A stretch of 64,000 bases of DNA from an uncultured Bacteroidia bacterium. Lineage in GTDB: Bacteria; Bacteroidota; Bacteroidia; Bacteroidales; Prolixibacteraceae. The stretch is taken from the NCBI GenBank assembly GCA_903907075.1, contig CAIVMQ010000063.1, forward strand, positions 1 to 64,000. Reading direction: 5' to 3'. This document shows, piece by piece, positions 1 to 64,000 of the stretch. Every line of letters starts with the position of its first letter. Within the stretch, counting starts at the first letter, position 1. The translations under genes were made by a program, and so were the position numbers. Below the pieces are notes generated by a model that was not told the origin of the DNA, searched no databases, and saw nothing but the letters and a program-made list of their open reading frames with translations.

Positions 1-276
1 GCTGCAGGGTACCCCGAGCATGGATTAGTCTGCGAAAGGCATACTGGCATAGGAATTACAACAGAAGATATACTCACCTATAAATTACCCCTTCCACTTC
101 GTGATTACGTGCCTGTTTCGGTCGAGGAGCAGATCATTTGTTTTGCAGATAAATTTTTCTCAAAAAGTGGAGACTTGCTTCATGAAAAATCGGTTAGTGA
201 AATTAAAAAATCTATCTTGAGGTTTGGAGAAAACAATGTTGAGCGCTTTAATGAATGGTGCGAAATATTCCTGTGA
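1..276 (+). CDS. HD-domain phosphohydrolase, C-terminal fragment
   Basis: An open frame enters from the left edge in frame 1 and stops with TGA at 274-276, giving 91 residues of a longer protein. The fragment contains HTGIGIT followed by a Pro/Leu-rich segment (KLPLPLRDYVP) and then EEQIICFADKFFSK. This is the usual tail of small bacterial HDIG/HD-domain hydrolases, where a late Asp (here in the ADKF segment) helps hold the metal. The HD dyad itself lies outside the window, so the substrate cannot be inferred. The gene converges on the next gene, whose stop is only about 27 bases away. Confidence 0.7.
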   Translation, partial: AAGYPEHGLVCERHTGIGITTEDILTYKLPLPLRDYVPVSVEEQIICFADKFFSKSGDLLHEKSVSEIKKSILRFGENNVERFNEWCEIFL

Positions 277-303
277 AAAGAAGATCTAACTCATTCGATT
301 CCC

Positions 304-2976
304 TCAATAGGTTACGTTATCCTGGAAGCTCTTTTGCTTTGTTAACTTGAGATCTTTTAATAATTGAGAAGTAGCCCGTATGGTGAAACTATAGCTCTGA
401 CGGAAGCCAAAAGGAATTAGATTAAGCGACATCTGCATACAATGTAAATCCCTGAAGATGTTAAACTGAGTAAATGTAAGTTGAAGTTTTTGAACATCAA
501 ATCCGGATGAGAATCCAATTTTCCATTGTTTAGTCATACTGATATTCCCATTAAAATCTATTGTCTGCGTAATAATGGATGTTTTTTGCGGATCTGGTTT
601 ATTATATCTAAAACTGTAGTTTAGTGAGATATCCCATGGAACACTAAAATCGGCATAATCAGGAATATTTCCTGATTTCTGACGTAATTTTACCTGTTCA
701 AGTTCATTTTTTTGTTCGGGAGTTAATTTGGCCTCCTGTTTCTCCTTTTCTTTTCCCTGTTTTGATTTAAAAGAGAGTCCAAAAGATACGTTAGTACTTG
801 TCAAACGGGCTAATTTTCCATTTTTTGAAAATTGGAGTTTATTTATCAAACGTCCATCCTGCATGGCATAAGGATCGAGAATCGCACCAAAGTTCAAGTC
901 GACACCCGCAACTTTGGTTCGTGCAGCAATATTGAAATTTGAAAGATTTAAAGAGTCAGCAGCAAGATTATAAGAACCACTTATTGATAATTGATCCAAG
1001 ATTTTCACTTTCTTAAATGCCTCTGTGGAAACGGTGTCTTTTAAATCCAACTTTTTCATCTCCAAGGTATTATTGATATTAAGTCCGATAGAACCAGATT
1101 TACCCTTAGGGGCAGTTCCATAAAGGCCATTTTCATGGCGTGGATAGCGATAAGAAACAGGTAATCCTCTTGAGTCAAAGTATTCAATATTCTCATAACT
1201 ACCATAGGAGGGACTGCTAAAATCAGGCCTAATACTAAAAGATAAGCTGGGGGTCATTACATGTCGAATACCCTTTATACTTGACTTTGGATTTAGCGGA
1301 ATAAAATTGCCATAAATTTTTGTAGAGGCACTTAGACTAGCACCATAATCAAAATCACGAGTAAATCCATGCAAGGTATCAACAACCTGAATTTGATGAA
1401 TTGTGCTATTATATTGCTTCTTAACTTGCTGGGCATACCACCGTTCATTATAATTCAATGACGGACTAATTGTGAGATATTTCAATGCTTTAAATGAGGT
1501 TGCAATAGGAATGGTATGTTTTACCCCATTGCGCCAATCTCTGGTAAGCGATGAACTAAGTAATTTCTTCTCTTTAGTATCGATGGTATTCTGCATATCC
1601 ATAGAATAACTCATTCCGATCTTTTCATACCATTTTTCTTTGCCCGTTCTATTTTTGAATTTGAAAGGGTATATCCTAGCCATATTAAAAGTTATCTGAG
1701 GAAGGGTAAGGCTGATGGTGGTATCTCTACTATTTTGAGAATGACGCATATTTCCGGAGAGACTAAAGGGTGAATTCTCCCATCGTTTTGAATATGAAAT
1801 ACTTGATTGTTTTGTATTGGTTAGGTAATTCTCTGTCGTTAATGCGTTATTCTGATCAAAGGAACTTGTTGAGAAATTTACACTTGCACTAAAGGTCTGG
1901 CTTGGATTTGATTTGGAATCCATTGAGTGGCTCCAGGTTAATGCAAAATCGTTCTGAGTCCGGTAATCAGCTAAACCCTTATCCCCGTATACATTTTTAA
2001 AATACTGCATATCAAAAGAACCATTGAACTTATATCTAAGCTTATAATTTGTATGAAGTTTGATACCACTAGATCCTTTTGAATAGAGATCTCCTCGCAG
2101 CGATGCATCGAAATAATCATTTGCAGCCCAATAATATCCTAAGTCTCTTAAGAAAAACCCGCGGTTAATTTCATCTCCATAGGAGGGCATAATAAAGCCT
2201 GAGGAGTATTTTGGGGAATTGGGGAAAAATCCAAAGGGGAGAAAAACAAAATAGAGCGGAAACTCCTCAACTACAAGATAGGCAGGGCCAGTAACAATCT
2301 TCTTATTTGATAAAACTTTTGCCTTCGTCATCTCAAGCCAAAAATGGGGTACATCATTATCGCAGGTCGTATAACGTCCATTTCTAAGACAATAAGTTGA
2401 ATCGTTCATGAGTTTGGTTCTTCCACTATGAACAAATCCACCTTGTTGTTCAGTCACTACACCCGTTACAATTCCCTTCTTTGTCTCAAAATTATATCGA
2501 ATCTCATCAGCTTCAAATTTCTGATCACCTTGCTTGAAAATTGGCTTTCCAGCTATAACACCAGCCGAATCTGGCCTTCCGGTGGCATAAACTAAATTAC
2601 TATCTCTGTTTAATTCAATATAATCGGCATTTAGTTCAATATCTTTATATTTAACTTGTGCATTTTTATACATAAAGATTTTATTCCCCGTAGCGGTTTG
2701 CGAGAGCGTGATATAACCATCTGCAGTATACTCCACTTCGGCATCAAAACCTCCTTTTGAATCAGACTTAAGACTATCTGAATTTTGAATTAATTTTGGG
2801 GAAATGCCTAACGTATCGGAAACTGCAATTGTAGGTTTTCTTTTGCGATCCTTTTTCAGTGATTGCTGACTTAACTTGGGAACAGCAGTGCTATCTCCAG
2901 CCTTCTGTGCCCAAATTGATCCATGAGTCAGAAGGAGAAAAACTACTATAAAAGATAGAAATCGCAAATTGCTCAA
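304..2976 (-). CDS. lptD: LPS-assembly outer membrane protein LptD (Bacteroidetes type)
   Basis: 890 residues. Residues 1-24 form a signal peptide ending ...SIWA before Q. Residues about 80-200 form an OstA/LptA-like beta-jellyroll (YTADGYITLSQ, then a repeated pattern of short strands). The rest is a long beta-barrel with alternating polar and aromatic strands. This matches the Bacteroidetes LptD family, which inserts lipopolysaccharide into the outer leaflet as the end of the Lpt bridge. The start appears to be TTG: an in-frame TGA lies four codons upstream and there is no ATG before about residue 100, yet a good signal peptide begins at the TTG. The gene is divergent from the amidase gene. 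A -7-like element TACTTTTG sits on the minus strand at 3030-3037. Confidence 0.85.
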   Translation of the reverse strand: MSNLRFLSFIVVFLLLTHGSIWAQKAGDSTAVPKLSQQSLKKDRKRKPTIAVSDTLGISPKLIQNSDSLKSDSKGGFDAEVEYTADGYITLSQTATGNKIFMYKNAQVKYKDIELNADYIELNRDSNLVYATGRPDSAGVIAGKPIFKQGDQKFEADEIRYNFETKKGIVTGVVTEQQGGFVHSGRTKLMNDSTYCLRNGRYTTCDNDVPHFWLEMTKAKVLSNKKIVTGPAYLVVEEFPLYFVFLPFGFFPNSPKYSSGFIMPSYGDEINRGFFLRDLGYYWAANDYFDASLRGDLYSKGSSGIKLHTNYKLRYKFNGSFDMQYFKNVYGDKGLADYRTQNDFALTWSHSMDSKSNPSQTFSASVNFSTSSFDQNNALTTENYLTNTKQSSISYSKRWENSPFSLSGNMRHSQNSRDTTISLTLPQITFNMARIYPFKFKNRTGKEKWYEKIGMSYSMDMQNTIDTKEKKLLSSSLTRDWRNGVKHTIPIATSFKALKYLTISPSLNYNERWYAQQVKKQYNSTIHQIQVVDTLHGFTRDFDYGASLSASTKIYGNFIPLNPKSSIKGIRHVMTPSLSFSIRPDFSSPSYGSYENIEYFDSRGLPVSYRYPRHENGLYGTAPKGKSGSIGLNINNTLEMKKLDLKDTVSTEAFKKVKILDQLSISGSYNLAADSLNLSNFNIAARTKVAGVDLNFGAILDPYAMQDGRLINKLQFSKNGKLARLTSTNVSFGLSFKSKQGKEKEKQEAKLTPEQKNELEQVKLRQKSGNIPDYADFSVPWDISLNYSFRYNKPDPQKTSIITQTIDFNGNISMTKQWKIGFSSGFDVQKLQLTFTQFNIFRDLHCMQMSLNLIPFGFRQSYSFTIRATSQLLKDLKLTKQKSFQDNVTY

Positions 2977-3029
2977 AACTTTTCCAAATCAAGTTAAATC
3001 TACTTATTACTGCAATAAATTGCATAGCG

Positions 3030-3037
3030 CAAAAGTA
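3030..3037 (-). promoter_or_regulatory. Possible -7 element for lptD
   Basis: The minus strand reads TACTTTTG, matching the Bacteroidetes TAnnTTTG -7 element, about 54 bases upstream of the TTG start. No good TTTG -33 element is visible at the usual 19-21 base spacing, so the call rests on one half of the promoter. Confidence 0.35.
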
Positions 3038-3125
3038 GAAAAACCAATTAGAGAAACTTGCACCAGAAAAAAATAATTTAATCTACTATTTTTGTATCTA
3101 AATTAATTGGAGATCATAAGACACA

Positions 3126-4370
3126 ATGATGTTATTTTCATATAAAAGAATAAACTGCAGCAGCCCTTTCATGACGATATGGATGGTAATTATTCTTCTC
3201 TTAATCAGCATTCCAATAACAGCTAAAAACAAGGAGAACAGAGGCTTAGAAACAGTAGTCATCGATGCAGGCCATGGTGGTAAAGACCCTGGAACGATGG
3301 TAAATACAGCTCGTGAAAAGGATATTGCATTAGCTATTGCACTGCGACTTGGAAATCTTATTCATGAACGAATTCCAGGAGTTAAGGTGATTTATACCCG
3401 AAGCACCGATGATTTTATCCCATTATTTGAAAGATCGGTTATCGCAAATAAAAATAACGCCGATCTGTTCATCTCTATTCATGTAAATTTTTGTGCCACA
3501 CCAGCGATAAAAGGAACTGAGACCTATGTCCTAGGTTTGCACCGCACAGAAGACAATCTGAATGTAGCGAAGAAGGAGAACAGTGCAATCTTACTCGAGC
3601 AAGACTATACATCGAGATATGAAGGATTTAATCCAAATCTTTCTGAATCCTATATTATGTTTGAGTTAATTCAAGATACAAATATTGATCAGAGTGTAGA
3701 ATTCGCCGGTATCCTTCAGGATTCATTTCGGCAGAATGCAAAAAGGAGTAGCCGCGATGTAAGACAAGCAGGTTTTCTTGTTTTGCGAGAGACTGCAATG
3801 CCGGCGGTACTTATAGAGACCGGATATTTAAGTAACAAATCAGAAGCCAATTATTTAATGAGTGATATAGGGCGAAAATCACTTGCATTAGCGATTTTCA
3901 ACTCCTTTAAATCGTACAAAGAGAAATTCGACTCCAGGTTAAATCTTAAATTCACAGAAAAACAACATCCTAAAAAAGATGAAATACTTATTTCAACTGA
4001 CCCAAAAGAGGGAGAAGAGATAAAAGTAACAGACCGAAATGTTAAAACAAAAGAAAAAGAGGCTAATAATGTGGAATCTACGGTTGATAAAAAAAGGGTA
4101 CAAATTCAAAAGGATAAAATTACCTATGTCATTCAGCTCTCTGCCTACCCAAAGAAATTACCTTTAAATTCAAGGTTATTCAAAGGAATAACCGATATTT
4201 GGGAGATCAAAGTGGATGATTATTTTAAATATTACACCCTTGAATCGAATTCATTTGCAGAAGCTAAAGAAAATCTTGCTACTGTTAAATTAAAAATTCC
4301 TGATGCTTTTATTGTTCGCTTTAAAAATGGTCAGCCAATAACAATAAAAGTGTCAAATAAAATAAAGTAA
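3126..4370 (+). CDS. N-acetylmuramoyl-L-alanine amidase with C-terminal SPOR-like domain
   Basis: 414 residues. A hydrophobic export signal spans residues 16-33; an alternative start at Met16 (3171) would give a tidier signal peptide. The Amidase_3 catalytic domain covers about residues 42-265. Zinc ligands are visible as H50 (DAGHGG), E64 (AREKD) and H119 (SIHVN), with catalytic E231 in LIETGYLSN. It should cut the amide bond between MurNAc and L-Ala in the periplasm. A charged linker (about 270-330) leads to a domain of about 80 residues (332-414) resembling a divergent SPOR fold. A related domain ends the next gene product (Mce). The two genes are 66 bases apart on the same strand. Confidence 0.9.
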   Translation: MMLFSYKRINCSSPFMTIWMVIILLLISIPITAKNKENRGLETVVIDAGHGGKDPGTMVNTAREKDIALAIALRLGNLIHERIPGVKVIYTRSTDDFIPLFERSVIANKNNADLFISIHVNFCATPAIKGTETYVLGLHRTEDNLNVAKKENSAILLEQDYTSRYEGFNPNLSESYIMFELIQDTNIDQSVEFAGILQDSFRQNAKRSSRDVRQAGFLVLRETAMPAVLIETGYLSNKSEANYLMSDIGRKSLALAIFNSFKSYKEKFDSRLNLKFTEKQHPKKDEILISTDPKEGEEIKVTDRNVKTKEKEANNVESTVDKKRVQIQKDKITYVIQLSAYPKKLPLNSRLFKGITDIWEIKVDDYFKYYTLESNSFAEAKENLATVKLKIPDAFIVRFKNGQPITIKVSNKIK

Positions 4371-4381
4371 GTTATTTGTCC

Positions 4382-4412
4382 TTTTTTCACAACATAATGA
4401 TGCGTACTTTCG
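4382..4412 (+). promoter_or_regulatory. Possible promoter for the Mce gene
   Basis: TTTT at 4382-4385 is followed after 19 bases by TACTTTCG at 4405-4412, a near match to the Bacteroidetes TTTG-N19-TAnnTTTG promoter. It lies 24 bases before the ATG of the Mce gene and just after the amidase stop. The Mce gene may therefore be transcribed both with the amidase and on its own. Confidence 0.35.
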
Positions 4413-4436
4413 CAGATAATTTGAAAATATCCTAAA

Positions 4437-5696
4437 ATGAAGCTTACAAAAACGTCGAAGATTGGAATTCTGGTAGTCTTTAGCTTAACACTTCTAATAT
4501 GGGGGATCAATTTTCTCAAAGGGAGGGATATATTTAGGACAGAGAAGGTTTTTTATGCCCGTTACAAGGATGTCGGTGGATTAACCGCTACAACTGTGGT
4601 CACGTTAAACGGCCTAAAGATTGGTTACGTCAGAGATATCTATTTTGCGGAAGATCTTACAGGTGATTTAATTGTAAAGGTAGCACTTCACAATAATTTT
4701 CCACTTCCCATTGGCTCTTCAGCTCAGATTGCAAGCAGTGATCTACTAGGTTCTAAGGTTGTGAAGATTAATTTAGGAAAGTCATCAAGGCTGTTACAAC
4801 CTTCAGACACCTTACTCTCTAAAATGGATGCAGATATCATGCAGCAGGTTAATGAACAAATAGCACCAATTAAAGCCAAAGCTGAAAGGTTGATAGAAAA
4901 TTTAGACTCCATTGTGGCATCAGTTTCCAATATCTTAAATATAGAATCCCAAAAAAATATTACTGAAAGTATCCGGCAAACACATCAGACAATGGAAAAC
5001 CTGCAAAATATCTCCTCAAATCTGAATGATATCATCTCGGGACAAAAGAGAAATCTAACTTCAACTATATCAAACCTTAGCGAAATAACTGGAAATCTAA
5101 AAAATAACTCATCGAAGCTTGATCATATTATGAGTAATATCGAAGTTTTTAGTGACTCAATAAAAAAACTTGAACTAAATAAAACTATAAAACACATAAA
5201 CGGCTCGGTAGAAAATTTGAACAGACTACTAAGTAAAATAGATACTGCCAATGGAAGCCTTGGATTACTGGTTAATGATCCAGAATTATATCAAAATATA
5301 AATTCTTCAACTGAAAATCTAAATCGCTTACTCGTCGATTTGCGACAAAATCCGAAAAGATATGTTCACTTTGCAGCATTAGATTTTGGCAAAAAAATTA
5401 CTGCGATTATACCTTCTGAAACCCAATTCCTTGATAACATAACATTTAAGATTAAATTGCTCTCATCACATACCCCTATTAATTTAACATCCCCTATATT
5501 TAAAGGGATTAATGAGGTTTCTGAATTAAAAGTAGAGAACGAATACATTTATTTGACAGCTGCTGAATCATCGTATAATAAAGTTAGAATTATTCTAAAT
5601 AAGGTGCAAGATGCTTTTCCTGAGGCTGTTTTAAAGTATTACAAAAGTGGAAAAGAAATAAGTTTTAAAAAAGCGTTAAAATTGACTAAAAAATAA
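4437..5696 (+). CDS. Mce/MlaD family lipid-transport protein with SPOR-like C-terminus
   Basis: 419 residues. One N-terminal membrane helix (residues 9-27) anchors the protein in the inner membrane. The MlaD/Mce beta domain follows (about 36-115; VFYARYKDVGGLT, NGLKIGYV). Residues about 130-320 are predicted helical or coiled coil, rich in Asn, Ser, Ile and Leu. The Mce family binds phospholipids as part of inner-to-outer-membrane transport systems. Unusually, the last 85 or so residues resemble the C-terminal domain of the amidase encoded just upstream (shared FKGI, a KV in the middle strand, PDA/PEA and K.G.I near the end). No MlaE permease or MlaF ATPase gene lies next to it here. Confidence 0.85.
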   Translation: MKLTKTSKIGILVVFSLTLLIWGINFLKGRDIFRTEKVFYARYKDVGGLTATTVVTLNGLKIGYVRDIYFAEDLTGDLIVKVALHNNFPLPIGSSAQIASSDLLGSKVVKINLGKSSRLLQPSDTLLSKMDADIMQQVNEQIAPIKAKAERLIENLDSIVASVSNILNIESQKNITESIRQTHQTMENLQNISSNLNDIISGQKRNLTSTISNLSEITGNLKNNSSKLDHIMSNIEVFSDSIKKLELNKTIKHINGSVENLNRLLSKIDTANGSLGLLVNDPELYQNINSSTENLNRLLVDLRQNPKRYVHFAALDFGKKITAIIPSETQFLDNITFKIKLLSSHTPINLTSPIFKGINEVSELKVENEYIYLTAAESSYNKVRIILNKVQDAFPEAVLKYYKSGKEISFKKALKLTKK

Positions 5697-6032
5697 TTTT
5701 TATCGTCGCTTTTTTATTTACTTTTATCAAGTTCAAAAGGGAATATTTATTCCGATTTTGATTTCTAAACTGAAGCACTCAATTCACAAATTTTTGACTG
5801 AATAAGTATTCTGCAAAATGCATTAAATCAAATGTTTGCGAATTAACTAAGGTTATATTACTGATATCCAATGTGTTAATTTTTATTTAAAAAATAATAC
5901 GCGCAACAAACTAAAGATTAAGGTAATCGAATTATGCAAAATTTCAACTGTTTTTTTTCTATAAAATTTAGTGAATCTTTGTAAACGAACGATTAAAAAT
6001 AAATAGTAATAATACACGTGTTTAAATCCTAA
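5697..6032. other. Intergenic region upstream of dnaA
   Basis: 336 AT-rich bases between the Mce gene and dnaA. I looked for DnaA boxes (TTATCCACA-like) on both strands and found only poor matches, so I see no support for an origin. No convincing small gene, hairpin or complete -33/-7 promoter was found. The dnaA promoter probably lies here. Confidence 0.4.
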
Positions 6033-7463
6033 ATGAACAGAGATCATCACCATATCTGGGAAAATTGTCTTCGAATTATTAAAGACAATGTGCCTTTTAT
6101 CAGCTATAGAACATGGTTTGAGCCTATCGTACCCATAAAGTTGGATAATGATATTCTTACAATTCAGGTGCCTAGTCCATTTTTTTATGAATATCTTGAA
6201 GAACAATACATAGATATTTTAAGAAAAACACTACGTAAAGAGTTAGGAGCAGGTGCAAAACTGGAATATAGTGTAGTGGTTGATAATAATCTAAATGCCA
6301 ACAACAAACCATATACGGTTAAACTTCCTGCTAATCAAAATAATAATTTAAAAAACAGGCCTGTAACAGCCTCTTCGTTCCATGATGACAATGCGATAAA
6401 AAATCCTTTTGTTATTCCAGGAATTCAGAAGTTAAATATTGATCCACAACTTAAGCAAGATAATACCTTTGATAATTTCGTTGAAGGGGAGTGTAATCGT
6501 TTAGCTCGAAGTGCCAGTTATGCTGTTGCTCAAAAACCTGGAGGCACAGCATTCAATCCGTTGATGCTTTATGGAAATTCAGGGCTTGGCAAGACCCATC
6601 TTGCTCAAGCGATCGGTATAGAAGTAAAGGAGCGCTTTCCTGAAAAGATTGTCTTGTATGTCAATGCGAATAAATTTCAAACTCAATTTTCGGAGGCTAC
6701 CCGAAATAATAACCGTAACGACTTTCTCCACTTCTATCAAATGATTGATGTTTTAATTATTGATGATGTTCAGGAATTTGCAGGAAAAGAGAAGACGCAG
6801 GAGACTTTTTTTCATATTTTTAATCACCTTCATCAGACAGGTAAACAGCTTATTTTAACCTCTGACAAGCCTCCTATCGAATTAAAAGGGCTTGAACAAA
6901 GGTTACTTTCTCGATTTAAATGGGGATTGACGGCTGATCTATCTATTCCAGATTTCGAGACCCGAATGAATATTCTTCACAAGAAAATCTATAAAGATGG
7001 TATAGAGATTCCTGAAGAAGTTCTTGAATATATTGCATCTCATATAAATAGTAATGTGCGCGAGCTAGAGGGAGCATTGATTTCACTTCTTGCTCAGGCC
7101 ACCTTGAATAAAAAAGAGATCAATGTTGATTTGGCTATTAAGATGATAAACAAATTAGTTAAATGCTCTGTAAAAGAGATAACTATAGATTATATTGCCA
7201 AAACAGTTTGTGATTATTTTAATCTTCCTGTTGAGACTCTTGGGGTTAAAACTCGGAAGAGAGAAACCGTTCAGGCACGCCAGATTGCGATGTACTTCTC
7301 TAAAAGCATGACTAAATCCTCGCTTGCAACGATAGGAACTCAAATTGGGGGAAAAGATCATGCAACAGTTCTTCATGCCTGCCGAACAGTATCAAATTTA
7401 AAGGATACGGATAAGAACTTTAAGGTTTTCATTGACGAAATAGAAAATAGATTAAAATATTAG
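6033..7463 (+). CDS. dnaA: Chromosomal replication initiator DnaA
   Basis: 476 residues, normal for the family. Domain I spans about residues 1-80 (IWENCLRIIKDNVP, SYRTWFEPI). A poorly conserved Asn-rich linker (85-135) is domain II. The AAA+ ATPase follows, with Walker A GNSGLGKTH at 181-189 and a Walker B LIIDDVQE further on. The C-terminal helix-turn-helix carries the DnaA signature GGKDHATVLHACRTV. It binds DnaA boxes and opens the origin in its ATP form. The gene stands alone and ends in a strong terminator. No DnaA-box cluster is visible beside it, so the origin need not be here. Confidence 0.97.
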   Translation: MNRDHHHIWENCLRIIKDNVPFISYRTWFEPIVPIKLDNDILTIQVPSPFFYEYLEEQYIDILRKTLRKELGAGAKLEYSVVVDNNLNANNKPYTVKLPANQNNNLKNRPVTASSFHDDNAIKNPFVIPGIQKLNIDPQLKQDNTFDNFVEGECNRLARSASYAVAQKPGGTAFNPLMLYGNSGLGKTHLAQAIGIEVKERFPEKIVLYVNANKFQTQFSEATRNNNRNDFLHFYQMIDVLIIDDVQEFAGKEKTQETFFHIFNHLHQTGKQLILTSDKPPIELKGLEQRLLSRFKWGLTADLSIPDFETRMNILHKKIYKDGIEIPEEVLEYIASHINSNVRELEGALISLLAQATLNKKEINVDLAIKMINKLVKCSVKEITIDYIAKTVCDYFNLPVETLGVKTRKRETVQARQIAMYFSKSMTKSSLATIGTQIGGKDHATVLHACRTVSNLKDTDKNFKVFIDEIENRLKY

Positions 7464-7507
7464 GCTATAAAAAAAGCAGACTCAATAGTCTGCTTTTTTT
7501 ATAGCCT
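7462..7507 (+). terminator. Strong intrinsic terminator after dnaA
   Basis: A perfect 21-base-pair inverted repeat (left arm 7462-7482, right arm 7487-7507) with a 4-base CAAT loop. The arms include A7 and T7 tracts, so the U-rich tail is part of the stem and the structure can work on both strands. It begins right at the dnaA stop codon. Confidence 0.85.
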
Positions 7508-7559
7508 AAATAGGCATAGTTTTCAGATTAACTGAACATACAACTGGTTATTGGACAAA

Positions 7560-8174
7560 ATGGATTACACCGATACCTATAAAATACTCGGAGCGGAAGC
7601 TGAAGGAGTATATAAAGAGAAAGGGAGCAAGTTTATTGCCTATGCCTTTCCTGTTAAAACTGAAGAACAGATAAAATCAATAACCTTAAAATTAAAAAAG
7701 GTGCACCATAGTGCCCGACACCATTGTTTTGCATGGAAACTTGGAACAGAGATACAAACATTCCGAGTTAATGACGATGGTGAACCATCTGGCACAGCCG
7801 GTAGACCCATCTTAGGACAAATAAATTTGTTGCAGCTCACCGATACGTTAATTGTGGTAGTAAGATATTTCGGAGGTGTATTGCTTGGAACAAGTGGATT
7901 AAGTCATGCCTATAAACAAGCTGCTGCAAATGCCCTTGAGAATGGCAATATTATAGAAAAAATTATTGAATCAGTAATTGAAATTAAATTCGATTATCTG
8001 GCAATGAATGAATTGATGACAATTTTAAAAGAGTTCGGATTGGAGTTAATTGAGAGTAATTTTGATCTGGCTTGCCAAGTAAAGATTTCGGTAAGGAAAG
8101 ACCTAAAAACGATTCTATTGAATAAATTGGAAAAATCGGGTAAATTTAGTCCGATTGTCATTATTGATAACTAA
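7560..8174 (+). CDS. YigZ/IMPACT family protein
   Basis: 204 residues from the ATG at 7560; a TTG three codons upstream (7551) is a less likely start. The N-terminal UPF0029/Impact domain shows KGSKFIAYAFPV, HHCFAWKLG, the family signature DDGEPSGTAGRPIL and VVRYFGGVLLG. The C-terminal part (about 130-204) fits the DUF1949 ferredoxin-like domain. Eukaryotic IMPACT regulates translation through GCN1; the bacterial role is not settled. It is preceded by the dnaA terminator and so is transcribed separately. Confidence 0.88.
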   Translation: MDYTDTYKILGAEAEGVYKEKGSKFIAYAFPVKTEEQIKSITLKLKKVHHSARHHCFAWKLGTEIQTFRVNDDGEPSGTAGRPILGQINLLQLTDTLIVVVRYFGGVLLGTSGLSHAYKQAAANALENGNIIEKIIESVIEIKFDYLAMNELMTILKEFGLELIESNFDLACQVKISVRKDLKTILLNKLEKSGKFSPIVIIDN

Positions 8175-8223
8175 AGAGAAGTTCGTGCTGAGAATCGCAT
8201 GAATTTTATATTTTTGTAATAAT

Positions 8224-8285
8224 CTCTGAATAATTGATTCCTGTAAGTCCGAATAAACGGTTGTTCACGATGAACTCTGAATAAT
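8224..8285 (+). repeat. Short direct repeat in the pyrB leader
   Basis: CTCTGAATAAT occurs at 8224-8234 and again at 8275-8285, 51 bases apart, in the 164-base region before pyrB. TATTTTTG just upstream (near 8210) resembles a -7 element, which would put both copies in the transcribed leader. No function is known, and chance is possible in AT-rich DNA. Confidence 0.3.
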
Positions 8286-8338
8286 AAGAGAGGGGGTTAC
8301 CGGAGAATTAGACGTCTTAAATTAAGTAATTAAACTTT

Positions 8339-9256
8339 ATGCTGATGAAAGCCAAGAGCCTGATTTCAATTACAGACTTCTCAAAAGAGGAATACCTTAA
8401 AATAATGCGCTTAGCGGAAGATTTCGAGGCAAACCCAAATCAGGAATTACTGCAGGGTAAGGTTATAGCTACTCTCTTCTTTGAGCCGTCAACACGGACA
8501 AGATTAAGTTTTGAGACAGCCATTAACAGACTTGGAGGTAAGATTATCGGATTTTCTGATTCCTCCTCTTCCAGTGTTTCAAAGGGTGAAACGCTTCATG
8601 ATACCATTAAGATGGTAAGCAATTATGCAGATATGATTATTATGAGGCATCCAATGGAAGGGAGTGCCCGATATGCCTCTGAAATTTCGAGTATCCCAAT
8701 TATCAATGCCGGTGACGGTGCGAACCAGCATCCCTCACAAACCCTACTCGATATGTATTCCATGATCAAGACCCAAGGGACACTTGATAATCTAAATCTG
8801 TTTATGGTTGGTGATTTAAAATATGGAAGAACAGTACATAGTCTTTTGATGGCAATGCTCCAATTTGAGAACCCAATTTTCAATTTCATTGCCCCACAAG
8901 AATTAGTAATGCCCAATGAATATAAGATTCTTCTGGCATCGCACGGAATAAAATACTTCGAACATTCAGAGTTTACTGAGATTATTAATGCTGCAGATAT
9001 CATTTATATGACACGTGTTCAAAAGGAAAGGTTTATCGATCCTGTTGAATATGAAAAAGTTAAGAATGTCTATATCCTGCGAAATGAAATGCTTAAAAAC
9101 ACAAAGGAGAATTTACGTATCCTTCATCCACTTCCACGGATTAATGAAATTCATACCGATGTAGACGATAATCCTAAGGCCTATTACTTTACGCAAGCAA
9201 AAAACGGCGTTTATGCTCGAATGGCTATAATAGCTCACTTATTGAACCTTAAATAA
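8339..9256 (+). CDS. pyrB: Aspartate carbamoyltransferase, catalytic chain
   Basis: 305 residues, normal length. It condenses carbamoyl phosphate and aspartate, the first committed step of pyrimidine synthesis. The carbamoyl-phosphate loop STRTR lies at 51-55 within [13 protein letters not shown]. Other active-site segments are visible: [35 protein letters not shown] and HPLPR near the end. A second ATG lies two codons downstream (8345). It is followed after 18 bases by pyrI, so the two subunits are co-transcribed. Confidence 0.97.
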
Positions 9257-9274
9257 TCTTGTAACCTGTTTACT

Positions 9275-9727
9275 ATGGAAAAACATCTCAAAGTGAGCGC
9301 CATTAAAGATGGAACTGTAATTGATCATATCCCGACAAAAGCCCTTTTTAAGGTGATGAAAATACTCCAGTTAGAGGAATGCCTCGAAATGATAACCTTC
9401 GGTAATAACCTGGATAGCAAGGCTATGGGAACTAAATCAATCATAAAAATAGCCAATAGATTCTTTGCAGACGAAGAGGTCAATAAAATTGCACTTGTTG
9501 CACCTCATGCAAAATTAAATACCATTAGAGATTATGAAGTTATTGAAAAACGAGTAGTCGAAACTCCCCGGGAGATCATTGGCATTATTAATTGTTTCAA
9601 TCCCAAATGTATTACCAATGCAGAGACAATCACAACACGTTTTGAGGTATTATCCAATAAGCCTATTACAATGAAGTGTCTCTATTGCGAAAAGATTACC
9701 AATGAAAACGAAATGGTTTATAGTTAG
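9275..9727 (+). CDS. pyrI: Aspartate carbamoyltransferase, regulatory chain
   Basis: 150 residues. The N-terminal allosteric domain binds CTP and ATP (DGTVIDHIP, then a strand-helix pattern). The C-terminal zinc domain has the four expected cysteines C107, C112, C135 and C138 (CFNPKC and CLYC), which hold the contact surface with PyrB. Its presence means the enzyme here is the allosterically regulated class B form with PyrB trimers. It sits 18 bases after pyrB. Confidence 0.96.
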   Translation: MEKHLKVSAIKDGTVIDHIPTKALFKVMKILQLEECLEMITFGNNLDSKAMGTKSIIKIANRFFADEEVNKIALVAPHAKLNTIRDYEVIEKRVVETPREIIGIINCFNPKCITNAETITTRFEVLSNKPITMKCLYCEKITNENEMVYS

Positions 9728-9762
9728 TTATTTTAAATTCGCAGTAAGCTTCAATTCCTGTC

Positions 9763-10221
9763 ATGAATAATTTGCACCAACTTCTCCTCAATCAAATAAC
9801 CACCCTGGCATGCTCCGAAAGATCTCAATTGGAAATATTAAAAGAGAGCAGTGAATTGCTTAAGCGTACTATTTTTCACTACGATTGGGTAGGATTTTAC
9901 ATTCTGGACAATCAAGCATCAAATCTTATCTTAGGCCCATACACTGGAAAACCGACAGAGCATATATGCATACCAGTAGGTAAGGGTGTTTGCGGGCAGG
10001 TAGCCCAAAGTAAAACATTAAAAGTAGTTCAGGATGTTAGCAAAGAGGGAAACTATATCGCCTGCAGTGTAGATGTTCAGAGTGAAATAGTTGTTCCAAT
10101 AATCAAAAATGGAGAATTTGTGGCAGAGATAGATATTGATTCTCACTCCCCTTCCCCATTTACCTTGGATGATCAAGAGTTCTTAAGTGCGGTATGCAAA
10201 ATCCTATCTGAGCTGTTTTAA
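9763..10221 (+). CDS. GAF-domain protein, fRMsr-like (free methionine-R-sulfoxide reductase family)
   Basis: 152 residues, a single GAF domain: DWVGFYIL, then IPVGKGVCG, a central IACSVDVQSEIVVPI and the end of the domain EIDIDS. This is the layout of free methionine-(R)-sulfoxide reductase, which uses cysteines in this pocket. Cysteines here are C69, C77 and C101. C77 and C101 sit where the family cysteines are expected. C69 is about two positions closer to C77 than in the E. coli enzyme, so activity is likely but not certain. The gene follows pyrI by 35 bases. Its stop codon directly abuts the stop of the opposing DUF4293 gene. Confidence 0.8.
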   Translation: MNNLHQLLLNQITTLACSERSQLEILKESSELLKRTIFHYDWVGFYILDNQASNLILGPYTGKPTEHICIPVGKGVCGQVAQSKTLKVVQDVSKEGNYIACSVDVQSEIVVPIIKNGEFVAEIDIDSHSPSPFTLDDQEFLSAVCKILSELF

Positions 10222-10686
10222 CTATCTGATACGATCAATTGAGCGTATTAACTCTTCATCTTTTCTGATTCCTCTAACTGCCATACCAAGTAATATTGAT
10301 GAGATCAGAGGAAATACCGAATAGATTGTAAGTGAAAAATGACCGGATAGATGCCTGGCTCCAGTACTAGCTGTAACATAGATTAAACCAGTTATCAACA
10401 GACATACTCCAAGAGAAACTAGTGCCAATTTAACCTGTAATTTTCGATTCTTATACAGCAAAATAGTGCGTGTCAGAAGGGTTAGGTTTGAGACTAAGAA
10501 TACCATCATTAGCCAATGTAAATCTGGCAACTCAAATGTTGTGGTTCCGATACGTCCCAATCCTTCTAAAGCAACAAAATATAGAGTCCCATCTTGTGAA
10601 GAGATATCGGCAAAGGGGACAAAAAATAGCACTCCGATCAAAATTTCAGCAAGAAGCAAGTATACTGTTTGAATGCGTTGAATCAT
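10222..10686 (-). CDS. DUF4293 family membrane protein
   Basis: 154 residues with four hydrophobic segments (about 8-25, 57-77, 85-105 and 118-136), so an inner-membrane protein. The first residues MIQRIQTVYLLLA are characteristic of the Bacteroidetes DUF4293 family, whose function is unknown. A charged tail (KDEELIRSIDRIR) probably faces the cytoplasm. It converges on the GAF gene with no base between the two stop codons. Confidence 0.8.
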   Translation of the reverse strand: MIQRIQTVYLLLAEILIGVLFFVPFADISSQDGTLYFVALEGLGRIGTTTFELPDLHWLMMVFLVSNLTLLTRTILLYKNRKLQVKLALVSLGVCLLITGLIYVTASTGARHLSGHFSLTIYSVFPLISSILLGMAVRGIRKDEELIRSIDRIR

Positions 10687-10870
10687 ATTGTTTGTTTTTA
10701 TACAAAAATACCAAAAACTATTAAATCCACCTTATCTTGCTTATTTCTATAATTTTCGATAGATTTGAATACAACAAGCTAATTGGTCGAAAAAGAAATT
10801 CAAACTTATTGACTTTCAAATATCCCACAATTATAGTTTGGTTAATTATTCTGTTCCAACTATTTAAAAA

Positions 10871-11761
10871 ATGAGCCATAAAATAGCACCATCCGAATTA
10901 ATTCTCAACCCCGATGGGTCTCTTTATCATTTGCATCTAAAACCGGGTCAAATAGCAGAAGATATTTTGCTTGTTGGTGATCCAGACCGGGTTGATATAA
11001 TTGCTGATTTATTTGAAACTATTGAATTTCGGATTCAAAACAGGGAATTTATCACTGTTACAGGATTGTATAACGGTAAGAGAGTTTCTGCGATATCGAC
11101 GGGAATTGGAACCGACAATATTGATATTGTTATTAATGAACTTGATGCATTGGTTAATATTAATCTTGAGACGCGTGAAATTTATGCACAAAAGACGATT
11201 TTAAATTTCGTTCGGATTGGAACATCAGGGTCACTTCAAGCTGATATTCCATCTTCTGCTTATTTAGTTGCCCTTAGAGCAATTGGCTTTGACGGATTAA
11301 TGAATTTTTATGCACGCCGCGAAGAGATTACAGATTTGGATTTCGAAAAGGCATTTAAGGCCGATACAAAATGGAATACGCTACTCCCCTCTCCTTATGT
11401 TGTTAATTGTAATTTAGAACTTTATAGCCGAATTATTGATTATGAATTTACCTCCGGAATAACGATTTCGGCGCCTGGATTTTATGGCCCTCAAGGGAGA
11501 GAATTACGGTTAAAAGTTTTAGATCCGGATTTGAATCGTAAGATAGAGCTATTTCGCTTTAATGGGGAAAGAATTACAAATTATGAAATGGAATGTTCTG
11601 CAATATACGGCCTAAGTCAGTTACTTGGCCATCGGGCCATTACTGTTTGCATCGTCCTAAATAATCGAGTATCCACGGAGGTAAATATTGATTATAAACA
11701 TATTATGAAGAATCTAATTTGCAAGATTCTTGATCAGCTGACTCAAAAAAATGGAAAATAA
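10871..11761 (+). CDS. Nucleoside phosphorylase (uridine phosphorylase-like)
   Basis: 296 residues, PNP_UDP phosphorylase family. The phosphate-binding loop GDPDRV, the central IGTSGSLQADIP and the ribose-binding YEMECSAIYGL motif are all present. It should split a nucleoside with phosphate into base and ribose-1-phosphate; the pattern leans toward uridine phosphorylase, but the base cannot be fixed from sequence alone. Its last 11 bases overlap the start of the next gene, implying translational coupling. It would fit pyrimidine salvage, alongside the nearby pyrBI. Confidence 0.85.
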   Translation: MSHKIAPSELILNPDGSLYHLHLKPGQIAEDILLVGDPDRVDIIADLFETIEFRIQNREFITVTGLYNGKRVSAISTGIGTDNIDIVINELDALVNINLETREIYAQKTILNFVRIGTSGSLQADIPSSAYLVALRAIGFDGLMNFYARREEITDLDFEKAFKADTKWNTLLPSPYVVNCNLELYSRIIDYEFTSGITISAPGFYGPQGRELRLKVLDPDLNRKIELFRFNGERITNYEMECSAIYGLSQLLGHRAITVCIVLNNRVSTEVNIDYKHIMKNLICKILDQLTQKNGK

Positions 11762-12620
11762 TTTAAGTATCGATACGCTTCTTTCGTTGCTTGATGATCA
11801 TGATGATGAAGTTTATTTCGCTGTACGGGCGAAATTGCTCGAATCTGGGCCAGCAATATTACCGGTATTGGAATATGCATTGAGCGCTCCGGTAAGTCTC
11901 CTGCAGCACGACAGACTTGAACATATAATCATTGATCTTAAATTATCAAAACTAGTTGAAAAGACTGCTATATGGGCTAATTCTGAGACGAAAACACTTT
12001 TGGAAGGGTGGATTTTGACAAGTACCATCCAATATCCGACGATTATAGCTGAAAAGATTGAACTTTTAATACAAAAAATAACCCGTGATATATGGATCGA
12101 ACTTAATGAAGCATATACATCACTTGAAAAAATATCGGTTATTAATCATCTGTTCTTTGATGTATACCATTTTGAGTTGAACACTCCTGATATATATGCG
12201 CCTGAGAATTGCCTAATTAATAATTTATTGGTTTCCCGAAAAGGAAATCTTATCTCGTTATCAATCCTGTATTGTATTATTGCTCAGCGATTGAAGTTAC
12301 CAATTCATCCTATTGGAATTGGACAGTTTCTTATATTGGGCTATTATGGTCCACAAGTTGCCAAGGAGGTTCACGGGGAGCAAGCCGCACCATATCTTTT
12401 TTATATTAATATGGAGCATAAAGGAGCCATAATCGGGACAAAAGAGTTGGAGTATCTTGTCCATGAACACAAGGAAAGTATTGATTTTGCAATAACTCTG
12501 GATGAAGGTGCAGTTATAAAAAAGCTTTTACGGGTTTTAAGTGAATCATATACTCTATGTGGAAATAAAGATAAAGCGATGATTGCCGATCGTCTTTTAG
12601 AAAAGCTTCGTAAGTTTTGA
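11751..12620 (+). CDS. SirB1/transglutaminase-like core2 family protein
   Basis: 289 residues. The N-terminal 90 or so residues are helical and HEAT/TPR-like (DHDDEVYFAVRAKLLESG). The centre (about 140-235) matches the Transglut_core2 domain found in SirB1-type proteins (NCLINNLLVSRKGNLISLSILYC spans it in part; PIHPIGIGQFLI follows). The nucleophile expected of an active transglutaminase is not obvious. Function unknown. It overlaps the phosphorylase gene by 11 bases and ends in a strong hairpin shared with rny. Confidence 0.75.
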   Translation: MENNLSIDTLLSLLDDHDDEVYFAVRAKLLESGPAILPVLEYALSAPVSLLQHDRLEHIIIDLKLSKLVEKTAIWANSETKTLLEGWILTSTIQYPTIIAEKIELLIQKITRDIWIELNEAYTSLEKISVINHLFFDVYHFELNTPDIYAPENCLINNLLVSRKGNLISLSILYCIIAQRLKLPIHPIGIGQFLILGYYGPQVAKEVHGEQAAPYLFYINMEHKGAIIGTKELEYLVHEHKESIDFAITLDEGAVIKKLLRVLSESYTLCGNKDKAMIADRLLEKLRKF

Positions 12621-12658
12621 AAAAGAGAAGAGGAGCATAACGCTCCTCTTCTCTTTTT
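12620..12658. terminator. Bidirectional intrinsic terminator between the SirB1-like gene and rny
   Basis: A perfect 17-base-pair inverted repeat (12620-12636 with 12642-12658) around a 5-base loop, ATAAC. It is A-rich on one side and T-rich on the other, so it yields a U-tract in both directions. It sits between two convergent genes and can serve both. Confidence 0.85.
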
Positions 12659-12675
12659 ACTATTTAGTAAATAAA

Positions 12676-14229
12676 TTATTTTGCATAACTAACTGCGCGA
12701 GTCTCCCGAATAACGGTGATCTTAACCTGTCCAGGATAGGTCATCTCATCTTGGATTTTTTTAGCAATATCGTACGAGAGGCTTTCGGCTTCGGCATCGG
12801 TCATTTTATCACTTCCAACAATAACCCGTAATTCTCTTCCGGCTTGAATAGCGTAGGTCTTCGTTACACCGGGATAAGAGAGTGCCATATTTTCAAGATC
12901 ATTTAATCGTTTAATATACGACTCAACGGCCTCGCGACGTGCACCAGGTCTAGCCCCAGAAATAGCATCACATGCCTGTACAATAGGGGCAATTAAACTC
13001 TCCATCTCTATCTCATCATGATGAGCACCAATAGCATTACAGATATCTGGTTTTTCCTTGAATTTCTCAGCAAGTTTCATTCCCAAGATTGCATGTGGTA
13101 ATTCTGGCTCGTCATCAGGAACTTTTCCAATATCATGTAAGAGCCCCGCACGTTTAGCACGTTTAGGATTTAATCCAAGTTCAGCGGCCATAATAGCGCA
13201 AAGATTTGCGGTTTCACGAGAGTGCTGTAGTAGATTTTGACCGTATGACGAGCGATACTTCATTTTTCCGATCATCCGAATAAGTTCAGGATGTAAACCG
13301 TGCACGCCAAGATCGATAGTAGTCCGTTTTCCGGTTTCAATAATCTCATCTTCGATCTGTTTTTTCACTTTATTAACCACCTCCTCGATACGGGCAGGAT
13401 GGATACGGCCATCAGTAACAAGTTGGTGAAGTGCGAGTCTACAAATCTCACGTCGAACAGGATCAAAAGCAGAAAGGACAATTGCCTCTGGAGTATCATC
13501 AACAATAATTTCTACACCCGTAGCGGCCTCTAACGCCCTGATATTACGCCCTTCACGACCAATTATGCGCCCTTTAATTTCATCGCTTTCGATATGAAAT
13601 ACAGTAACGGAATTCTCTATAGCTGTTTCAGAAGCAACCCGCTGAATAGATTTAACAATGATCTTCTTAGCCTCCTTATTGGCATTCATTTTAGCCTCAT
13701 CCATAATCTCCTGGATAAAGGACATGGCTTCTGTCTTAGCCTCATTTTTCAATGACTCAATAAGTTGGGATTTTGCATCGTCAGCAGAGATTCCAGATAA
13801 AGCCTCGAGTTGTTGTATCTGTTGCTTACGAATCTTGAGCATCTCCTCCTCCTTTTGTTCAATTATTTCTAGTTGATTACTCAGATTTTCACGAAGTGTA
13901 TCTAGTTCTCGTTTCGAAGTTTCAAGATCTCGAATACTAAGTTGAAACTCCTCTTTGCGCTGAAGATAAATAGTCTCTTTTTGTTTAAGGCTATTCTCGG
14001 TACTGGCAATTCTAAGATTTCGTTCATTAATATAACTCTCATGTTCCGACTTAAGTTGAATAAATTTCTCTCTTGCCTGCAGCATTTTTTTCTCTTTTAG
14101 CATTTCTGCTTGTACTTCGGCATCAGCAAGTAACTTGCGCTTACTTTTGCCCAGCAACATCTCCCACAAAAAATAAGAGGCTGCACCCCCTATTAACAGT
14201 GTTACAATGCCAGTGATTACTATTTCCAT
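12676..14229 (-). CDS. rny: Ribonuclease Y
   Basis: 517 residues, standard for RNase Y. An N-terminal membrane helix (about 4-22) is followed by a long charged coiled coil (about 25-190), a KH RNA-binding domain ([15 protein letters not shown]) and an HD phosphohydrolase domain with H and the HD pair in [10 protein letters not shown]. It is a membrane-bound endoribonuclease that starts mRNA decay. It lies downstream of zapA on the same strand (120-base gap). Confidence 0.96.
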
Positions 14230-14349
14230 TTGTGTAATACTTTTAAAGGTTAAATAAAAAAATACCGCAAATTCAAATTACCACCTTTCCAGATAAACCC
14301 TGAATAGTGATTGTAATTTAAAGATGCGGGTCTGTTTTGATTTTAAAAA

Positions 14350-14643
14350 CTAATTTTCCTTTTCAAGAAACTCGGTAAGAAAATCATTCATAACTTCCAA
14401 TTGATCAACTAAGGGTGAATTATCAGCCCGTTTTTCAGTTTCAGATTTTTGAATTACAAATTGCAATGTTGCCATTGCCATACAATCCTGAAAATCCTTT
14501 CCAGTATACTTTTGTTTATACTGAACCACCTTTTCGTTGATAATTTTCGCAGCCTTCCGAATACCCTCCTCCTCTTTTCTATCGACTCTCAAGGGGTAAA
14601 CACGGTCAGCTATATTGATATTTATCGAAAGTTTATCGTCCAT
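14350..14643 (-). CDS. zapA: Cell division protein ZapA
   Basis: 97 residues. The N-terminal segment LSININIADRVYPLRV and the following EEGIRKAAKIINEKV match ZapA, which bundles FtsZ filaments at the division ring. The C-terminal half is a helix suited to the tetramer coiled coil. It lies 11 bases after the coiled-coil gene and upstream of rny. Confidence 0.88.
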   Translation of the reverse strand: MDDKLSININIADRVYPLRVDRKEEEGIRKAAKIINEKVVQYKQKYTGKDFQDCMAMATLQFVIQKSETEKRADNSPLVDQLEVMNDFLTEFLEKEN

Positions 14644-14654
14644 AGCATTGTCTA

Positions 14655-14948
14655 TTATTTATTTAACAGAGCAATACAATTGTCTATTTCCCGCACTATT
14701 CTGTTCAACTTCAATTTTGCTGCATGCGAATCTTCATCAGCACTAAGCAACGATTTCGTAAACTTAAGGTCGTCACTTTTTTTAATCAGTTCATCTTTAC
14801 TTATTGAGAGCATTCTGATTTGCTCTTTTAATTGCGATTGCTCCTCCAACAACAGTTGATTTTCGCGTTTAACCCGCAAATAAAGATCGATCAGTTTATC
14901 TAGCTTCGCTTTAAACTCTCTCAACAATGAAGTTTCCCGATCTGTCAT
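14655..14948 (-). CDS. Small coiled-coil protein upstream of zapA (function unknown)
   Basis: 97 residues, almost entirely helical and charged, with heptad-like spacing of Leu from about residue 10 to 50 (LDKLIDLYLRVKRENQLLL). No membrane segment or enzyme motif. The first gene of a minus-strand set with zapA and rny. Its size, coiled-coil nature and pairing with zapA recall ZapB, but the similarity is of type rather than clear sequence homology, so this is inference. Confidence 0.75.
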   Translation of the reverse strand: MTDRETSLLREFKAKLDKLIDLYLRVKRENQLLLEEQSQLKEQIRMLSISKDELIKKSDDLKFTKSLLSADEDSHAAKLKLNRIVREIDNCIALLNK

Positions 14949-15073
14949 ACCTTACGTTTACAATTACAAAGTTAATATTTAAATCATATTTCAAAACCTT
15001 CGTTATCATTAATTGTGCACTATTGCATTTAAAAGTTTACTATTTTTACACATAGTTTGCAAAAAGGGTAAGA

Positions 15074-16795
15074 ATGCGTCATCTGGTATCTGTTTTATTT
15101 CTGTTATTTTCTATTGTTTCTGAGCCTTTTGCTCAAAGTAATCATGACAATTCTGCAATAACTCCCCCGCTAAAACCGCCGTTTTTCTTTGCGGGTGATT
15201 TTGGCGAATTAAGAAGTTCTCATTTCCATTCCGGACTTGATTTTCGTACCCAAGGAAGAACAGGAATAGCTGTTTTTGCCGTTAAAGATGGATATATCTC
15301 CCGGATTGGAATATCCCCTACGGGTTACGGCAATGTACTCTATATGAACCATGGTGATGGAACAACTTCGGTATACGGACATCTGGAACGTTTCCACCCA
15401 AAGATTGAGCTTTATCTCAGAAATGAACAATACGACCGCGAAACATTTCAGATTAACCTTACCCCTTTATCGGGTAAATTCCAATTTAAAAGAGGTGACA
15501 TTATCGCCTGGTCAGGAAATACCGGAAGCTCAGGAGGCCCTCATCTCCATTTTGAAATTCGTGATACCCATTCAGAACAAGCTTTAAATCCGATATTTTA
15601 TAAATTTGGAATCACCGATAATAGTCCTCCAAAAATTATCGCACTTTATGTCTATCCGCAAAACGAAAAAACAACTATTGGTCACGATCGAACGAAAAAA
15701 AGATTCGAAGCCATTGCTGTCCCGGGTGGATATCGATTGAAAAACAACACTCCTTTGGAAATAAATGGAGAAGTAGGATTTGGTATCCAAGCGGAGGATT
15801 TCTTTAATGGAACAGGATTAAAGTGCGGTATTTACTCAGCAATACTCTATGTAGACAAGAAGGAAATGTTTGGTTTTAAGATGGATAAAGTTTCATTCGA
15901 TGATGCCAGGTATGCTAATGCACAGGGTGATTTTGAAGAACATATACTCGCGAATCGTTGGGTTGAACGACTCTTTAAATTCCCTGGTAATTACCTTGCA
16001 ATTTATCATCCCGAAAATAGTACCGGCCTATTAACTATTGAAACTAATCAAAAGCATGAGTGTGAGATCATTGTCACCGATGCCTTTACGAATAAAACCT
16101 CGCTGAAATTCACAACGGCACACAAAAAATACCCCCTCACAGAAACAAAACGTTCTTTTACGCAAGAGTTTTATTTTGACCAGTCTAATATTTTTGAGAA
16201 CGAAAATATTAGAATTAATATGCCCAAAGGGGCACTGTACGAGAATATAAAATTCACATGGAGTTCCGGTATTGTGCCAACCGGATGTTACACTGACCTT
16301 CAACAGGTACATTCGATGTATACCCCCGTACATATTCCCTATTCCTTATCAATCAAGTGCTTGCAAATCCCAGAATCATTACTTGCCAAATCATGCATTG
16401 TTCTTGTGGATCCTATTAAAGGGAAGAAAAGCTCTATTGGGGGAGACTACTCCAATGGTTGGATAACAGCTAAAACAAATTTGTTTGGTAGCTTTTCTGT
16501 TGCTGTAGATCAAACAGCACCACTTATTACTCCATTAAGTATCAAGGAGGGAAAAAATCTTACCGACACAAAAAAAATTCAGTTTCGTATAACGGACAAT
16601 CTTTCAGGAATTAAGTCGTATCGCGGAGAAATTGACGGGAAATGGGTACTTTTCGAATATGATGAGAAATCAGCAATCATAACTTATACTTTTGATAAAC
16701 AGCGCATGACCTTTGGTAAGTCACATCTTCTAAGACTTGTAGTTATAGACAATAGGGACAACAGTTCAGAATATAAAGCAATACTATACAAATGA
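15074..16795 (+). CDS. Exported M23 (LytM-type) metallopeptidase
   Basis: 573 residues. Signal peptide 1-20 (cleavage after PFA). The M23 domain spans about 35-165, with zinc ligands H52 and D56 in HSGLDF, H103 in VYGHL and the HLH of GGPHLHFE at 157-159. All active-site residues are present, so it should cut peptide cross-bridges in peptidoglycan. The remaining 400 or so residues are beta-rich, Ig-like in pattern, and may bind the wall or a partner. A purine-rich AGGG precedes the ATG. Its stop overlaps the anmK start (ATGA), so the two are coupled. Confidence 0.92.
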   Translation: MRHLVSVLFLLFSIVSEPFAQSNHDNSAITPPLKPPFFFAGDFGELRSSHFHSGLDFRTQGRTGIAVFAVKDGYISRIGISPTGYGNVLYMNHGDGTTSVYGHLERFHPKIELYLRNEQYDRETFQINLTPLSGKFQFKRGDIIAWSGNTGSSGGPHLHFEIRDTHSEQALNPIFYKFGITDNSPPKIIALYVYPQNEKTTIGHDRTKKRFEAIAVPGGYRLKNNTPLEINGEVGFGIQAEDFFNGTGLKCGIYSAILYVDKKEMFGFKMDKVSFDDARYANAQGDFEEHILANRWVERLFKFPGNYLAIYHPENSTGLLTIETNQKHECEIIVTDAFTNKTSLKFTTAHKKYPLTETKRSFTQEFYFDQSNIFENENIRINMPKGALYENIKFTWSSGIVPTGCYTDLQQVHSMYTPVHIPYSLSIKCLQIPESLLAKSCIVLVDPIKGKKSSIGGDYSNGWITAKTNLFGSFSVAVDQTAPLITPLSIKEGKNLTDTKKIQFRITDNLSGIKSYRGEIDGKWVLFEYDEKSAIITYTFDKQRMTFGKSHLLRLVVIDNRDNSSEYKAILYK

Positions 16796-17853
16796 GCTAT
16801 TTAGTAATAGGTATAATGTCAGGAACATCGCTTGACGGAATCGATATTGCACTGTGTCGCTTTCACCAATCGAATGAACAATGGAGCTATCAGATCATAG
16901 ATGCCAGAACAATAGAGTACTCTACCGTATGGACCGAAAAACTAACGCAAGCACCAACCTTGGGGGCAGCGGAGTTTTTAAAGCTTCATAACGAATATGG
17001 GAGTTATATCGGCAAGCAAATCAATGAATTCATATATAATAAAGAGAAGCCGGTTATAATTGCGTCACATGGGCACACTATTTTTCATCAACCGGAGAAA
17101 AAATTTACTTTTCAACTAGGTAATGGTGCATCAATAGCTGCAGAAACAGGGATAACAACAATCTGTGATTTTCGAAGCCTGGATATTGCTTTAGGCGGAC
17201 AAGGGGCACCACTCGTTCCTGTTGGTGACAAACTGCTGTTCGGAGAATATAACTATTGTCTTAATATTGGAGGATTTGCAAATATCTCGTTTGAACAACA
17301 TGATAGTCGAATTGCTTTCGATATTTGCCCGGCAAATATCGTTTTAAATGGATTAGCAATGCAATTAGGGGAACCGTTTGACTTAGACGGGCACCTTGGA
17401 GCCTCAGGAAAAATTTCGCGAACCTTGCTGAATCAATTAAATTCGGTACAATATTACCAACAAAAGTATCCTAAATCGCTAGGTCGAGAATGGGTAGATA
17501 AAGAGATCCTTCCCCTTCTTAAGGCTTCAAAACTTTCAGTTGAAGATCAGGCAGCCACATTTTATGAGCATATATCACAGCAAATTGGAACAGCTATAGG
17601 TGACTCGGGGAAACTTTTAATAACCGGCGGGGGTGCTAATAACCTGTTTCTTATCAATCAATTAAAAGAAAAAACGTTGTGCGATATTGTCCTTCCGCAA
17701 AAAAATGTCATTGATTTCAAGGAGGCTTTAATCTTTGCCTTTCTAGGATTACTCACTTTTACAGCAAAAAATAATGTCTTTGCCTCGGCCACCGGTTCAG
17801 TTCGTGACCACTGTGGTGGTGCAATATATCCAATTGGATTAAAAAATGGTTAA
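16792..17853 (+). CDS. anmK: Anhydro-N-acetylmuramic acid kinase
   Basis: 353 residues. The N-terminal GIMSGTSLDGIDIALC is the hallmark of AnmK; SHGHTIFHQP, GNGASIA and the C-terminal TGGGANN nucleotide-binding segment also fit. AnmK opens and phosphorylates anhydroMurNAc from wall turnover to give MurNAc-6-phosphate. Co-translation with the M23 peptidase (4-base overlap) ties wall cleavage to recycling. No murQ etherase is seen nearby. Confidence 0.95.
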   Translation: MSYLVIGIMSGTSLDGIDIALCRFHQSNEQWSYQIIDARTIEYSTVWTEKLTQAPTLGAAEFLKLHNEYGSYIGKQINEFIYNKEKPVIIASHGHTIFHQPEKKFTFQLGNGASIAAETGITTICDFRSLDIALGGQGAPLVPVGDKLLFGEYNYCLNIGGFANISFEQHDSRIAFDICPANIVLNGLAMQLGEPFDLDGHLGASGKISRTLLNQLNSVQYYQQKYPKSLGREWVDKEILPLLKASKLSVEDQAATFYEHISQQIGTAIGDSGKLLITGGGANNLFLINQLKEKTLCDIVLPQKNVIDFKEALIFAFLGLLTFTAKNNVFASATGSVRDHCGGAIYPIGLKNG

Positions 17854-17909
17854 CGAATAAAAAGAGTTAATTCAATAATCATATAAAAATTTAAATGTCA
17901 CTATTTTTC

Positions 17910-17917
17910 TACTTTTG
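17910..17917 (+). promoter_or_regulatory. Possible -7 element for the C69 dipeptidase gene
   Basis: TACTTTTG matches the Bacteroidetes -7 consensus and lies 26 bases before the ATG at 17944. The -33 element at 19 bases is not convincing. Confidence 0.35.
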
Positions 17918-17943
17918 TCAATACACCAACACTAAATTCTCTG

Positions 17944-19620
17944 ATGGTTAAAAATACACTCATCGCATTGTTGTTGATTCTAGTTACTTTAAAATCAACA
18001 CCGGTAAAAAGCTGCACCAATTTCTTAATTTCTAAAGGTGCTACAAAAGATGGATCTGCTATGATTTCCTATTCTGCGGATTCGCATACTTTATATGGCG
18101 AGCTCTATTTTTGGCCAGCTACCGACTATCCCGATAGCACAAAACTGATGGTTTACGAATGGGATACCGGCAAACTTCTTGGTCAGATTCCCCAGGTAAA
18201 ACATACGTTTCAGGTTACCGGGAATATGAATGAGAACCAGGTTGCCATCGGTGAAACAACTTATGGTGGCAGAACAGAACTCGCAACACAAAAGGAGGCA
18301 ATTATTGATTATGGCAGTTTAATCTATATTGCATTACAACGTTCTCGCAGTGCTCGTGAGGCAATTACCATTATGACCGACTTGGTCAAGAACTATGGCT
18401 ATGCTTCAAGTGGTGAATCGTTCTCAATTGCCGACCCCACTGAGGTCTGGATTCTTGAAATGATTGGAAAGGGAGACGGGCAAAAAGGGGCCGTTTGGGT
18501 TGCAATGCGAATACCTGATGGCTATATTTCGGGGCACGCAAATCAGGCACGAATCACTACTTTTCCTCTTAACGATCCAAAAAATTGTCTCTATGCTCCT
18601 GATGTTATCTCTTTTGCTCGCGAAAAAGGGTGGTTTGATGGAAAAAATAATGACTTTAGCTTTTCAGATACCTATGCCCCAGTAAACTTTAGTGGAGCAC
18701 GCTTTTGTGAAGCCCGCGTGTGGTCAGGGTTTAACAAGGTTAATAAGCAGATGAAACAATATGAGCAGTATGCCATGGGTAAAGTTACCTATGATGAGAA
18801 TAAATATGCAACCAATAGAATGCCTCTCTGGATTAAGCCCGACTCTTTACTTACTGTAAAAGACGTTGTCAATATTATGCGCGATCATTATGAAGGTACT
18901 GCACTGGATATGACCAAAGACCCGGGTGCAGGTCCGTATGATTCGCCATACCGCTGGCGACCAATGGAATGGAAAGTTGATTCTGTAAATTATGTGCATG
19001 AACGTGCGATATCTACGCAGCAAACTGGGTTCTCATTTGTTGCACAATGTCGCTCCTACCTGCCTAATCCTATTGGAGGAATACTTTGGTTTGGCCTTGA
19101 CGATACATTTTTAACGTGCTATATGCCAATATATTGTGGAATAAAACAAGTGCCTGAATCTATAAAAACAGGGAATGGCGATATGCTTACCTGGTCTGAT
19201 AATTCAGCATTCTGGGTATTTAATCAGGTCTCTAATCTATGCTATTCGCGTTACCGTGATATGGTCGTCGATTTGCAAAAAGTACAATCAAAACTTGAAA
19301 ATAGATTTCTTGCCTTATCTCCGGTTGTAGATCAAGCTGCCTTAACATTATGGAATAGCACCGATAAAACTCTAGCTTATCAATTTTTGACAGAATACTC
19401 CGTTAATGCGGTAGAAAATACCGTGAAAAGCTGGAAAGACCTCGGTCACTATCTGCTAATAAAATATAAGGATGGAAATGTAATGACAGAACAAAATGGT
19501 GAATTTAAAAGAAATGAGGCGGGTAAACTTCCCGATTCACCGCTACATCCGGCTTATCCAGAGTGGTGGTATCGGAAGATTATCGAGAATAACAAAGATC
19601 ATTTTAAAGTAATTGAATAA
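17944..19620 (+). CDS. Exported C69 family dipeptidase
   Basis: 558 residues. The N-terminal hydrophobic signal ends at ...PVKS before C24 (SCTNF). In peptidase family C69 (an Ntn hydrolase family) this cysteine becomes the N-terminal nucleophile after cleavage. Further family features are DGSAMISYSADSH, GETTYGGR and a Trp-rich centre. It is expected to hydrolyse dipeptides in the periplasm or outside the cell. It stands alone, 90 bases after anmK. Confidence 0.88.
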   Translation: MVKNTLIALLLILVTLKSTPVKSCTNFLISKGATKDGSAMISYSADSHTLYGELYFWPATDYPDSTKLMVYEWDTGKLLGQIPQVKHTFQVTGNMNENQVAIGETTYGGRTELATQKEAIIDYGSLIYIALQRSRSAREAITIMTDLVKNYGYASSGESFSIADPTEVWILEMIGKGDGQKGAVWVAMRIPDGYISGHANQARITTFPLNDPKNCLYAPDVISFAREKGWFDGKNNDFSFSDTYAPVNFSGARFCEARVWSGFNKVNKQMKQYEQYAMGKVTYDENKYATNRMPLWIKPDSLLTVKDVVNIMRDHYEGTALDMTKDPGAGPYDSPYRWRPMEWKVDSVNYVHERAISTQQTGFSFVAQCRSYLPNPIGGILWFGLDDTFLTCYMPIYCGIKQVPESIKTGNGDMLTWSDNSAFWVFNQVSNLCYSRYRDMVVDLQKVQSKLENRFLALSPVVDQAALTLWNSTDKTLAYQFLTEYSVNAVENTVKSWKDLGHYLLIKYKDGNVMTEQNGEFKRNEAGKLPDSPLHPAYPEWWYRKIIENNKDHFKVIE

Positions 19621-19785
19621 AATCTCGAAGTTCTTCTTATCCTTAAAATCATAATGCCCAACTTATAACATAGCTACATCTGGTTTTACGCAAAAGATCA
19701 AGGTTGTAAATTGAGTCTAGGCAATTCAAGGTATCCTAATAAGATTAAATTTAAATCAACCTTTAAATTAATAATACCCATATCA

Positions 19786-20322
19786 ATGAGGCAGAAGCAA
19801 ATCAATACCATTTTACTTCACGTGATTATTTTTCTCTTCATTAGCCATGAAGGGTTTACCAAAAACAAACAATTTTCATATCGCAGAGATGGAATTTCAT
19901 TTACCCTTCGGCCAGAGTGGAAGGTGATTGCCAACGATTCCATAGGTAATACAGCCTACTACTTTTCAGCTGAAAGATCTGAAAATCAATCTACAGGACT
20001 AATTACGGTTACCTGGGTTAATAAAATTCAGGAACCCGATAAAATGATTGAAATTCACCAGAAAAGTATGAAGGAGGCTAATATTTATCGCAATCCAGGT
20101 ATTGAATTTACCGCTATTGAAACTGAAAACTTTTCGGGTTTAAAAGTTAAGAGTTGTCGATATTCTACTTTTGTGAGCCGGAAAAAAATAGATGGACAGA
20201 TATACTGCTTTAATACAGAACAAAAGACTATTGCCATTTTTTTCCAGACAGGAATTAAAGATAAGAGAGTTAATGAAAAGGCTTTTGAACTCTTTAAACT
20301 AACATTTAACTGTCGAGAGTAG
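19786..20322 (+). CDS. Small exported protein of unknown function
   Basis: 178 residues from the ATG at 19786. The frame stays open upstream to a TTG at 19711, but that extension lacks a signal-like start, while the ATG is followed at once by a hydrophobic export signal (HVIIFLFISH). The mature part resembles a PsbP/DUF-type single domain (SFTLRPEWKV near its start, and a late strand TIAIFFQTG). I do not recognise the family with confidence. It lies between the dipeptidase and UXS genes. Confidence 0.6.
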   Translation: MRQKQINTILLHVIIFLFISHEGFTKNKQFSYRRDGISFTLRPEWKVIANDSIGNTAYYFSAERSENQSTGLITVTWVNKIQEPDKMIEIHQKSMKEANIYRNPGIEFTAIETENFSGLKVKSCRYSTFVSRKKIDGQIYCFNTEQKTIAIFFQTGIKDKRVNEKAFELFKLTFNCRE

Positions 20323-20487
20323 CCGTATAAATCCTTTTGTAACCTATATTGCAATGATATAGAGTAGGTTCAAAATATTACTTTCTAAATTTTAATGGAT
20401 AGTCAGTAATAGCTACAATAATTTATATTTACTTTATCTTTAAATTCAGAAATAGTATTGAGCTATTCTTAAATAAACGTCAAGTTC

Positions 20488-21426
20488 ATGATCAAGAAAA
20501 AGGTTTTAGTTACCGGAGGTGCCGGATTTGTAGGATCACATCTTTGTGACAGGCTTCTCAAGGATGGGAACGAGGTAGTGTGTCTGGATAACTATTTTAC
20601 GGGTCAGAAGCAAAATATTATTCACCTGCTCGATAACCCATTCTTCGAATTGATCAGACACGATGTGACGATGCCATTCTTCATCGAAGTAGATGAGATT
20701 TACAATCTGGCTTGCCCTGCATCACCAGTCCATTATCAGTATAATGCCATTAAAACTATGAAAACATCCGTCATGGGAGCCATTAATATGCTGGGGCTCG
20801 CAAAACGGATAAAAGCAAAAATTCTTCAGGCATCAACAAGCGAAGTTTATGGGGACCCTCAAGTACATCCGCAAATAGAGAGCTATTGGGGTCATGTAAA
20901 TCCTATTGGAGAACGGTCTTGCTATGACGAAGGGAAACGTTCTGCTGAAACACTATTCGTAAATTATCACAAGCAAAATAATGTTAAGATTAAAATAATC
21001 AGGATCTTCAATACTTACGGACCGCGAATGCATCCCCACGACGGAAGGGTGGTATCCAACTTTATTGTGCAAGCCCTATTAGGTGAAGACATTACAATTT
21101 ACGGAGATGGTCAGCAAACACGTAGTTTCCAATATGTTGATGACCTAGTCGAAGGAATGATTCGGATGATGGCTTCGCGTGATGAATTTACAGGACCTGT
21201 AAACATTGGAAATCCCAATGAATTTACTATTCTACAATTAGCCGAACTGGTTATAGAGCTTACGCAATCAAAATCAAAAATTACACGAATGCCGCTGCCA
21301 TCCGATGATCCGACTCAGCGTCAGCCAAACATCGAACTGGCAAAAACAGAGTTAAACTGGGAACCAAAAATTCAACTTAGAGAAGGTCTTATTAAGACTA
21401 TCGACTATTTCTCGACTGTGATCTAA
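20488..21426 (+). CDS. uxs: UDP-glucuronate decarboxylase (UDP-xylose synthase)
   Basis: 312 residues, extended SDR family. The NAD loop GGAGFVGSH lies at 10-18; the catalytic region shows STSEVYGD and Y146xxxK150 (CYDEGK). The segment [12 protein letters not shown] is typical of UXS. It converts UDP-glucuronate to UDP-xylose for surface polysaccharide. It is the first gene of a pair with rfbD. Confidence 0.92.
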
Positions 21427-21460
21427 ATATTTGACAAAGACATACTTTAAAAAGTGCATT

Positions 21461-22336
21461 ATGAAAATACTTGTTACGGGGTCTAATGGTCAACTAGGTA
21501 ATGAAATACGTGGTATTGCAAAGAATTATCCCGATTTCCAGTTTATATATACCGATATTGAACAACTCGATATTACCGATCCATTAAAAGTTGAAGCATT
21601 TTGTGCGATCAAAAAGCCAAGTGTGATTATTAATTGTGCAGCTTATACTGCGGTTGACAAAGCAGAGTCTGATGAATCAACTGCAATTATGATTAATTCA
21701 ACAGCTGTAGAGAACCTCTCACGATCAGCCTCTGGGATTGATGCTTTAATGATTCACATCTCCACCGATTATGTCTTTGATGGAATGTCTCATATTCCTT
21801 ATATAGAGACTGATGAAACAAATCCACAATCTGTTTATGGGAAAAGCAAACTCGCCGGAGAAAAAGCGGTTCAAAATTATGCGACCAAAGGAATAATACT
21901 GCGCACCTCTTGGCTTTACTCTGCTTTTGGTAATAATTTTGTAAAAACAATGATTAAATACGGTACGGAAAGAGAAGAACTCAATGTTGTATTTGATCAG
22001 GTTGGCACCCCGACCTATGCCAAAGATTTAGCTCAAGTGATTCTTGATATTATACCATCAAGAATTGATCAATTGGGAACTGAATTATTCCATTTTTCGA
22101 ACGAAGGGGTTGCAAGCTGGTTTGACTTTGCTAAGACCATTTTTGCCTACTCAGAAATCACTTGCGACATCAAGCCGATACTCAGTAAGGATTTTCCAGT
22201 ACATGCTACCAGACCATTTTACAGTGTACTGAATAAATCAAAAATTAAAGTGTGTTTTAACCTTAAAATTCCCTATTGGAGGGATAGCTTAAAGGATTGT
22301 ATTACAAGACTTAACTACAAAAGCACACTCTTTTAA
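21461..22336 (+). CDS. rfbD: dTDP-4-dehydrorhamnose reductase
   Basis: 291 residues from the ATG at 21461 (MKILVTGSNGQLG); a TTG at 21431 in the same frame would only add a poor leader. Rossmann loop GSNGQLG, then DYVFDG, and a YGKSKLAGE segment holding the catalytic YxxxK. It makes dTDP-L-rhamnose with NADPH. The other dTDP-rhamnose genes (rfbA, rfbB, rfbC) are not in the window. It follows UXS by 34 bases. Confidence 0.9.
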   Translation: MKILVTGSNGQLGNEIRGIAKNYPDFQFIYTDIEQLDITDPLKVEAFCAIKKPSVIINCAAYTAVDKAESDESTAIMINSTAVENLSRSASGIDALMIHISTDYVFDGMSHIPYIETDETNPQSVYGKSKLAGEKAVQNYATKGIILRTSWLYSAFGNNFVKTMIKYGTEREELNVVFDQVGTPTYAKDLAQVILDIIPSRIDQLGTELFHFSNEGVASWFDFAKTIFAYSEITCDIKPILSKDFPVHATRPFYSVLNKSKIKVCFNLKIPYWRDSLKDCITRLNYKSTLF

Positions 22337-22342
22337 AATTTT

Positions 22343-22624
22343 TTAGGGATTAAGAAGATCCTTATGATAAAAATCCAGGATATTTTTAATCATCTTAATG
22401 TAAGCTGTAGCCCTTGGATCCTGGGGAAATAACTCAAGAATTCGTACAAAGGTGTTTTGAGATTCCCCCCAGCGCTCTAACTTATAAAGAATCTCACCTT
22501 TTAAAAATAGCACCTCTTTAGATTCTAGTACTATCTGATAAGTAATAATCTGAAGGGCTTCTTCCATTTTATTCTGTTCAAAAGCCTCCTGGGCATCTAA
22601 TAGAAATTGATCTTGTATTTTCAC
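22343..22624 (-). CDS. Small TPR-like protein
   Basis: 93 residues, all helical, about two tetratricopeptide-like repeats (AQEAFEQNKMEEALQIITY and LKGEILYKLERWGESQNTF). It starts with GTG, which overlaps the glycerate kinase TGA by 3 bases (GTGA), so translation is probably coupled. It probably mediates protein contacts; the partner is unknown. It converges on rfbD. Confidence 0.7.
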   Translation of the reverse strand: MKIQDQFLLDAQEAFEQNKMEEALQIITYQIVLESKEVLFLKGEILYKLERWGESQNTFVRILELFPQDPRATAYIKMIKNILDFYHKDLLNP

Positions 22625-23745
22625 TTTAAAACTGATTTCAATAGTTTTCCTAACTCTTGAGATGCTAATCTGGTCAATTCATAGGCATTACTTACAGACT
22701 CTTCAAGCGATGATGGGCCAGAGCAAATGGAAAAAATACCGTCAAATATTGAGGATGCCTCATGATTAACTGTCCCTCCAATAGCAATTACCGGAATACC
22801 GGCATTATGCGCGGCCACTGCAATCACTGCAGCCCCTTTGCCATTGCAGGTCTGAATATCGATACATCCCTCTCCTGTAATTACCAAGTCACAATTCTTT
22901 ATATCTGCCAAGACCCCTAAGACCTCCATAACCAGTTCGGCTCCACTTACCATAGTGGCATTTAAAAATGCAACTAAAGGAATAGCTAAACCGCCAGCTG
23001 CGCCGCCTCCGGTTAATTGTACCAAATCCTTCCCTGACCTATGTTCAATTATTTGAATATAATTTTTAAATCCGAGCTCAAGGTTTTGAACCATCAACGG
23101 AGTAGCCCCTTTTTGAGGTCCATAAATTCTTGCAGCCCCCTCTTCTCCAAGCAATTGATTAACAACATCAGTTGCTACAATAATCTCACATTTAAATAGT
23201 TCAGGGCTAACCTGATCCGTTTCGATCCTCCCTAACTGCATTAAACCATCTCCACCATTAGGAACTTCATTTCCAGTGCAATCGAGCAACCGAAAGCCTA
23301 ATGCTTTCATCATTCCTAGACCGCCATCAACCGTTGCACTGCCCCCTATACCTAAAATAATTTTTGAAGCTCCTCGATTTACCGCGTTTAAAATTAACTC
23401 GCCAGTGCCAAAAGATGAGGTAATCATTGGATTTAACTCTTGATTGGAAAGGAGCTTTAATCCAGATGAATCCGCCATTTCAATAATTGCACATTTAGTT
23501 TCTTCAATCCATCCAAATCCAGAATCGATAAGTCGATCTAAAGGATCATGTATTTTTGCTGCAATATAGTTGCCATTTAGGGCATTAACCAATATTTCAG
23601 TGGTACCATCACCTCCATCAGCCAATGGGCGTTTAAGAAGCTCTAAGGTGTTATCAGCAAGCAAAAGACCTTCTGCAATCGCATTTGCAAAATCAGTGGC
23701 AGAAAGCGATCCTTTCATCGCATTTGGGGCTATTAATATACGCAT
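22621..23745 (-). CDS. glxK: Glycerate kinase (GlxK family)
   Basis: 374 residues, normal for the family. The N-terminal APNAMKGSLSA, ADGGDGT, GIGGSATVDGGLGM and GGGAAGG segments are the usual glycerate kinase type 1 signatures. It phosphorylates D-glycerate with ATP to 2-phosphoglycerate (the product position depends on the subfamily). It overlaps the TPR-like gene and follows the Rel gene by 17 bases on the same strand. Confidence 0.93.
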   Translation of the reverse strand: MRILIAPNAMKGSLSATDFANAIAEGLLLADNTLELLKRPLADGGDGTTEILVNALNGNYIAAKIHDPLDRLIDSGFGWIEETKCAIIEMADSSGLKLLSNQELNPMITSSFGTGELILNAVNRGASKIILGIGGSATVDGGLGMMKALGFRLLDCTGNEVPNGGDGLMQLGRIETDQVSPELFKCEIIVATDVVNQLLGEEGAARIYGPQKGATPLMVQNLELGFKNYIQIIEHRSGKDLVQLTGGGAAGGLAIPLVAFLNATMVSGAELVMEVLGVLADIKNCDLVITGEGCIDIQTCNGKGAAVIAVAAHNAGIPVIAIGGTVNHEASSIFDGIFSICSGPSSLEESVSNAYELTRLASQELGKLLKSVLK

Positions 23746-23762
23746 TAGGCTATGTTTGATTA

Positions 23763-25955
23763 TCAGGCATCTGAACGACTAACGGTCTGAACACCTTTGA
23801 TATTTTTAAGTCTTTGAATAAGAAAATCGAGATGCTCGAGATCGTTGACAAAAATACGGAGTGTACCATCGAATGCCCTATCTTCAGAATTAATTGTAAT
23901 TGAACGCATTTGAATACCTATCTCCTTGGCAATAATTCTGGATATATCAGTAACAATTCCCGCTCGATCAGAACCAGAAATATGAATTGTTGCTTGGAAA
24001 GAGTTTCTCTTTTGAGTGACTCTCCATTTTGCCTTAATAATACGATAAGGATATCGCTCAGTCATTTGCCTGGCATTAGGACAAGTTAGGCGATGGATCT
24101 TAATTCCTTCGAATATTGTTACAAAACCAAATATCTCATCTCCAAAAATAGGGTTACAGCAAACTGCCAACTTATAGTTTACATCTTTGAGGTTATTATC
24201 AATTACCAGATAGTCATCGCTGTTATCAAACGAAAGTTCTTTAACCTCTTGAGGAGTCAATATCTCAGTTAATTTTTCGTGTTGAGACTCTTCTCGCTTT
24301 CCCAACACAAGCTCTTTTATTTCAAGGGTATCAATCTTCCCTGTGGAGATATTACAATACAGATCAACAGCAAGTTTTAACTTAAAATGTTTTAAAATAT
24401 TTCTGATAACCAAATCATTCAGATCGATTTTCCAATTCTTAAATTTACGTCTTAGGATCTCCTTCCCATTTTCAGCTTCTTGCTTATGATCCTCATTTAG
24501 ACTTGCCTTAATTCTATTCTTGGCTTTAGAGGTAACGACAAAATCAAGCCAATCAAGTTTAGGTTGTTGATTATTTGAGGTCTCTACCGTAATTTGATCC
24601 CCATTCTTAAGCACATATTTAAGGGTAACTAGCTTATTGTTTACTTTTCCACCAACACACTTATCGCCTATTTTGGAATGAATTTCATACGCAAAATCAA
24701 GCAAGGTAGCACCGGATCGAAGTTTAAGAAGATCCCCTTTGGGGGTAAAAACAAAAATCTCATCTTCGTAAATATTGACCTTAAAATCATCGATAAAATC
24801 AACAGGGTTAAGTTGTGGATTCTCGAGAATCTCACGCACATTTTTCAGCCATTTATCGATCTCATCACCCCCTTTACCTCCTTTATAGCGCCAATGGGCA
24901 GCAAGCCCATTTTCTGCAACATCATCCATCCGATGCGTGCGGATCTGAACCTCAACCCATCTGTTGCCCGGCCCAAGCACCGTAGTATGTAATGACTCAT
25001 AACCATTTGACTTTGGATAGGTTATCCAATCTCTTAGACGGTCAGGATTTGACAAATACTCTTCGGTTACCACGGAGAATGCCTGCCAACACGTTGCCTT
25101 CTCATTATCAGATTCTGAATTAAGAATGATACGAATAGCAAAAAGATCATACACTTCATGGAAATCAACTTTTTGCTTTTGCATTTTATTCCAAATAGAG
25201 TAAATCGATTTGGTTCTGGCTTTCATATCAAATTCAAATCCCCTACTCTTAAGCTTTTTCTCAATTGGCTTTACAAAAGCTGAAACAAAGCTTGCACGTT
25301 CAATCGCTGTCTCCTTGAGCTTTTCAACTATCGATTCATAATCTTGGGGATGTAAATATTTCAATGCCAGATCGAGTAATTCGGTATTGACTTTATACAA
25401 TCCTAGGCGGTGAGCCAAAGGGGCATATAGATGCCAGGTATCTATCGCCAATCGCTCTTTAATTTCTAAGGGTTGGTGATCGAGTGTTCGCATATCTTGC
25501 AGCTGATCGGCGATCTTAATCAGAATAACCTTTACATCACCCGAAAGAGCGAGCAATAATCGTCTGAAATTTTCACTCTGAAATGCCAAATTACCAGTAT
25601 TCAGAGCATTTATCTTTATCATGCCACCAAGAATTGTAGCGACACTTGCACCAAAACGTTTCTTCACATCGTCACTAGAAAATTCGATACCGCCTGAACC
25701 AAACACATTATGCAGTAACGCTGCGATAAGCGCATCAGTCGATAATCCCAATTCGAGGACTGCTATCTTTGCAACAGCTATTGAGTGATTTAAAATAAAT
25801 TCCCCGTCATTCCAGACTCTATTTCCTAATGCTTGAGCTGCAAAACTAAACGCTTTTTCAATAATCGTCAGATCACTCCCAGGCAAACTCTTTGAACACT
25901 GAAATATCAATGCCTGAAAAGAATTTTGTATTTTATCGTCAAGTAATTGATTCAC
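23763..25955 (-). CDS. relA: Rel/SpoT-type (p)ppGpp synthetase with degenerate hydrolase site
   Basis: 730 residues: HD domain (about 30-190), synthetase (about 240-390), TGS (about 400-460) and a C-terminal ACT domain (about 650-730). The synthetase looks intact: RSIYSIWNKM-like start, YDLFAIRI, GYESLHTT and EVQIRT. Its charge motif is RLRD, closer to the RxKD of bifunctional Rel than to the ExDD of RelA. The hydrolase site is damaged: the HD pair is H82-N83, and the following ED pair is replaced by G86-S87. This predicts a synthetase with little or no hydrolase. GTG start; an in-frame TAA lies five codons upstream. Confidence 0.92.
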   Translation of the reverse strand: MNQLLDDKIQNSFQALIFQCSKSLPGSDLTIIEKAFSFAAQALGNRVWNDGEFILNHSIAVAKIAVLELGLSTDALIAALLHNVFGSGGIEFSSDDVKKRFGASVATILGGMIKINALNTGNLAFQSENFRRLLLALSGDVKVILIKIADQLQDMRTLDHQPLEIKERLAIDTWHLYAPLAHRLGLYKVNTELLDLALKYLHPQDYESIVEKLKETAIERASFVSAFVKPIEKKLKSRGFEFDMKARTKSIYSIWNKMQKQKVDFHEVYDLFAIRIILNSESDNEKATCWQAFSVVTEEYLSNPDRLRDWITYPKSNGYESLHTTVLGPGNRWVEVQIRTHRMDDVAENGLAAHWRYKGGKGGDEIDKWLKNVREILENPQLNPVDFIDDFKVNIYEDEIFVFTPKGDLLKLRSGATLLDFAYEIHSKIGDKCVGGKVNNKLVTLKYVLKNGDQITVETSNNQQPKLDWLDFVVTSKAKNRIKASLNEDHKQEAENGKEILRRKFKNWKIDLNDLVIRNILKHFKLKLAVDLYCNISTGKIDTLEIKELVLGKREESQHEKLTEILTPQEVKELSFDNSDDYLVIDNNLKDVNYKLAVCCNPIFGDEIFGFVTIFEGIKIHRLTCPNARQMTERYPYRIIKAKWRVTQKRNSFQATIHISGSDRAGIVTDISRIIAKEIGIQMRSITINSEDRAFDGTLRIFVNDLEHLDFLIQRLKNIKGVQTVSRSDA

Positions 25956-26094
25956 AGTTAAATTTATTTATATTAATGAATCGTTGAAGTATGTTTGACT
26001 AAAAAAATATCGACACTAATTAAAAGATAGATAAGCAAATCTGGAATATACCTTACCTTATTTCACAAACTGTTAGAAATTAAAACTGAATATT

Positions 26095-26727
26095 TTATTC
26101 CTCCAATTGAGCAGCACCAAAATAGCGCGGCTGATGAAAATCGGGAGTTTCTGTTCCTATTGGCGACCAGCTTAAATAATGGGGATTTGTAGTTAGATCT
26201 CCACATTTATAAAAATTGGCCAGAAATAGATCGCCTGATTTTAAGCCAATTAAATCAAGAGGTAAAGCAACCGATAATGACCAATCTGCTAAAATAGCCT
26301 CATCCGGAATTGAATTACTATCAATAGTTGGAAATCTTAATATTGAAGATAAACCTTCCGCATCAAGGCTTATTCTATCATGACGATTCTCACCATATGC
26401 CGATAAACAGACTCCAAGAGCATTGAATTCAAAGTTTCTGTAAATATCACCTTGCTTGATAAAAAATTCGACACATGAATCTTGCCAGACAGGGTCCTGA
26501 TCTTCACGATATACAGCCTTAAAATGCTCACCCTTGATTCGATAATGGATCCAAAGATATCGATCAGAATATCCTATATAAGCTTCTACTTCAATGAAAT
26601 AAGAGAAACTTGCCCAGTTAAGCTGATTAATAGTTATCCGTTTTCCTGATCCAATAAGGTTTTGTTGAGTAACGATAGGATCAGTAGATGACAAATTCTT
26701 AAGGTATGGAATCTTTAATGTTGACAT
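26095..26727 (-). CDS. CBM9-like family protein
   Basis: 210 residues from the ATG at 26727 (MSTLKIPYL); a start 13 codons earlier is possible but adds an unlikely leader. The body is beta-rich with the pattern of carbohydrate-binding module 9-like domains: WIHYRIKG, DSCVEFFI, YRNFEFNALG and a final FYKCGDL followed by HYLSWSP. It has no signal peptide, so it is probably cytoplasmic, and its ligand is unknown. It is divergent from the lipid kinase gene. Confidence 0.7.
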   Translation of the reverse strand: MSTLKIPYLKNLSSTDPIVTQQNLIGSGKRITINQLNWASFSYFIEVEAYIGYSDRYLWIHYRIKGEHFKAVYREDQDPVWQDSCVEFFIKQGDIYRNFEFNALGVCLSAYGENRHDRISLDAEGLSSILRFPTIDSNSIPDEAILADWSLSVALPLDLIGLKSGDLFLANFYKCGDLTTNPHYLSWSPIGTETPDFHQPRYFGAAQLEE

Positions 26728-26844
26728 ATGAATTTCATTTTCTGCAAAATAGCAGAATTTAGTCAAAATTCATTGCCAACAGCTAATTAAATTATAAAAA
26801 ATTAACCTAACCAATTTTATGGATCAAAAAACGAAGCAGATCAT

Positions 26845-26875
26845 TTTTAACATTGAGGGCATAGTTGTACCTTTG
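26845..26875 (+). promoter_or_regulatory. Promoter for the lipid kinase gene
   Basis: TACCTTTG at 26868-26875 is a good Bacteroidetes -7 element, and a TTTT at 26845-26848 lies 19 bases upstream in the -33 position. It is 26 bases before the ATG at 26902. Confidence 0.5.
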
Positions 26876-26901
26876 CATTTCACTAGTGTTGTAAAATTTC
26901 G

Positions 26902-27795
26902 ATGGCTCAATTGTCTGTAAAGGAAAAAATTTTATTCTTGATTAATCCAAATTCAGGAACTAAACATAAGGGTAGGTTGCCAAAACTTATCCATAAGCAT
27001 ATTGATTCGAGTCGTTTTGAAGTAGAGATTATAGAAACTCATTTTAAAGGAGAAGCTACTGAGATCGTTAAACAGAAACTTCTCGATCATTACCATTGTT
27101 TCATAGCTGTAGGAGGCGATGGGACTGTCAACGAGATTGCCAAAGCGTTAATAAATACCGAAGCTATGCTCGGTATAATCCCAGCCGGATCAGGAAATGG
27201 ATTAGCTCGCCACCTTAAAATCCCAATGTCACCAACCAAAGCACTTAAACTTATTAACCAATTTAAGCATACGGCAATTGATTATGGTACCATTAATGCA
27301 ATTCCATTTTTTTGCACATGCGGGATAGGTTTTGATGCTCTGATCGGGGAGAAATTTGATAAAAAAAACGGAAGAGGATTAGTAAATTACGTTAAGTCTG
27401 CCTTATCGGAATACATTCACTATAAACCTGAAAAATATACGATTACTATTGACAATACAATTAAAATTGAACGAAAAGCCTTTCTGATAACCATTGCCAA
27501 CAGTTCCCAATATGGTAACAATGCATTTATTGCACCAAGAGCTGATATTTTCGATGGAAAACTAGATATCAGTGCACTTTTACCGTTCAAATTCTATCAA
27601 GCACCATCTATTGGATTTCGACTTTTCACGGGTACCATCCACAAGAGCCCTCACTTAATCAGTAAACAAGCCAAACAGGTTCTAATTGAACGGGAATCTG
27701 AAGGGATAATACATTTTGACGGAGAGACTGGTGCAATGGGGAAAGAGCTTGAAATATTAATATTTAACCGAGCCTTAAATATCATTATTCCATAG
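26902..27795 (+). CDS. Diacylglycerol kinase-family lipid kinase (YegS/BmrU-like)
   Basis: 297 residues. The DAGK catalytic domain shows NPNSGTK near the start, GGDGTVNEIAKAL and PAGSGNGLAR, the nucleotide and active-site loops of this family; a second beta domain follows (about 150-297). It should phosphorylate a lipid alcohol with ATP, and whether diacylglycerol, sphingoid base or another is unclear. It is monocistronic. Confidence 0.9.
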   Translation: MAQLSVKEKILFLINPNSGTKHKGRLPKLIHKHIDSSRFEVEIIETHFKGEATEIVKQKLLDHYHCFIAVGGDGTVNEIAKALINTEAMLGIIPAGSGNGLARHLKIPMSPTKALKLINQFKHTAIDYGTINAIPFFCTCGIGFDALIGEKFDKKNGRGLVNYVKSALSEYIHYKPEKYTITIDNTIKIERKAFLITIANSSQYGNNAFIAPRADIFDGKLDISALLPFKFYQAPSIGFRLFTGTIHKSPHLISKQAKQVLIERESEGIIHFDGETGAMGKELEILIFNRALNIIIP

Positions 27796-27867
27796 ACAAA
27801 TAACTTATATCTAGCAGATAAAGCTAACTGCCACTATGGCAAAATGATTATTCGTAATTTTCAAGGC

Positions 27868-27900
27868 AAAAAAAAACGCTTCAGGATTAAACCCGAAACG
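27868..27900 (-). terminator. Intrinsic terminator for the exported orphan gene
   Basis: On the minus strand a 9-base-pair stem (with two G-U pairs) spans 27900 to 27877 with a 6-base loop, followed by a run of nine T (27876-27868). It lies 33 bases after the minus-strand stop at 27933. Confidence 0.75.
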
Positions 27901-27932
27901 TCGATTGTTTAGAAATCGAATCAGAAGAAAAA

Positions 27933-28358
27933 TTAAAATTCTGATTGAGGAATATAACTCTCCGCGTTAAAAACAAAAGGTTTGTCCTGGATTGGGAAAG
28001 CGTTCACACGATTTTGGCTCCGTTCAGATTTGTCTAAATTACCAGAAAAAATCTGGTTATTTACTACAGAATCATCTGAACTCCAGTATGAACCGTCTTC
28101 GATCCATTGTGCAATCACATCAATAATCTCCTCCTCAACTATCGCTTCATCATTGTTTGCCATCCATGTGGATAGATTTTTGTTATTCACATTTTCATTC
28201 CTATTCTCAACCTTAACTTCTTTCGATACTTTCGAAAAGTCGGCTGAATCATAGTTCTTTGCATTGACTTCTGTTGCACTAAGTAATGTGATTAGAACAG
28301 TGAATGAAATACTTGTTTTCATCGACCAAATGCTTGCAGAATTAATTTGCTTTTTCAT
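27933..28358 (-). CDS. Exported protein of unknown function
   Basis: 141 residues. Hydrophobic signal (about 17-33) ending TEVNA; Met13 (MKTSISF) is an equally good start. The mature part is short, hydrophilic and acidic, rich in Asn, Ser, Glu and Asp, with no Cys and one Trp-containing helix (EEEIIDVIAQWIEDG). No family recognised. It stands alone with its own terminator and a 402-base gap before the next gene. Confidence 0.65.
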   Translation of the reverse strand: MKKQINSASIWSMKTSISFTVLITLLSATEVNAKNYDSADFSKVSKEVKVENRNENVNNKNLSTWMANNDEAIVEEEIIDVIAQWIEDGSYWSSDDSVVNNQIFSGNLDKSERSQNRVNAFPIQDKPFVFNAESYIPQSEF

Positions 28359-28760
28359 TTTTGTTACTCTTTAATTTATTTTTTGTTTACGGTAACTCAT
28401 ACTTCACAAAGTGTGCCAAAAACGATATATTGCTATTATATAGACTATTAGTAACATTAACTTGACATATATTTAACACTAAACAATAATAAAAAGGGTT
28501 GAATTTAAGCATGTTATTGATCTTTTAACCTTAAAGTTCAAAGAGCTAAACAGTGGATAAAAGGTCGAATTAAAATACGAATTTAAAATCCTATAGAATT
28601 ATTCATTATGATTACAAATGCTCATAATCTACTTATTTAGAGAATATTAATCAAAATAAAATGTCTGATAAAAAGATTAATTTCCTTAGTGTTGAATTAT
28701 GGAAATAAATAGAATAATTGAAGTATAGCGTTCATTCAATGTAGATAAAAACAGGGTGGT
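28359..28760. other. Intergenic region, no gene seen
   Basis: 402 very AT-rich bases between the start of the exported orphan and the end of the ABC permease, both minus-strand genes. I saw no ORF of useful size and no tRNA. A short CACA-AAG-TGTG dyad lies near 28406. The promoter of the orphan must lie here, but no complete -33/-7 pair is convincing. No U-tailed hairpin was found for the ABC operon end. Confidence 0.4.
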
Positions 28761-31208
28761 TTATTCAAAACGCAGGGCATCACTAGGGTCTGAATTGATT
28801 GTATGCCATAATTGGCGGTAAATAGTAAATACTGCCACAATAAGGACTGCCAAAAATACTGCAGCATAGTTACCAAAACTTAACGGCACATGGTAAGCAA
28901 AGCGGTCAAGCCAATAATAAGAGAGTAAAAATGCGATAGGGAGTGCAATAATACCTGAAATTGCAATAAGGTTGAAGATCTCTTTAGACAGCAGCAAGAC
29001 TAACTCCTTAGTCCCAGCACCAAGAACTTTTCGGATGCCAATCTCTTTTGTCCGGAAGACAGTAATCAAAGCCAATAGTGAATATAGCCCCATACAAGCA
29101 ATAAAAATAGCGAAGAATGAAAATACTGTTGCAACTTCGCCCGTAGCTTGCTCCTCTTTATAAAAGTCGCCAATAGTCTCATTCATAGAAAATTGAAAGA
29201 ATGGAATATTGGGGTAATGAGTATCCAGAAATCTTCGTACCGCTTTAATATCTGAATCTTTAACCTTATTTGAAAATCGAATCGTAGCAAACTTTATCTT
29301 GTCCAATCCTCCGGGAAAGATAATTAGCGGCTGAATTTTAGTATGAAGTGATTCAAAATTAAAATTAGCAACTACCCCTTCAATTATCAGGCAATGTGTT
29401 GATGTATCTTTATTTTTTTGAAAGATTGTCTTCCCAATAGGGTCTTTAAGCCCAAGATATCTTACTGCCTCCTCGTTAATGATCACACCTACACTATCTG
29501 CGGATTGATATTTATCTGTACAGTAGCTTCCATGGATTAGACTCATTCCATATGCTTTAAAGAATAATGAATCGGTCTGCATCATATACATCATCAAATT
29601 ATTTGAACGATCCTTTCCATTTTGAACACTTTGCATACCAAAGGCTTTACCTGGAACAGCATTGGAATAAGCAACATTTTCAACACCTTTTATCCCCAAT
29701 AAATTCTCGCGAAACCGATCTGCATCACCCTCCAGACCCACAATATTTTGAATCACAAGCAACTTCTCTTTTTCGAATCCAACACTATTTTCCTGAACAT
29801 ATCTCAACTGTCGATAGATTGTGGAGGTAGAATAGATAATCACCAGAGAAAATACAAATTGAAGAATGACCAATACACCGCGCAAACCTTTACTCCCGAT
29901 ACTAAAATGCGTTTGATGACTTAAGATGGTCGCAGGACTAAAACGGATAATGTAAAATGCAGGATAAATTCCAGCAATAATACCTGTAATAAAAGTTATC
30001 AGAAAAATTACAGGTGAAAGTCGAAACAAAAGTTGCTCGATATCAAGGACAGAATTATGAGAGGTAAGAATAGTATTTGGATAGACTAATTCGACAAGTA
30101 CAAGGGCAAAAAAGAGTGAAATAAAACTAATTGTAAGTGACTCGGCCAATAATTGTATAGAAAGTTCACTGCGTTGGGAACCCAATATTTTGCGGATTCC
30201 AATCTCACGTACACGCCAAGCCAACCTTGCAATGGAGAGATTTGCATAATTAATGCAAGCAATCAAAATAATAAGGATAGAAATCCCTCCAATGATCAGT
30301 ATTGTCTGAATATTTACATTTTGTGAGTTCTCATACTTAAGGTTAGAAAAAAGATGGATCTCAGAAACTTTCTGGAGTCGAAGAACAAAATATTCATCTT
30401 TTTCTTTCATCTCCTTTATTGTAAGACCCATTGATTTTTCAAGCTCTTCACCAGCCTCTTTTAAAAACCCGTTAAGAAGTTTAGCCTCTACTGCAGATAA
30501 TCCCAGATATGACGATGCTGCAGGCTTATCCATATCCGTACCTTCTTTAAAACGAAAATAGGTATAAAGATATAGAGAGGTCCATCCAAGATCAGGCAAT
30601 TCAACCGAAGAGATCGAAACCAATGATTTATAATTAATATGCGAATTAATGGGACAATCTTCTACAACCCCAGTAACAGTCCATTTTTTACCATTCTCAA
30701 CGGTAAGAATCTTGCCTAGTGCGCCACTTGGAAATAGCTGATCGGCTATACTTTGCGATAAAACTATCGAGCGAGGCTTAGAAAGACAACTCTTTGGATC
30801 ACCTTCGAGTAACTTAAATCCAAAAATATCAAAGAAAGTCGAATCAACATAAAGTAAGGATCTTCGATCGAGCATTGCCGTCACAGGAACCACCACAGGG
30901 ATATCTCTATCGTTTTTAAAAATACGACAAAACTGCTCTATTTCAGGCAGATATGGCTTTAATCCATTTGCAAACATCGGTGAGGTAACAGCAACTTTAG
31001 ATTCTAAACCACCTAGTTTAGAGTCTAAATAAACTCTATAAAGGCGATCTGAAGAGGGATGAAACGAGTCATAACGTGATTGCTGCCAGATGTAAATCAT
31101 CACCATAATTGCACATGCCATACCTATAGCAAGACCGAAAATATTGATAAAAAAATATTCTTTATTTCGTACTAAGTTTCGCAATATGGCACTAAAGAAG
31201 CTTTTCAT
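28761..31208 (-). CDS. MacB/FtsX-type ABC transporter permease
   Basis: 815 residues built from two similar halves, each with a MacB periplasmic core domain and an FtsX membrane unit. Membrane segments lie near 21-41, 300-320, 350-375, 400-425, 445-465 (start of half two), 690-710, 740-765 and 780-800. The FtsX coupling segment occurs twice, as REIGIRKILGS and KEIGIRKVLGA. This duplicated form is common in Bacteroidetes; such proteins move lipoproteins, peptides or drugs or transmit force rather than pumping across the inner membrane. It follows its ATPase gene by 10 bases. No adaptor gene is linked. Confidence 0.9.
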   Translation of the reverse strand: MKSFFSAILRNLVRNKEYFFINIFGLAIGMACAIMVMIYIWQQSRYDSFHPSSDRLYRVYLDSKLGGLESKVAVTSPMFANGLKPYLPEIEQFCRIFKNDRDIPVVVPVTAMLDRRSLLYVDSTFFDIFGFKLLEGDPKSCLSKPRSIVLSQSIADQLFPSGALGKILTVENGKKWTVTGVVEDCPINSHINYKSLVSISSVELPDLGWTSLYLYTYFRFKEGTDMDKPAASSYLGLSAVEAKLLNGFLKEAGEELEKSMGLTIKEMKEKDEYFVLRLQKVSEIHLFSNLKYENSQNVNIQTILIIGGISILIILIACINYANLSIARLAWRVREIGIRKILGSQRSELSIQLLAESLTISFISLFFALVLVELVYPNTILTSHNSVLDIEQLLFRLSPVIFLITFITGIIAGIYPAFYIIRFSPATILSHQTHFSIGSKGLRGVLVILQFVFSLVIIYSTSTIYRQLRYVQENSVGFEKEKLLVIQNIVGLEGDADRFRENLLGIKGVENVAYSNAVPGKAFGMQSVQNGKDRSNNLMMYMMQTDSLFFKAYGMSLIHGSYCTDKYQSADSVGVIINEEAVRYLGLKDPIGKTIFQKNKDTSTHCLIIEGVVANFNFESLHTKIQPLIIFPGGLDKIKFATIRFSNKVKDSDIKAVRRFLDTHYPNIPFFQFSMNETIGDFYKEEQATGEVATVFSFFAIFIACMGLYSLLALITVFRTKEIGIRKVLGAGTKELVLLLSKEIFNLIAISGIIALPIAFLLSYYWLDRFAYHVPLSFGNYAAVFLAVLIVAVFTIYRQLWHTINSDPSDALRFE

Positions 31209-31218
31209 GGCTGCGATA

Positions 31219-31908
31219 CTATTTAAGAATCAAACGAGAATAACTCTCTGTAACTATATGTCCATCAAATAAATGAATAATCCGATGCGAGCGTTGTGCT
31301 TGCAATAATGCATGCGTAACCATAATAATAGTGGTCCCCGATTCATTTAACTTAACAAGTTGTTGAATAATATCCTCTCCATGAGTTGAATCAAGATTTC
31401 CCGTTGGTTCATCAGCAAGGATAACGCGCGGCTTAGCAATTATAGCTCTGGCCACAGCAACTAGCTGTTGTTGTCCTCCAGATAGCTCATTGGGGAAAAA
31501 ATTTGCACGATGCTTCAACTTAAAATCTTCAAGTATCTTATTTACATTTTCATTTCGCTCCTGCTGACCTATTTTTTGATATACCAGTGGCAGTTCAATG
31601 TTCTCTCGTATGGTTAGATCATCAATAAGATTAAAACTTTGAAAAATAAACGCAAAATTCTCTTTTCTTAAATCAGTTTTGCTTCGTTCTGAAATACCAG
31701 AAACTTTTCGTCCATTTAATAAATAATCCCCCGATGTAGGGGAGTCTATTAACCCAATAATATTTAGCAATGAGGACTTTCCACATCCTGAAGGCCCCAT
31801 AATACTCACAAATTCACCTGCCGAAACGGTAATATTAATGTTGCAGAGTGCTCTGGTCTCCAAATCCTTATGCCTGAAAACTTTGTCTATATCATTTAGT
31901 TGAATCAT
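31219..31908 (-). CDS. ABC transporter ATP-binding protein (LolD/MacB type)
   Basis: 229 residues. Walker [10 protein letters not shown], signature LSGGQQQ, Walker [12 protein letters not shown] and the H-loop MVTHA are all intact. It belongs to the LolD/MacB/FtsE class that works with FtsX-type permeases. It is the first gene of a two-gene minus-strand operon with the permease and is transcribed away from the two-component pair at 32265-34989. Confidence 0.93.
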
Positions 31909-32012
31909 AACTTATTTTAAAACTGAATAGTATTGGTACAAGAATCCAATTGATAACCAACTAATCTTGAATCGAAATTAACGAGATTTTAGTATGGTTT
32001 GTGCTTAGACAG

Positions 32013-32028
32013 TTCACAAATCGTACCA
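32013..32028 (-). promoter_or_regulatory. Weak sigma54-like promoter toward the ABC operon
   Basis: On the minus strand TGGTACGA (32028-32021) resembles the -24 element TGGCACG. The -12 dinucleotide at the right distance is GA rather than GC, so the match is only half good. Transcription would start near 32002, with a leader of about 94 bases. Confidence 0.2.
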
Positions 32029-32075
32029 CAATCTTATCTAATTGAATTAATGAGACTTACATATCAACTGAAATT

Positions 32076-32120
32076 TAAATGTACGAAAACGCACATTTAA
32101 TGGTCGATTTCGTACATTTA
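32076..32120. promoter_or_regulatory. Two dyads, candidate enhancer sites of the response regulator
   Basis: Dyad 1 is TAAATGTACG-AAAA-CGCACATTTA (32076-32099), with one mismatch in its arms. Dyad 2 (32097-32120) has the same 10-4-10 layout: a degenerate left arm TTAATGGTCG and a perfect right arm CGTACATTTA. Their centres are 21 bases apart, two turns of the helix, so both face the same side. The left arm of dyad 1 and the right arm of dyad 2 form a perfect 13-base inverted repeat. Paired sites 100-160 bases upstream are typical for NtrC-family activators. Confidence 0.6.
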
Positions 32121-32221
32121 CTATAAAATAGTTTTGGACATACAAAACATGTAATATTAAATAAGGTAGATTACAAATAGAGTTCTGAAGTAAATGATCA
32201 TTAGATGAAATTTTATTTTTA

Positions 32222-32237
32222 TGGCGTGATGTTTGTT
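32222..32237 (+). promoter_or_regulatory. Weak sigma54-like promoter of the response regulator gene
   Basis: TGGCGTG at 32222-32228 resembles the -24 element TGGCACG. With the required spacing the -12 position reads TTTGTT instead of TTGC, so GT replaces GC. The start site would be near 32248, 17 bases before the ATG, and the dyads would lie about 140 and 160 bases upstream. Confidence 0.3.
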
Positions 32238-32264
32238 CTTCTTATTGGCGTAAAATAACTTACT

Positions 32265-33638
32265 ATGGATAAGGTTGGAAAAATACTTGCTATTGATGAC
32301 AATGAGGATATTCTTTTTTCTTTAAGATTATTGCTAAAACCACATGTCGAAAAAATAGTGACCCTTAACCAGGTTAGCTTAATAGCTGAAACTTTAAAAA
32401 ATGAAGAGTTTGATGTTATTTTTCTGGATATGAATTTCACAAAAGATGCAATAAGTGGACAGGAAGGATTTTTTTGGTTAAACAAAATACTCGAGATTGA
32501 TCCTGAAGCGGTGGTGTTATTTATCACTGCCTACGGTGATATCGAAAAGAGTGTTCGCGCAATTAAAGAGGGAGCCTCAGATTTTATTCTTAAGCCTTGG
32601 CAAAATGAAAAATTGCTGGCGACCTTAAATTCAGCTCTTAAGCTACGAAAATCAAAAAAAGAGATTGATCAACTTAAGAGCCGTGCCAGGGAAATCAATA
32701 ATATGATGAACCGTACGTTTAAGGAATTTATAGGCAATTCAACAGAGATGCAAAAAGTCTATACATCCATATCAAAGGTTGCCGCAACCGATGCAAGCGT
32801 ATTGATATTAGGGGAAAATGGAACAGGTAAAGAACTGGTGGCGAGGGCACTGCACAGTAACTCGAACCGTGCCGAAGAGGCATTTATTAGCGTTGATCTG
32901 ACTTCGATCAGTGAATCCCTATTTGAAAGTGAGCTTTTTGGACATACGAAGGGTTCATTTACAGATGCAAAGGCCGACAGACCCGGGCGATTTGAAATTG
33001 CTTCAGGTGGAACCCTCTTCCTGGATGAGATTGGAAATCTGCCATTAGCACTTCAAGCTAAAATACTTACAGTTCTCGAACGTCGTGAAGTGATTCGAGT
33101 AGGTTCAAACAAACCAATACCTATAGATATCAGGCTAATTTGTGCTACCAATATGCCTTTACATCAAATGATTGAGGATGGGAAATTTAGGCAGGATTTG
33201 CTTTATCGTATCAATACTGTTGAGATTGATCTTCCGCCACTGCGGGAACGATATGGTGATGTACCACTTCTGGCGGAACATTTTTTTCAGATTTACATTA
33301 AAAAGTATAAAAAACCGTTGCGCGGATTCACAAAAGAGTCCCTAAAAAGGCTTGAGGATGGCGATTGGCCTGGTAATGTAAGAGAATTACAGCATGTTAT
33401 CGAAAGAGCAATAATCATGACAGAGTCAGAATGGATAAATCCTTCTGATCTTCAGATGAGAATATTGAATAAACCTTCTGAGGAGTTAGAGCTCGATAAT
33501 TATGATCTCGATAAAGTTGAAAAAACGATTATCATTAAGGTGATGAAAATGCACCAGGGAAATATCTCAAAAGCTGCAGTGGAATTGGGACTAACAAGAA
33601 CCTCTCTTTACCGAAGAATGGAAAAATATGGCTTATAA
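32265..33638 (+). CDS. Sigma54-dependent response regulator (NtrC family)
   Basis: 457 residues. Receiver domain 1-125 with acidic pocket D11/D12, phosphorylation site D55 (FLDMN) and K110 (LKPW). AAA+ domain about 155-385: Walker A GENGTGKE (183-190), the sigma54-contact loop as GSFTDA (230-235) in place of GAFTGA, and Walker B around LFLDEIG. The C-terminal Fis-type helix-turn-helix ends ...GLTRTSLYRRMEKYGL. The GSFTDA form keeps the central F-T and is common in this phylum. It overlaps the kinase gene by 11 bases. It is a likely activator of the divergent ABC operon. Confidence 0.95.
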   Translation: MDKVGKILAIDDNEDILFSLRLLLKPHVEKIVTLNQVSLIAETLKNEEFDVIFLDMNFTKDAISGQEGFFWLNKILEIDPEAVVLFITAYGDIEKSVRAIKEGASDFILKPWQNEKLLATLNSALKLRKSKKEIDQLKSRAREINNMMNRTFKEFIGNSTEMQKVYTSISKVAATDASVLILGENGTGKELVARALHSNSNRAEEAFISVDLTSISESLFESELFGHTKGSFTDAKADRPGRFEIASGGTLFLDEIGNLPLALQAKILTVLERREVIRVGSNKPIPIDIRLICATNMPLHQMIEDGKFRQDLLYRINTVEIDLPPLRERYGDVPLLAEHFFQIYIKKYKKPLRGFTKESLKRLEDGDWPGNVRELQHVIERAIIMTESEWINPSDLQMRILNKPSEELELDNYDLDKVEKTIIIKVMKMHQGNISKAAVELGLTRTSLYRRMEKYGL

Positions 33639-34989
33639 AAATTTTAGAATATCATTAATCATCAGAGTATTAGCAATAGTTGCCAATGCGTTTGTGATTA
33701 TGTGGCTTCTATATGCCACAAGCTATTTTTTCACCACCCTTTTTGCTGTTGCCCTAATGATCTATCAAATCAACCTATTAATCCAACTGGTTGAGACAAC
33801 AAATACCCTACTAACCAATTTTTTAGAGTCACTAAGATATTCAGATTTCTCCAGAACCTTTGAAATTAAAGGGCTTGGGTACTCTTTCGACCGATTGGCA
33901 GAGTCTTTTAGCGCAGTTATTAACGACTTTCGCAAAGTTAGGGAAGAACGAGAGCAAAGTTATTTTTACCTGGAAACGGTTGTGGAGCATATCGGTTTTG
34001 CCCTGATTAGTTATCGTGAAGATGGCGTTGTTGAGATGATTAATAATTCAACAAAAAAGCTTTTTAAAATTACCAATCTCAAAAATCTAAACGAATTAGA
34101 GAGTTTTTCGCCAGAACTAGTAACCAAATTAATGACAATCTCAAACGGAGAGAGCGTTATGGTCAAAATACAAAAACAAGAGAATGTCTTACAACTGGCT
34201 ATTTTTGCCACCGAATTTAAAGTCGCTGACCGCTTAATTCGGATGGCTACAATCAAAGATATCCAAAATGAGCTCGAAGAGAATGAGATGGAGAGCTGGC
34301 AGAAGCTGATCAGGGTTCTTACCCATGAGATTATGAATTCCATCACACCCATTGCCTCAATCACACAGACCCTGAATCAGATGATTAAGGAGGTAAAATC
34401 GAACAATGCTAACCTTAAAATAGACGAATTTGATAACGAACCTATGGATGAGATTGAATTGGCGATTGAAACAATTCACAAAAGAAGTGTTGGCTTACTT
34501 CATTTTGTTGAATCGTATCGAGACCTAACTCGTATTCCTACACCAAATTTTACTATTTTTAGCGTGAAAAATCTATTCGAAAACCTAAATGGGTTAATGA
34601 AAAAGGAGCTGCAAAAACATCAAATCAGCTGTATCTCTTCAGTCATACCTGAGAACCTTGAACTCTCTGCCGATGAACAACTGATCGAACAAGTTCTGAT
34701 CAATTTGCTTAGAAACGCAATTCAAGCGATCGAAAATACCGAAAATCCGGTAATCGAATTAAAAGCATTTAATGATAGCAATGGCAAAATAAATATTCAA
34801 ATGATTGATAATGGACAAGGGATTCTTCCCGAAGTACTTGATAAGGTTTTTGTCCCTTTTTTCACCACAAAACCAAAAGGTTCAGGAATTGGTCTTAGCC
34901 TCTCACGACAGATCCTAAGAATACATGGCGGAACCCTTTCAGCCCATTCAGACCCTGATATTCAGACTGTTTTTACTTTAAAGTTTTAA
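33628..34989 (+). CDS. Sensor histidine kinase (NtrY-like)
   Basis: 453 residues. Two membrane helices (about 8-30 and 34-54) with almost no periplasmic loop, a HAMP/linker region, a PAS-like domain (about 112-215), HisKA with H233 in the H-box LTHEIMNSITPI, and a HATPase_c domain with N-box NLLRNAIQAIEN, DNGQGI and GSGIGLSLS. The lack of a large sensor domain suggests it senses a signal in or near the membrane, perhaps transporter state or an envelope-acting drug. It is the cognate partner of the overlapping response regulator. Confidence 0.94.
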   Translation: MAYKNFRISLIIRVLAIVANAFVIMWLLYATSYFFTTLFAVALMIYQINLLIQLVETTNTLLTNFLESLRYSDFSRTFEIKGLGYSFDRLAESFSAVINDFRKVREEREQSYFYLETVVEHIGFALISYREDGVVEMINNSTKKLFKITNLKNLNELESFSPELVTKLMTISNGESVMVKIQKQENVLQLAIFATEFKVADRLIRMATIKDIQNELEENEMESWQKLIRVLTHEIMNSITPIASITQTLNQMIKEVKSNNANLKIDEFDNEPMDEIELAIETIHKRSVGLLHFVESYRDLTRIPTPNFTIFSVKNLFENLNGLMKKELQKHQISCISSVIPENLELSADEQLIEQVLINLLRNAIQAIENTENPVIELKAFNDSNGKINIQMIDNGQGILPEVLDKVFVPFFTTKPKGSGIGLSLSRQILRIHGGTLSAHSDPDIQTVFTLKF

Positions 34990-35001
34990 GAGGAATTAAC
35001 C

Positions 35002-35649
35002 GTGAAGATTCTAAAACTAGTCATTTTCTCATTTCTGGCCATCTGTATGGTGTTGGTCGTTTTCACGTTTTTTGTTAATCTATCAATAACAAATACAGGT
35101 GATAAATATTGCTTTAGCTCAATGGATTCAATACCTCATAACCATTGTGGAGTGGTATTGGGAACAAGTAAATACCAAACTAATGGAAAAAAAAATCTCT
35201 ATTATTCAAACCGGATAAAAGCTGCCGTAGAACTCTACAATCGCAATAAGATTGATTATATAATTGTTAGCGGTGATAATCGCAACCGGAACTATAATGA
35301 GCCAATCACGATGTATAACGATTTAGTCTTAGCCGGTATCCCGGGAGCAAAAATAATACTAGACTATGCCGGTTTCAGAACCCTCGATTCGGTTGTTCGT
35401 GGGAAAGAGGTTTTTGGCCAGAATAAATTCACTATTATCTCCCAATCATTTCACAATCAACGCGCTACTTATATCGCACATAAAAAAGGAATTGAAGCAA
35501 TTGCGTTTAATGCAGAAGGATTATCAGAAAACGACGACTTTAAGCTTCAGGTACGTGAGATTGCAGCACGTGTATTGGTAATCTTTGATATGTTAACGGC
35601 TAAACAGCCCCATTTTTTAGGCGAGAAGATAGTTGTACCAGGGGAATAA
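35002..35649 (+). CDS. SanA-like DUF218 membrane protein
   Basis: 215 residues with a GTG start, preceded by AGGA at 34991-34994. One N-terminal membrane helix (about 5-25), then the DUF218 fold: GVVLGTSKY, YIIVSGDN, a MYNDL...GIPGAKI segment and FTIISQSFHNQRA. The SanA branch affects outer-envelope permeability (vancomycin exclusion) in E. coli, but the biochemical function is unknown. It follows the histidine kinase by 12 bases and may be in its operon, which would fit an envelope-stress module. Confidence 0.85.
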   Translation: MKILKLVIFSFLAICMVLVVFTFFVNLSITNTGDKYCFSSMDSIPHNHCGVVLGTSKYQTNGKKNLYYSNRIKAAVELYNRNKIDYIIVSGDNRNRNYNEPITMYNDLVLAGIPGAKIILDYAGFRTLDSVVRGKEVFGQNKFTIISQSFHNQRATYIAHKKGIEAIAFNAEGLSENDDFKLQVREIAARVLVIFDMLTAKQPHFLGEKIVVPGE

Positions 35650-35752
35650 ATATAAGCTAAACATCTAACTAAGTGGGCACAAATAGTTCGTGCCGAATTC
35701 GGTAAATCTTCAACCGATTGTCCTGAACCGATTTTTCTGTTAAAATAATATC

Positions 35753-35783
35753 CTGACTCAAGTTTGTCAATATTTTGAGTCAG
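35753..35783. repeat. Inverted repeat between sanA-like and arfB genes
   Basis: Perfect 9-base arms CTGACTCAA (35753-35761) and TTGAGTCAG (35775-35783) with a 13-base spacer, in the 196-base gap between convergent genes. There is no T-tract on either side, so it is not a standard terminator. A second shorter hairpin, GGCAC/GTGCC, lies at 35676-35694. Confidence 0.45.
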
Positions 35784-35845
35784 AAATTATGCTCACTAAA
35801 AATCAGTTTGCGCTCACCGATGTTAGACATTATAAAATTAAAAAT

Positions 35846-36253
35846 TTACATGCTTAAATTTTTTCTGTTTGCTTTACGTTGTGACTGAACACGCTTAGAT
35901 TCAAGCCGTTTTTCGACAGAAGCCTTTGTTGGGCGAGTATTTATGCGCTTTTTACGCGGGGTAAGTGCCATTTCAATCAGCATATAAAACTTGGCGATCA
36001 CCTTCTCCTTATTCTTAAATTGTGAACGGGCAGTTTGAGCAATTAAAATTAGTTCACCCTCCTTATTTATTTTCGTACAAAGCTTTGTTATAATAAGTGA
36101 CTTTTCATCTTCAGTTAAAAGACTTGTATTTGCAATATTAAAACGTAACTCGACCTTTGAACTTACTTTATTTACATTTTGTCCTCCCGGCCCACTACTC
36201 CGCGATGCCTGAAAGACAAACTCATCTCCAAAATCCCTCTCTTTAATATCCAT
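35846..36253 (-). CDS. arfB: Alternative ribosome-rescue factor ArfB
   Basis: 135 residues. The release-factor GGQ motif sits in SSGPGGQNVNKVSSKVEL; the C-terminal tail is very basic (from KKRINTRPTKAS to KRVQSQRKANRKN), as needed to enter the empty mRNA channel. There is no codon-recognition domain, which separates it from RF1/RF2. It hydrolyses peptidyl-tRNA on stalled ribosomes. Confidence 0.92.
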   Translation of the reverse strand: MDIKERDFGDEFVFQASRSSGPGGQNVNKVSSKVELRFNIANTSLLTEDEKSLIITKLCTKINKEGELILIAQTARSQFKNKEKVIAKFYMLIEMALTPRKKRINTRPTKASVEKRLESKRVQSQRKANRKNLSM

Positions 36254-36393
36254 AGCTCAAAATTCACTCAAATATAGTGCATTTGGTGATGCGTAATTTT
36301 AAAGTTCAAAAAAGAGATGTAGCTTTGAACACCTTAAAAAGAGATTACAATCGCTGGCTTATTAGATCTAATGACAAATAAAATTATACCAAA

Positions 36394-37056
36394 ATGGCTA
36401 TTAACATGGAATCAAGTTGGGCAGATCAATTAGCCGAAGAGATGAGCAAGCCCTATTTTAAAGACCTACAAAGTTTCATAAATACGGAATATAATAGTAA
36501 TCAAATTTTCCCTCCCAAAGAATATCTTTTTAATGCCTTCGAAAAATGCCCGTTTAACAGGGTGAAGGTGGTAATCCTTGGTCAGGATCCTTATCATGAA
36601 CCGGGCCAGGCGCATGGACTTTGTTTTTCTGTTCCGGATGGAATTCCGTTTCCCCCTTCCCTGCGAAATATTTTCAAAGAGCTCAACAACGATCTTAATA
36701 TTGTAATACCGCAATCAGGAAATCTTGAGCGTTGGGCTCTACAAGGGGTATTTCTCCTGAATGCAACCTTAACGGTAAGGGCACATCAGGCTGGTTCGCA
36801 TCAGAAAAAGGGGTGGGAGCAATTCACCGATCAGGTGATACGCAAACTAAGTGAATCGAGCACTAATTTGGTATTTATACTCTGGGGAGCATATGCACAA
36901 CGCAAGGAGGTACTCATCGACAACGCTAAACATCTGATAATAAAATCAGTCCATCCCTCTCCTCTCTCTGCACACCGTGGATTTTTCAATAATCATCAAT
37001 TTAGTATGGCAAATCACTATCTAATAGCCCACAATAACGAAGCCATTAAGTGGTAA
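36394..37056 (+). CDS. ung: Uracil-DNA glycosylase, family 1
   Basis: 220 residues. Water-activating D65 lies in GQDPYHEPGQ (63-72); the DNA-intercalation loop is HPSPLSAHRGFF near 187-198; GLCFSV and NLVFILWGAYAQ also match. It removes uracil from DNA to start base-excision repair. It lies between two minus-strand genes with no evident operon. Confidence 0.96.
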   Translation: MAINMESSWADQLAEEMSKPYFKDLQSFINTEYNSNQIFPPKEYLFNAFEKCPFNRVKVVILGQDPYHEPGQAHGLCFSVPDGIPFPPSLRNIFKELNNDLNIVIPQSGNLERWALQGVFLLNATLTVRAHQAGSHQKKGWEQFTDQVIRKLSESSTNLVFILWGAYAQRKEVLIDNAKHLIIKSVHPSPLSAHRGFFNNHQFSMANHYLIAHNNEAIKW

Positions 37057-37149
37057 TTTACGTTAACAAGCTATTTCTATTTAATTAAGGTTTAAATTCA
37101 TAGCTTAATGCGAATATAATCAGCATTTTGGTGAATCAAGGATAGAAAT

Positions 37150-37872
37150 TTAGATCGTACTAAAATACTTCTCAGCCTCAAGAAGTTGATCGGGCTTTCC
37201 AAGATCCATCCATAAGCTAGAGTGATCGTGGTAACCGATAATTGGAGTATTCTTGGCAAGACGCAGGTAAAGTGGGATAAGAGGAAAGCTTCCAGATTCT
37301 GATATTAGTTCAAAAATCGCAGGCTCTATAAGCTGAATCCCACTAAATGCGTAAAGCGCAGATTCTTCGTAAGATCTGGAAATAATCTCTTCGCCTGTAT
37401 TACTATTTTTCCATCCAGAGAGTAATAATGCATCGTCGAAGATCAGATATCTGGATGTTTGCCGTGTACGAACAGCGAGCGTTGCCATTCCCCCCATTTG
37501 CAAGTGATATTTTCGAAAACGTTCCAAATCGATATTACTTAATACATCAACATTATAGACCAAAAAAGGTTCGTCACCTTTAAGCCATTGCGCTGCTTTT
37601 AAGATGCCTCCTCCGGTATCAAGTAATTGATCCCGTTCATCGGATATCGAAATAGAGATTCCAAAATTATGATTAGCCTCCAAAAATTGAATAATCTGTT
37701 CCCCGAAATGGTGAATATTAATTACCAATTCAGTATAACCGGCGGCACATAATTTCTCAATTGCGCGCTGCAACAAGCTCTTTCCGGCAACATCAATAAG
37801 AGCCTTAGGACATTGAGCGGTATATGGATAAAGCCTGGTACCCAAACCTGCAGCAAAAATCATAGCTTTCAT
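37150..37872 (-). CDS. MurU-like sugar-1-phosphate nucleotidyltransferase
   Basis: 240 residues, NTP-transferase fold. The N-terminal MKAMIFAAGLGTRLYP and PKALIDVAG form the nucleotide loop; LLDTGGGILKAAQ and VYNVDVLSNID supply the sugar and metal sites. It resembles MurU, which turns MurNAc-1-phosphate into UDP-MurNAc, more than RfbA or GlmU. No acyltransferase domain follows. It is the third gene of a minus-strand cluster after the AmgK-RapZ fusion and the Cys-rich microprotein, supporting an amino-sugar salvage role. Confidence 0.8.
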   Translation of the reverse strand: MKAMIFAAGLGTRLYPYTAQCPKALIDVAGKSLLQRAIEKLCAAGYTELVINIHHFGEQIIQFLEANHNFGISISISDERDQLLDTGGGILKAAQWLKGDEPFLVYNVDVLSNIDLERFRKYHLQMGGMATLAVRTRQTSRYLIFDDALLLSGWKNSNTGEEIISRSYEESALYAFSGIQLIEPAIFELISESGSFPLIPLYLRLAKNTPIIGYHDHSSLWMDLGKPDQLLEAEKYFSTI

Positions 37873-37922
37873 CTTTCAGATTATATCAGATTAATTTCAA
37901 ATAGTCGAAACCAAAAACAGAT

Positions 37923-38045
37923 TTAGATCTCTTTGGGTTTACAGACCTGCTTCTCCTTCATTCCTCTACGGCCACATTTCCTACATTCAAATTTGGCTTC
38001 ATGAGGTTTTTCGTAATCCTCTTTCTTACATCTTTTCTTTGTCAT
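37923..38045 (-). CDS. 40-residue Cys-containing microprotein
   Basis: ATG at 38045 to TAA at 37923. The product is 40 residues, very basic (about 13 Lys/Arg), with a CxxC (C21, C24) in FECRKCGRR, plus C6 and C35. Four cysteines suggest a small zinc-binding knuckle. It starts 6 bases after the AmgK-RapZ stop and ends 50 bases before the MurU-like start on the same strand, which argues that it is a real gene in the operon. Similar small Lys/Cys proteins occur in Bacteroidetes. Function unknown; RNA or protein binding is a guess. Confidence 0.6.
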   Translation of the reverse strand: MTKKRCKKEDYEKPHEAKFECRKCGRRGMKEKQVCKPKEI

Positions 38046-38051
38046 CAGAGC

Positions 38052-39479
38052 TTAAGTATCCTGTTCCCGATGGTGAATAATTGTACGTACGGGAAATTTG
38101 TCAGTTAGAAATTTTTTCATCCGTTCAGCAGCATACACCGATCTATGCTGACCTCCAGTACATCCAAAGCTAACTGCAAGGTGGGTGAATCCACGTTCAT
38201 AATATTTGTTTACACTTCGTTCAACCACTTCAAAGATGGGTTTAAGAAAATCTTCCATATCTGATTCCAGCTCGAAAAACCGAATCACCTCTTGATCTTT
38301 ACCATTGAGAGCCTTATATTCATCATACCTTCCGGGATTATTCACAGAACGACAATCAAAAACAAAGCCTCCCCCATTACCTGACTGATCTGATGGATAT
38401 CCCTTCTTATAAGAAAAACTAGTGATATCGATGGTAAAATCGGTCGATTCTGGAACCCTATAATTAAGAGATGGAGCCTCAGGCAAAGATGATAAAACAC
38501 GCATCAATTCTGGTAAATCAATTGGAATATCTACTTTTTGCAAGACCACTCTTAAATTTTTGAGAGCAAATGGGATACTTTTTAAAAAATGCTCTTTCTT
38601 CTCATAGAAACCTCTAAATCCGTAAGCTCCCATAGCCTGCATCATCCGAATAAGGACGTAGCCAAAGAAATACTCTTTGAAGATTTTTCTATCTACCGGA
38701 TGTAACGTTTCCAATGCATCGAGATAATGATCAATAAGTTCATCACGCACGTGATCCGGTATATCAGCCTTAGAATCGTACAAAAGTGAAGCCAGATCAT
38801 ACTGTAAAGCTCCGCGCCTTCCTCCTTGATAATCGATAAACCACGGTTCATTATCACGAAGCATAATGTTACGACTCTGAAAATCACGAAACATAAAGAA
38901 GTTACTTTCGGCCTGAAGCAGATAGTCGGCAAAAGCGGTAAAATCGTCCTCGAGGAGCTGTTCATTAAACGATATTTTAGCCAGCTTTAGAAAGTAATAT
39001 TTAAAATAATTCAGGTCCCACATCATCGATTGCCGATCGAAAGCGTTTCGGGGATAGCAGAAATTATAATTCAAATCCTTTCCTGCAAGGATCTGAATTT
39101 TAGGTAATTCAAGTACTACCTTGCGGTATATATCTATAATACTCGCTGAAAAACCCTCCTTTTCACGTACTGATGTCAGGAAACTAAAGAGCGTCTCATT
39201 ACCCAAATCTTCCTGGAGGTATACGCAAAGGGATGGATTATAGTCATAAATCTGCGGTACATTAATCCCATTTAAACGGAAATGTTTTGAGAACTCCACG
39301 AAAGCATCGTTCTCTTTAACGTCCTCATTCCAGGTACCAATAGCCATATTATTGGGGCTCGTAAGGCGCAGGTATTCGCGATACGATCCCGATGGAGCTA
39401 AGTTCTCCAGGGTAATATGGTCCTCTTTAAATCTGTTTTTATAAAGTTCGATAATTGCTTGCTGAATTTTCTTTTTCAA
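38052..39479 (-). CDS. AmgK-like amino-sugar kinase fused to a RapZ C-terminal domain
   Basis: 475 residues. The N-terminal 330 or so residues form an aminoglycoside-phosphotransferase-type kinase: Brenner motif with D199 and N204 (FRDFQSRNIM), metal Asp D216 (FIDYQGG), then QYDLASLLYDSKADI, close to the matching part of AmgK (MurNAc/GlcNAc anomeric kinase). Residues about 350-475 are a RapZ C-terminal domain: FSYKKGYP, FVFDCRSVNNPG and GCTGGQHRSV. In E. coli this domain binds glucosamine-6-phosphate. The RapZ P-loop ATPase half is absent. TTG start: an in-frame TAA lies six codons upstream, with no ATG before residue 45. It heads the cluster with the microprotein and MurU-like genes. Confidence 0.9.
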   Translation of the reverse strand: MKKKIQQAIIELYKNRFKEDHITLENLAPSGSYREYLRLTSPNNMAIGTWNEDVKENDAFVEFSKHFRLNGINVPQIYDYNPSLCVYLQEDLGNETLFSFLTSVREKEGFSASIIDIYRKVVLELPKIQILAGKDLNYNFCYPRNAFDRQSMMWDLNYFKYYFLKLAKISFNEQLLEDDFTAFADYLLQAESNFFMFRDFQSRNIMLRDNEPWFIDYQGGRRGALQYDLASLLYDSKADIPDHVRDELIDHYLDALETLHPVDRKIFKEYFFGYVLIRMMQAMGAYGFRGFYEKKEHFLKSIPFALKNLRVVLQKVDIPIDLPELMRVLSSLPEAPSLNYRVPESTDFTIDITSFSYKKGYPSDQSGNGGGFVFDCRSVNNPGRYDEYKALNGKDQEVIRFFELESDMEDFLKPIFEVVERSVNKYYERGFTHLAVSFGCTGGQHRSVYAAERMKKFLTDKFPVRTIIHHREQDT

Positions 39480-39577
39480 TAGGATTTTTTAATTTATTGA
39501 TGTACAAATATAAACCAGCTGCTCCGAATAATAAAATACCAATTACTGAAAAATCAATTAAATAAATAGATCAATAC

Positions 39578-39609
39578 AAAAAAAGCTGTTCCTGGTGAGG
39601 AACAGCTTT
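39578..39609 (-). terminator. Intrinsic terminator of the rpsF-rpsR-rplI operon
   Basis: On the minus strand a perfect 12-base-pair stem (39609-39598 with 39593-39582) and a CACC loop, ending in a T-tract. It lies 48 bases after the rplI stop. Confidence 0.85.
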
Positions 39610-39656
39610 AAATCTATTTTAAAATGCAGAAAAGTTAAATCTAACTTATCAACTGA

Positions 39657-40103
39657 TTATTCGGCGATGACTTCGAACTCGAAATCGACAACCACTTCGC
39701 GGTGAAATTTCACTTTTGCTGAGTGTGTACCAATCTCTTTAATCGCATCTTCCTTAATAATAATTTGTTTGCGATCAACATCGAAGCCTTTCTCTTTTAG
39801 TGCTTCAGCGACCTGAATGTTATTAACCGAACCAAAGATCTTACCGGTAGTGCTGGTTTTAGCACCGATAGTAATGGTAATTGTCTTAAGCTTTTCAGCC
39901 AGGATCAATGCCTCATCTTTTAGTTTGGCCTCTTTATGGGCGCGTTGTTTTTGATTTTCGGCAAGCACTTTCTTTGCAGAAGAGGTGGCTAAAACCGCTA
40001 ATCGCTGGGGGATCAAGTAATTACGTGCGTAACCGTCTTTAACAATAACACTATCGTCTTTGCTACCCAGATTTGTTACGTCTTGAAGAAGAATGATATT
40101 CAT
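39657..40103 (-). CDS. rplI: Ribosomal protein L9
   Basis: 148 residues. The N-terminal MNIILLQDVTNLGSKDD and GYARNYLIPQRLA are the L9 signature, joined by a long helix to the C-terminal domain. It is the third gene of the usual rpsF-rpsR-rplI operon, 18 bases after rpsR, followed by a strong terminator. Confidence 0.97.
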   Translation of the reverse strand: MNIILLQDVTNLGSKDDSVIVKDGYARNYLIPQRLAVLATSSAKKVLAENQKQRAHKEAKLKDEALILAEKLKTITITIGAKTSTTGKIFGSVNNIQVAEALKEKGFDVDRKQIIIKEDAIKEIGTHSAKVKFHREVVVDFEFEVIAE

Positions 40104-40121
40104 TTTTGTATCTCCTAATTA

Positions 40122-40391
40122 TTATTTCATCAAATCTGTTACATAAGGCAGCAACGCAATCATTCTGGAGCGTTTAACAGCCTGCGATACTTTACGCTGA
40201 TACTTCAAAGAAGTACCGGTAAGACGGCGTGGCAAGATTTTACCCTGCTCGTTCAAAAATTTCTTAAGAAATTCAGGATCCTTATAATCGATATAACGGA
40301 TTCCTGATTTCTTGAAACGGCAATACTTTTTCTTCTTTACCTCTACCGATGGCGGTGTAAGGTATCTGATTTCGCTTGAATTGGTGGTCAT
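40122..40391 (-). CDS. rpsR: Ribosomal protein S18
   Basis: 89 residues. [15 protein letters not shown] and [17 protein letters not shown] match S18, which binds S6 in the 30S platform. The gene lies 2 bases after rpsF and 18 before rplI. Confidence 0.97.
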
Positions 40392-40393
40392 GA

Positions 40394-40747
40394 CTAGTTC
40401 TCCTTTTGAGTTTTTGCACTTACCTTCTTTTGTCTCTTCGCACTGTACTCAGCGGCATATTTATCCAATTTCAATGTAATGAAACGGATGATACGTTCGT
40501 CACGACGGTACTCGGTTTCAAGTTTACCTATGAAAGCCGGATCAGCCTTAAATTCGAGAAGATGATAAAATCCTGTCGATTTTTTTTGAATGGGGTAGGC
40601 TAATTTCTTTAGACCCCAATGTTCTTCATGGATAAGTTCGCTGCCACTGGCTACAATCAAATCCTTGAACTTTCCTACCGCTTCCTTTATCTGAGCTTCA
40701 GATAAAACGGGAGTAGCAATGAAAACGGTTTCGTACTGGTTCAACAT
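40394..40747 (-). CDS. rpsF: Ribosomal protein S6
   Basis: 117 residues. [17 protein letters not shown], the central [11 protein letters not shown] and a charged tail fit S6. It is the first gene of the rpsF-rpsR-rplI operon, driven by a clear Bacteroidetes promoter at 40796-40826. I could not identify the S6:S18-binding leader motif known in other phyla. Confidence 0.96.
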
Positions 40748-40795
40748 ACGTTATAGATTTTACATTAAACAATGCTCATTTATTAATGAGTGGCG

Positions 40796-40826
40796 CAAAA
40801 GTAGTAAGATTTTAGTTCATTACAAA
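40796..40826 (-). promoter_or_regulatory. Promoter of the rpsF-rpsR-rplI operon
   Basis: On the minus strand TTTG (40826-40823) is followed after exactly 19 bases by TACTTTTG (40803-40796). This is a full match to the Bacteroidetes housekeeping promoter TTTG-N19-TAnnTTTG. It lies 48 bases before the rpsF ATG. Confidence 0.75.
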
Positions 40827-41026
40827 CTCCTGACGATGAAATATCAGATTATTTTACCCCCCCTAATTGCCTCATGGAGAATGATTAATATGATTTTACT
40901 ACCAAGATAAGACTTTTTATTCCAATTTGAACCTTTGTTTTATCCATATTCAGCTCTTGCAAATAGGCATATTAAACCCAGCAAAACCTTATCTTTAAAC
41001 CCAATAACAATCAATTAGTAAAATGC

Positions 41027-41058
41027 AAAAAGAGCCAACCTTTAAGTTGACTCTTTTT
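41027..41058. terminator. Orphan hairpin with U-tract in both directions
   Basis: Left arm 41027-41039 pairs with 41046-41058 (13 positions, one mismatch) around a 6-base loop. A5 and T5 tails make it a potential terminator on both strands. No annotated gene ends here: rpsF starts 280 bases away on one side and tdh starts 440 bases away on the other. Confidence 0.65.
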
Positions 41059-41500
41059 ATTGTTTAGAAGTAGTTTAGTTTAGAAAATTATAGTCTTAGT
41101 AAAAGAACAATAAATCTTCATTTTTTCATATAAGCGATCGCTAAAGTACACGTTTAAATGAGAAATTGTTAATTTTTGTAACGCTAACCAAAAAAAATGT
41201 TAATAAAGTTGCCACTAACAATTTTTTATTGTTTTGAAATCCAATTAATTAAACTGCAAAAGATAAAAAAATGTTTTACAACATGTTCTTAATCTTCCAA
41301 ATATTAAAATCAAAAATTACGATTTAATTCTTTACCATGTAAATTTAAATGTCATAAAATCAAATACTTAAACAGGTCATTAAAATAGCCCAATCTTAAT
41401 TAAGACTTTATAGCCCAAAACTACACTGATAATGACTTTCGTTAGGATTGTTTACTAAAAAATATGGTTACTTTACTTTGTATCTACTAATACTTTGAAT

Positions 41501-42532
41501 ATGAAGGCAATCAGAAAGTCAATACCCACAAAAGGGCTCTGGCTAGAAGAGATCCCGATCCCTGTTCCGGGTGCCAACGAGGTTCTTATAAAAATTTCTA
41601 AATCAGCCATCTGCGGTACAGATCTCCATATCTATAAATGGGATGCTTGGGCCCAAAAGACAATACAGACCCCCATGACTATCGGACACGAATATGTGGG
41701 AGTTGTTGTCGGCCTAGGAAATGAAGTGACCAAGATAACTCTTGGTGAGCGGGTAACTGTTGAAGGGCATATTGCATGTGGATTTTGCCGGAATTGCCGC
41801 AGAGGCAGGAGACATATTTGTGATCATACAATAGGGATAGGTGTCAATCGTGACGGCGGTTTTGCACAATACATATCAGTTCCTGCAGAAAATGTACTCT
41901 ATATCGATGAGCGGATTCCTGACGATATCGTATCCATTATGGATCCATTGGGAAATGCAACCCATACAGCCCTCTCATTTCCGTTAATCGGAGAGGATGT
42001 ATTAATTACTGGGGCAGGCGGACCAATAGGGTGTATGGCAATCGCAATTTGTAAATTTGTTGGAGCTCGCAATGTCATTGGCTCTGAGATGGTTCCCTAT
42101 CGCAGAGAACTTGCCCGCAAAATGGGGGCTACCTTCGTGATTGATCCAGCCACCGAAAGTCTTTCGGAGGCAATTAAAAAGGTGGGAATGGTGGCAGGTT
42201 TTGATATTGGGCTGGAGGTTTCTGGATCCCCCGTGGCCTTCGCTTCAATGATCAAGCACATGTACAACGGAGGGAAAATATCGTTATTAGGAATACTCCC
42301 CGATTCGACTCAGATCGAGTGGGATAAGGTTATTTTTAAAGGATTAACCTTAAAGGGGATCTATGGACGCGAAATGTACGAAACGTGGTATAAAATGGAA
42401 AAAATGCTCCTGTCAGGACTCGATATCTCTCGGGTGATCACACACCGTTTTCACTATTCTCAATTCCAGGAAGCCTTTGATATAATGGAATCCGGAGATT
42501 GTGGAAAAATAATACTAGAGTGGGAAGATTAA
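41501..42532 (+). CDS. tdh: L-threonine 3-dehydrogenase
   Basis: 343 residues from the ATG at 41501 (a TTG two codons upstream is less likely). Near-collinear with E. coli Tdh: catalytic zinc C38, H63 and E64 (GHEYVG), structural zinc C93, C96, C99 and C107, and KGIYGREMYETWYKM. It oxidises threonine to 2-amino-3-ketobutyrate with NAD. The glycine loop reads GAGGPIG (171-177), one Gly longer than GAGPIG in the E. coli enzyme. The usual partner kbl is not adjacent. Confidence 0.94.
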   Translation: MKAIRKSIPTKGLWLEEIPIPVPGANEVLIKISKSAICGTDLHIYKWDAWAQKTIQTPMTIGHEYVGVVVGLGNEVTKITLGERVTVEGHIACGFCRNCRRGRRHICDHTIGIGVNRDGGFAQYISVPAENVLYIDERIPDDIVSIMDPLGNATHTALSFPLIGEDVLITGAGGPIGCMAIAICKFVGARNVIGSEMVPYRRELARKMGATFVIDPATESLSEAIKKVGMVAGFDIGLEVSGSPVAFASMIKHMYNGGKISLLGILPDSTQIEWDKVIFKGLTLKGIYGREMYETWYKMEKMLLSGLDISRVITHRFHYSQFQEAFDIMESGDCGKIILEWED

Positions 42533-42573
42533 CAATAATGATCCACGATGTTCAATCGGCGCTCCATTTTAAT

Positions 42574-42581
42574 TACATTTG
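42574..42581 (+). promoter_or_regulatory. -7 element of the tRNA-Thr gene
   Basis: TACATTTG matches the Bacteroidetes -7 element and ends 12 bases before the tRNA 5-prime end. The -33 element is poor. Confidence 0.4.
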
Positions 42582-42593
42582 CAGAAGCTAATT

Positions 42594-42666
42594 GCCACTT
42601 TAGCTCAGTTGGTAGAGCAGCTCATTCGTAATGAGCAGGTCGTGGGTTCGAGTCCCATTAGTGGCT
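42594..42666 (+). tRNA. tRNA-Thr (CGT anticodon)
   Basis: 73 bases fold as a standard cloverleaf: acceptor GCCACTT with TAGTGGC, D arm GCTC...GAGC, anticodon arm GCTCA-TTCGTAA-TGAGC (anticodon CGT), 5-base variable loop, and T arm GTGGG-TTCGAGT-CCCAT. The last acceptor pair (7-66) is T-T. CCA is not encoded. It reads threonine codon ACG. No att-like repeat or integrase is nearby. Confidence 0.95.
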
Positions 42667-42751
42667 CATATTAAAAAGTCCGTTGTTAGTCGTTTGCAAT
42701 AATTTGATCTGGTTAATTCGTTGTACAGTTTAAACCCTAAAATTAAATTAG

Positions 42752-43369
42752 ATGGAAACTTTAAAGCCCGAGATTCAGAAAACAGCCCACAATGATTTAG
42801 TGCAATTAATATTGTCCCTAAAGATTCAGCGCCTTCTCTCACTAGCCGGCGGAATAGGTGTTGCTGCAATATTTTTACCCTACACCTACAATATCTCCCC
42901 TCTTGAGGCAGCAATTGAGCCCGATTTTTGGCGTCTAGCAGCACCGGCATTACTTCCGTTATTTGTTTTTATATTATCGCTGCGCTGGCTTTTCATAGGG
43001 ATCCTCTCTGCACCAGAACGGGTAATCGCCTACATTGCAGCTTCGGCAAGTGTTGCAACTACCTTGTATGTCTATATTATGGGTATTGGATTACCTGATT
43101 CGATAATGTCATGGCTCGGCTATATTCTGCCATTTACAACTCTTGTCATTGCCATTTTCATCGTTATACGAACTCGTAAAAATGGTGCTTTTTCCTCTTC
43201 CAGACCCATTATGATGCTGCAATTTGCCTACCTTGTAAATGCCCTCTTATGTTTATGTGCCTTTTACGATGAGTTGCAGATTGGGGGATGGTTAACTCTT
43301 GGAACAGTTATCTTTTATAGTATTCAGATTAGTCTGGTTAATTGCAATAAAAATAACCACTTAATCTAA
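42752..43369 (+). CDS. Multi-pass membrane protein of unknown function
   Basis: 205 residues. After a polar N-terminus, hydrophobic segments at about 28-45, 62-85, 90-112, 118-140, 150-172 and 178-196 suggest six membrane helices. It has no recognisable motif. It lies 85 bases after the tRNA gene. Confidence 0.7.
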   Translation: METLKPEIQKTAHNDLVQLILSLKIQRLLSLAGGIGVAAIFLPYTYNISPLEAAIEPDFWRLAAPALLPLFVFILSLRWLFIGILSAPERVIAYIAASASVATTLYVYIMGIGLPDSIMSWLGYILPFTTLVIAIFIVIRTRKNGAFSSSRPIMMLQFAYLVNALLCLCAFYDELQIGGWLTLGTVIFYSIQISLVNCNKNNHLI

Positions 43370-43415
43370 AAAAAATTAAAAAAGTAATTTGATATTAGTT
43401 AAGAGATCATCGTAT

Positions 43416-43446
43416 TTTTCCTACCCCACCCAAAATGGTATCTTTG
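43416..43446 (+). promoter_or_regulatory. Promoter for the FAD oxidoreductase gene
   Basis: TTTT at 43416-43419, 19 bases, then TATCTTTG at 43439-43446: a good Bacteroidetes -33/-7 pair, 44 bases before the ATG at 43491. Confidence 0.5.
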
Positions 43447-43490
43447 AGCGCAAAATAAGGATTGGTTTCATTTCTGCAGAATAAATTTCC

Positions 43491-44558
43491 ATGAAGAAGA
43501 TTGATTTTCTAATTATAGGTCAAGGGTTGGCAGGCTCTTTATTAGGTTGGGAGCTTATACAACGTGGATTCTCAGTGGTAATTGTAGATCATGGAATGGA
43601 GAATGCTTCTAAGGTTGCTGCCGGTTTGATTAATCCAATCACAGGTATGCGCTTTGTAAAATCAGATGATGTAGATACCCTCCTTCCTGCCGCACGAAAT
43701 TGTTATAGGCGCCTCGAAGCTCATTTCCACCAATCGTTCTTTTTTGAAAAGCCGATGGTTCGAATTCTCAAGGGTGAAACAGAAGTCGAATGGGCTAAAA
43801 AGCGGCTTAAGAATCGAGATTATGAGACCTATATAGCTCATTTAGAGACGCGCGAAAATCAGATTGAGCCTCTTACCTCACCATTTGGATATTTAGAGCA
43901 GCGTCAAACCGGGTATCTTTTAACAAGGCCATTATTAAATGCCCTTCTCGAATACTTTATTAGTCGCCAAAGTTACCTGGAATCTGATTTTAACTATCAC
44001 GAAATTGAACTTGAACCGCACTTGAAATGGAAAGATTTTAATCCTGGTCAGGTTATTTTCTGTGAAGGTTATCGGGCTACTCAAAATCCCTGGTTTTCGT
44101 GGCTTCCGTTTCAGCCTGTCAAGGGGGAAATATTAACCCTTCAGCACGAGACCACCCTACCGGATATGATTCTGAATTATGGGAACTGGCTTATCCCCTT
44201 AGGGTCTAATCAAATCAAGATTGGAGCAACTTACGACCGCGAGCACCTCAATACTGAAGTAACCCAGGAGGCAAAAGATGAGCTACTCCTTAAACTTGGT
44301 CAACTCTCACCAGGACTTGCAAATGCTTCCGTGATCAAACATGAGGCGAATGTCAGGCCTGGTACACTAGATAGGAATCCCTTTATTGGTCGTCATCCAA
44401 ACTTTCCTGAGCTAATGATCTTCAATGGCTTTGGTTCAAAAGGGAGCCTCCAAATACCATGGTATAGTTGTCATTTTGCAGATCATTTACTTAACGACTC
44501 ATCGTTGATTCGAACATGCAATATTCACCGATACGCTAAAACGTACCTAACGACCTGA
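43491..44558 (+). CDS. FAD-dependent oxidoreductase (DAO family)
   Basis: 355 residues. FAD-binding GQGLAGSLLGWELIQRG at 9-25, followed by the VVIVDHG strand end. The DAO fold continues with KVAAGLINPITG and, near the C-terminus, RPGTLDRNPFIGRHP, the second FAD-contact region. It resembles glycine/D-amino-acid oxidases and the oxidase half of MnmC, but the substrate is not clear. It is monocistronic. Confidence 0.85.
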   Translation: MKKIDFLIIGQGLAGSLLGWELIQRGFSVVIVDHGMENASKVAAGLINPITGMRFVKSDDVDTLLPAARNCYRRLEAHFHQSFFFEKPMVRILKGETEVEWAKKRLKNRDYETYIAHLETRENQIEPLTSPFGYLEQRQTGYLLTRPLLNALLEYFISRQSYLESDFNYHEIELEPHLKWKDFNPGQVIFCEGYRATQNPWFSWLPFQPVKGEILTLQHETTLPDMILNYGNWLIPLGSNQIKIGATYDREHLNTEVTQEAKDELLLKLGQLSPGLANASVIKHEANVRPGTLDRNPFIGRHPNFPELMIFNGFGSKGSLQIPWYSCHFADHLLNDSSLIRTCNIHRYAKTYLTT

Positions 44559-44596
44559 AATTTTAGATTTTTTTGGAATTTAGCTCCTATTTGTTT

Positions 44597-45499
44597 TTAA
44601 TTCGCAGTTCTTTTATCACCCTCTTTATCCAAATTCATTGTCAAAGCGGTAATGCCGGCAAGGCCACCTAATTGCATACTCTCTAGTGCAGTACTGGGTA
44701 CAATCACAATTGTCGAGTTGGACTTCAGCCCTTCATAAAGCATATTCATAGCCCGTAAATGAAGAGCGGTAGGATTATTTACATATGATTTAGCAGCCTC
44801 CTCAAACTTCACGGCGATCTGTCGTTCAGAGTCACCCAAGATAACACGTGCCTGACGTTCGCGCTCTGCCTGTGCCTGCATAGACATCGCATCTTCGAGT
44901 GCCTGTGGGATAAGTACATCTTTAACCTCAACAGAAATGACATTTATCCCCCAAGGTTCAGTGCGTTCATCAATAATCTTCTGCAGCTGATTGCTGATCT
45001 TCTCCCTCCCTTCGAGCATATCAGAAAGCATTGTTTTTCCGATCACATCACGCAAGGCAGTTTGTGAGGCCCAATTAATAGCGCTTTTGTAATCGGCTAC
45101 ATCCAGAGCCGCCTTCTTGGGATTGATAACCTTCCAGAATAGCACAGCATCCACATCAACAGGAACAGTATCTTTTGTAAGAGTCTTTTCAGCTGTAAAC
45201 GACGAGGTAATCACCCGTATATCAATCCAGTATGGGATAGTATCAATAACCGGTACGATGAAGAATAGTCCGGGTCCCCGAAGGACTTTAAAACGCCCCA
45301 ATCGCAACACAATTGCCTTTTCCCATTGAGATGCCACTTTAATCGAACAAGAAACGATAAGGGCAATAAGAAAAGAGATTAAATTCCCGGTGAAAATCAG
45401 TGAAGAAGCCAGATCTCCAAAAAGAATAAATGTCAATGCAATACCTATTGCTAAAACAACGCAAAAGATTAAGGTAGAGAAATAACTTGTTGTCTTCAT
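44597..45499 (-). CDS. Slipin (SPFH/stomatin-like membrane protein)
   Basis: 300 residues. Two N-terminal hydrophobic stretches (about 7-27 and 30-50), then the SPFH/band-7 domain: WEKAIVLRLGRF, GPGLFFIVPVID, TKDTVPVDVDAVLFW and VEVKDVLIPQALEDAMSMQAQAERERQAR. Such proteins form large rings in the membrane. No NfeD partner gene is adjacent. It has a clear Shine-Dalgarno GGAGG (minus strand 45513-45509), 9 bases before the ATG, unusual in this window. Confidence 0.92.
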   Translation of the reverse strand: MKTTSYFSTLIFCVVLAIGIALTFILFGDLASSLIFTGNLISFLIALIVSCSIKVASQWEKAIVLRLGRFKVLRGPGLFFIVPVIDTIPYWIDIRVITSSFTAEKTLTKDTVPVDVDAVLFWKVINPKKAALDVADYKSAINWASQTALRDVIGKTMLSDMLEGREKISNQLQKIIDERTEPWGINVISVEVKDVLIPQALEDAMSMQAQAERERQARVILGDSERQIAVKFEEAAKSYVNNPTALHLRAMNMLYEGLKSNSTIVIVPSTALESMQLGGLAGITALTMNLDKEGDKRTAN

Positions 45500-45884
45500 A
45501 ATTTTAGACCTCCATAATTAAATTATTAAGCCGAATCATACCCCTAAAATCGGTACTCTAGGAACCATTCAGATATGATTTATTCAATTAAATATACGCA
45601 AATTTGAGGAAATTAACTATCGCAATTGAAGAACATTCGGATTAAGATTCGCTCTGAGAACTTAATAACAGGAACATTTTAAATTTTATGAAAACCATTT
45701 TAAAATTAAGGTTATCTTTACGTCGATTATTTTAAAAAAAATGGTCAGATTAAATGTTAATCACTTTATACATTTCTTAGAGTTGGATTATCCTTAATGA
45801 TTTGAAGCAAAGTCTAAAATTACCTGCTACTGATCATCCAAGCTATCCAAAATTAACTTTAAAAAAGTTTATTATTTTCGAGAT
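45500..45884. other. Intergenic region between slipin and RND operon
   Basis: 385 AT-rich bases between divergent genes. It contains the GGAGG site of the slipin gene (45509-45513). TATTTTCG at 45873-45880 resembles a -7 element but lies too close to the adaptor ATG (45885) to be a normal promoter. No gene and no clear operator was seen. Confidence 0.4.
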
Positions 45885-46928
45885 ATGACTATTTTAAATT
45901 CGATTATTGCACTGATTGTTATTGCACTAACTATTTCGTGTTCAACCCAGACTGCTCAGCAACAAGCTCCGAAAGAGAAGCCATTGGTTAAGGTGGATGT
46001 GATCATTGCAGGCTATTCTAATTATGCGAGTAACATTGAGGTAAACGGATCAGTCATCTCAAATGAACTGGTTGAGCTTCGTCCTGAAATAAGTGGCCGG
46101 TTAACCTATCTAAATATTCCGGATGGTGGAAAAGTGACCAAAGGGACTGTTTTGGCAAAAATAAATGATGCTGATCTGCAAGCTCAGTTAAGTCAATATA
46201 AATTACAACTGGAGTTGGCTGAAAAAACCAAAAAACGACTTAAAGATCTCCTTGCTATCAATGGTGTCAATCAAGCTGAATATGATGCAGCATTGAATCA
46301 AGTAAATATTTTTAGAACTAGTGCAGACTTTGTTCATGCGCAAATTGACAAAACTGTAATTAGGGCACCCTTTTCAGGTCAATTAGGATTAAGGCAGGTG
46401 AGCCCCGGGGCTTATGTTACACCACAAACTATTCTTGGTTCTTTAGGGCAAACTGACAAGATAAAAATTGACTTTGCTGTTCCAGAGACCTATATATCCA
46501 TGATTCAGAATGGTAATAAAGTAAAGATTAAGTTAAACGATAAAAATGATAGTCTTACGGCAATCATCTCGGCAATAGACCCCCAGATTAATTCAATTAC
46601 CAGAAATATTAAGGCTCGTGCTTTTCTTGAAGCCGGAAACATCGCTCCGGGATCATTCGTAAAAGTGCTGCTTGATCAAAATAGAAAAGCGATGCTTATT
46701 CCCACAAACTCAATTATTCCTGAAGCCTTTTTAAGTCAGGTGGTACTGGTAAAGAACGGTAAAGCAATATTTAAAACAGTGGAGACGAATTTACGAAATT
46801 CAAATACTATCGAGATAACAAGTGGAATTGATATAGGAGACACCTTAGTGGTAAGTGGAATGCTTTATGTCCGTCCCAACACTAAAGTAACTATTAAAAA
46901 TATAGTTGCCCTGGAATCTCTAAATTAA
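45885..46928 (+). CDS. RND efflux periplasmic adaptor (lipoprotein)
   Basis: 347 residues. N-terminal lipoprotein signal with lipobox LTISC at C19. The membrane-fusion layout follows: an OEVNGSV-like barrel strand (EVNGSVIS), lipoyl half motifs (LRPEISGRLTYL...GKVTKGTVLAKI), a coiled coil (about 100-150) and VIRAPFSGQLGLRQVSPGAYV. It links the RND pump to the outer-membrane channel. It is the first gene of the adaptor-pump-channel set. Confidence 0.93.
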   Translation: MTILNSIIALIVIALTISCSTQTAQQQAPKEKPLVKVDVIIAGYSNYASNIEVNGSVISNELVELRPEISGRLTYLNIPDGGKVTKGTVLAKINDADLQAQLSQYKLQLELAEKTKKRLKDLLAINGVNQAEYDAALNQVNIFRTSADFVHAQIDKTVIRAPFSGQLGLRQVSPGAYVTPQTILGSLGQTDKIKIDFAVPETYISMIQNGNKVKIKLNDKNDSLTAIISAIDPQINSITRNIKARAFLEAGNIAPGSFVKVLLDQNRKAMLIPTNSIIPEAFLSQVVLVKNGKAIFKTVETNLRNSNTIEITSGIDIGDTLVVSGMLYVRPNTKVTIKNIVALESLN

Positions 46929-47097
46929 ATCTACATGATTAATTGAATCAAAAATTAAGGATCTGATTATTCTGACCAAATTAAAAATCTCGTTCTGAAT
47001 TAAATCACAGAATAAAAGACCATAAAAATAATGCAACTACTTATATTTCAGTTAGGTATAACCTGCATTAAAAACTATCAAAAAAAACTATTTTGTA

Positions 47098-50000
47098 GTG
47101 AATATTTCAGAACTATCGCTTAGAAGACCTGTATTAGCTACAGTTATGAGTTTAATGCTCATTCTGTTCGGGGTTATAGGCTTTAAATTTTTAGGTATTC
47201 GTGATTATCCGGCTATAGATCCTCCGGTAATTACGGTAACCACTTCATATGCCGGCTCAAATTCTGATATTATTGAAAGTCAAATTACGGAGCCGCTTGA
47301 GAAGTCGATAAACGGCATTCCGGGTATCCGAACCATTACATCTTCCAGTACCATAGGAAGAAGCATGATCTCCGTTGAATTCACCTTAAATACCAACCTT
47401 GAAGCAGCCGCTAATGACGTGCGTGACAAAGTTAGTCAGGCTGTGCGAAATTTACCTCAGGATATTGATGCACCACCGGTTGTAAATAAGGCAGATGCCA
47501 ACAGTGAATTTATAATCCTAATGGCTATGCGTAGTCGTACAAAGGGTTTAATGGAGCTAAGTGATTACGCCGAAAATGTACTTCAGAATAAATTTCAGAC
47601 AATCCCTGAAGTGAGTTCGGTAAATATTATTGGAGGAAAACTTCCTGCAATGCGTATCTGGCTTGACCCTGATAAGTTAAACGCCTACAATATAGATTTT
47701 AAGGAATTAGAGACCGTTCTTAACAAGGAGAATATTGAAGCCCCATCAGGGAAGATATATGGAAATAAAACCGAGCTAACCATTCGTGCGTTAGGGCGTT
47801 TATCGACAGAAAAAGATTTTAGAGATCTAATCTTACGGGAGGATAATTCGGGTATTGTAAGATTAGGCGATGTTGCCAAAGTGGAGATCGGGCCGGAACA
47901 ATACGAGCAAAGCTGGAAATTAAATGGCACTAGTGCTGTTGGGATCTCAATTACGCCTCAGCCTGGAGCTAATTATATCAATATCTCAGACGAATTTAAC
48001 CGCAGGCTCGACGAGGTTAAAAAATCTCAGAAAAACGATATTGAGTTTACCACTTTAATTGATAACACCGTTAACGTACGTAAATCATTAACCGAGGTAA
48101 AGCAAACCTTATTAATCGCATTTTTACTGGTTATACTGGTTATTTTCGCCTTTTTCAGGAACTGGATGATTGCCATCAGGCCCCTTATCGATATTCCAAT
48201 ATCGCTTATAGCCACATTCTTTGTTATGTACCTCGCAGGATATTCAATTAATATCCTTTCCCTTTTGGGGATAATTCTTGCAACAGGATTGGTGGTGGAT
48301 GACGGAATTGTGGTTACGGAGAATATTTTCAGGAAGTTTGAGAAAGGGATGCCCATTCGTAAAGCAGCTCTTGAAGGTAGTATCGAGATATTCTTTGCCG
48401 TAATATCAACATCACTTACCCTGGCAATCGTATTTTTACCTGTTTTATTTCTGGAAGGATTTGTTGGGAGTCTTTTCAGAGAGTTTGCAGTTGTAGTTGC
48501 AGCGGCAGTCTTAATATCGGCCTTTGTTTCATTAACCATTACACCTGTTCTTAATGTTTATTTGAATAGACCAAATGCATCACACGGTTGGCTTTATCGC
48601 AAAACAGAACCCTTCTTTACGGGTATGGAGAACGGCTATAAGCGCACCCTGAAATTATTTATTAAGCAACGAATTAGTGCTTGGTTTATTGTCGTAGCTT
48701 GTCTTTTCATCATCTTTTTTATTGGACGTACGCTGCAAAGTGAGCTAGCTCCGCTTGAAGATAAAGGGATGATCCGATTTCAAATCAGTGGTATCGAAGG
48801 GACAAGTTTTAAATATATGACCAAATCGGGGGCTGAATTTTCTAATTTTCTAAATGACTCTTTTCCTGAGAAAAAATTCACGTTCCTGGCTATTCCCGGT
48901 TTTAGCAGTCCGGGCATGAATGCCGGTACGGGGCGTATTTCGTTAGTACGTGCATCAGAACGAAAACGATCGCAGAGTGAAATCGTCCGTGATATTACAA
49001 AACGAGTTGGTCAGTTTAATAACTTAAGAATATTCCCTGTCGAGGAGCAGACTATCGCTGTTGGCCTAAGCTCAAGAGGATCATTGCCTGTTCAGTTTGT
49101 TATTCAGAATCTTGATTTCGATAAGCTAAAAGGGGTGATTCCTGCATTTCTGGATGCCGCTCGTGCTGATAAGACTTTCCAAAATGTCGATGTCAATCTT
49201 AAATTCACCAAGCCAGAATTAGATATTATCATTGATCGTATCAAAGCACGCAACTTAGGACTCACCGTTGCCGATATCTCAGCGGTTATGCAAAGTGCCT
49301 TCAGTGGTCGAAGACTTGCCTACTTTATCATGAATGGCCGTCAGTATCAGGTTATTAGCCAGGTAGGCCTTCCTGACAGACAGCAACCAACAGATATATC
49401 CAAGTTATATGTCCGTAATAATCAGGGCGATAATATTGCCCTTTCTGAAGTTCTAAATATGAATTTAAATGCCAATCCCCCCTCACTCTTTCATTACAAC
49501 CGGTATAAATCGGCAACGATTTCAGCCTCTTTAGCAGAAGGGAAGACAATTGGAGATGGCGTTACAGCGATGCAAGACATTAGTAAAAAACTACTTGATG
49601 ATAGTTTCCAGACCTCCTTAAGCGGCCCATCGCGTGACTTTGCGGAGAGCTCATCCAATGTAGGTTACGCATTTATTTTGGCACTACTGCTCATTTACCT
49701 TGTACTGGCCGCACAATTTGAGAGCTTTAGAGATCCATTTATTATTATGATTACAGTGCCTCTAGCTATTGCCGGAGCAATTTTATGCCTTTGGATTTTC
49801 AACCAGACTTTAAATATTTTCTCAGAAATCGGTATGATAACCCTTATTGGACTGGTGACTAAGAATGGAATTCTGATTGTAGAATTTGCAAATAAGAAAA
49901 GGGTATTGGGATTATCGAAAGTGGAAGCTGTTATTGAAGCTTCTACACAACGTTTACGCCCAATCCTTATGACAAGCCTTGCAACATCTCTCGGTGCACT

Positions 50001-50175
50001 TCCTATTGCCTTAAGCCTCGGAGATGCAGCATCAAGTAGGTCTCCTTTGGGAATTGTAATAGTAGGAGGAATTCTATTCTCGCTTATTCTAACCTTATTT
50101 GTAATTCCTGCAATCTATACCTACGTATCTGGAATGCCTATGACTCAAGAAGAAATTGATAATCAGTTTAAATAA
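47098..50175 (+). CDS. RND family efflux pump (AcrB-like)
   Basis: 1025 residues, full length, with 12 membrane helices in the AcrB arrangement and two large periplasmic loops. Proton-relay residues are present: the Asp pair in GLVVDDGIVVTEN (TM4) and the Lys in IGLVTKNGILIVEFA (TM10). GTG start at 47098, with a 169-base gap after the adaptor. It exports drugs, lipids or other toxic compounds; the substrate is not inferable. Confidence 0.95.
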   Translation: MNISELSLRRPVLATVMSLMLILFGVIGFKFLGIRDYPAIDPPVITVTTSYAGSNSDIIESQITEPLEKSINGIPGIRTITSSSTIGRSMISVEFTLNTNLEAAANDVRDKVSQAVRNLPQDIDAPPVVNKADANSEFIILMAMRSRTKGLMELSDYAENVLQNKFQTIPEVSSVNIIGGKLPAMRIWLDPDKLNAYNIDFKELETVLNKENIEAPSGKIYGNKTELTIRALGRLSTEKDFRDLILREDNSGIVRLGDVAKVEIGPEQYEQSWKLNGTSAVGISITPQPGANYINISDEFNRRLDEVKKSQKNDIEFTTLIDNTVNVRKSLTEVKQTLLIAFLLVILVIFAFFRNWMIAIRPLIDIPISLIATFFVMYLAGYSINILSLLGIILATGLVVDDGIVVTENIFRKFEKGMPIRKAALEGSIEIFFAVISTSLTLAIVFLPVLFLEGFVGSLFREFAVVVAAAVLISAFVSLTITPVLNVYLNRPNASHGWLYRKTEPFFTGMENGYKRTLKLFIKQRISAWFIVVACLFIIFFIGRTLQSELAPLEDKGMIRFQISGIEGTSFKYMTKSGAEFSNFLNDSFPEKKFTFLAIPGFSSPGMNAGTGRISLVRASERKRSQSEIVRDITKRVGQFNNLRIFPVEEQTIAVGLSSRGSLPVQFVIQNLDFDKLKGVIPAFLDAARADKTFQNVDVNLKFTKPELDIIIDRIKARNLGLTVADISAVMQSAFSGRRLAYFIMNGRQYQVISQVGLPDRQQPTDISKLYVRNNQGDNIALSEVLNMNLNANPPSLFHYNRYKSATISASLAEGKTIGDGVTAMQDISKKLLDDSFQTSLSGPSRDFAESSSNVGYAFILALLLIYLVLAAQFESFRDPFIIMITVPLAIAGAILCLWIFNQTLNIFSEIGMITLIGLVTKNGILIVEFANKKRVLGLSKVEAVIEASTQRLRPILMTSLATSLGALPIALSLGDAASSRSPLGIVIVGGILFSLILTLFVIPAIYTYVSGMPMTQEEIDNQFK

Positions 50176-50182
50176 CCACCAA

Positions 50183-51478
50183 ATGAAATTGCTTTATTCA
50201 CTTTTAATCTTCTTACTGCCAATTATTTCTTTGGCGCAACCAAGCATAAATCTCAAGGGCGCTATTGATTCAACACTGATTAACAATTTTGATATCCAGA
50301 TTGCAACAAATAATGTTGAAATAACAAAGATCAACAATACAGCAGGAATGGCTGGTGGGCTTCCTGCCATAAATGCTACAATTGTTGACAATCAATCCGA
50401 GACTGATGTTCTTCAGAAATTGAATAGTGGGGTTGAGATCAAAAAGAGTAACGCCCAAGCCAATGCGTTAAACTCGTCCTTAACAGCAGGAATAGTTCTT
50501 TATAATGGCTCACGGGTTGTGGCTACACGGTCGAGGTTGCAAACACTGCTAAAACAAAGCGAACAGCAACTTAACCTTCAGATTCAAAATACAATAGCTT
50601 CAGTTATGGTAAAATATTATGATATTGTTAGGCAGAATGAATATTTAAAGATACTTCAAACACTGCTTGAAGTATCTGAGAAAAAACTGGAAATTGTACT
50701 TGCGAGAAAAAATGTGGGAATGGCAAATGATGCGGATGAACTCCAAGCCTCAATTGATGTTAATTCAATGAAGCAGAGCTTCCGAAGTCAGCAATTGGTA
50801 ATTGACCAAACAAAAACGGAATTACTTCAGCTTATGAGCCTGAAAAAATTTTACCCATATTCTATAAACGACAGTATCATAGTGGATAAAACAATCCAAT
50901 TGAGTACAATTACCGATTATCTCGAAAAAAATCCTCAATACCTCTCCGCCGAACAGCAGATTAAAATAAATGAGCAGATTGTTAAAGAAGTTAATAGTTT
51001 ACGCTATCCTACTTTACGCTTGAATACAGGGGTGAATTTTAACCGGAGTCAAAATGGTGCCGGGCTAACCCTTATGAGCCAGAATTATGGACCATATGCC
51101 GGGCTTTCACTTCAATTGCCTATATTTAATGGTAACACCTATAAGATCCAGAAGGAGACTGCACTTTACAATGTTGAAAATTCAAAAATTGAGCTTCAAA
51201 GTCTTTTAAATATTCTCACAGCTGATGCAATAAAGACCTATCAGGCCTATAGCACTTCATTGGAACAACTCACGTCACAACAAAATTCGGTTGAATTGTC
51301 TAAAAAACTTATTCATGTTGTACTGGAGCGTTTTAATGTAAATCAGGCAACTATCCTAGAGGTGAAGGCGGCACAGGCAAGTTATGAAAATTCAGGATTT
51401 CAATTGATTAACCTCACATATGCGGCTAAGATTGCAGAGATCGAATTAAAACGGTTACGGTATCAATTATCCAATTAA
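50183..51478 (+). CDS. TolC-family outer membrane efflux channel
   Basis: 431 residues from the ATG at 50183, 7 bases after the pump stop; a TTG at 50156 in the same frame would overlap the pump gene and lacks support. Signal peptide ends ...ISLA before Q19. Two OEP repeats with long helices (about 40-190 and 230-430) match TolC-type channels that complete the tripartite RND system. Confidence 0.92.
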   Translation: MKLLYSLLIFLLPIISLAQPSINLKGAIDSTLINNFDIQIATNNVEITKINNTAGMAGGLPAINATIVDNQSETDVLQKLNSGVEIKKSNAQANALNSSLTAGIVLYNGSRVVATRSRLQTLLKQSEQQLNLQIQNTIASVMVKYYDIVRQNEYLKILQTLLEVSEKKLEIVLARKNVGMANDADELQASIDVNSMKQSFRSQQLVIDQTKTELLQLMSLKKFYPYSINDSIIVDKTIQLSTITDYLEKNPQYLSAEQQIKINEQIVKEVNSLRYPTLRLNTGVNFNRSQNGAGLTLMSQNYGPYAGLSLQLPIFNGNTYKIQKETALYNVENSKIELQSLLNILTADAIKTYQAYSTSLEQLTSQQNSVELSKKLIHVVLERFNVNQATILEVKAAQASYENSGFQLINLTYAAKIAEIELKRLRYQLSN

Positions 51479-51498
51479 ATCGGGAAGAAAAAAAAATA

Positions 51499-52374
51499 TC
51501 AACTGTTATTTCCTAAGCGATCTGATTGTTTCCAGCGATCCTGATTATAACGACTTGTTAGGATTGTCAGAATTTCATTAGCTGACGATTCGATAGGCTT
51601 ATTTGTGATCTGAATCTCAGTAAAACCACCACGTTCAAATATCCTGCGGGCAAAAGCAAGCTCCTCTCCCACTTTCTTTCTGTTTATGTAATCGGATGAC
51701 TCATCCATGTGAAGGCTTCTAACTCTATTTGCACGTTGCGCAATCAGATAAACAGGTGAAATATTAAGGCCAAATACACGTCCAGAATCGGCTTTAAAAA
51801 TATCCACCGGAGGTTCAATACCCGGAATGAGTGGAACATTAGCCACCTTCCATCCAAACATTGCCAAATAAACACTTAACGGTGTTTTGCCAGTGCGAGA
51901 TACTCCTGTTAGAATAATATCGGCCTGGGAAATTTTTTCCGGATTTTGACCATCATCGACCTTTAAGGTAAAATCTATCGCTTCAACGCGCCTGAAATAT
52001 TCGATATGACTAAGTCGGTACAAGCCGGGCTTACTGATCGGTTTTGTTTTTAACAAATCAGAAAGGTAATCAGAGAGATTACCAACCAGATCAATATGAT
52101 TAACCTTGCTGTGGATGCAAGACTTGATAAGCATACTCCGAATATCAGGATCAACCATCGTATGAACGATTACTCCTTTTGTAATAATTACTTTAGCGAT
52201 AAGCTCATCAATTTTAAGCTGGTTTAGAACATCCGGGACAATAATAACGGGAACCTTATTAGTTGGAAATTGAATCAATACTGACTGGACCACGGCAGCA
52301 CCAGCAAGTCCCTTACCTCCCGAAACGATGTAAATCGGAGGTGTTTTTTGGCTTTGATAATTACTATTAATCAT
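51499..52374 (-). CDS. Pyruvate phosphate dikinase / PEP synthase regulatory protein (DUF299)
   Basis: 291 residues. The N-terminal YIVSGGKGLAGA and the P-loop GVSRTGKTPLSVYLA followed by NVPLIPGIEPP match the bifunctional kinase/phosphorylase that switches pyruvate phosphate dikinase (or PEP synthase) off and on with ADP. The target enzyme gene is not in the window. It is the second gene of a minus-strand pair, 43 bases after the TIGR01777 epimerase gene. Confidence 0.88.
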   Translation of the reverse strand: MINSNYQSQKTPPIYIVSGGKGLAGAAVVQSVLIQFPTNKVPVIIVPDVLNQLKIDELIAKVIITKGVIVHTMVDPDIRSMLIKSCIHSKVNHIDLVGNLSDYLSDLLKTKPISKPGLYRLSHIEYFRRVEAIDFTLKVDDGQNPEKISQADIILTGVSRTGKTPLSVYLAMFGWKVANVPLIPGIEPPVDIFKADSGRVFGLNISPVYLIAQRANRVRSLHMDESSDYINRKKVGEELAFARRIFERGGFTEIQITNKPIESSANEILTILTSRYNQDRWKQSDRLGNNS

Positions 52375-52417
52375 CTTTATTCAATGATTTATAATGAATT
52401 AGACAGCGGCAATAATT

Positions 52418-53287
52418 TTAATCTTTTGTAAATAAGTCTGATATAGTAGTTGAGATTTCTGGAAATAAAAATTTAAAATCTTCATTTAGTAACCTTTGGG
52501 GTTTTGCCGCGACACCCTGCGTAAGCAATTGCGCAGCCTTTCCATAAATCAATTTTAATCCAAATTCTGGAACTGTAAAAATTGCGGGGCGATGTAATGA
52601 TTTGGCCAATGCTTTGGTGAAGCGATCGTTAGTTGTAAATTCGGGAGCAACAATATTATAGACTCCAGAGCTTTGAGGGTTATTAATTAAATGTTCAATT
52701 GCACGACAAAAATCGGTGATATGAATAAAAGAAAATGGTTGTTTTCCGGAACCTATCTTACCTCCTAATCCTGCTTTAAAAATAGGAACCATCTTTGCCA
52801 GCGATCCCCCTGAAGTTCCAAGAACTATTCCGATCCGGATTATAGAGGTTCTACAATCAAGATCACCAAGTGGTTCAAGTTCTTGTTCCCATCGTTTGCA
52901 CAGTTCGGCAAGAAAATCGGTACTAAGCGCGTTAGATGTTTCATCATGTATTCCTGAATCCTGGTATATCCCAATTGCGGAGGCATTGATAAAAATCTTT
53001 CGAGATTTTAGAGAGCGACACTTACCAAGTTTACTTACTAATAACCGGGTAGTTTCTAGTCGGCTTGAACTAATTTGACCCCTATTCTTCTTATTCCAAC
53101 GACATAATACGGAAGAACCAGCAAGGTTGATTATTACATCAGCAGAATTGACTATTTTTGTAAGCTTATTATCCGGGTCGGCAAAATCATGACGCGTGAT
53201 CATTAATAGTTCATGTCCGCTTCGTAACAAATGATCAGTCAGTTGTTTTCCTATAAAACCGGTACTGCCGGAGATCGCGATTTTCAT
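52418..53287 (-). CDS. TIGR01777 family epimerase (SDR39U1-like)
   Basis: 289 residues. Rossmann loop SGSTGFIGKQL near the start; INLAGSSV, SASAIGIY-type segment (as NASAIGIYQD) and KPQRLLNEDFKF at the C-terminus (DUF1731) define the family. These are atypical SDR proteins often linked to division or envelope genes, with no assigned substrate. Upstream of the PPDK-regulator gene and divergent from PBP1A. Confidence 0.88.
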   Translation of the reverse strand: MKIAISGSTGFIGKQLTDHLLRSGHELLMITRHDFADPDNKLTKIVNSADVIINLAGSSVLCRWNKKNRGQISSSRLETTRLLVSKLGKCRSLKSRKIFINASAIGIYQDSGIHDETSNALSTDFLAELCKRWEQELEPLGDLDCRTSIIRIGIVLGTSGGSLAKMVPIFKAGLGGKIGSGKQPFSFIHITDFCRAIEHLINNPQSSGVYNIVAPEFTTNDRFTKALAKSLHRPAIFTVPEFGLKLIYGKAAQLLTQGVAAKPQRLLNEDFKFLFPEISTTISDLFTKD

Positions 53288-53357
53288 ACTAGAAGTCGTT
53301 TTATTAAACCGGGAATATGAAGGTTCTGATTTAATTAGTGCTCAAAAAACCAAATTT

Positions 53358-53365
53358 TAAATTTG
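53358..53365 (+). promoter_or_regulatory. Possible -7 element for the PBP1A gene
   Basis: TAAATTTG fits the TAnnTTTG pattern. The -33 position 19 bases upstream reads TTAG, a weak match. It lies 81 bases before the ATG at 53447. Confidence 0.3.
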
Positions 53366-53446
53366 CACCTCAAAAAGTAAAAAATAAATTTGGCCTTTCT
53401 AAGATTAAAAAATTACGAATGAATTTAAGAACAAACAGTTATTTAC

Positions 53447-55885
53447 ATGAATAAACTAAAAGAATCCGGAAAGAAACATCTGAAGGGTCTCTTTTCACAT
53501 CTTACTTCATCATCTAAACAATCATGGTCTAAAAGAGTTCTGATCCTAAGCTTAAAACTTATGGCCCTGGGGTTATTCTTTCTCGTTACCCTTTTGGGAT
53601 TGGTTTATATCGGAACCTTCGGCCAATTACCCGATTCGAATACGCTGATAAAAATTAAAGAGCCTGTTGCTACTGAAGTATATTCCAAAGATAATAAATT
53701 ACTGGGACGTTATTACACTGAGAACCGCAGTAATGTAACCTACAAGGAGATTGCTCCAAGCATGATCAATGCCTTAATCGCCACAGAAGATAATAGGTTT
53801 TATGATCATCGAGGAATTGATGAAATGGCATTACTGCGTGTTGTGGTTAAAACCTTTATGCTAATAGACCATAGTTCAGGCGGTGGGTCAACATTATCGC
53901 AACAAATAGTTAAAAATATTTTTGGTCGTAAAAACTATGGTCCCCTTACCATACCCGTGAGCAAGATCCGCGAATCTATTATTGCTTACCGTCTCGAAAA
54001 GCTATATTCAAAGGAAGAGATATTAACCTTATATCTAAATACCGTTCCCTTTGGAGAGAATACATTTGGAATAGAACTTGCGGCGGAGCGATTTTTCAGT
54101 ATCCGTCCGAATAAACTTTCAGTATCGCAATCAGCAACCTTAGTTGGGATGTTAAAAGCCAATAATTATTACAATCCACGTACTAATCCGGAGCGATCAC
54201 TGCAGAGGCGAAATACAGTCATCTCACAAATGTCTAAATATAAATACATTACACCCGAACAAGCTCATAAATACAGTAGTGAACCGTTGGGTTTAAAATA
54301 CAATTATCTTGTTTACAACACTGGACCGGGAGCCTATTTTAGGGAGTTAATTCGCCCACAACTAGAAGAGTGGTGCAGCGAAAATAGTAAGGCCGATGGT
54401 ACCCCCTATAATCTCTATACTGACGGATTAAAAATAATAACAACTATCGATTACCGGATGCAACGATGCGCAGAGATGGCGCAGCAGGAAAAAATGAAAG
54501 AGCTGCAATCAACATTCGAAAAACATTGGGATGGAAAAGATCCTTGGGGGAAAAATAATGCGATAGTCCTAAGAGCAATTAAGAGGTCGGAGAGATACCA
54601 TAAGATGAAGGAAGCAGGAAAATCGCAGACCGAGATTACAGAAGCCTTTAAAATACCGGTGAATATGAAATTGTTTTCATGGGATGGAGATAAACCAATG
54701 AAGCTCTCCCCTACGGACTCCGTAAGGTACATGTTAAAGATGCTCCATTGTGCTTTTATTGCTATTGAGCCTAAATCTGGTGATATTAAAGTTTGGATTG
54801 GGGGAAACGATTTCAGCCATTTCCAATTTGACCATATGTATGCTCCACGTCAGGTTGGATCAACATTTAAGCCAATTGTTTATGCCTCAGCACTCGAGCA
54901 TGGTATACCTGCAGATAAATACTATCCCAATGAAAAGGCTACCTATGCAGAGTACCAAGACTGGTCTCCTGGTAATTCAAACGATGAATATGGAGGATAC
55001 TATTCCCTTGAAGGGGCCTTGACAAAATCGGTCAATACAGTTTCCGTTCAGGTGATCCTGGAATCAGGAATTTCAGAGACCATCGCTCTTGCGCGAAAAA
55101 TGGGGATCAAGGCAAATCTCCCTGAAGTTCCATCCTTAGCTCTTGGTTCGGCAGATATTCCACTGCTTCAACTTGCACAAGCCTATGCCTGTCTTGACAA
55201 CATGGGGAGAACAGTTACTCCGAATTACCTGATACGTATTGAAGATTCAGCCGGAAAGGTACTGAAAAACTATACTCCTGATCATCTGGAAGAGGAGGCG
55301 ATGTCACCTGAAACAGCTAAAATAATCACCCGTTTTTTGGAATCTGTTGTCAATGAAGGGACTGGGTCAGAGATCAGATCATTGTACCATATAGAAGGGC
55401 CATTTGCGGGAAAAACAGGAACCACCCAGAATTTTGCCGATGGATGGTTTATGGGGTACACTCCCGATTTAGTAACGGGCTGTTGGGTGGGTGGTGAAGA
55501 GCCTTCAATCCATTTTCGAAATATCGCTCTTGGACGAGGCGGTTATATGGCTCTTCCCGTTGTCGGTAAATTTTTTAATAAACTTTATCGCGATCCCTCA
55601 TTTCGTGATTGCCCCAATCACTCATTTCCGACTTTAGACGAATCAACATTGGCATTATTGGATATTCCACATTTTAAAGAGACCTATAAAGAGAAGAAAA
55701 ATTCAAACTTCTGGGCTCTATTTGGCAAGGATAAATCGAAAGTGGAAGAGCGAAAAAAAGAATCACCACAAAACAAAAAAGAATCTGATATTCAAACGGA
55801 TGCAACTAAACCACAACCAAAGGAAGAGGAACAAAGATCAAATATCTGGAAAAAGATTAAAGATGCCTTAAAAAAGAAAGAATGA
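53447..55885 (+). CDS. Penicillin-binding protein 1A, bifunctional
   Basis: 812 residues. Membrane anchor about 31-53. Glycosyltransferase (GT51) domain with catalytic Glu in ATEDNRFYDHRGID and GGGSTLSQQIVKN. Transpeptidase domain with active Ser in STFKP, SVN in KSVNTVSVQ, and KTG in GKTGTTQNF. The C-terminal tail (about 735-812) is Lys/Glu-rich and probably disordered. It polymerises and cross-links peptidoglycan. Confidence 0.96.
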   Translation: MNKLKESGKKHLKGLFSHLTSSSKQSWSKRVLILSLKLMALGLFFLVTLLGLVYIGTFGQLPDSNTLIKIKEPVATEVYSKDNKLLGRYYTENRSNVTYKEIAPSMINALIATEDNRFYDHRGIDEMALLRVVVKTFMLIDHSSGGGSTLSQQIVKNIFGRKNYGPLTIPVSKIRESIIAYRLEKLYSKEEILTLYLNTVPFGENTFGIELAAERFFSIRPNKLSVSQSATLVGMLKANNYYNPRTNPERSLQRRNTVISQMSKYKYITPEQAHKYSSEPLGLKYNYLVYNTGPGAYFRELIRPQLEEWCSENSKADGTPYNLYTDGLKIITTIDYRMQRCAEMAQQEKMKELQSTFEKHWDGKDPWGKNNAIVLRAIKRSERYHKMKEAGKSQTEITEAFKIPVNMKLFSWDGDKPMKLSPTDSVRYMLKMLHCAFIAIEPKSGDIKVWIGGNDFSHFQFDHMYAPRQVGSTFKPIVYASALEHGIPADKYYPNEKATYAEYQDWSPGNSNDEYGGYYSLEGALTKSVNTVSVQVILESGISETIALARKMGIKANLPEVPSLALGSADIPLLQLAQAYACLDNMGRTVTPNYLIRIEDSAGKVLKNYTPDHLEEEAMSPETAKIITRFLESVVNEGTGSEIRSLYHIEGPFAGKTGTTQNFADGWFMGYTPDLVTGCWVGGEEPSIHFRNIALGRGGYMALPVVGKFFNKLYRDPSFRDCPNHSFPTLDESTLALLDIPHFKETYKEKKNSNFWALFGKDKSKVEERKKESPQNKKESDIQTDATKPQPKEEEQRSNIWKKIKDALKKKE

Positions 55886-55932
55886 TTTTTATTACTTTTT
55901 GTTTAAATTCTATATTCTAATAAAGATTTTTG

Positions 55933-55940
55933 TATTTTTG
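55933..55940 (+). promoter_or_regulatory. Possible -7 element for asnB
   Basis: TATTTTTG matches the -7 element and lies 62 bases before the asnB ATG. No clear -33 element. Confidence 0.3.
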
Positions 55941-56002
55941 GCGACCTATTATAGGTTAATTTTATTGCCTAATTAAGAAAAACGATTCTAATCAGAAAAT
56001 AT

Positions 56003-57670
56003 ATGTGTGGTATTGTTGGTGTATTTGATTTGAAAGTAAAAGCAGAGGATTTAAGGACACAAGTCTTAACGATGTCGAAAAGAATTCGTCATCGAGGACC
56101 AGATTGGTCTGGAATATATTGCGGTTCAAAAGCGATTATTGCGCATGAAAGACTGGCAATCGTAGATCCAACTTCAGGCGGCCAGCCACTTTACAGTAAA
56201 GATAAAAAGCTTATCTTAGGTGTAAACGGTGAGATTTATAATCACCGCGAATTACGTAAACCTTTGGAAAACAAGTATGAATTCCTTACAGAGTCTGATT
56301 GTGAGATTATTCTTGCATTATACCGTGAAAAGGGGATCAATTTTCTCGAAGATTTAAATGGAATATTTGCATTTGTATTATACGACGAGGAGAATGATTG
56401 TTATCTTGTTGCACGCGATCACATGGGAATTATCCCATTATATATGGGTTGGGATTCATTTGGAACAATCTACTTCGCTTCTGAACTAAAAGCACTCGAA
56501 GGAACCTGTAAAAAGATTGAAGAGTTTATGCCAGGTCATTACCTCTATAGTAAAGAGGGAGAAATGAAAAAATGGTACACTCGCGAATGGACTGATTTTG
56601 AAGTAGTTAAAGATAATTCTTCAGATATTGACGTCCTAAGAAAAGCATTGGAAGATTCGGTACATCGTCAATTAATGTCTGATGTACCTTATGGAGTGCT
56701 ACTCTCAGGAGGACTCGACTCATCAGTTATATCAGCAATTGCAAAAAAATATGCCGGTCGTAAAGTTGAAGGGGATGATAGCCATGAATCATGGTGGCCT
56801 CAGTTGCACTCCTTTGCCGTAGGACTTGTTGGATCACCAGATCTTGCTGCAGCACAAAAAGTAGCAGACCATATTGAAACAATTCATCATGAAGTTCATT
56901 TTACAGTCCAAGAAGGACTTGATGCTTTGCGAGATGTAATATATCACCTTGAAACATATGATGTTACAACGGTAAGGGCATCTACGCCGATGTATCTTCT
57001 GGCTCGAGTAATTAAATCAATGGGTGTAAAAATGGTATTGTCAGGTGAAGGGGCAGATGAACTTTTTGGCGGTTATCTTTATTTCCATAAAGCTCCAAAT
57101 GCACAGGCGTTTCATGAAGAGACAGTTCGTAAAATCGGAAAGTTACACCTATACGATTGCTTAAGAGCAAATAAATCACTCGCAGCTTGGGGTGTAGAAG
57201 GTCGTGTTCCATTCCTGGATAAGGAGTTTATGGATGTCGCAATGACATTGAATCCAACCGATAAAATGGCTATCGATGGAAAAATGGAGAAATGGATCTT
57301 ACGTAAAGCGTTTGAAGATTTTCTACCTGAAAGTGTTGTTTGGCGTCAAAAAGAGCAATTCTCGGACGGCGTGGGTTATAACTGGATCGATTCACTGAAA
57401 GCCCTTACTGCAGAAAAAATAACTGACGAAGAGATGTCAAATGCAAAATTCCGCTATCCGATTAATACACCAATGTCTAAAGAGGAATACTTCTATCGCA
57501 CCATTTTTACAGAGCACTTCCCTTCTGATGCTGCTGCTAGTTGCGTTCCATCTGTACCCTCAATTGCGTGCAGTACACCTGAGGCACTTGCCTGGGATGC
57601 ATCATTCCGTAACAATGCCGATCCTTCAGGAAGGTCGATGAAAAATGTTCATACACAAGCGTATAAATAA
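56003..57670 (+). CDS. asnB: Asparagine synthase B (glutamine-hydrolysing)
   Basis: 555 residues. The nucleophile Cys2 follows the initiator Met (MCGIVGVFD). The glutaminase domain runs to about residue 200 (RHRGPDWSG, NGEIYNHRELR). The synthetase domain has the PPi loop LLSGGLDSSVISAIA and SGEGADELFGGY. It makes asparagine from aspartate, glutamine and ATP. It is followed by a strong terminator. Confidence 0.96.
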   Translation: MCGIVGVFDLKVKAEDLRTQVLTMSKRIRHRGPDWSGIYCGSKAIIAHERLAIVDPTSGGQPLYSKDKKLILGVNGEIYNHRELRKPLENKYEFLTESDCEIILALYREKGINFLEDLNGIFAFVLYDEENDCYLVARDHMGIIPLYMGWDSFGTIYFASELKALEGTCKKIEEFMPGHYLYSKEGEMKKWYTREWTDFEVVKDNSSDIDVLRKALEDSVHRQLMSDVPYGVLLSGGLDSSVISAIAKKYAGRKVEGDDSHESWWPQLHSFAVGLVGSPDLAAAQKVADHIETIHHEVHFTVQEGLDALRDVIYHLETYDVTTVRASTPMYLLARVIKSMGVKMVLSGEGADELFGGYLYFHKAPNAQAFHEETVRKIGKLHLYDCLRANKSLAAWGVEGRVPFLDKEFMDVAMTLNPTDKMAIDGKMEKWILRKAFEDFLPESVVWRQKEQFSDGVGYNWIDSLKALTAEKITDEEMSNAKFRYPINTPMSKEEYFYRTIFTEHFPSDAAASCVPSVPSIACSTPEALAWDASFRNNADPSGRSMKNVHTQAYK

Positions 57671-57717
57671 TGGCTGATGATCAGTAAAATATGATCAATA
57701 TGTTATAAGATAATTTT

Positions 57718-57755
57718 AAAGGTTGAAATTGCAGTAGCTGTTTCAACCTTTTTTT
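57718..57755. terminator. Terminator between asnB and cdaA
   Basis: A perfect 11-base-pair stem (57718-57728 with 57741-57751), 12-base loop and a T-run on the plus strand; the A-rich left side also gives a U-tail on the minus strand. It lies between convergent genes. Confidence 0.8.
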
Positions 57756-57762
57756 ATGTCTA

Positions 57763-58542
57763 TTATTTACATCCAGACTCGAGTATTTTCAATAACTCAC
57801 CTGCGTGAACATTATCGATTAGCTCACCATTGTTTGAGACAGAAATTAATCCGCTCTCTTCACTTATCACAACAACGAAAGCATCGGTCTGCTCAGAGAT
57901 CCCTAGTGCAGCACGGTGCCGTAATCCTAATATAGGATTAATTTCAAGATTCTGGGATAATGGTAAGATACATCTGGCCGCCTTAGCCCTATTCAACCGA
58001 ATTATTAAAGCTCCGTCATGAAGGGGTGAATTTTTAAAAAAAATACTTTTTATAAGGTCTGACGTAATTAAAGAATCTATTTTCTCTCCCGTTTCGACAT
58101 ATTCCTGAAGCTCACTCTCTCGGGCAAGAACAATTAAGGCCCCAGTTCTGCTAGCTGCCATTTGAGAGCAGGCTTCTGAAATTGACTCAAGACTCTCCTT
58201 CGAGGCAAACTTATACTGATTTGAGAATAGATTTTCCAGAGATATCCTTCTATTAGAACGGTATCGACTTCCAAGCATCAATAAAAATCTCCTTACTTCC
58301 TGCTGAAATACAATGATAATAGCGATGGCCCCAATACCGAAAAGTTGTCCAAGAAGCGATCCTAATAACTCCATCTTTAAGAATTTAACTACCAGGTATA
58401 TTCCGAATACAATAAAAATACCCATAAAGATATTGAACGCAACCGTTCCCTTAACCAACTGATAGATCTCATAAAAGATAATAGCAACTAAGAAAATATC
58501 AATAAAATCGAGTAACCTAACTGGAATAAATAACTCTAACAT
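57763..58542 (-). CDS. cdaA: Diadenylate cyclase CdaA
   Basis: 259 residues. Three N-terminal membrane helices (about 8-27, 32-52 and 62-80) then the DisA_N domain with D176-G177-A178 (LHDGALII) and R208-H209-R210 (GLRHRAALG). It makes c-di-AMP from two ATP at the membrane; c-di-AMP is linked to osmotic and cell-wall balance. It overlaps folP by 7 bases, the order usual in Bacteroidetes. No CdaR regulator is encoded beside it. Confidence 0.95.
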   Translation of the reverse strand: MLELFIPVRLLDFIDIFLVAIIFYEIYQLVKGTVAFNIFMGIFIVFGIYLVVKFLKMELLGSLLGQLFGIGAIAIIIVFQQEVRRFLLMLGSRYRSNRRISLENLFSNQYKFASKESLESISEACSQMAASRTGALIVLARESELQEYVETGEKIDSLITSDLIKSIFFKNSPLHDGALIIRLNRAKAARCILPLSQNLEINPILGLRHRAALGISEQTDAFVVVISEESGLISVSNNGELIDNVHAGELLKILESGCK

Positions 58543-59417
58543 TTGGCACTATTTTTAATTTTATCTAACAATCTTATCGTCTGCATAGCCTCTTTCACAT
58601 CATGAACTCTTAAAATATCACAACCTCCTAACAAGGCTATTGAATGTAAAGCTGTAGTTCCATTTAAACTCTCTGCAGGAGTAATATCTAACTCTTTCCA
58701 TATCATAGCCTTTCGAGAAAGACCAACAAGAACGGGCAATTCAAACATTCTAAATGAATCTAGCCGATTAAGCAATTCAAAATTATGAGCCGATGTTTTA
58801 CCGAATCCAAAACCCGGATCAATAAGAATGTCACAGACACCCAATAGCTTTAGCTTCTGCACTTGTGCTGATAAGAATAAAATAACCTCTTTAACAACAT
58901 CGGTATAAACCGGATTTTGCTGCATTATTTCGCTTCTTCCTTTGGTATGCATAATAAGTATCGGAAGATTTAATGCGGCGATTTTCTCATAGAGCTGATC
59001 ATCAAATGTCCCTCCTGAGATATCGTTCACCAAAAAATCACCTATGTGGTCAAATACCTGTTGAACGACTTGCGAACGGTAGGTATCGACAGAGATTAGC
59101 ACATCAGGGAAACGCCCTTTTACAATCTTTACCACAGGCATAAGTCTTGCAAGTTCCTCTTCCAAAGAGATTTCTTTAGCGCCCGGACGAGTAGACATTG
59201 CGCCTATGTCAATAAATTTACCACCCTGCTCAAGAATTTGAGATGCTCGGTTTAATATCTGAAGATCTGAACTATAAATCCCTCCATCATAAAATGAATC
59301 GGGAGTAATATTTACGATTCCCATTGTTGATGGGGAACTAAGATCAATCAGATGACCGTTAAGGTTAATGGTGGATTTCTTCTTATAAAAGCTCTTATCG
59401 TTTTGGGTAACTAACAT
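58536..59417 (-). CDS. folP: Dihydropteroate synthase
   Basis: 293 residues from the ATG at 59417; a TTG five codons upstream (59432) is also open. The N-terminal MGIVNITPDSFYDGG and later DIGAMSTRPGA, SVDTYRSQV and DPGFGFGKT match DHPS, the sulfonamide target in folate synthesis. It overlaps cdaA by 7 bases. A 7-base-pair hairpin (59433-59450) lies 15 bases before the ATG. Confidence 0.95.
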   Translation of the reverse strand: MLVTQNDKSFYKKKSTINLNGHLIDLSSPSTMGIVNITPDSFYDGGIYSSDLQILNRASQILEQGGKFIDIGAMSTRPGAKEISLEEELARLMPVVKIVKGRFPDVLISVDTYRSQVVQQVFDHIGDFLVNDISGGTFDDQLYEKIAALNLPILIMHTKGRSEIMQQNPVYTDVVKEVILFLSAQVQKLKLLGVCDILIDPGFGFGKTSAHNFELLNRLDSFRMFELPVLVGLSRKAMIWKELDITPAESLNGTTALHSIALLGGCDILRVHDVKEAMQTIRLLDKIKNSAKC

Positions 59418-59432
59418 TCCTAATATTTTCAA

Positions 59433-59450
59433 TGCCGAATTATTTCGGCA
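59433..59450. promoter_or_regulatory. Small hairpin just upstream of folP
   Basis: TGCCGAA-TTAT-TTCGGCA: perfect 7-base-pair stem with a 4-base loop, immediately upstream of the folP start region. It has no T-tract, so it is not a terminator. If transcribed it would sit in the folP leader and could affect initiation. No function is known. Confidence 0.35.
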
Positions 59451-59590
59451 ATAATCACTATATTTAAATGTAAATCAGGCAAATATGGCGAATATATTTA
59501 ACTTGGTTCATTCTGATTAGTTACAAAAATAAGAATAAATGTCACACCCATTCCCTAATTTTTAATACTTTTATAGTTCAAAATTTTATT

Positions 59591-60127
59591 ATGAATAATA
59601 CAAATGAGCAGTTTGATCATGTTATCGCAATCTGCAGAGCGATTTTTGTAAAGAAAATGAAAGATTATGGCACTGCATGGCGTATTCTAAGACCTAAATC
59701 GATGACAGATCAAATTTATATTAAAGCGCAACGAATTCGAAGTATCGAAGAGAAAGGGGTAGCTAAAATAGATGAGGATGCACGCGATGAATTTATTGGA
59801 ATCATCAACTATTGTGCTATGGCTCTAATTCAGCTCGATATGGGGCCATCGGAAGAAGAATTACCTGCAGATATCACAGAACAAAAATATATGGACAACC
59901 TGCTAAAGGCAAAGCATTTGATGATGGAAAAAAATCATGACTACGGTGAAGCCTGGCGCCAGATGAGGATTAGCTCCTATACCGATCTTATTTTAATGAA
60001 GATAAAAAGAACCAAGCAAATTGAAGATAACCAAGGGATTACAATAAGTTCGGAAGGTGTTGATGCCAATTATCTAGATATGATCAATTACGCAATATTT
60101 GGCCTGATTAAACTAGAATTTGAATAA
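59591..60127 (+). CDS. DUF1599 protein with two internal copies
   Basis: 178 residues. Two similar halves (about 8-84 and 100-178): each has DYG.AWR (residues 25-31 and 117-123), S.TD.I..K..R...IE, and an INY-hydrophobic end. This duplicated form is the normal architecture of the Bacteroidetes DUF1599 family as far as I can tell. The function is unknown; the family has been linked to nucleotide modification, of which I am not certain. It lies just before the BT_3928-like gene, almost touching. Confidence 0.85.
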   Translation: MNNTNEQFDHVIAICRAIFVKKMKDYGTAWRILRPKSMTDQIYIKAQRIRSIEEKGVAKIDEDARDEFIGIINYCAMALIQLDMGPSEEELPADITEQKYMDNLLKAKHLMMEKNHDYGEAWRQMRISSYTDLILMKIKRTKQIEDNQGITISSEGVDANYLDMINYAIFGLIKLEFE

Positions 60128-60128
60128 T

Positions 60129-61262
60129 ATGGTTCAAAAAGGGTTAATCGTATCGCGATTTATAGTAGGAATCCTATTTCTCTTCACCGGCTTTGTTAAG
60201 GGTATAGATCCGGTAGGCCTTCAATATAAACTCAACGATTATATTGAAGCGCTTCATATTAACCTGCTTAATAGTTTAGTTGTTCCTGGATCGTTGTTAC
60301 TCCCATTCGCTGAATTCGCAATCGGGATAGCTCTTCTCACGGGCATATTTATTCGGCTATCGATCAAGGGAGCTTTTGTGTTTATGCTTATTTTCACTCC
60401 GCTAACCCTTTATATTGCCCTCAAAAATCCGGTCACCGACTGTGGATGCTTTGGCGATGCTTTAGTAATTACAAATTGGGAAACATTCTACAAAAATGTA
60501 ATCCTTATTTCCCTGGTGATTTTCTTGTTATTGAAAAGAGAGCGTATAAGTTTTATAACAAATAAGCAATTTAGACAGGTAATATTCACCATTTTAATCT
60601 CCTCATATTTCTTTATCGTTGGTTGGTCGTATAGGTATGAGCCCATTTGGGACTTTAGACCCTACAGTGTGGGGACAAATATTCCGCAAGGGATGGTAAC
60701 ACCTGATGGAGCACCCAGAGATGTATACCAGAATAGCTATCGTTATCGCAACCGTAGTTCAAATGAGGTAAAAAAGTTTACTGATCAAGATTTTCCATGG
60801 CAGGACACGATAAATTGGAAATTTGAATCAATGGATCCCCCCTTGCTATTAAAAAAGGGCTACCACCCTCCTATTCACGATTTTTCGATACAAACAAGTG
60901 AAAGATTAAATGTTACAGATTCTTACCTAAATGATTCAATCTTTACATTCTTTGTTATTGCGTATGATCTTGAACGGTCATCATACCAAAACCAAGAAAA
61001 ACTTAATAAATTGGCAATCTGGGCTAAGGAGCAAGGATATCGATTTATTGCTCTCACCTCAACATCTGGTTCACCTCTGGCAAAATATCAATTAGATCAC
61101 AAGCCAACCTATGATATTTTATTTACTGATCAAACAACATTAAAGACAATAATTCGGTCGAATCCGGGTCTTTTGCTATTACAAAAAGGAATAATTCTAG
61201 CCAAATGGCCCAACAATGCTCTTCCTGAATCGAATCAAATTGCAGCAATACTTAATAAATAG
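60129..61262 (+). CDS. BT_3928-type DoxX/MauE membrane protein with thioredoxin-like C-terminus
   Basis: 377 residues from the ATG at 60129 (a TTG three codons earlier overlaps the previous gene). Four or five membrane helices in residues 1-165, with the DoxX/MauE pattern and CGCFGDA, a typical paired Cys. The C-terminal half (about 240-377) looks like a thioredoxin fold by strand and helix pattern (TFFVIAYDL, FIALTSTSG, PTYDILFTD) but lacks CxxC. The redox role is inferred. It lies 1 base after the DUF1599 stop, so they are probably coupled. Confidence 0.82.
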   Translation: MVQKGLIVSRFIVGILFLFTGFVKGIDPVGLQYKLNDYIEALHINLLNSLVVPGSLLLPFAEFAIGIALLTGIFIRLSIKGAFVFMLIFTPLTLYIALKNPVTDCGCFGDALVITNWETFYKNVILISLVIFLLLKRERISFITNKQFRQVIFTILISSYFFIVGWSYRYEPIWDFRPYSVGTNIPQGMVTPDGAPRDVYQNSYRYRNRSSNEVKKFTDQDFPWQDTINWKFESMDPPLLLKKGYHPPIHDFSIQTSERLNVTDSYLNDSIFTFFVIAYDLERSSYQNQEKLNKLAIWAKEQGYRFIALTSTSGSPLAKYQLDHKPTYDILFTDQTTLKTIIRSNPGLLLLQKGIILAKWPNNALPESNQIAAILNK

Positions 61263-61381
61263 ATATTCGTTAATCACAAAAATAGGAGATAGGAATAACT
61301 ACTAGTTGATTTCTTTTTTTAGAGAATTATTGATTCGCAAATGAAGAAAAAGTTAAATAAGCAATTTCAAATCACAACGCA

Positions 61382-61412
61382 TTTCAGACTATCCCATTAA
61401 GTTTTATCTTTG
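61382..61412 (+). promoter_or_regulatory. Promoter of tpiA
   Basis: TATCTTTG at 61405-61412 is a good -7 element. A TTTC at 61382-61385 lies 19 bases upstream in the -33 position. It lies 54 bases before the ATG at 61467. Confidence 0.5.
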
Positions 61413-61466
61413 CGATTCAAATAACATAAAATAATTTAAATACTAATTTATTTAATATATCAGGTA

Positions 61467-62225
61467 ATGAGGAAAAAAATTGTAGCCGGAAACTGGAAAT
61501 GTAATACCACTGTTAAAGAAGGTGTTGAGCTGGCAAAGAGTGTTAATGAACTTGTATTGACACGTGGCGCAAAAGATGTAGTAGTTGTTTTAGGTACTCC
61601 ATTTACACATTTAAACAGTGTTGCTGAATCAGTTGATAGAAACCGTATTCAAATTGCATCACAAAATTGCGCTGCAGAATCCAAAGGAGCATTCACCGGA
61701 GAAGTGTCTGTTTCAATGATTCAATCAACTGGAGCGAACTATGTAATTCTAGGTCACTCAGAGAGGCGCGAATACTATAATGAGACCAGTGAAATCTTGA
61801 ATAAAAAACTGGCCCTGATATTAGAGCAAGGATTGATACCAATCTATTGCTGCGGTGAAGCGTTAACAATCCGTGAGGCAGGAACTCAGAATGAATTTGT
61901 AAAGCAACAACTCGACGAGACAATCTTTTATTTAACCGAGGAGCAATTGTTAAAGATTGTTATTGCTTACGAACCAATCTGGGCCATTGGAACAGGTAAA
62001 ACAGCCACCACACAACAAGCGCAAGATATGCTTGCCTATATTCGTGGATTAATTGCAGCAAAATACTCGAAATCTGTTGCTGAAGAGATTTCAATTCTTT
62101 ATGGAGGCTCATGTAGTGCAAGCAATGCAAATGAGTTATTCAGTCAGCCAGATATTGATGGTGGACTTATCGGGGGAGCATCACTAAAAGCGGAAGATTT
62201 TCTTTCAATAATTAATGGGTATTAA
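61467..62225 (+). CDS. tpiA: Triosephosphate isomerase
   Basis: 252 residues, normal for the family. Substrate-binding Asn/Lys in GNWKCN, catalytic His in LGHSERR, catalytic Glu in AYEPIWAIGTGK and the phosphate loop GGSCSASNA. It interconverts DHAP and glyceraldehyde-3-phosphate. It has its own promoter and terminator. Confidence 0.98.
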   Translation: MRKKIVAGNWKCNTTVKEGVELAKSVNELVLTRGAKDVVVVLGTPFTHLNSVAESVDRNRIQIASQNCAAESKGAFTGEVSVSMIQSTGANYVILGHSERREYYNETSEILNKKLALILEQGLIPIYCCGEALTIREAGTQNEFVKQQLDETIFYLTEEQLLKIVIAYEPIWAIGTGKTATTQQAQDMLAYIRGLIAAKYSKSVAEEISILYGGSCSASNANELFSQPDIDGGLIGGASLKAEDFLSIINGY

Positions 62226-62261
62226 TTAGTATTCTTCCAACTACTAAAGATTAGAATTAAG

Positions 62262-62293
62262 GAGTGGATCGGGTTACCGTATCCACTCTTTTA
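62262..62293 (+). terminator. Intrinsic terminator after tpiA
   Basis: 8-base-pair stem GAGTGGAT (62262-62269) with ATCCACTC (62281-62288), extended inside by CGG/CCG, followed by TTTT. It is 37 bases after the tpiA stop. Confidence 0.8.
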
Positions 62294-62367
62294 TTATGTA
62301 ATTAATCAAAATCTGTCTGATCTTTATTAACTTTAACTATATTTTAAAATCAATCCGCATACTAGGT

Positions 62368-64000
62368 ATGACTTTACGATTTAAATTAATACTAAATCTT
62401 ACATTACTATTAATTAGCAGTTTAGCTTCATATGCTCATAATCTTAAAGGGTTAATAACGACAAAAGATGGAGTGCCAATTCCTTATGCAACAGTATTCA
62501 TTAAGGAGATATCATTGGGAACAAGTACCAATGATGACGGAAAATTCGAACTCGATCTACCACCAGGAACCTATACTGCAAACTTTAGAAGTTTAGGATT
62601 TATCCCAAGGATTGAAACTATTACTTTAACAAAGAAGCTGACTGAGATCTCGGTTCTGCTAGAAGAACAGATGATCCAGATAAGCCAAATTGATATCCAT
62701 TCAAGTGATGAGGATCCAGCATATGCAATAATGCGCAAAGTAATTGGATTGTCATATGTCCATCTAAATCAAGTAAACTCATTTACTGCCGATGTATACT
62801 TAAGAGGCACCGTAAAATTTGAAAATATTCCGGGACTGATTCGTAACCAACTTAAAAAAAAGGATATCGACATCAAGTCTGGAGATATACTTGTTAATGA
62901 AACTGTTAGCTCAATAAGTTACCGTGCTCCTGATAAATATGAACAAAAAATAGTTTCAATAAATTCTTCATTCCCCAAGGTAGTGGATTTTTCCGTTGAC
63001 GAATTTCTTGGAGCAAGTCTTTACCAGGATAACATCCAGATTCTCTATACTCCTTTAGGAAAAAATGCCTTTTCGTATTATAATTTTAGGTATGACGGAT
63101 TCCAGCAAGAGGGTAAATATACAGTCAATAAGATTAAGGTGATTCCCAAAAGAAAAAGCAAGCAACTTTTTGAAGGTTACATCTATATTATTGAAGATCT
63201 ATGGAGTTTACACAGAGCAGACTTAAGCTTCGAAACCCCTTTCGGAGCAGTCAGTCTTCATCTTGCATTCGATGAGGTTAGTAATGGGGTATGGTTACCG
63301 ATCGGTCATGACTATACATTTAGTGGTGGTATGATGGGAGTAAAAGGGAGTGCCAGATTTCTTGCATCTATTAAGTACAATAAGCTTAAGGTAAACGATC
63401 AGGTTCTTTCGATGATCGGAATTCAACCTGAAAAGCTGAATGGTCAAGCTAATTCAACAAGCTTAACAACACAATCAAATAATAAAGCAACTCTAACAAA
63501 TAAAAAAGAGACTAAAATTAGCCAAATACTTGAAAAAGAGGAACTTACAAATAGAGACATGTCTAAGTTATCTCGGCTTATGGCCCAGGAGGATTATTCC
63601 AGAAAGCCTGATTCGATGAAATCGCTTGAAATAAAAGATAAGGTAAAAGTTATAGTTGAAAAAGATGCAAAAAATCGCGAAGCACCCTATTGGTCACAAC
63701 TGCGTCCTATTCCACTTTCAAATGACGAAATAAAAAGTTTTAGACAACGAGATTCTATAGTGGTTATTCAAAAGAAATATGGATTAGATACCACGTCTGT
63801 GGTAAGTCATAAGCGAAATTATGGATTTTTCAACCCCCTATTTTTTGGTATAAAGCGTTCAATTATAGACTCAACGTGGATCATTAAATACAATGGATTA
63901 ATTTCTACTAAGATGATTAGTTTTAATGCCGTTGATGGATGGAAAATGGCACAAAGTATCGATTTCATTAAAAGCTACAGACCTGGAAAGGCACTAACAA
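62368..64000 (+). CDS. DUF5686/carboxypeptidase-regulatory-like outer membrane protein, partial
   Basis: The frame is open from the ATG at 62368 to the window edge, 544 codons without a stop. Signal peptide (about 1-23, ...SLASYA). A CarboxypepD_reg-like domain (about 25-110) shows DGVPIPYATVFIKE, GTSTNDDGKFELDLPPG and LGFIPR. The DUF5686 region starts with DEDPAYAIMRKVIG. This family forms outer-membrane barrels related to TonB-dependent receptors; function unknown. The C-terminal barrel lies outside the window. Confidence 0.85.
   Translation, partial: MTLRFKLILNLTLLLISSLASYAHNLKGLITTKDGVPIPYATVFIKEISLGTSTNDDGKFELDLPPGTYTANFRSLGFIPRIETITLTKKLTEISVLLEEQMIQISQIDIHSSDEDPAYAIMRKVIGLSYVHLNQVNSFTADVYLRGTVKFENIPGLIRNQLKKKDIDIKSGDILVNETVSSISYRAPDKYEQKIVSINSSFPKVVDFSVDEFLGASLYQDNIQILYTPLGKNAFSYYNFRYDGFQQEGKYTVNKIKVIPKRKSKQLFEGYIYIIEDLWSLHRADLSFETPFGAVSLHLAFDEVSNGVWLPIGHDYTFSGGMMGVKGSARFLASIKYNKLKVNDQVLSMIGIQPEKLNGQANSTSLTTQSNNKATLTNKKETKISQILEKEELTNRDMSKLSRLMAQEDYSRKPDSMKSLEIKDKVKVIVEKDAKNREAPYWSQLRPIPLSNDEIKSFRQRDSIVVIQKKYGLDTTSVVSHKRNYGFFNPLFFGIKRSIIDSTWIIKYNGLISTKMISFNAVDGWKMAQSIDFIKSYRPGKALT

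Follow-up and report, generated by a model that had tools for sequence, protein, structure and literature searches.

The 64-kb stretch of DNA analyzed here (hereafter, the window) encodes a protein in which an AmgK-type sugar kinase is fused to the C-terminal domain of RapZ (RZC), and this pair, together with a MurU-like nucleotidyltransferase, constitutes a conserved module that is widespread in Bacteroidota. A domain known from RNA regulation in E. coli is hence set inside an apparent metabolic enzyme. The module very probably functions in MurNAc salvage, with the kinase making MurNAc-1-phosphate and the MurU-like enzyme making UDP-MurNAc; for RZC itself, we tentatively favor a role as a phosphatase that feeds the kinase. 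The relevant features of the window are the following.

16792..17853, plus strand: anmK, anhydro-N-acetylmuramic acid kinase, source of MurNAc-6-phosphate (MurNAc-6P; PF03702, 217.8 bits)
37150..37872, minus strand: MurU-like nucleotidyltransferase (MurNAc-1-phosphate uridylyltransferase; NF045761, PDB 4y7t)
37923..38045, minus strand: 40-aa Cys-rich mini-ORF (CxxC) between the fusion and the MurU-like gene
38052..38459, minus strand: RZC, residues 341-475 and the stop codon, without the N-terminal P-loop half of RapZ (PF22740, AlphaFold model)
38142..38162, minus strand: C-T-G-G-Q-H-R anion-binding loop, residues 440-446, the C-x5-R form of the PTP P-loop
38349..38357, minus strand: D-C-R motif, residues 375-377 (conservation)
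38367..38378, minus strand: inserted NGGG loop, residues 368-371 (conservation)
38460..39479, minus strand: AmgK-type APH-fold sugar kinase domain, residues 1-340 (Pfam APH, NF045759, PDB 3csv)
38832..38834, minus strand: kinase Asp216 (conservation)
38868..38888, minus strand: kinase catalytic loop RDFQSRN, residues 198-204, with D199 and N204 (conservation)

The fusion open reading frame (ORF; 38052-39479, minus strand) encodes 475 aa from a TTG start. Its N-terminal part matches the Pfam APH profile (PF01636; residues 57-259, 37.2 bits against a cut-off of 23.2) as well as two NCBIfam AmgK models, NF045759 (residues 8-311, 59.2 bits) and NF045698 (residues 58-315, 41.8 bits), with scores below the respective equivalog cut-offs of 550 and 500. 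R198, D199, R203, and N204 are invariant in the 34 sampled kinases. When 76 kinases from the named loci (the best 80 of at least 593 matching stretches) are added, D199 and N204 are each present in 109 of the 110 aligned sequences, with one gap at each position, and D216, for which the analogy to APH kinases suggests metal binding, is present in all 110. The protein thus combines the APH fold with the catalytic Asp and Asn and the second Asp of AmgK-like kinases. The C-terminal part matches PapZ_C (PF22740; residues 349-473) with 109.6 bits, about four times the cut-off of 27, and, modeled by itself with AlphaFold (mean pLDDT 91.4), RZC has the fold of the RapZ C-terminal domain, the top VIA match being E. 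coli RapZ (5o5q_A; Z score 18.8, rmsd 1.9 over 125 residues). By both profile score and predicted fold, RZC belongs to the PF22740 family. The NCBIfam RapZ model NF003828 aligns at positions 155-277 of 278 only (97.2 bits against a cut-off of 244), and a BLASTP search of the 36 RZC loci described below with the N-terminal 150 aa of E. coli RapZ found nothing at E ≤ 1e-3; with the P-loop half absent and the score under the equivalog cut-off, the fusion is not a full-length RapZ. In a PDB sequence search, the kinase half retrieved 3csv and the C-terminal half E. coli RapZ, and 3csv was also the top Foldseek match of the model of the whole fusion (mean pLDDT 90.8, pTM 0.70). The 3csv entry is itself a putative aminoglycoside phosphotransferase. 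The first-pass annotation, made from the sequence alone, had posited this fusion, with residues 350-475 in the RapZ family, the RapZ ATPase half missing, D199, N204, and D216 in place, and a MurU-like gene on the same strand; profile and structure comparisons bear it out on each of these points. Downstream of the fusion, after 179 bases, comes the MurU-like gene, which matches NF045761 with 152 bits over residues 1-235 of 240, below the equivalog cut-off of 250; its best PDB sequence match is 4y7t.

A neighborhood survey, as the first-pass annotation had proposed, covered 296 genomes of the phylum, at least 65 of them from one family (f18). Presence was called at E ≤ 1e-20 for AnmK and MurQ, E ≤ 1e-30 for MurU, and E ≤ 1e-10 for the kinase, and each locus comprised RZC with its surroundings, 17 kb at most, the window serving for the 36th. 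RZC was identified in 36 genomes, and the RapZ ATPase half in none of the 36 loci. In 27 of these loci, the kinase and RZC are fused; in seven, the kinase, RZC, and MurU are encoded as separate neighbors; and in two (L057 and L060), RZC stands alone, with neither kinase nor MurU within the stretch and no clue from the three adjacent genes scanned. The kinase and MurU are both encoded in all 36 genomes, with minimum scores of 262 and 194 bits, respectively. MurU adjoins RZC in 28 loci, and in 15 of these pairs the RZC stop and the MurU start overlap or are separated by at most 10 bases.

A scan of named genomes, from which the best 80 of at least 593 matching stretches were kept, found the kinase and RZC in one open frame in 77 of those 80 loci. 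Within the same best 80, a single metagenome-assembled genome (MAG; L142) has the kinase, RZC, and MurU in one frame, L141 has RZC-MurU without a kinase match, and L074 and L108 have the kinase and RZC in different frames. MurU is within the stretch in 58 of these loci and absent from 22; in 44, it begins on the same strand no more than about 60 bases from the end of RZC, a distance that is approximate because it was measured from the start of the profile match. Named isolates with the fusion belong to genera that include Bacteroides, Parabacteroides, Phocaeicola, and Prevotella, with Bacteroides timonensis, Parabacteroides chinchillae, Phocaeicola plebeius, and Prevotella lacticifex among the matches listed, and the best 80 also hold a Tannerella MAG (L089; not T. 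forsythia itself) with a fused gene and MurU. Chance or an assembly artefact was rejected as the source of the fusion in view of its recurrence in the sampled and named sets (the latter the best 80 of at least 593). The RefSeq name of a fused protein of Parabacteroides distasonis, "RNase adapter RapZ," is misleading. A search confined largely to open-access literature yielded no paper that mentions AmgK with RapZ, RapZ with MurU, or RapZ with both Bacteroides-related taxa and fusion.

In a tree of RZC, the 36 Bacteroidota rows are split from eight RapZ rows at 100/100 support. Six of the seven split loci come from one family (f5), and their rows lie inside a clade (96/87) that also contains fused rows; the seventh, L044, falls outside this clade, and its congener G124 has the fused form. 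Hence, either separation or fusion of the genes has occurred repeatedly.

The module is a variant on the known MurNAc recycling pathway. It resembles the AmgK-MurU-MupP system of Pseudomonas putida, P. aeruginosa, and Caulobacter in that an APH-fold sugar 1-kinase is found beside a MurU-type uridylyltransferase, and it shares AnmK with that system in 25 of the 36 RZC genomes, but the Bacteroidota kinase bears the RapZ C-terminal domain. In the Pseudomonas route, as reported, AnmK yields MurNAc-6P, MupP dephosphorylates it, AmgK phosphorylates C1, and MurU produces UDP-MurNAc; that study had searched for MupP as a gene that occurs together with AmgK and is missing where MurQ is present (PMC5371407). 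According to the same paper, MurNAc-6P builds up in murQ mutants of E. coli K-12. Whereas in proteobacteria the route is described as an either/or with MurQ (PMC5371407), MurQ coexists with RZC in 17 of the 36 genomes, so that the two are not mutually exclusive. The window is a case in point: anmK lies approximately 20 kb from the fusion module, and the genome also encodes the etherase MurQ, such that two recycling routes can coexist there, as the first-pass annotation had surmised from the position of anmK. In none of the loci that we looked at was anmK seen adjoining the module.

Across the 296 genomes, AnmK was detected in 206 and MurQ in 211. RZC is present in all 12 genomes (from six families) that have AnmK without MurQ, as opposed to 13 of the 194 that have both, and in 4 of the 17 with MurQ and no AnmK. 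The remaining 73 genomes have neither enzyme: 7 of them carry RZC, 64 the kinase without RZC, and 2 no kinase match. A Fisher test of co-occurrence over the 296 genomes gives p = 5.9e-13, a value inflated by shared ancestry on which we do not lean. The kinase without RZC is encoded in 63 genomes of f18 (72-150 bits) and in G009 (368 bits), and neither AnmK nor MurQ was found in any of these 64, a contrast that, with one family and one further genome, represents about two lineages. A MurU-type match is present in 62 of the 63 f18 kinase genomes; two other members of the family (G056 and G288) have no kinase match. Four of the six f18 loci opened include, within the stretch, relatives of the exo-muramidase NamZ and of a sodium-solute symporter (named by Pfam), and in L177 and L184, the two whose gene order was seen, these are located directly behind the kinase-transferase pair. 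Such a route would deliver free MurNAc, leaving no 6-phosphate to remove. Since NamZ is found in 286 of the 296 genomes, its presence separates nothing, and the information lies solely in its operon position in f18.

The MupP model NF009696 was scanned against 63 genomes, namely, the 36 with RZC, 21 with AnmK and MurQ without RZC, five from f18, and G009. Its cut-off of 359 bits was passed by none of these and equally by none of 14 controls, and because the excluded controls include Caulobacter, for which MupP is listed (PMC13046382), failure at this cut-off says little. With this control-failing model, a MupP-type HAD match at E ≤ 1e-10 is absent in 8 of the 12 genomes with AnmK and no MurQ. 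Weak HAD matches were obtained in 24 of the 36 RZC genomes (12 being without), including 4 of those 12, and in all six genomes tested that have the kinase without RZC, the best coming from f18 (114 bits); no match was found in 9 of the 21 tested genomes with AnmK and MurQ and without RZC. Given these weak matches, another phosphatase may perform the MupP step.

To characterize the RZC pocket, we aligned 116 rows, 36 sampled and 80 named (the best 80 of at least 593), of which 115 are distinct, one sequence being present in both sets (L045 = L118). Within this scope, C440, T441, G442, G443, H445, R446, and S447 of the anion-binding loop are present in 116 of 116 rows, as are D375 and R377, the inserted G369-G371, P382, G383, and H470. 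Every row therefore has the C-x5-R-S/T loop of the PTP superfamily. As in the Cys-dependent phosphatases, C-x5-R-S is placed between a strand and a helix in the AlphaFold model, and D375 is a possible general acid. That RZC is a degenerate domain was rejected, the loop residues being retained in every row. Because the anion loop C-T-G-G-x-H-R-S is fully kept, the conservation pattern makes a phosphorylated ligand of RZC likely.

Ten RapZ-type proteins (E. coli RapZ, seven other RapZ, and two actinobacterial plasmid copies) served as comparators. With RapZ (YhbJ) of E. coli and YvcJ of Bacillus, RZC shares the C-terminal fold, the C-x-G-G-x-H-R-S loop, and the equivalents of D182 and R184, and D375 and R377 are present in all ten comparators; it differs in the lack of the N-terminal P-loop domain, in the GGG insertion, which is absent from all ten, and in the AmgK-type kinase partner. 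The pocket of E. coli RapZ is reported to comprise H190, T248, G249, H252, and R253, with C247 near (PMC5737377, PMC9841335). Four of these five residues are kept, but the position of H190, which aligns with G383 and is His or Tyr in 10 of 10 comparators, is Gly throughout the RZC rows (the named ones being the best 80 of at least 593), and the GGG insertion lies upstream. According to the same work, RapZ no longer functioned in E. coli once H190 was replaced with Ala (PMC9841335). The E. coli ligand is thus not to be assumed for RZC. We rejected carrying the GlcN6P pocket of E. coli RapZ over unchanged, and the first-pass proposal that the kinase is gated by GlcN6P is poorly founded in the form in which it was made.

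The likeness of the RapZ pocket to the PTP loop is already in the literature; new here is its placement beside AmgK and MurU. Khan and Goerke (2020) likened the pocket of the RapZ C-terminal domain to the phosphatase loop found in Cys-dependent protein-tyrosine phosphatases and suggested, as speculation, that E. coli RapZ hydrolyzes GlcN6P (PMC7199280). Islam et al. (2022) reported that the C247A and C247S variants are inactive and that the density in the pocket is likely a chemically transformed product of GlcN6P (PMC9841335).

In the reading that we prefer, RZC would work on the substrate side of the kinase. Its C-x5-R loop would bind a sugar-6-phosphate and hydrolyze MurNAc-6P, the product of AnmK, to MurNAc, which is the MupP step of Pseudomonas, and would hand MurNAc to the attached 1-kinase for the AmgK step; the whole protein would convert MurNAc-6P to MurNAc-1-phosphate, the presumed substrate of the MurU-like enzyme for UDP-MurNAc. 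We regard this role of RZC as plausible rather than probable and prefer it to a sensory one on the strength of the domains, invariant residues, gene linkage, and co-occurrence observed here. The three-way link of RZC, kinase, and MurU holds in all 36 genomes, mostly as fused or adjacent genes; C440, R446, and D375 are invariant (the best 80 of at least 593 in the named set); and the PTP-loop likeness, the C247 mutants, and the transformed density point in the same direction, as far as those reports describe them (PMC7199280, PMC9841335). Furthermore, RZC is present in every genome with the pathway gap of AnmK without MurQ, where it is a candidate MurNAc-6P phosphatase, and the genomes with the kinase and without RZC also lack both AnmK and MurQ. 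Against a phosphatase, 11 of the 36 RZC genomes have no AnmK and 7 have neither AnmK nor MurQ, with the loop still intact; the overall fold is RapZ-like, then phosphofructokinase-like, and not evidently PTP-like; and RapZ itself, whose described roles are those of a sensor and an RNA-binding protein, has this loop as well, C-x5-R being no proof of catalysis. In the fold searches with the RZC model, no PTP stood out among the matches listed: two dual-specificity phosphatases appear among the Foldseek matches listed, at E > 1, and none among the VIA matches listed, which is not proof, and comparing the fold with those of phosphatases produced no similarity beyond chance. The AnmK/MurQ association speaks for the module as a whole and not for RZC by itself; the pattern fits an RZC phosphatase without singling RZC out.

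Alternatively, in a wider form of the first-pass proposal, RZC might switch the MurNAc 1-kinase allosterically upon binding of a UDP-sugar or a phosphorylated amino sugar, without hydrolysis, such that salvage tracks the amino-sugar pool. This is possible, if rather doubtful. Regulatory domains fused to their own targets are common, the anion loop is kept in all 116 rows (the named ones the best 80 of at least 593), and a pool sensor would explain RZC in genomes without AnmK. In E. coli, the C-terminal domain of RapZ is reported to bind GlcN6P with a KD of 10 nM (PMC7073468). The Gly in place of H190 and the GGG insertion speak against this role, as does the occurrence of RZC as a separate small protein in 7 of 36 loci, where gating would need a separate protein-protein contact. 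A catalytic RZC explains the gene neighborhood at least as well as gating by GlcN6P, and the module offers a simple system for the question of whether the RapZ pocket binds or hydrolyzes its ligand. An evolutionary extension of the phosphatase reading, which we consider unlikely, is that RZC was at root a sugar-phosphate phosphatase that in Bacteroidota became a MurNAc-6P phosphatase welded to the 1-kinase (and once to MurU), with E. coli RapZ descending from it and employing this chemistry for both the sensing and the clearance of GlcN6P.

The salvage of MurNAc to UDP-MurNAc, which the first-pass annotation had suggested, is well supported by context, MurNAc being assigned as the substrate from family and context. 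An improbable alternative is that the kinase and the MurU-like enzyme serve UDP-GlcNAc or glycan synthesis, with GlcNAc, GlcN, or a different N-acetylhexosamine as their main sugar and RZC acting as described above. Both proteins score below their NCBI equivalog cut-offs, the names of the AmgK models cover MurNAc and GlcNAc kinases alike, and seven RZC genomes are devoid of AnmK and MurQ. Conversely, the module is present in 12 of 12 genomes with AnmK and without MurQ, and the RZC-MurU of L141 lies behind frames that we read, presumptively, as murC, ftsQ, ftsA, and ftsZ. The Tannerella MAG with the fused gene and MurU also argues for MurNAc when set beside T. forsythia, which is reported to lack MurA and MurB and yet to have UDP-MurNAc-pentapeptide, which accumulates in stationary phase upon deletion of murK (PMC5790795). 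Slightly less probable still, RZC could serve solely for dimerization or as a scaffold, or be a relic of RNA binding, without its own ligand, given that the E. coli domain is reported to dimerize and bind RNA (PMC5737377, PMC7073468), but the invariance of C440, H445, R446, D375, and GGG is unexpected for a scaffold, and, with seven basic residues named in the RNA contact of E. coli RapZ (PMC9841335), the window protein keeps as Lys or Arg two of K170, R184, K194, R211, R238, and K251 and has lost four.

Clustering of the genes in the window and 50 stretches recovered, outside the module, families shared by at least six stretches from f5, two of these families with one extra stretch each, and smaller mixed clusters spanning four or five stretches. 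The Cys-rich mini-ORF has matches directly behind the fusion in L067 (78%), L068 (49%, 35 aa), and L091 (55%, 22 aa, E = 0.008).

The RapZ C-terminal domain (RZC) of the fusion protein carries a second cysteine, C376 (FDCR), which is retained in 111 of the 116 aligned RZC sequences and could form a redox pair with C440, the cysteine of the C-x5-R loop. Between the fusion gene and murU, which encodes the MurU-like nucleotidyltransferase, lies a small additional frame:

Window 37923-38045, minus strand: cysteine-rich mini-ORF of 40 amino acids (ECRKCGRR)

Matches to this mini-ORF are located directly behind the fusion gene in the comparison loci L067 (78%) and L068 (49%), and also in L091, where the match is partial and weak.

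Variation of the gene arrangement was observed as well:

L142, 4885-7206: one Bacteroidaceae MAG, where the same open frame covers the kinase, RZC and MurU
L141, 5980-7100: RZC plus MurU, placed behind four other frames

The four L141 frames are presumably murC, ftsQ, ftsA and ftsZ, and the stretch of L141 examined yielded no match to the kinase. In four loci of the sampled family f18 (L177, L178, L184 and L185), one stretch holds an AmgK-like kinase, a MurU-like transferase, a relative of the exo-muramidase NamZ and a relative of a sodium-solute symporter, with the L177 transferase carrying a hexapeptide-repeat part; RZC is absent from these four stretches, and the MurNAc-recycling enzymes AnmK and MurQ are both absent from the corresponding genomes. 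In Parabacteroides distasonis, MurU is directly followed by another gene:

L201, 5143-6174: endonuclease/exonuclease/phosphatase-family gene

A BLAST search with this gene retrieved no relatives at E <= 1e-15 among the other loci compared.

RapZ C-terminal domains lacking the ATPase half are also encoded on actinobacterial plasmids (e.g., L199 and L200), where the proteins are recorded as 'RNase adapter RapZ', and RapZ matches were found in 26 Streptomyces plasmid records.
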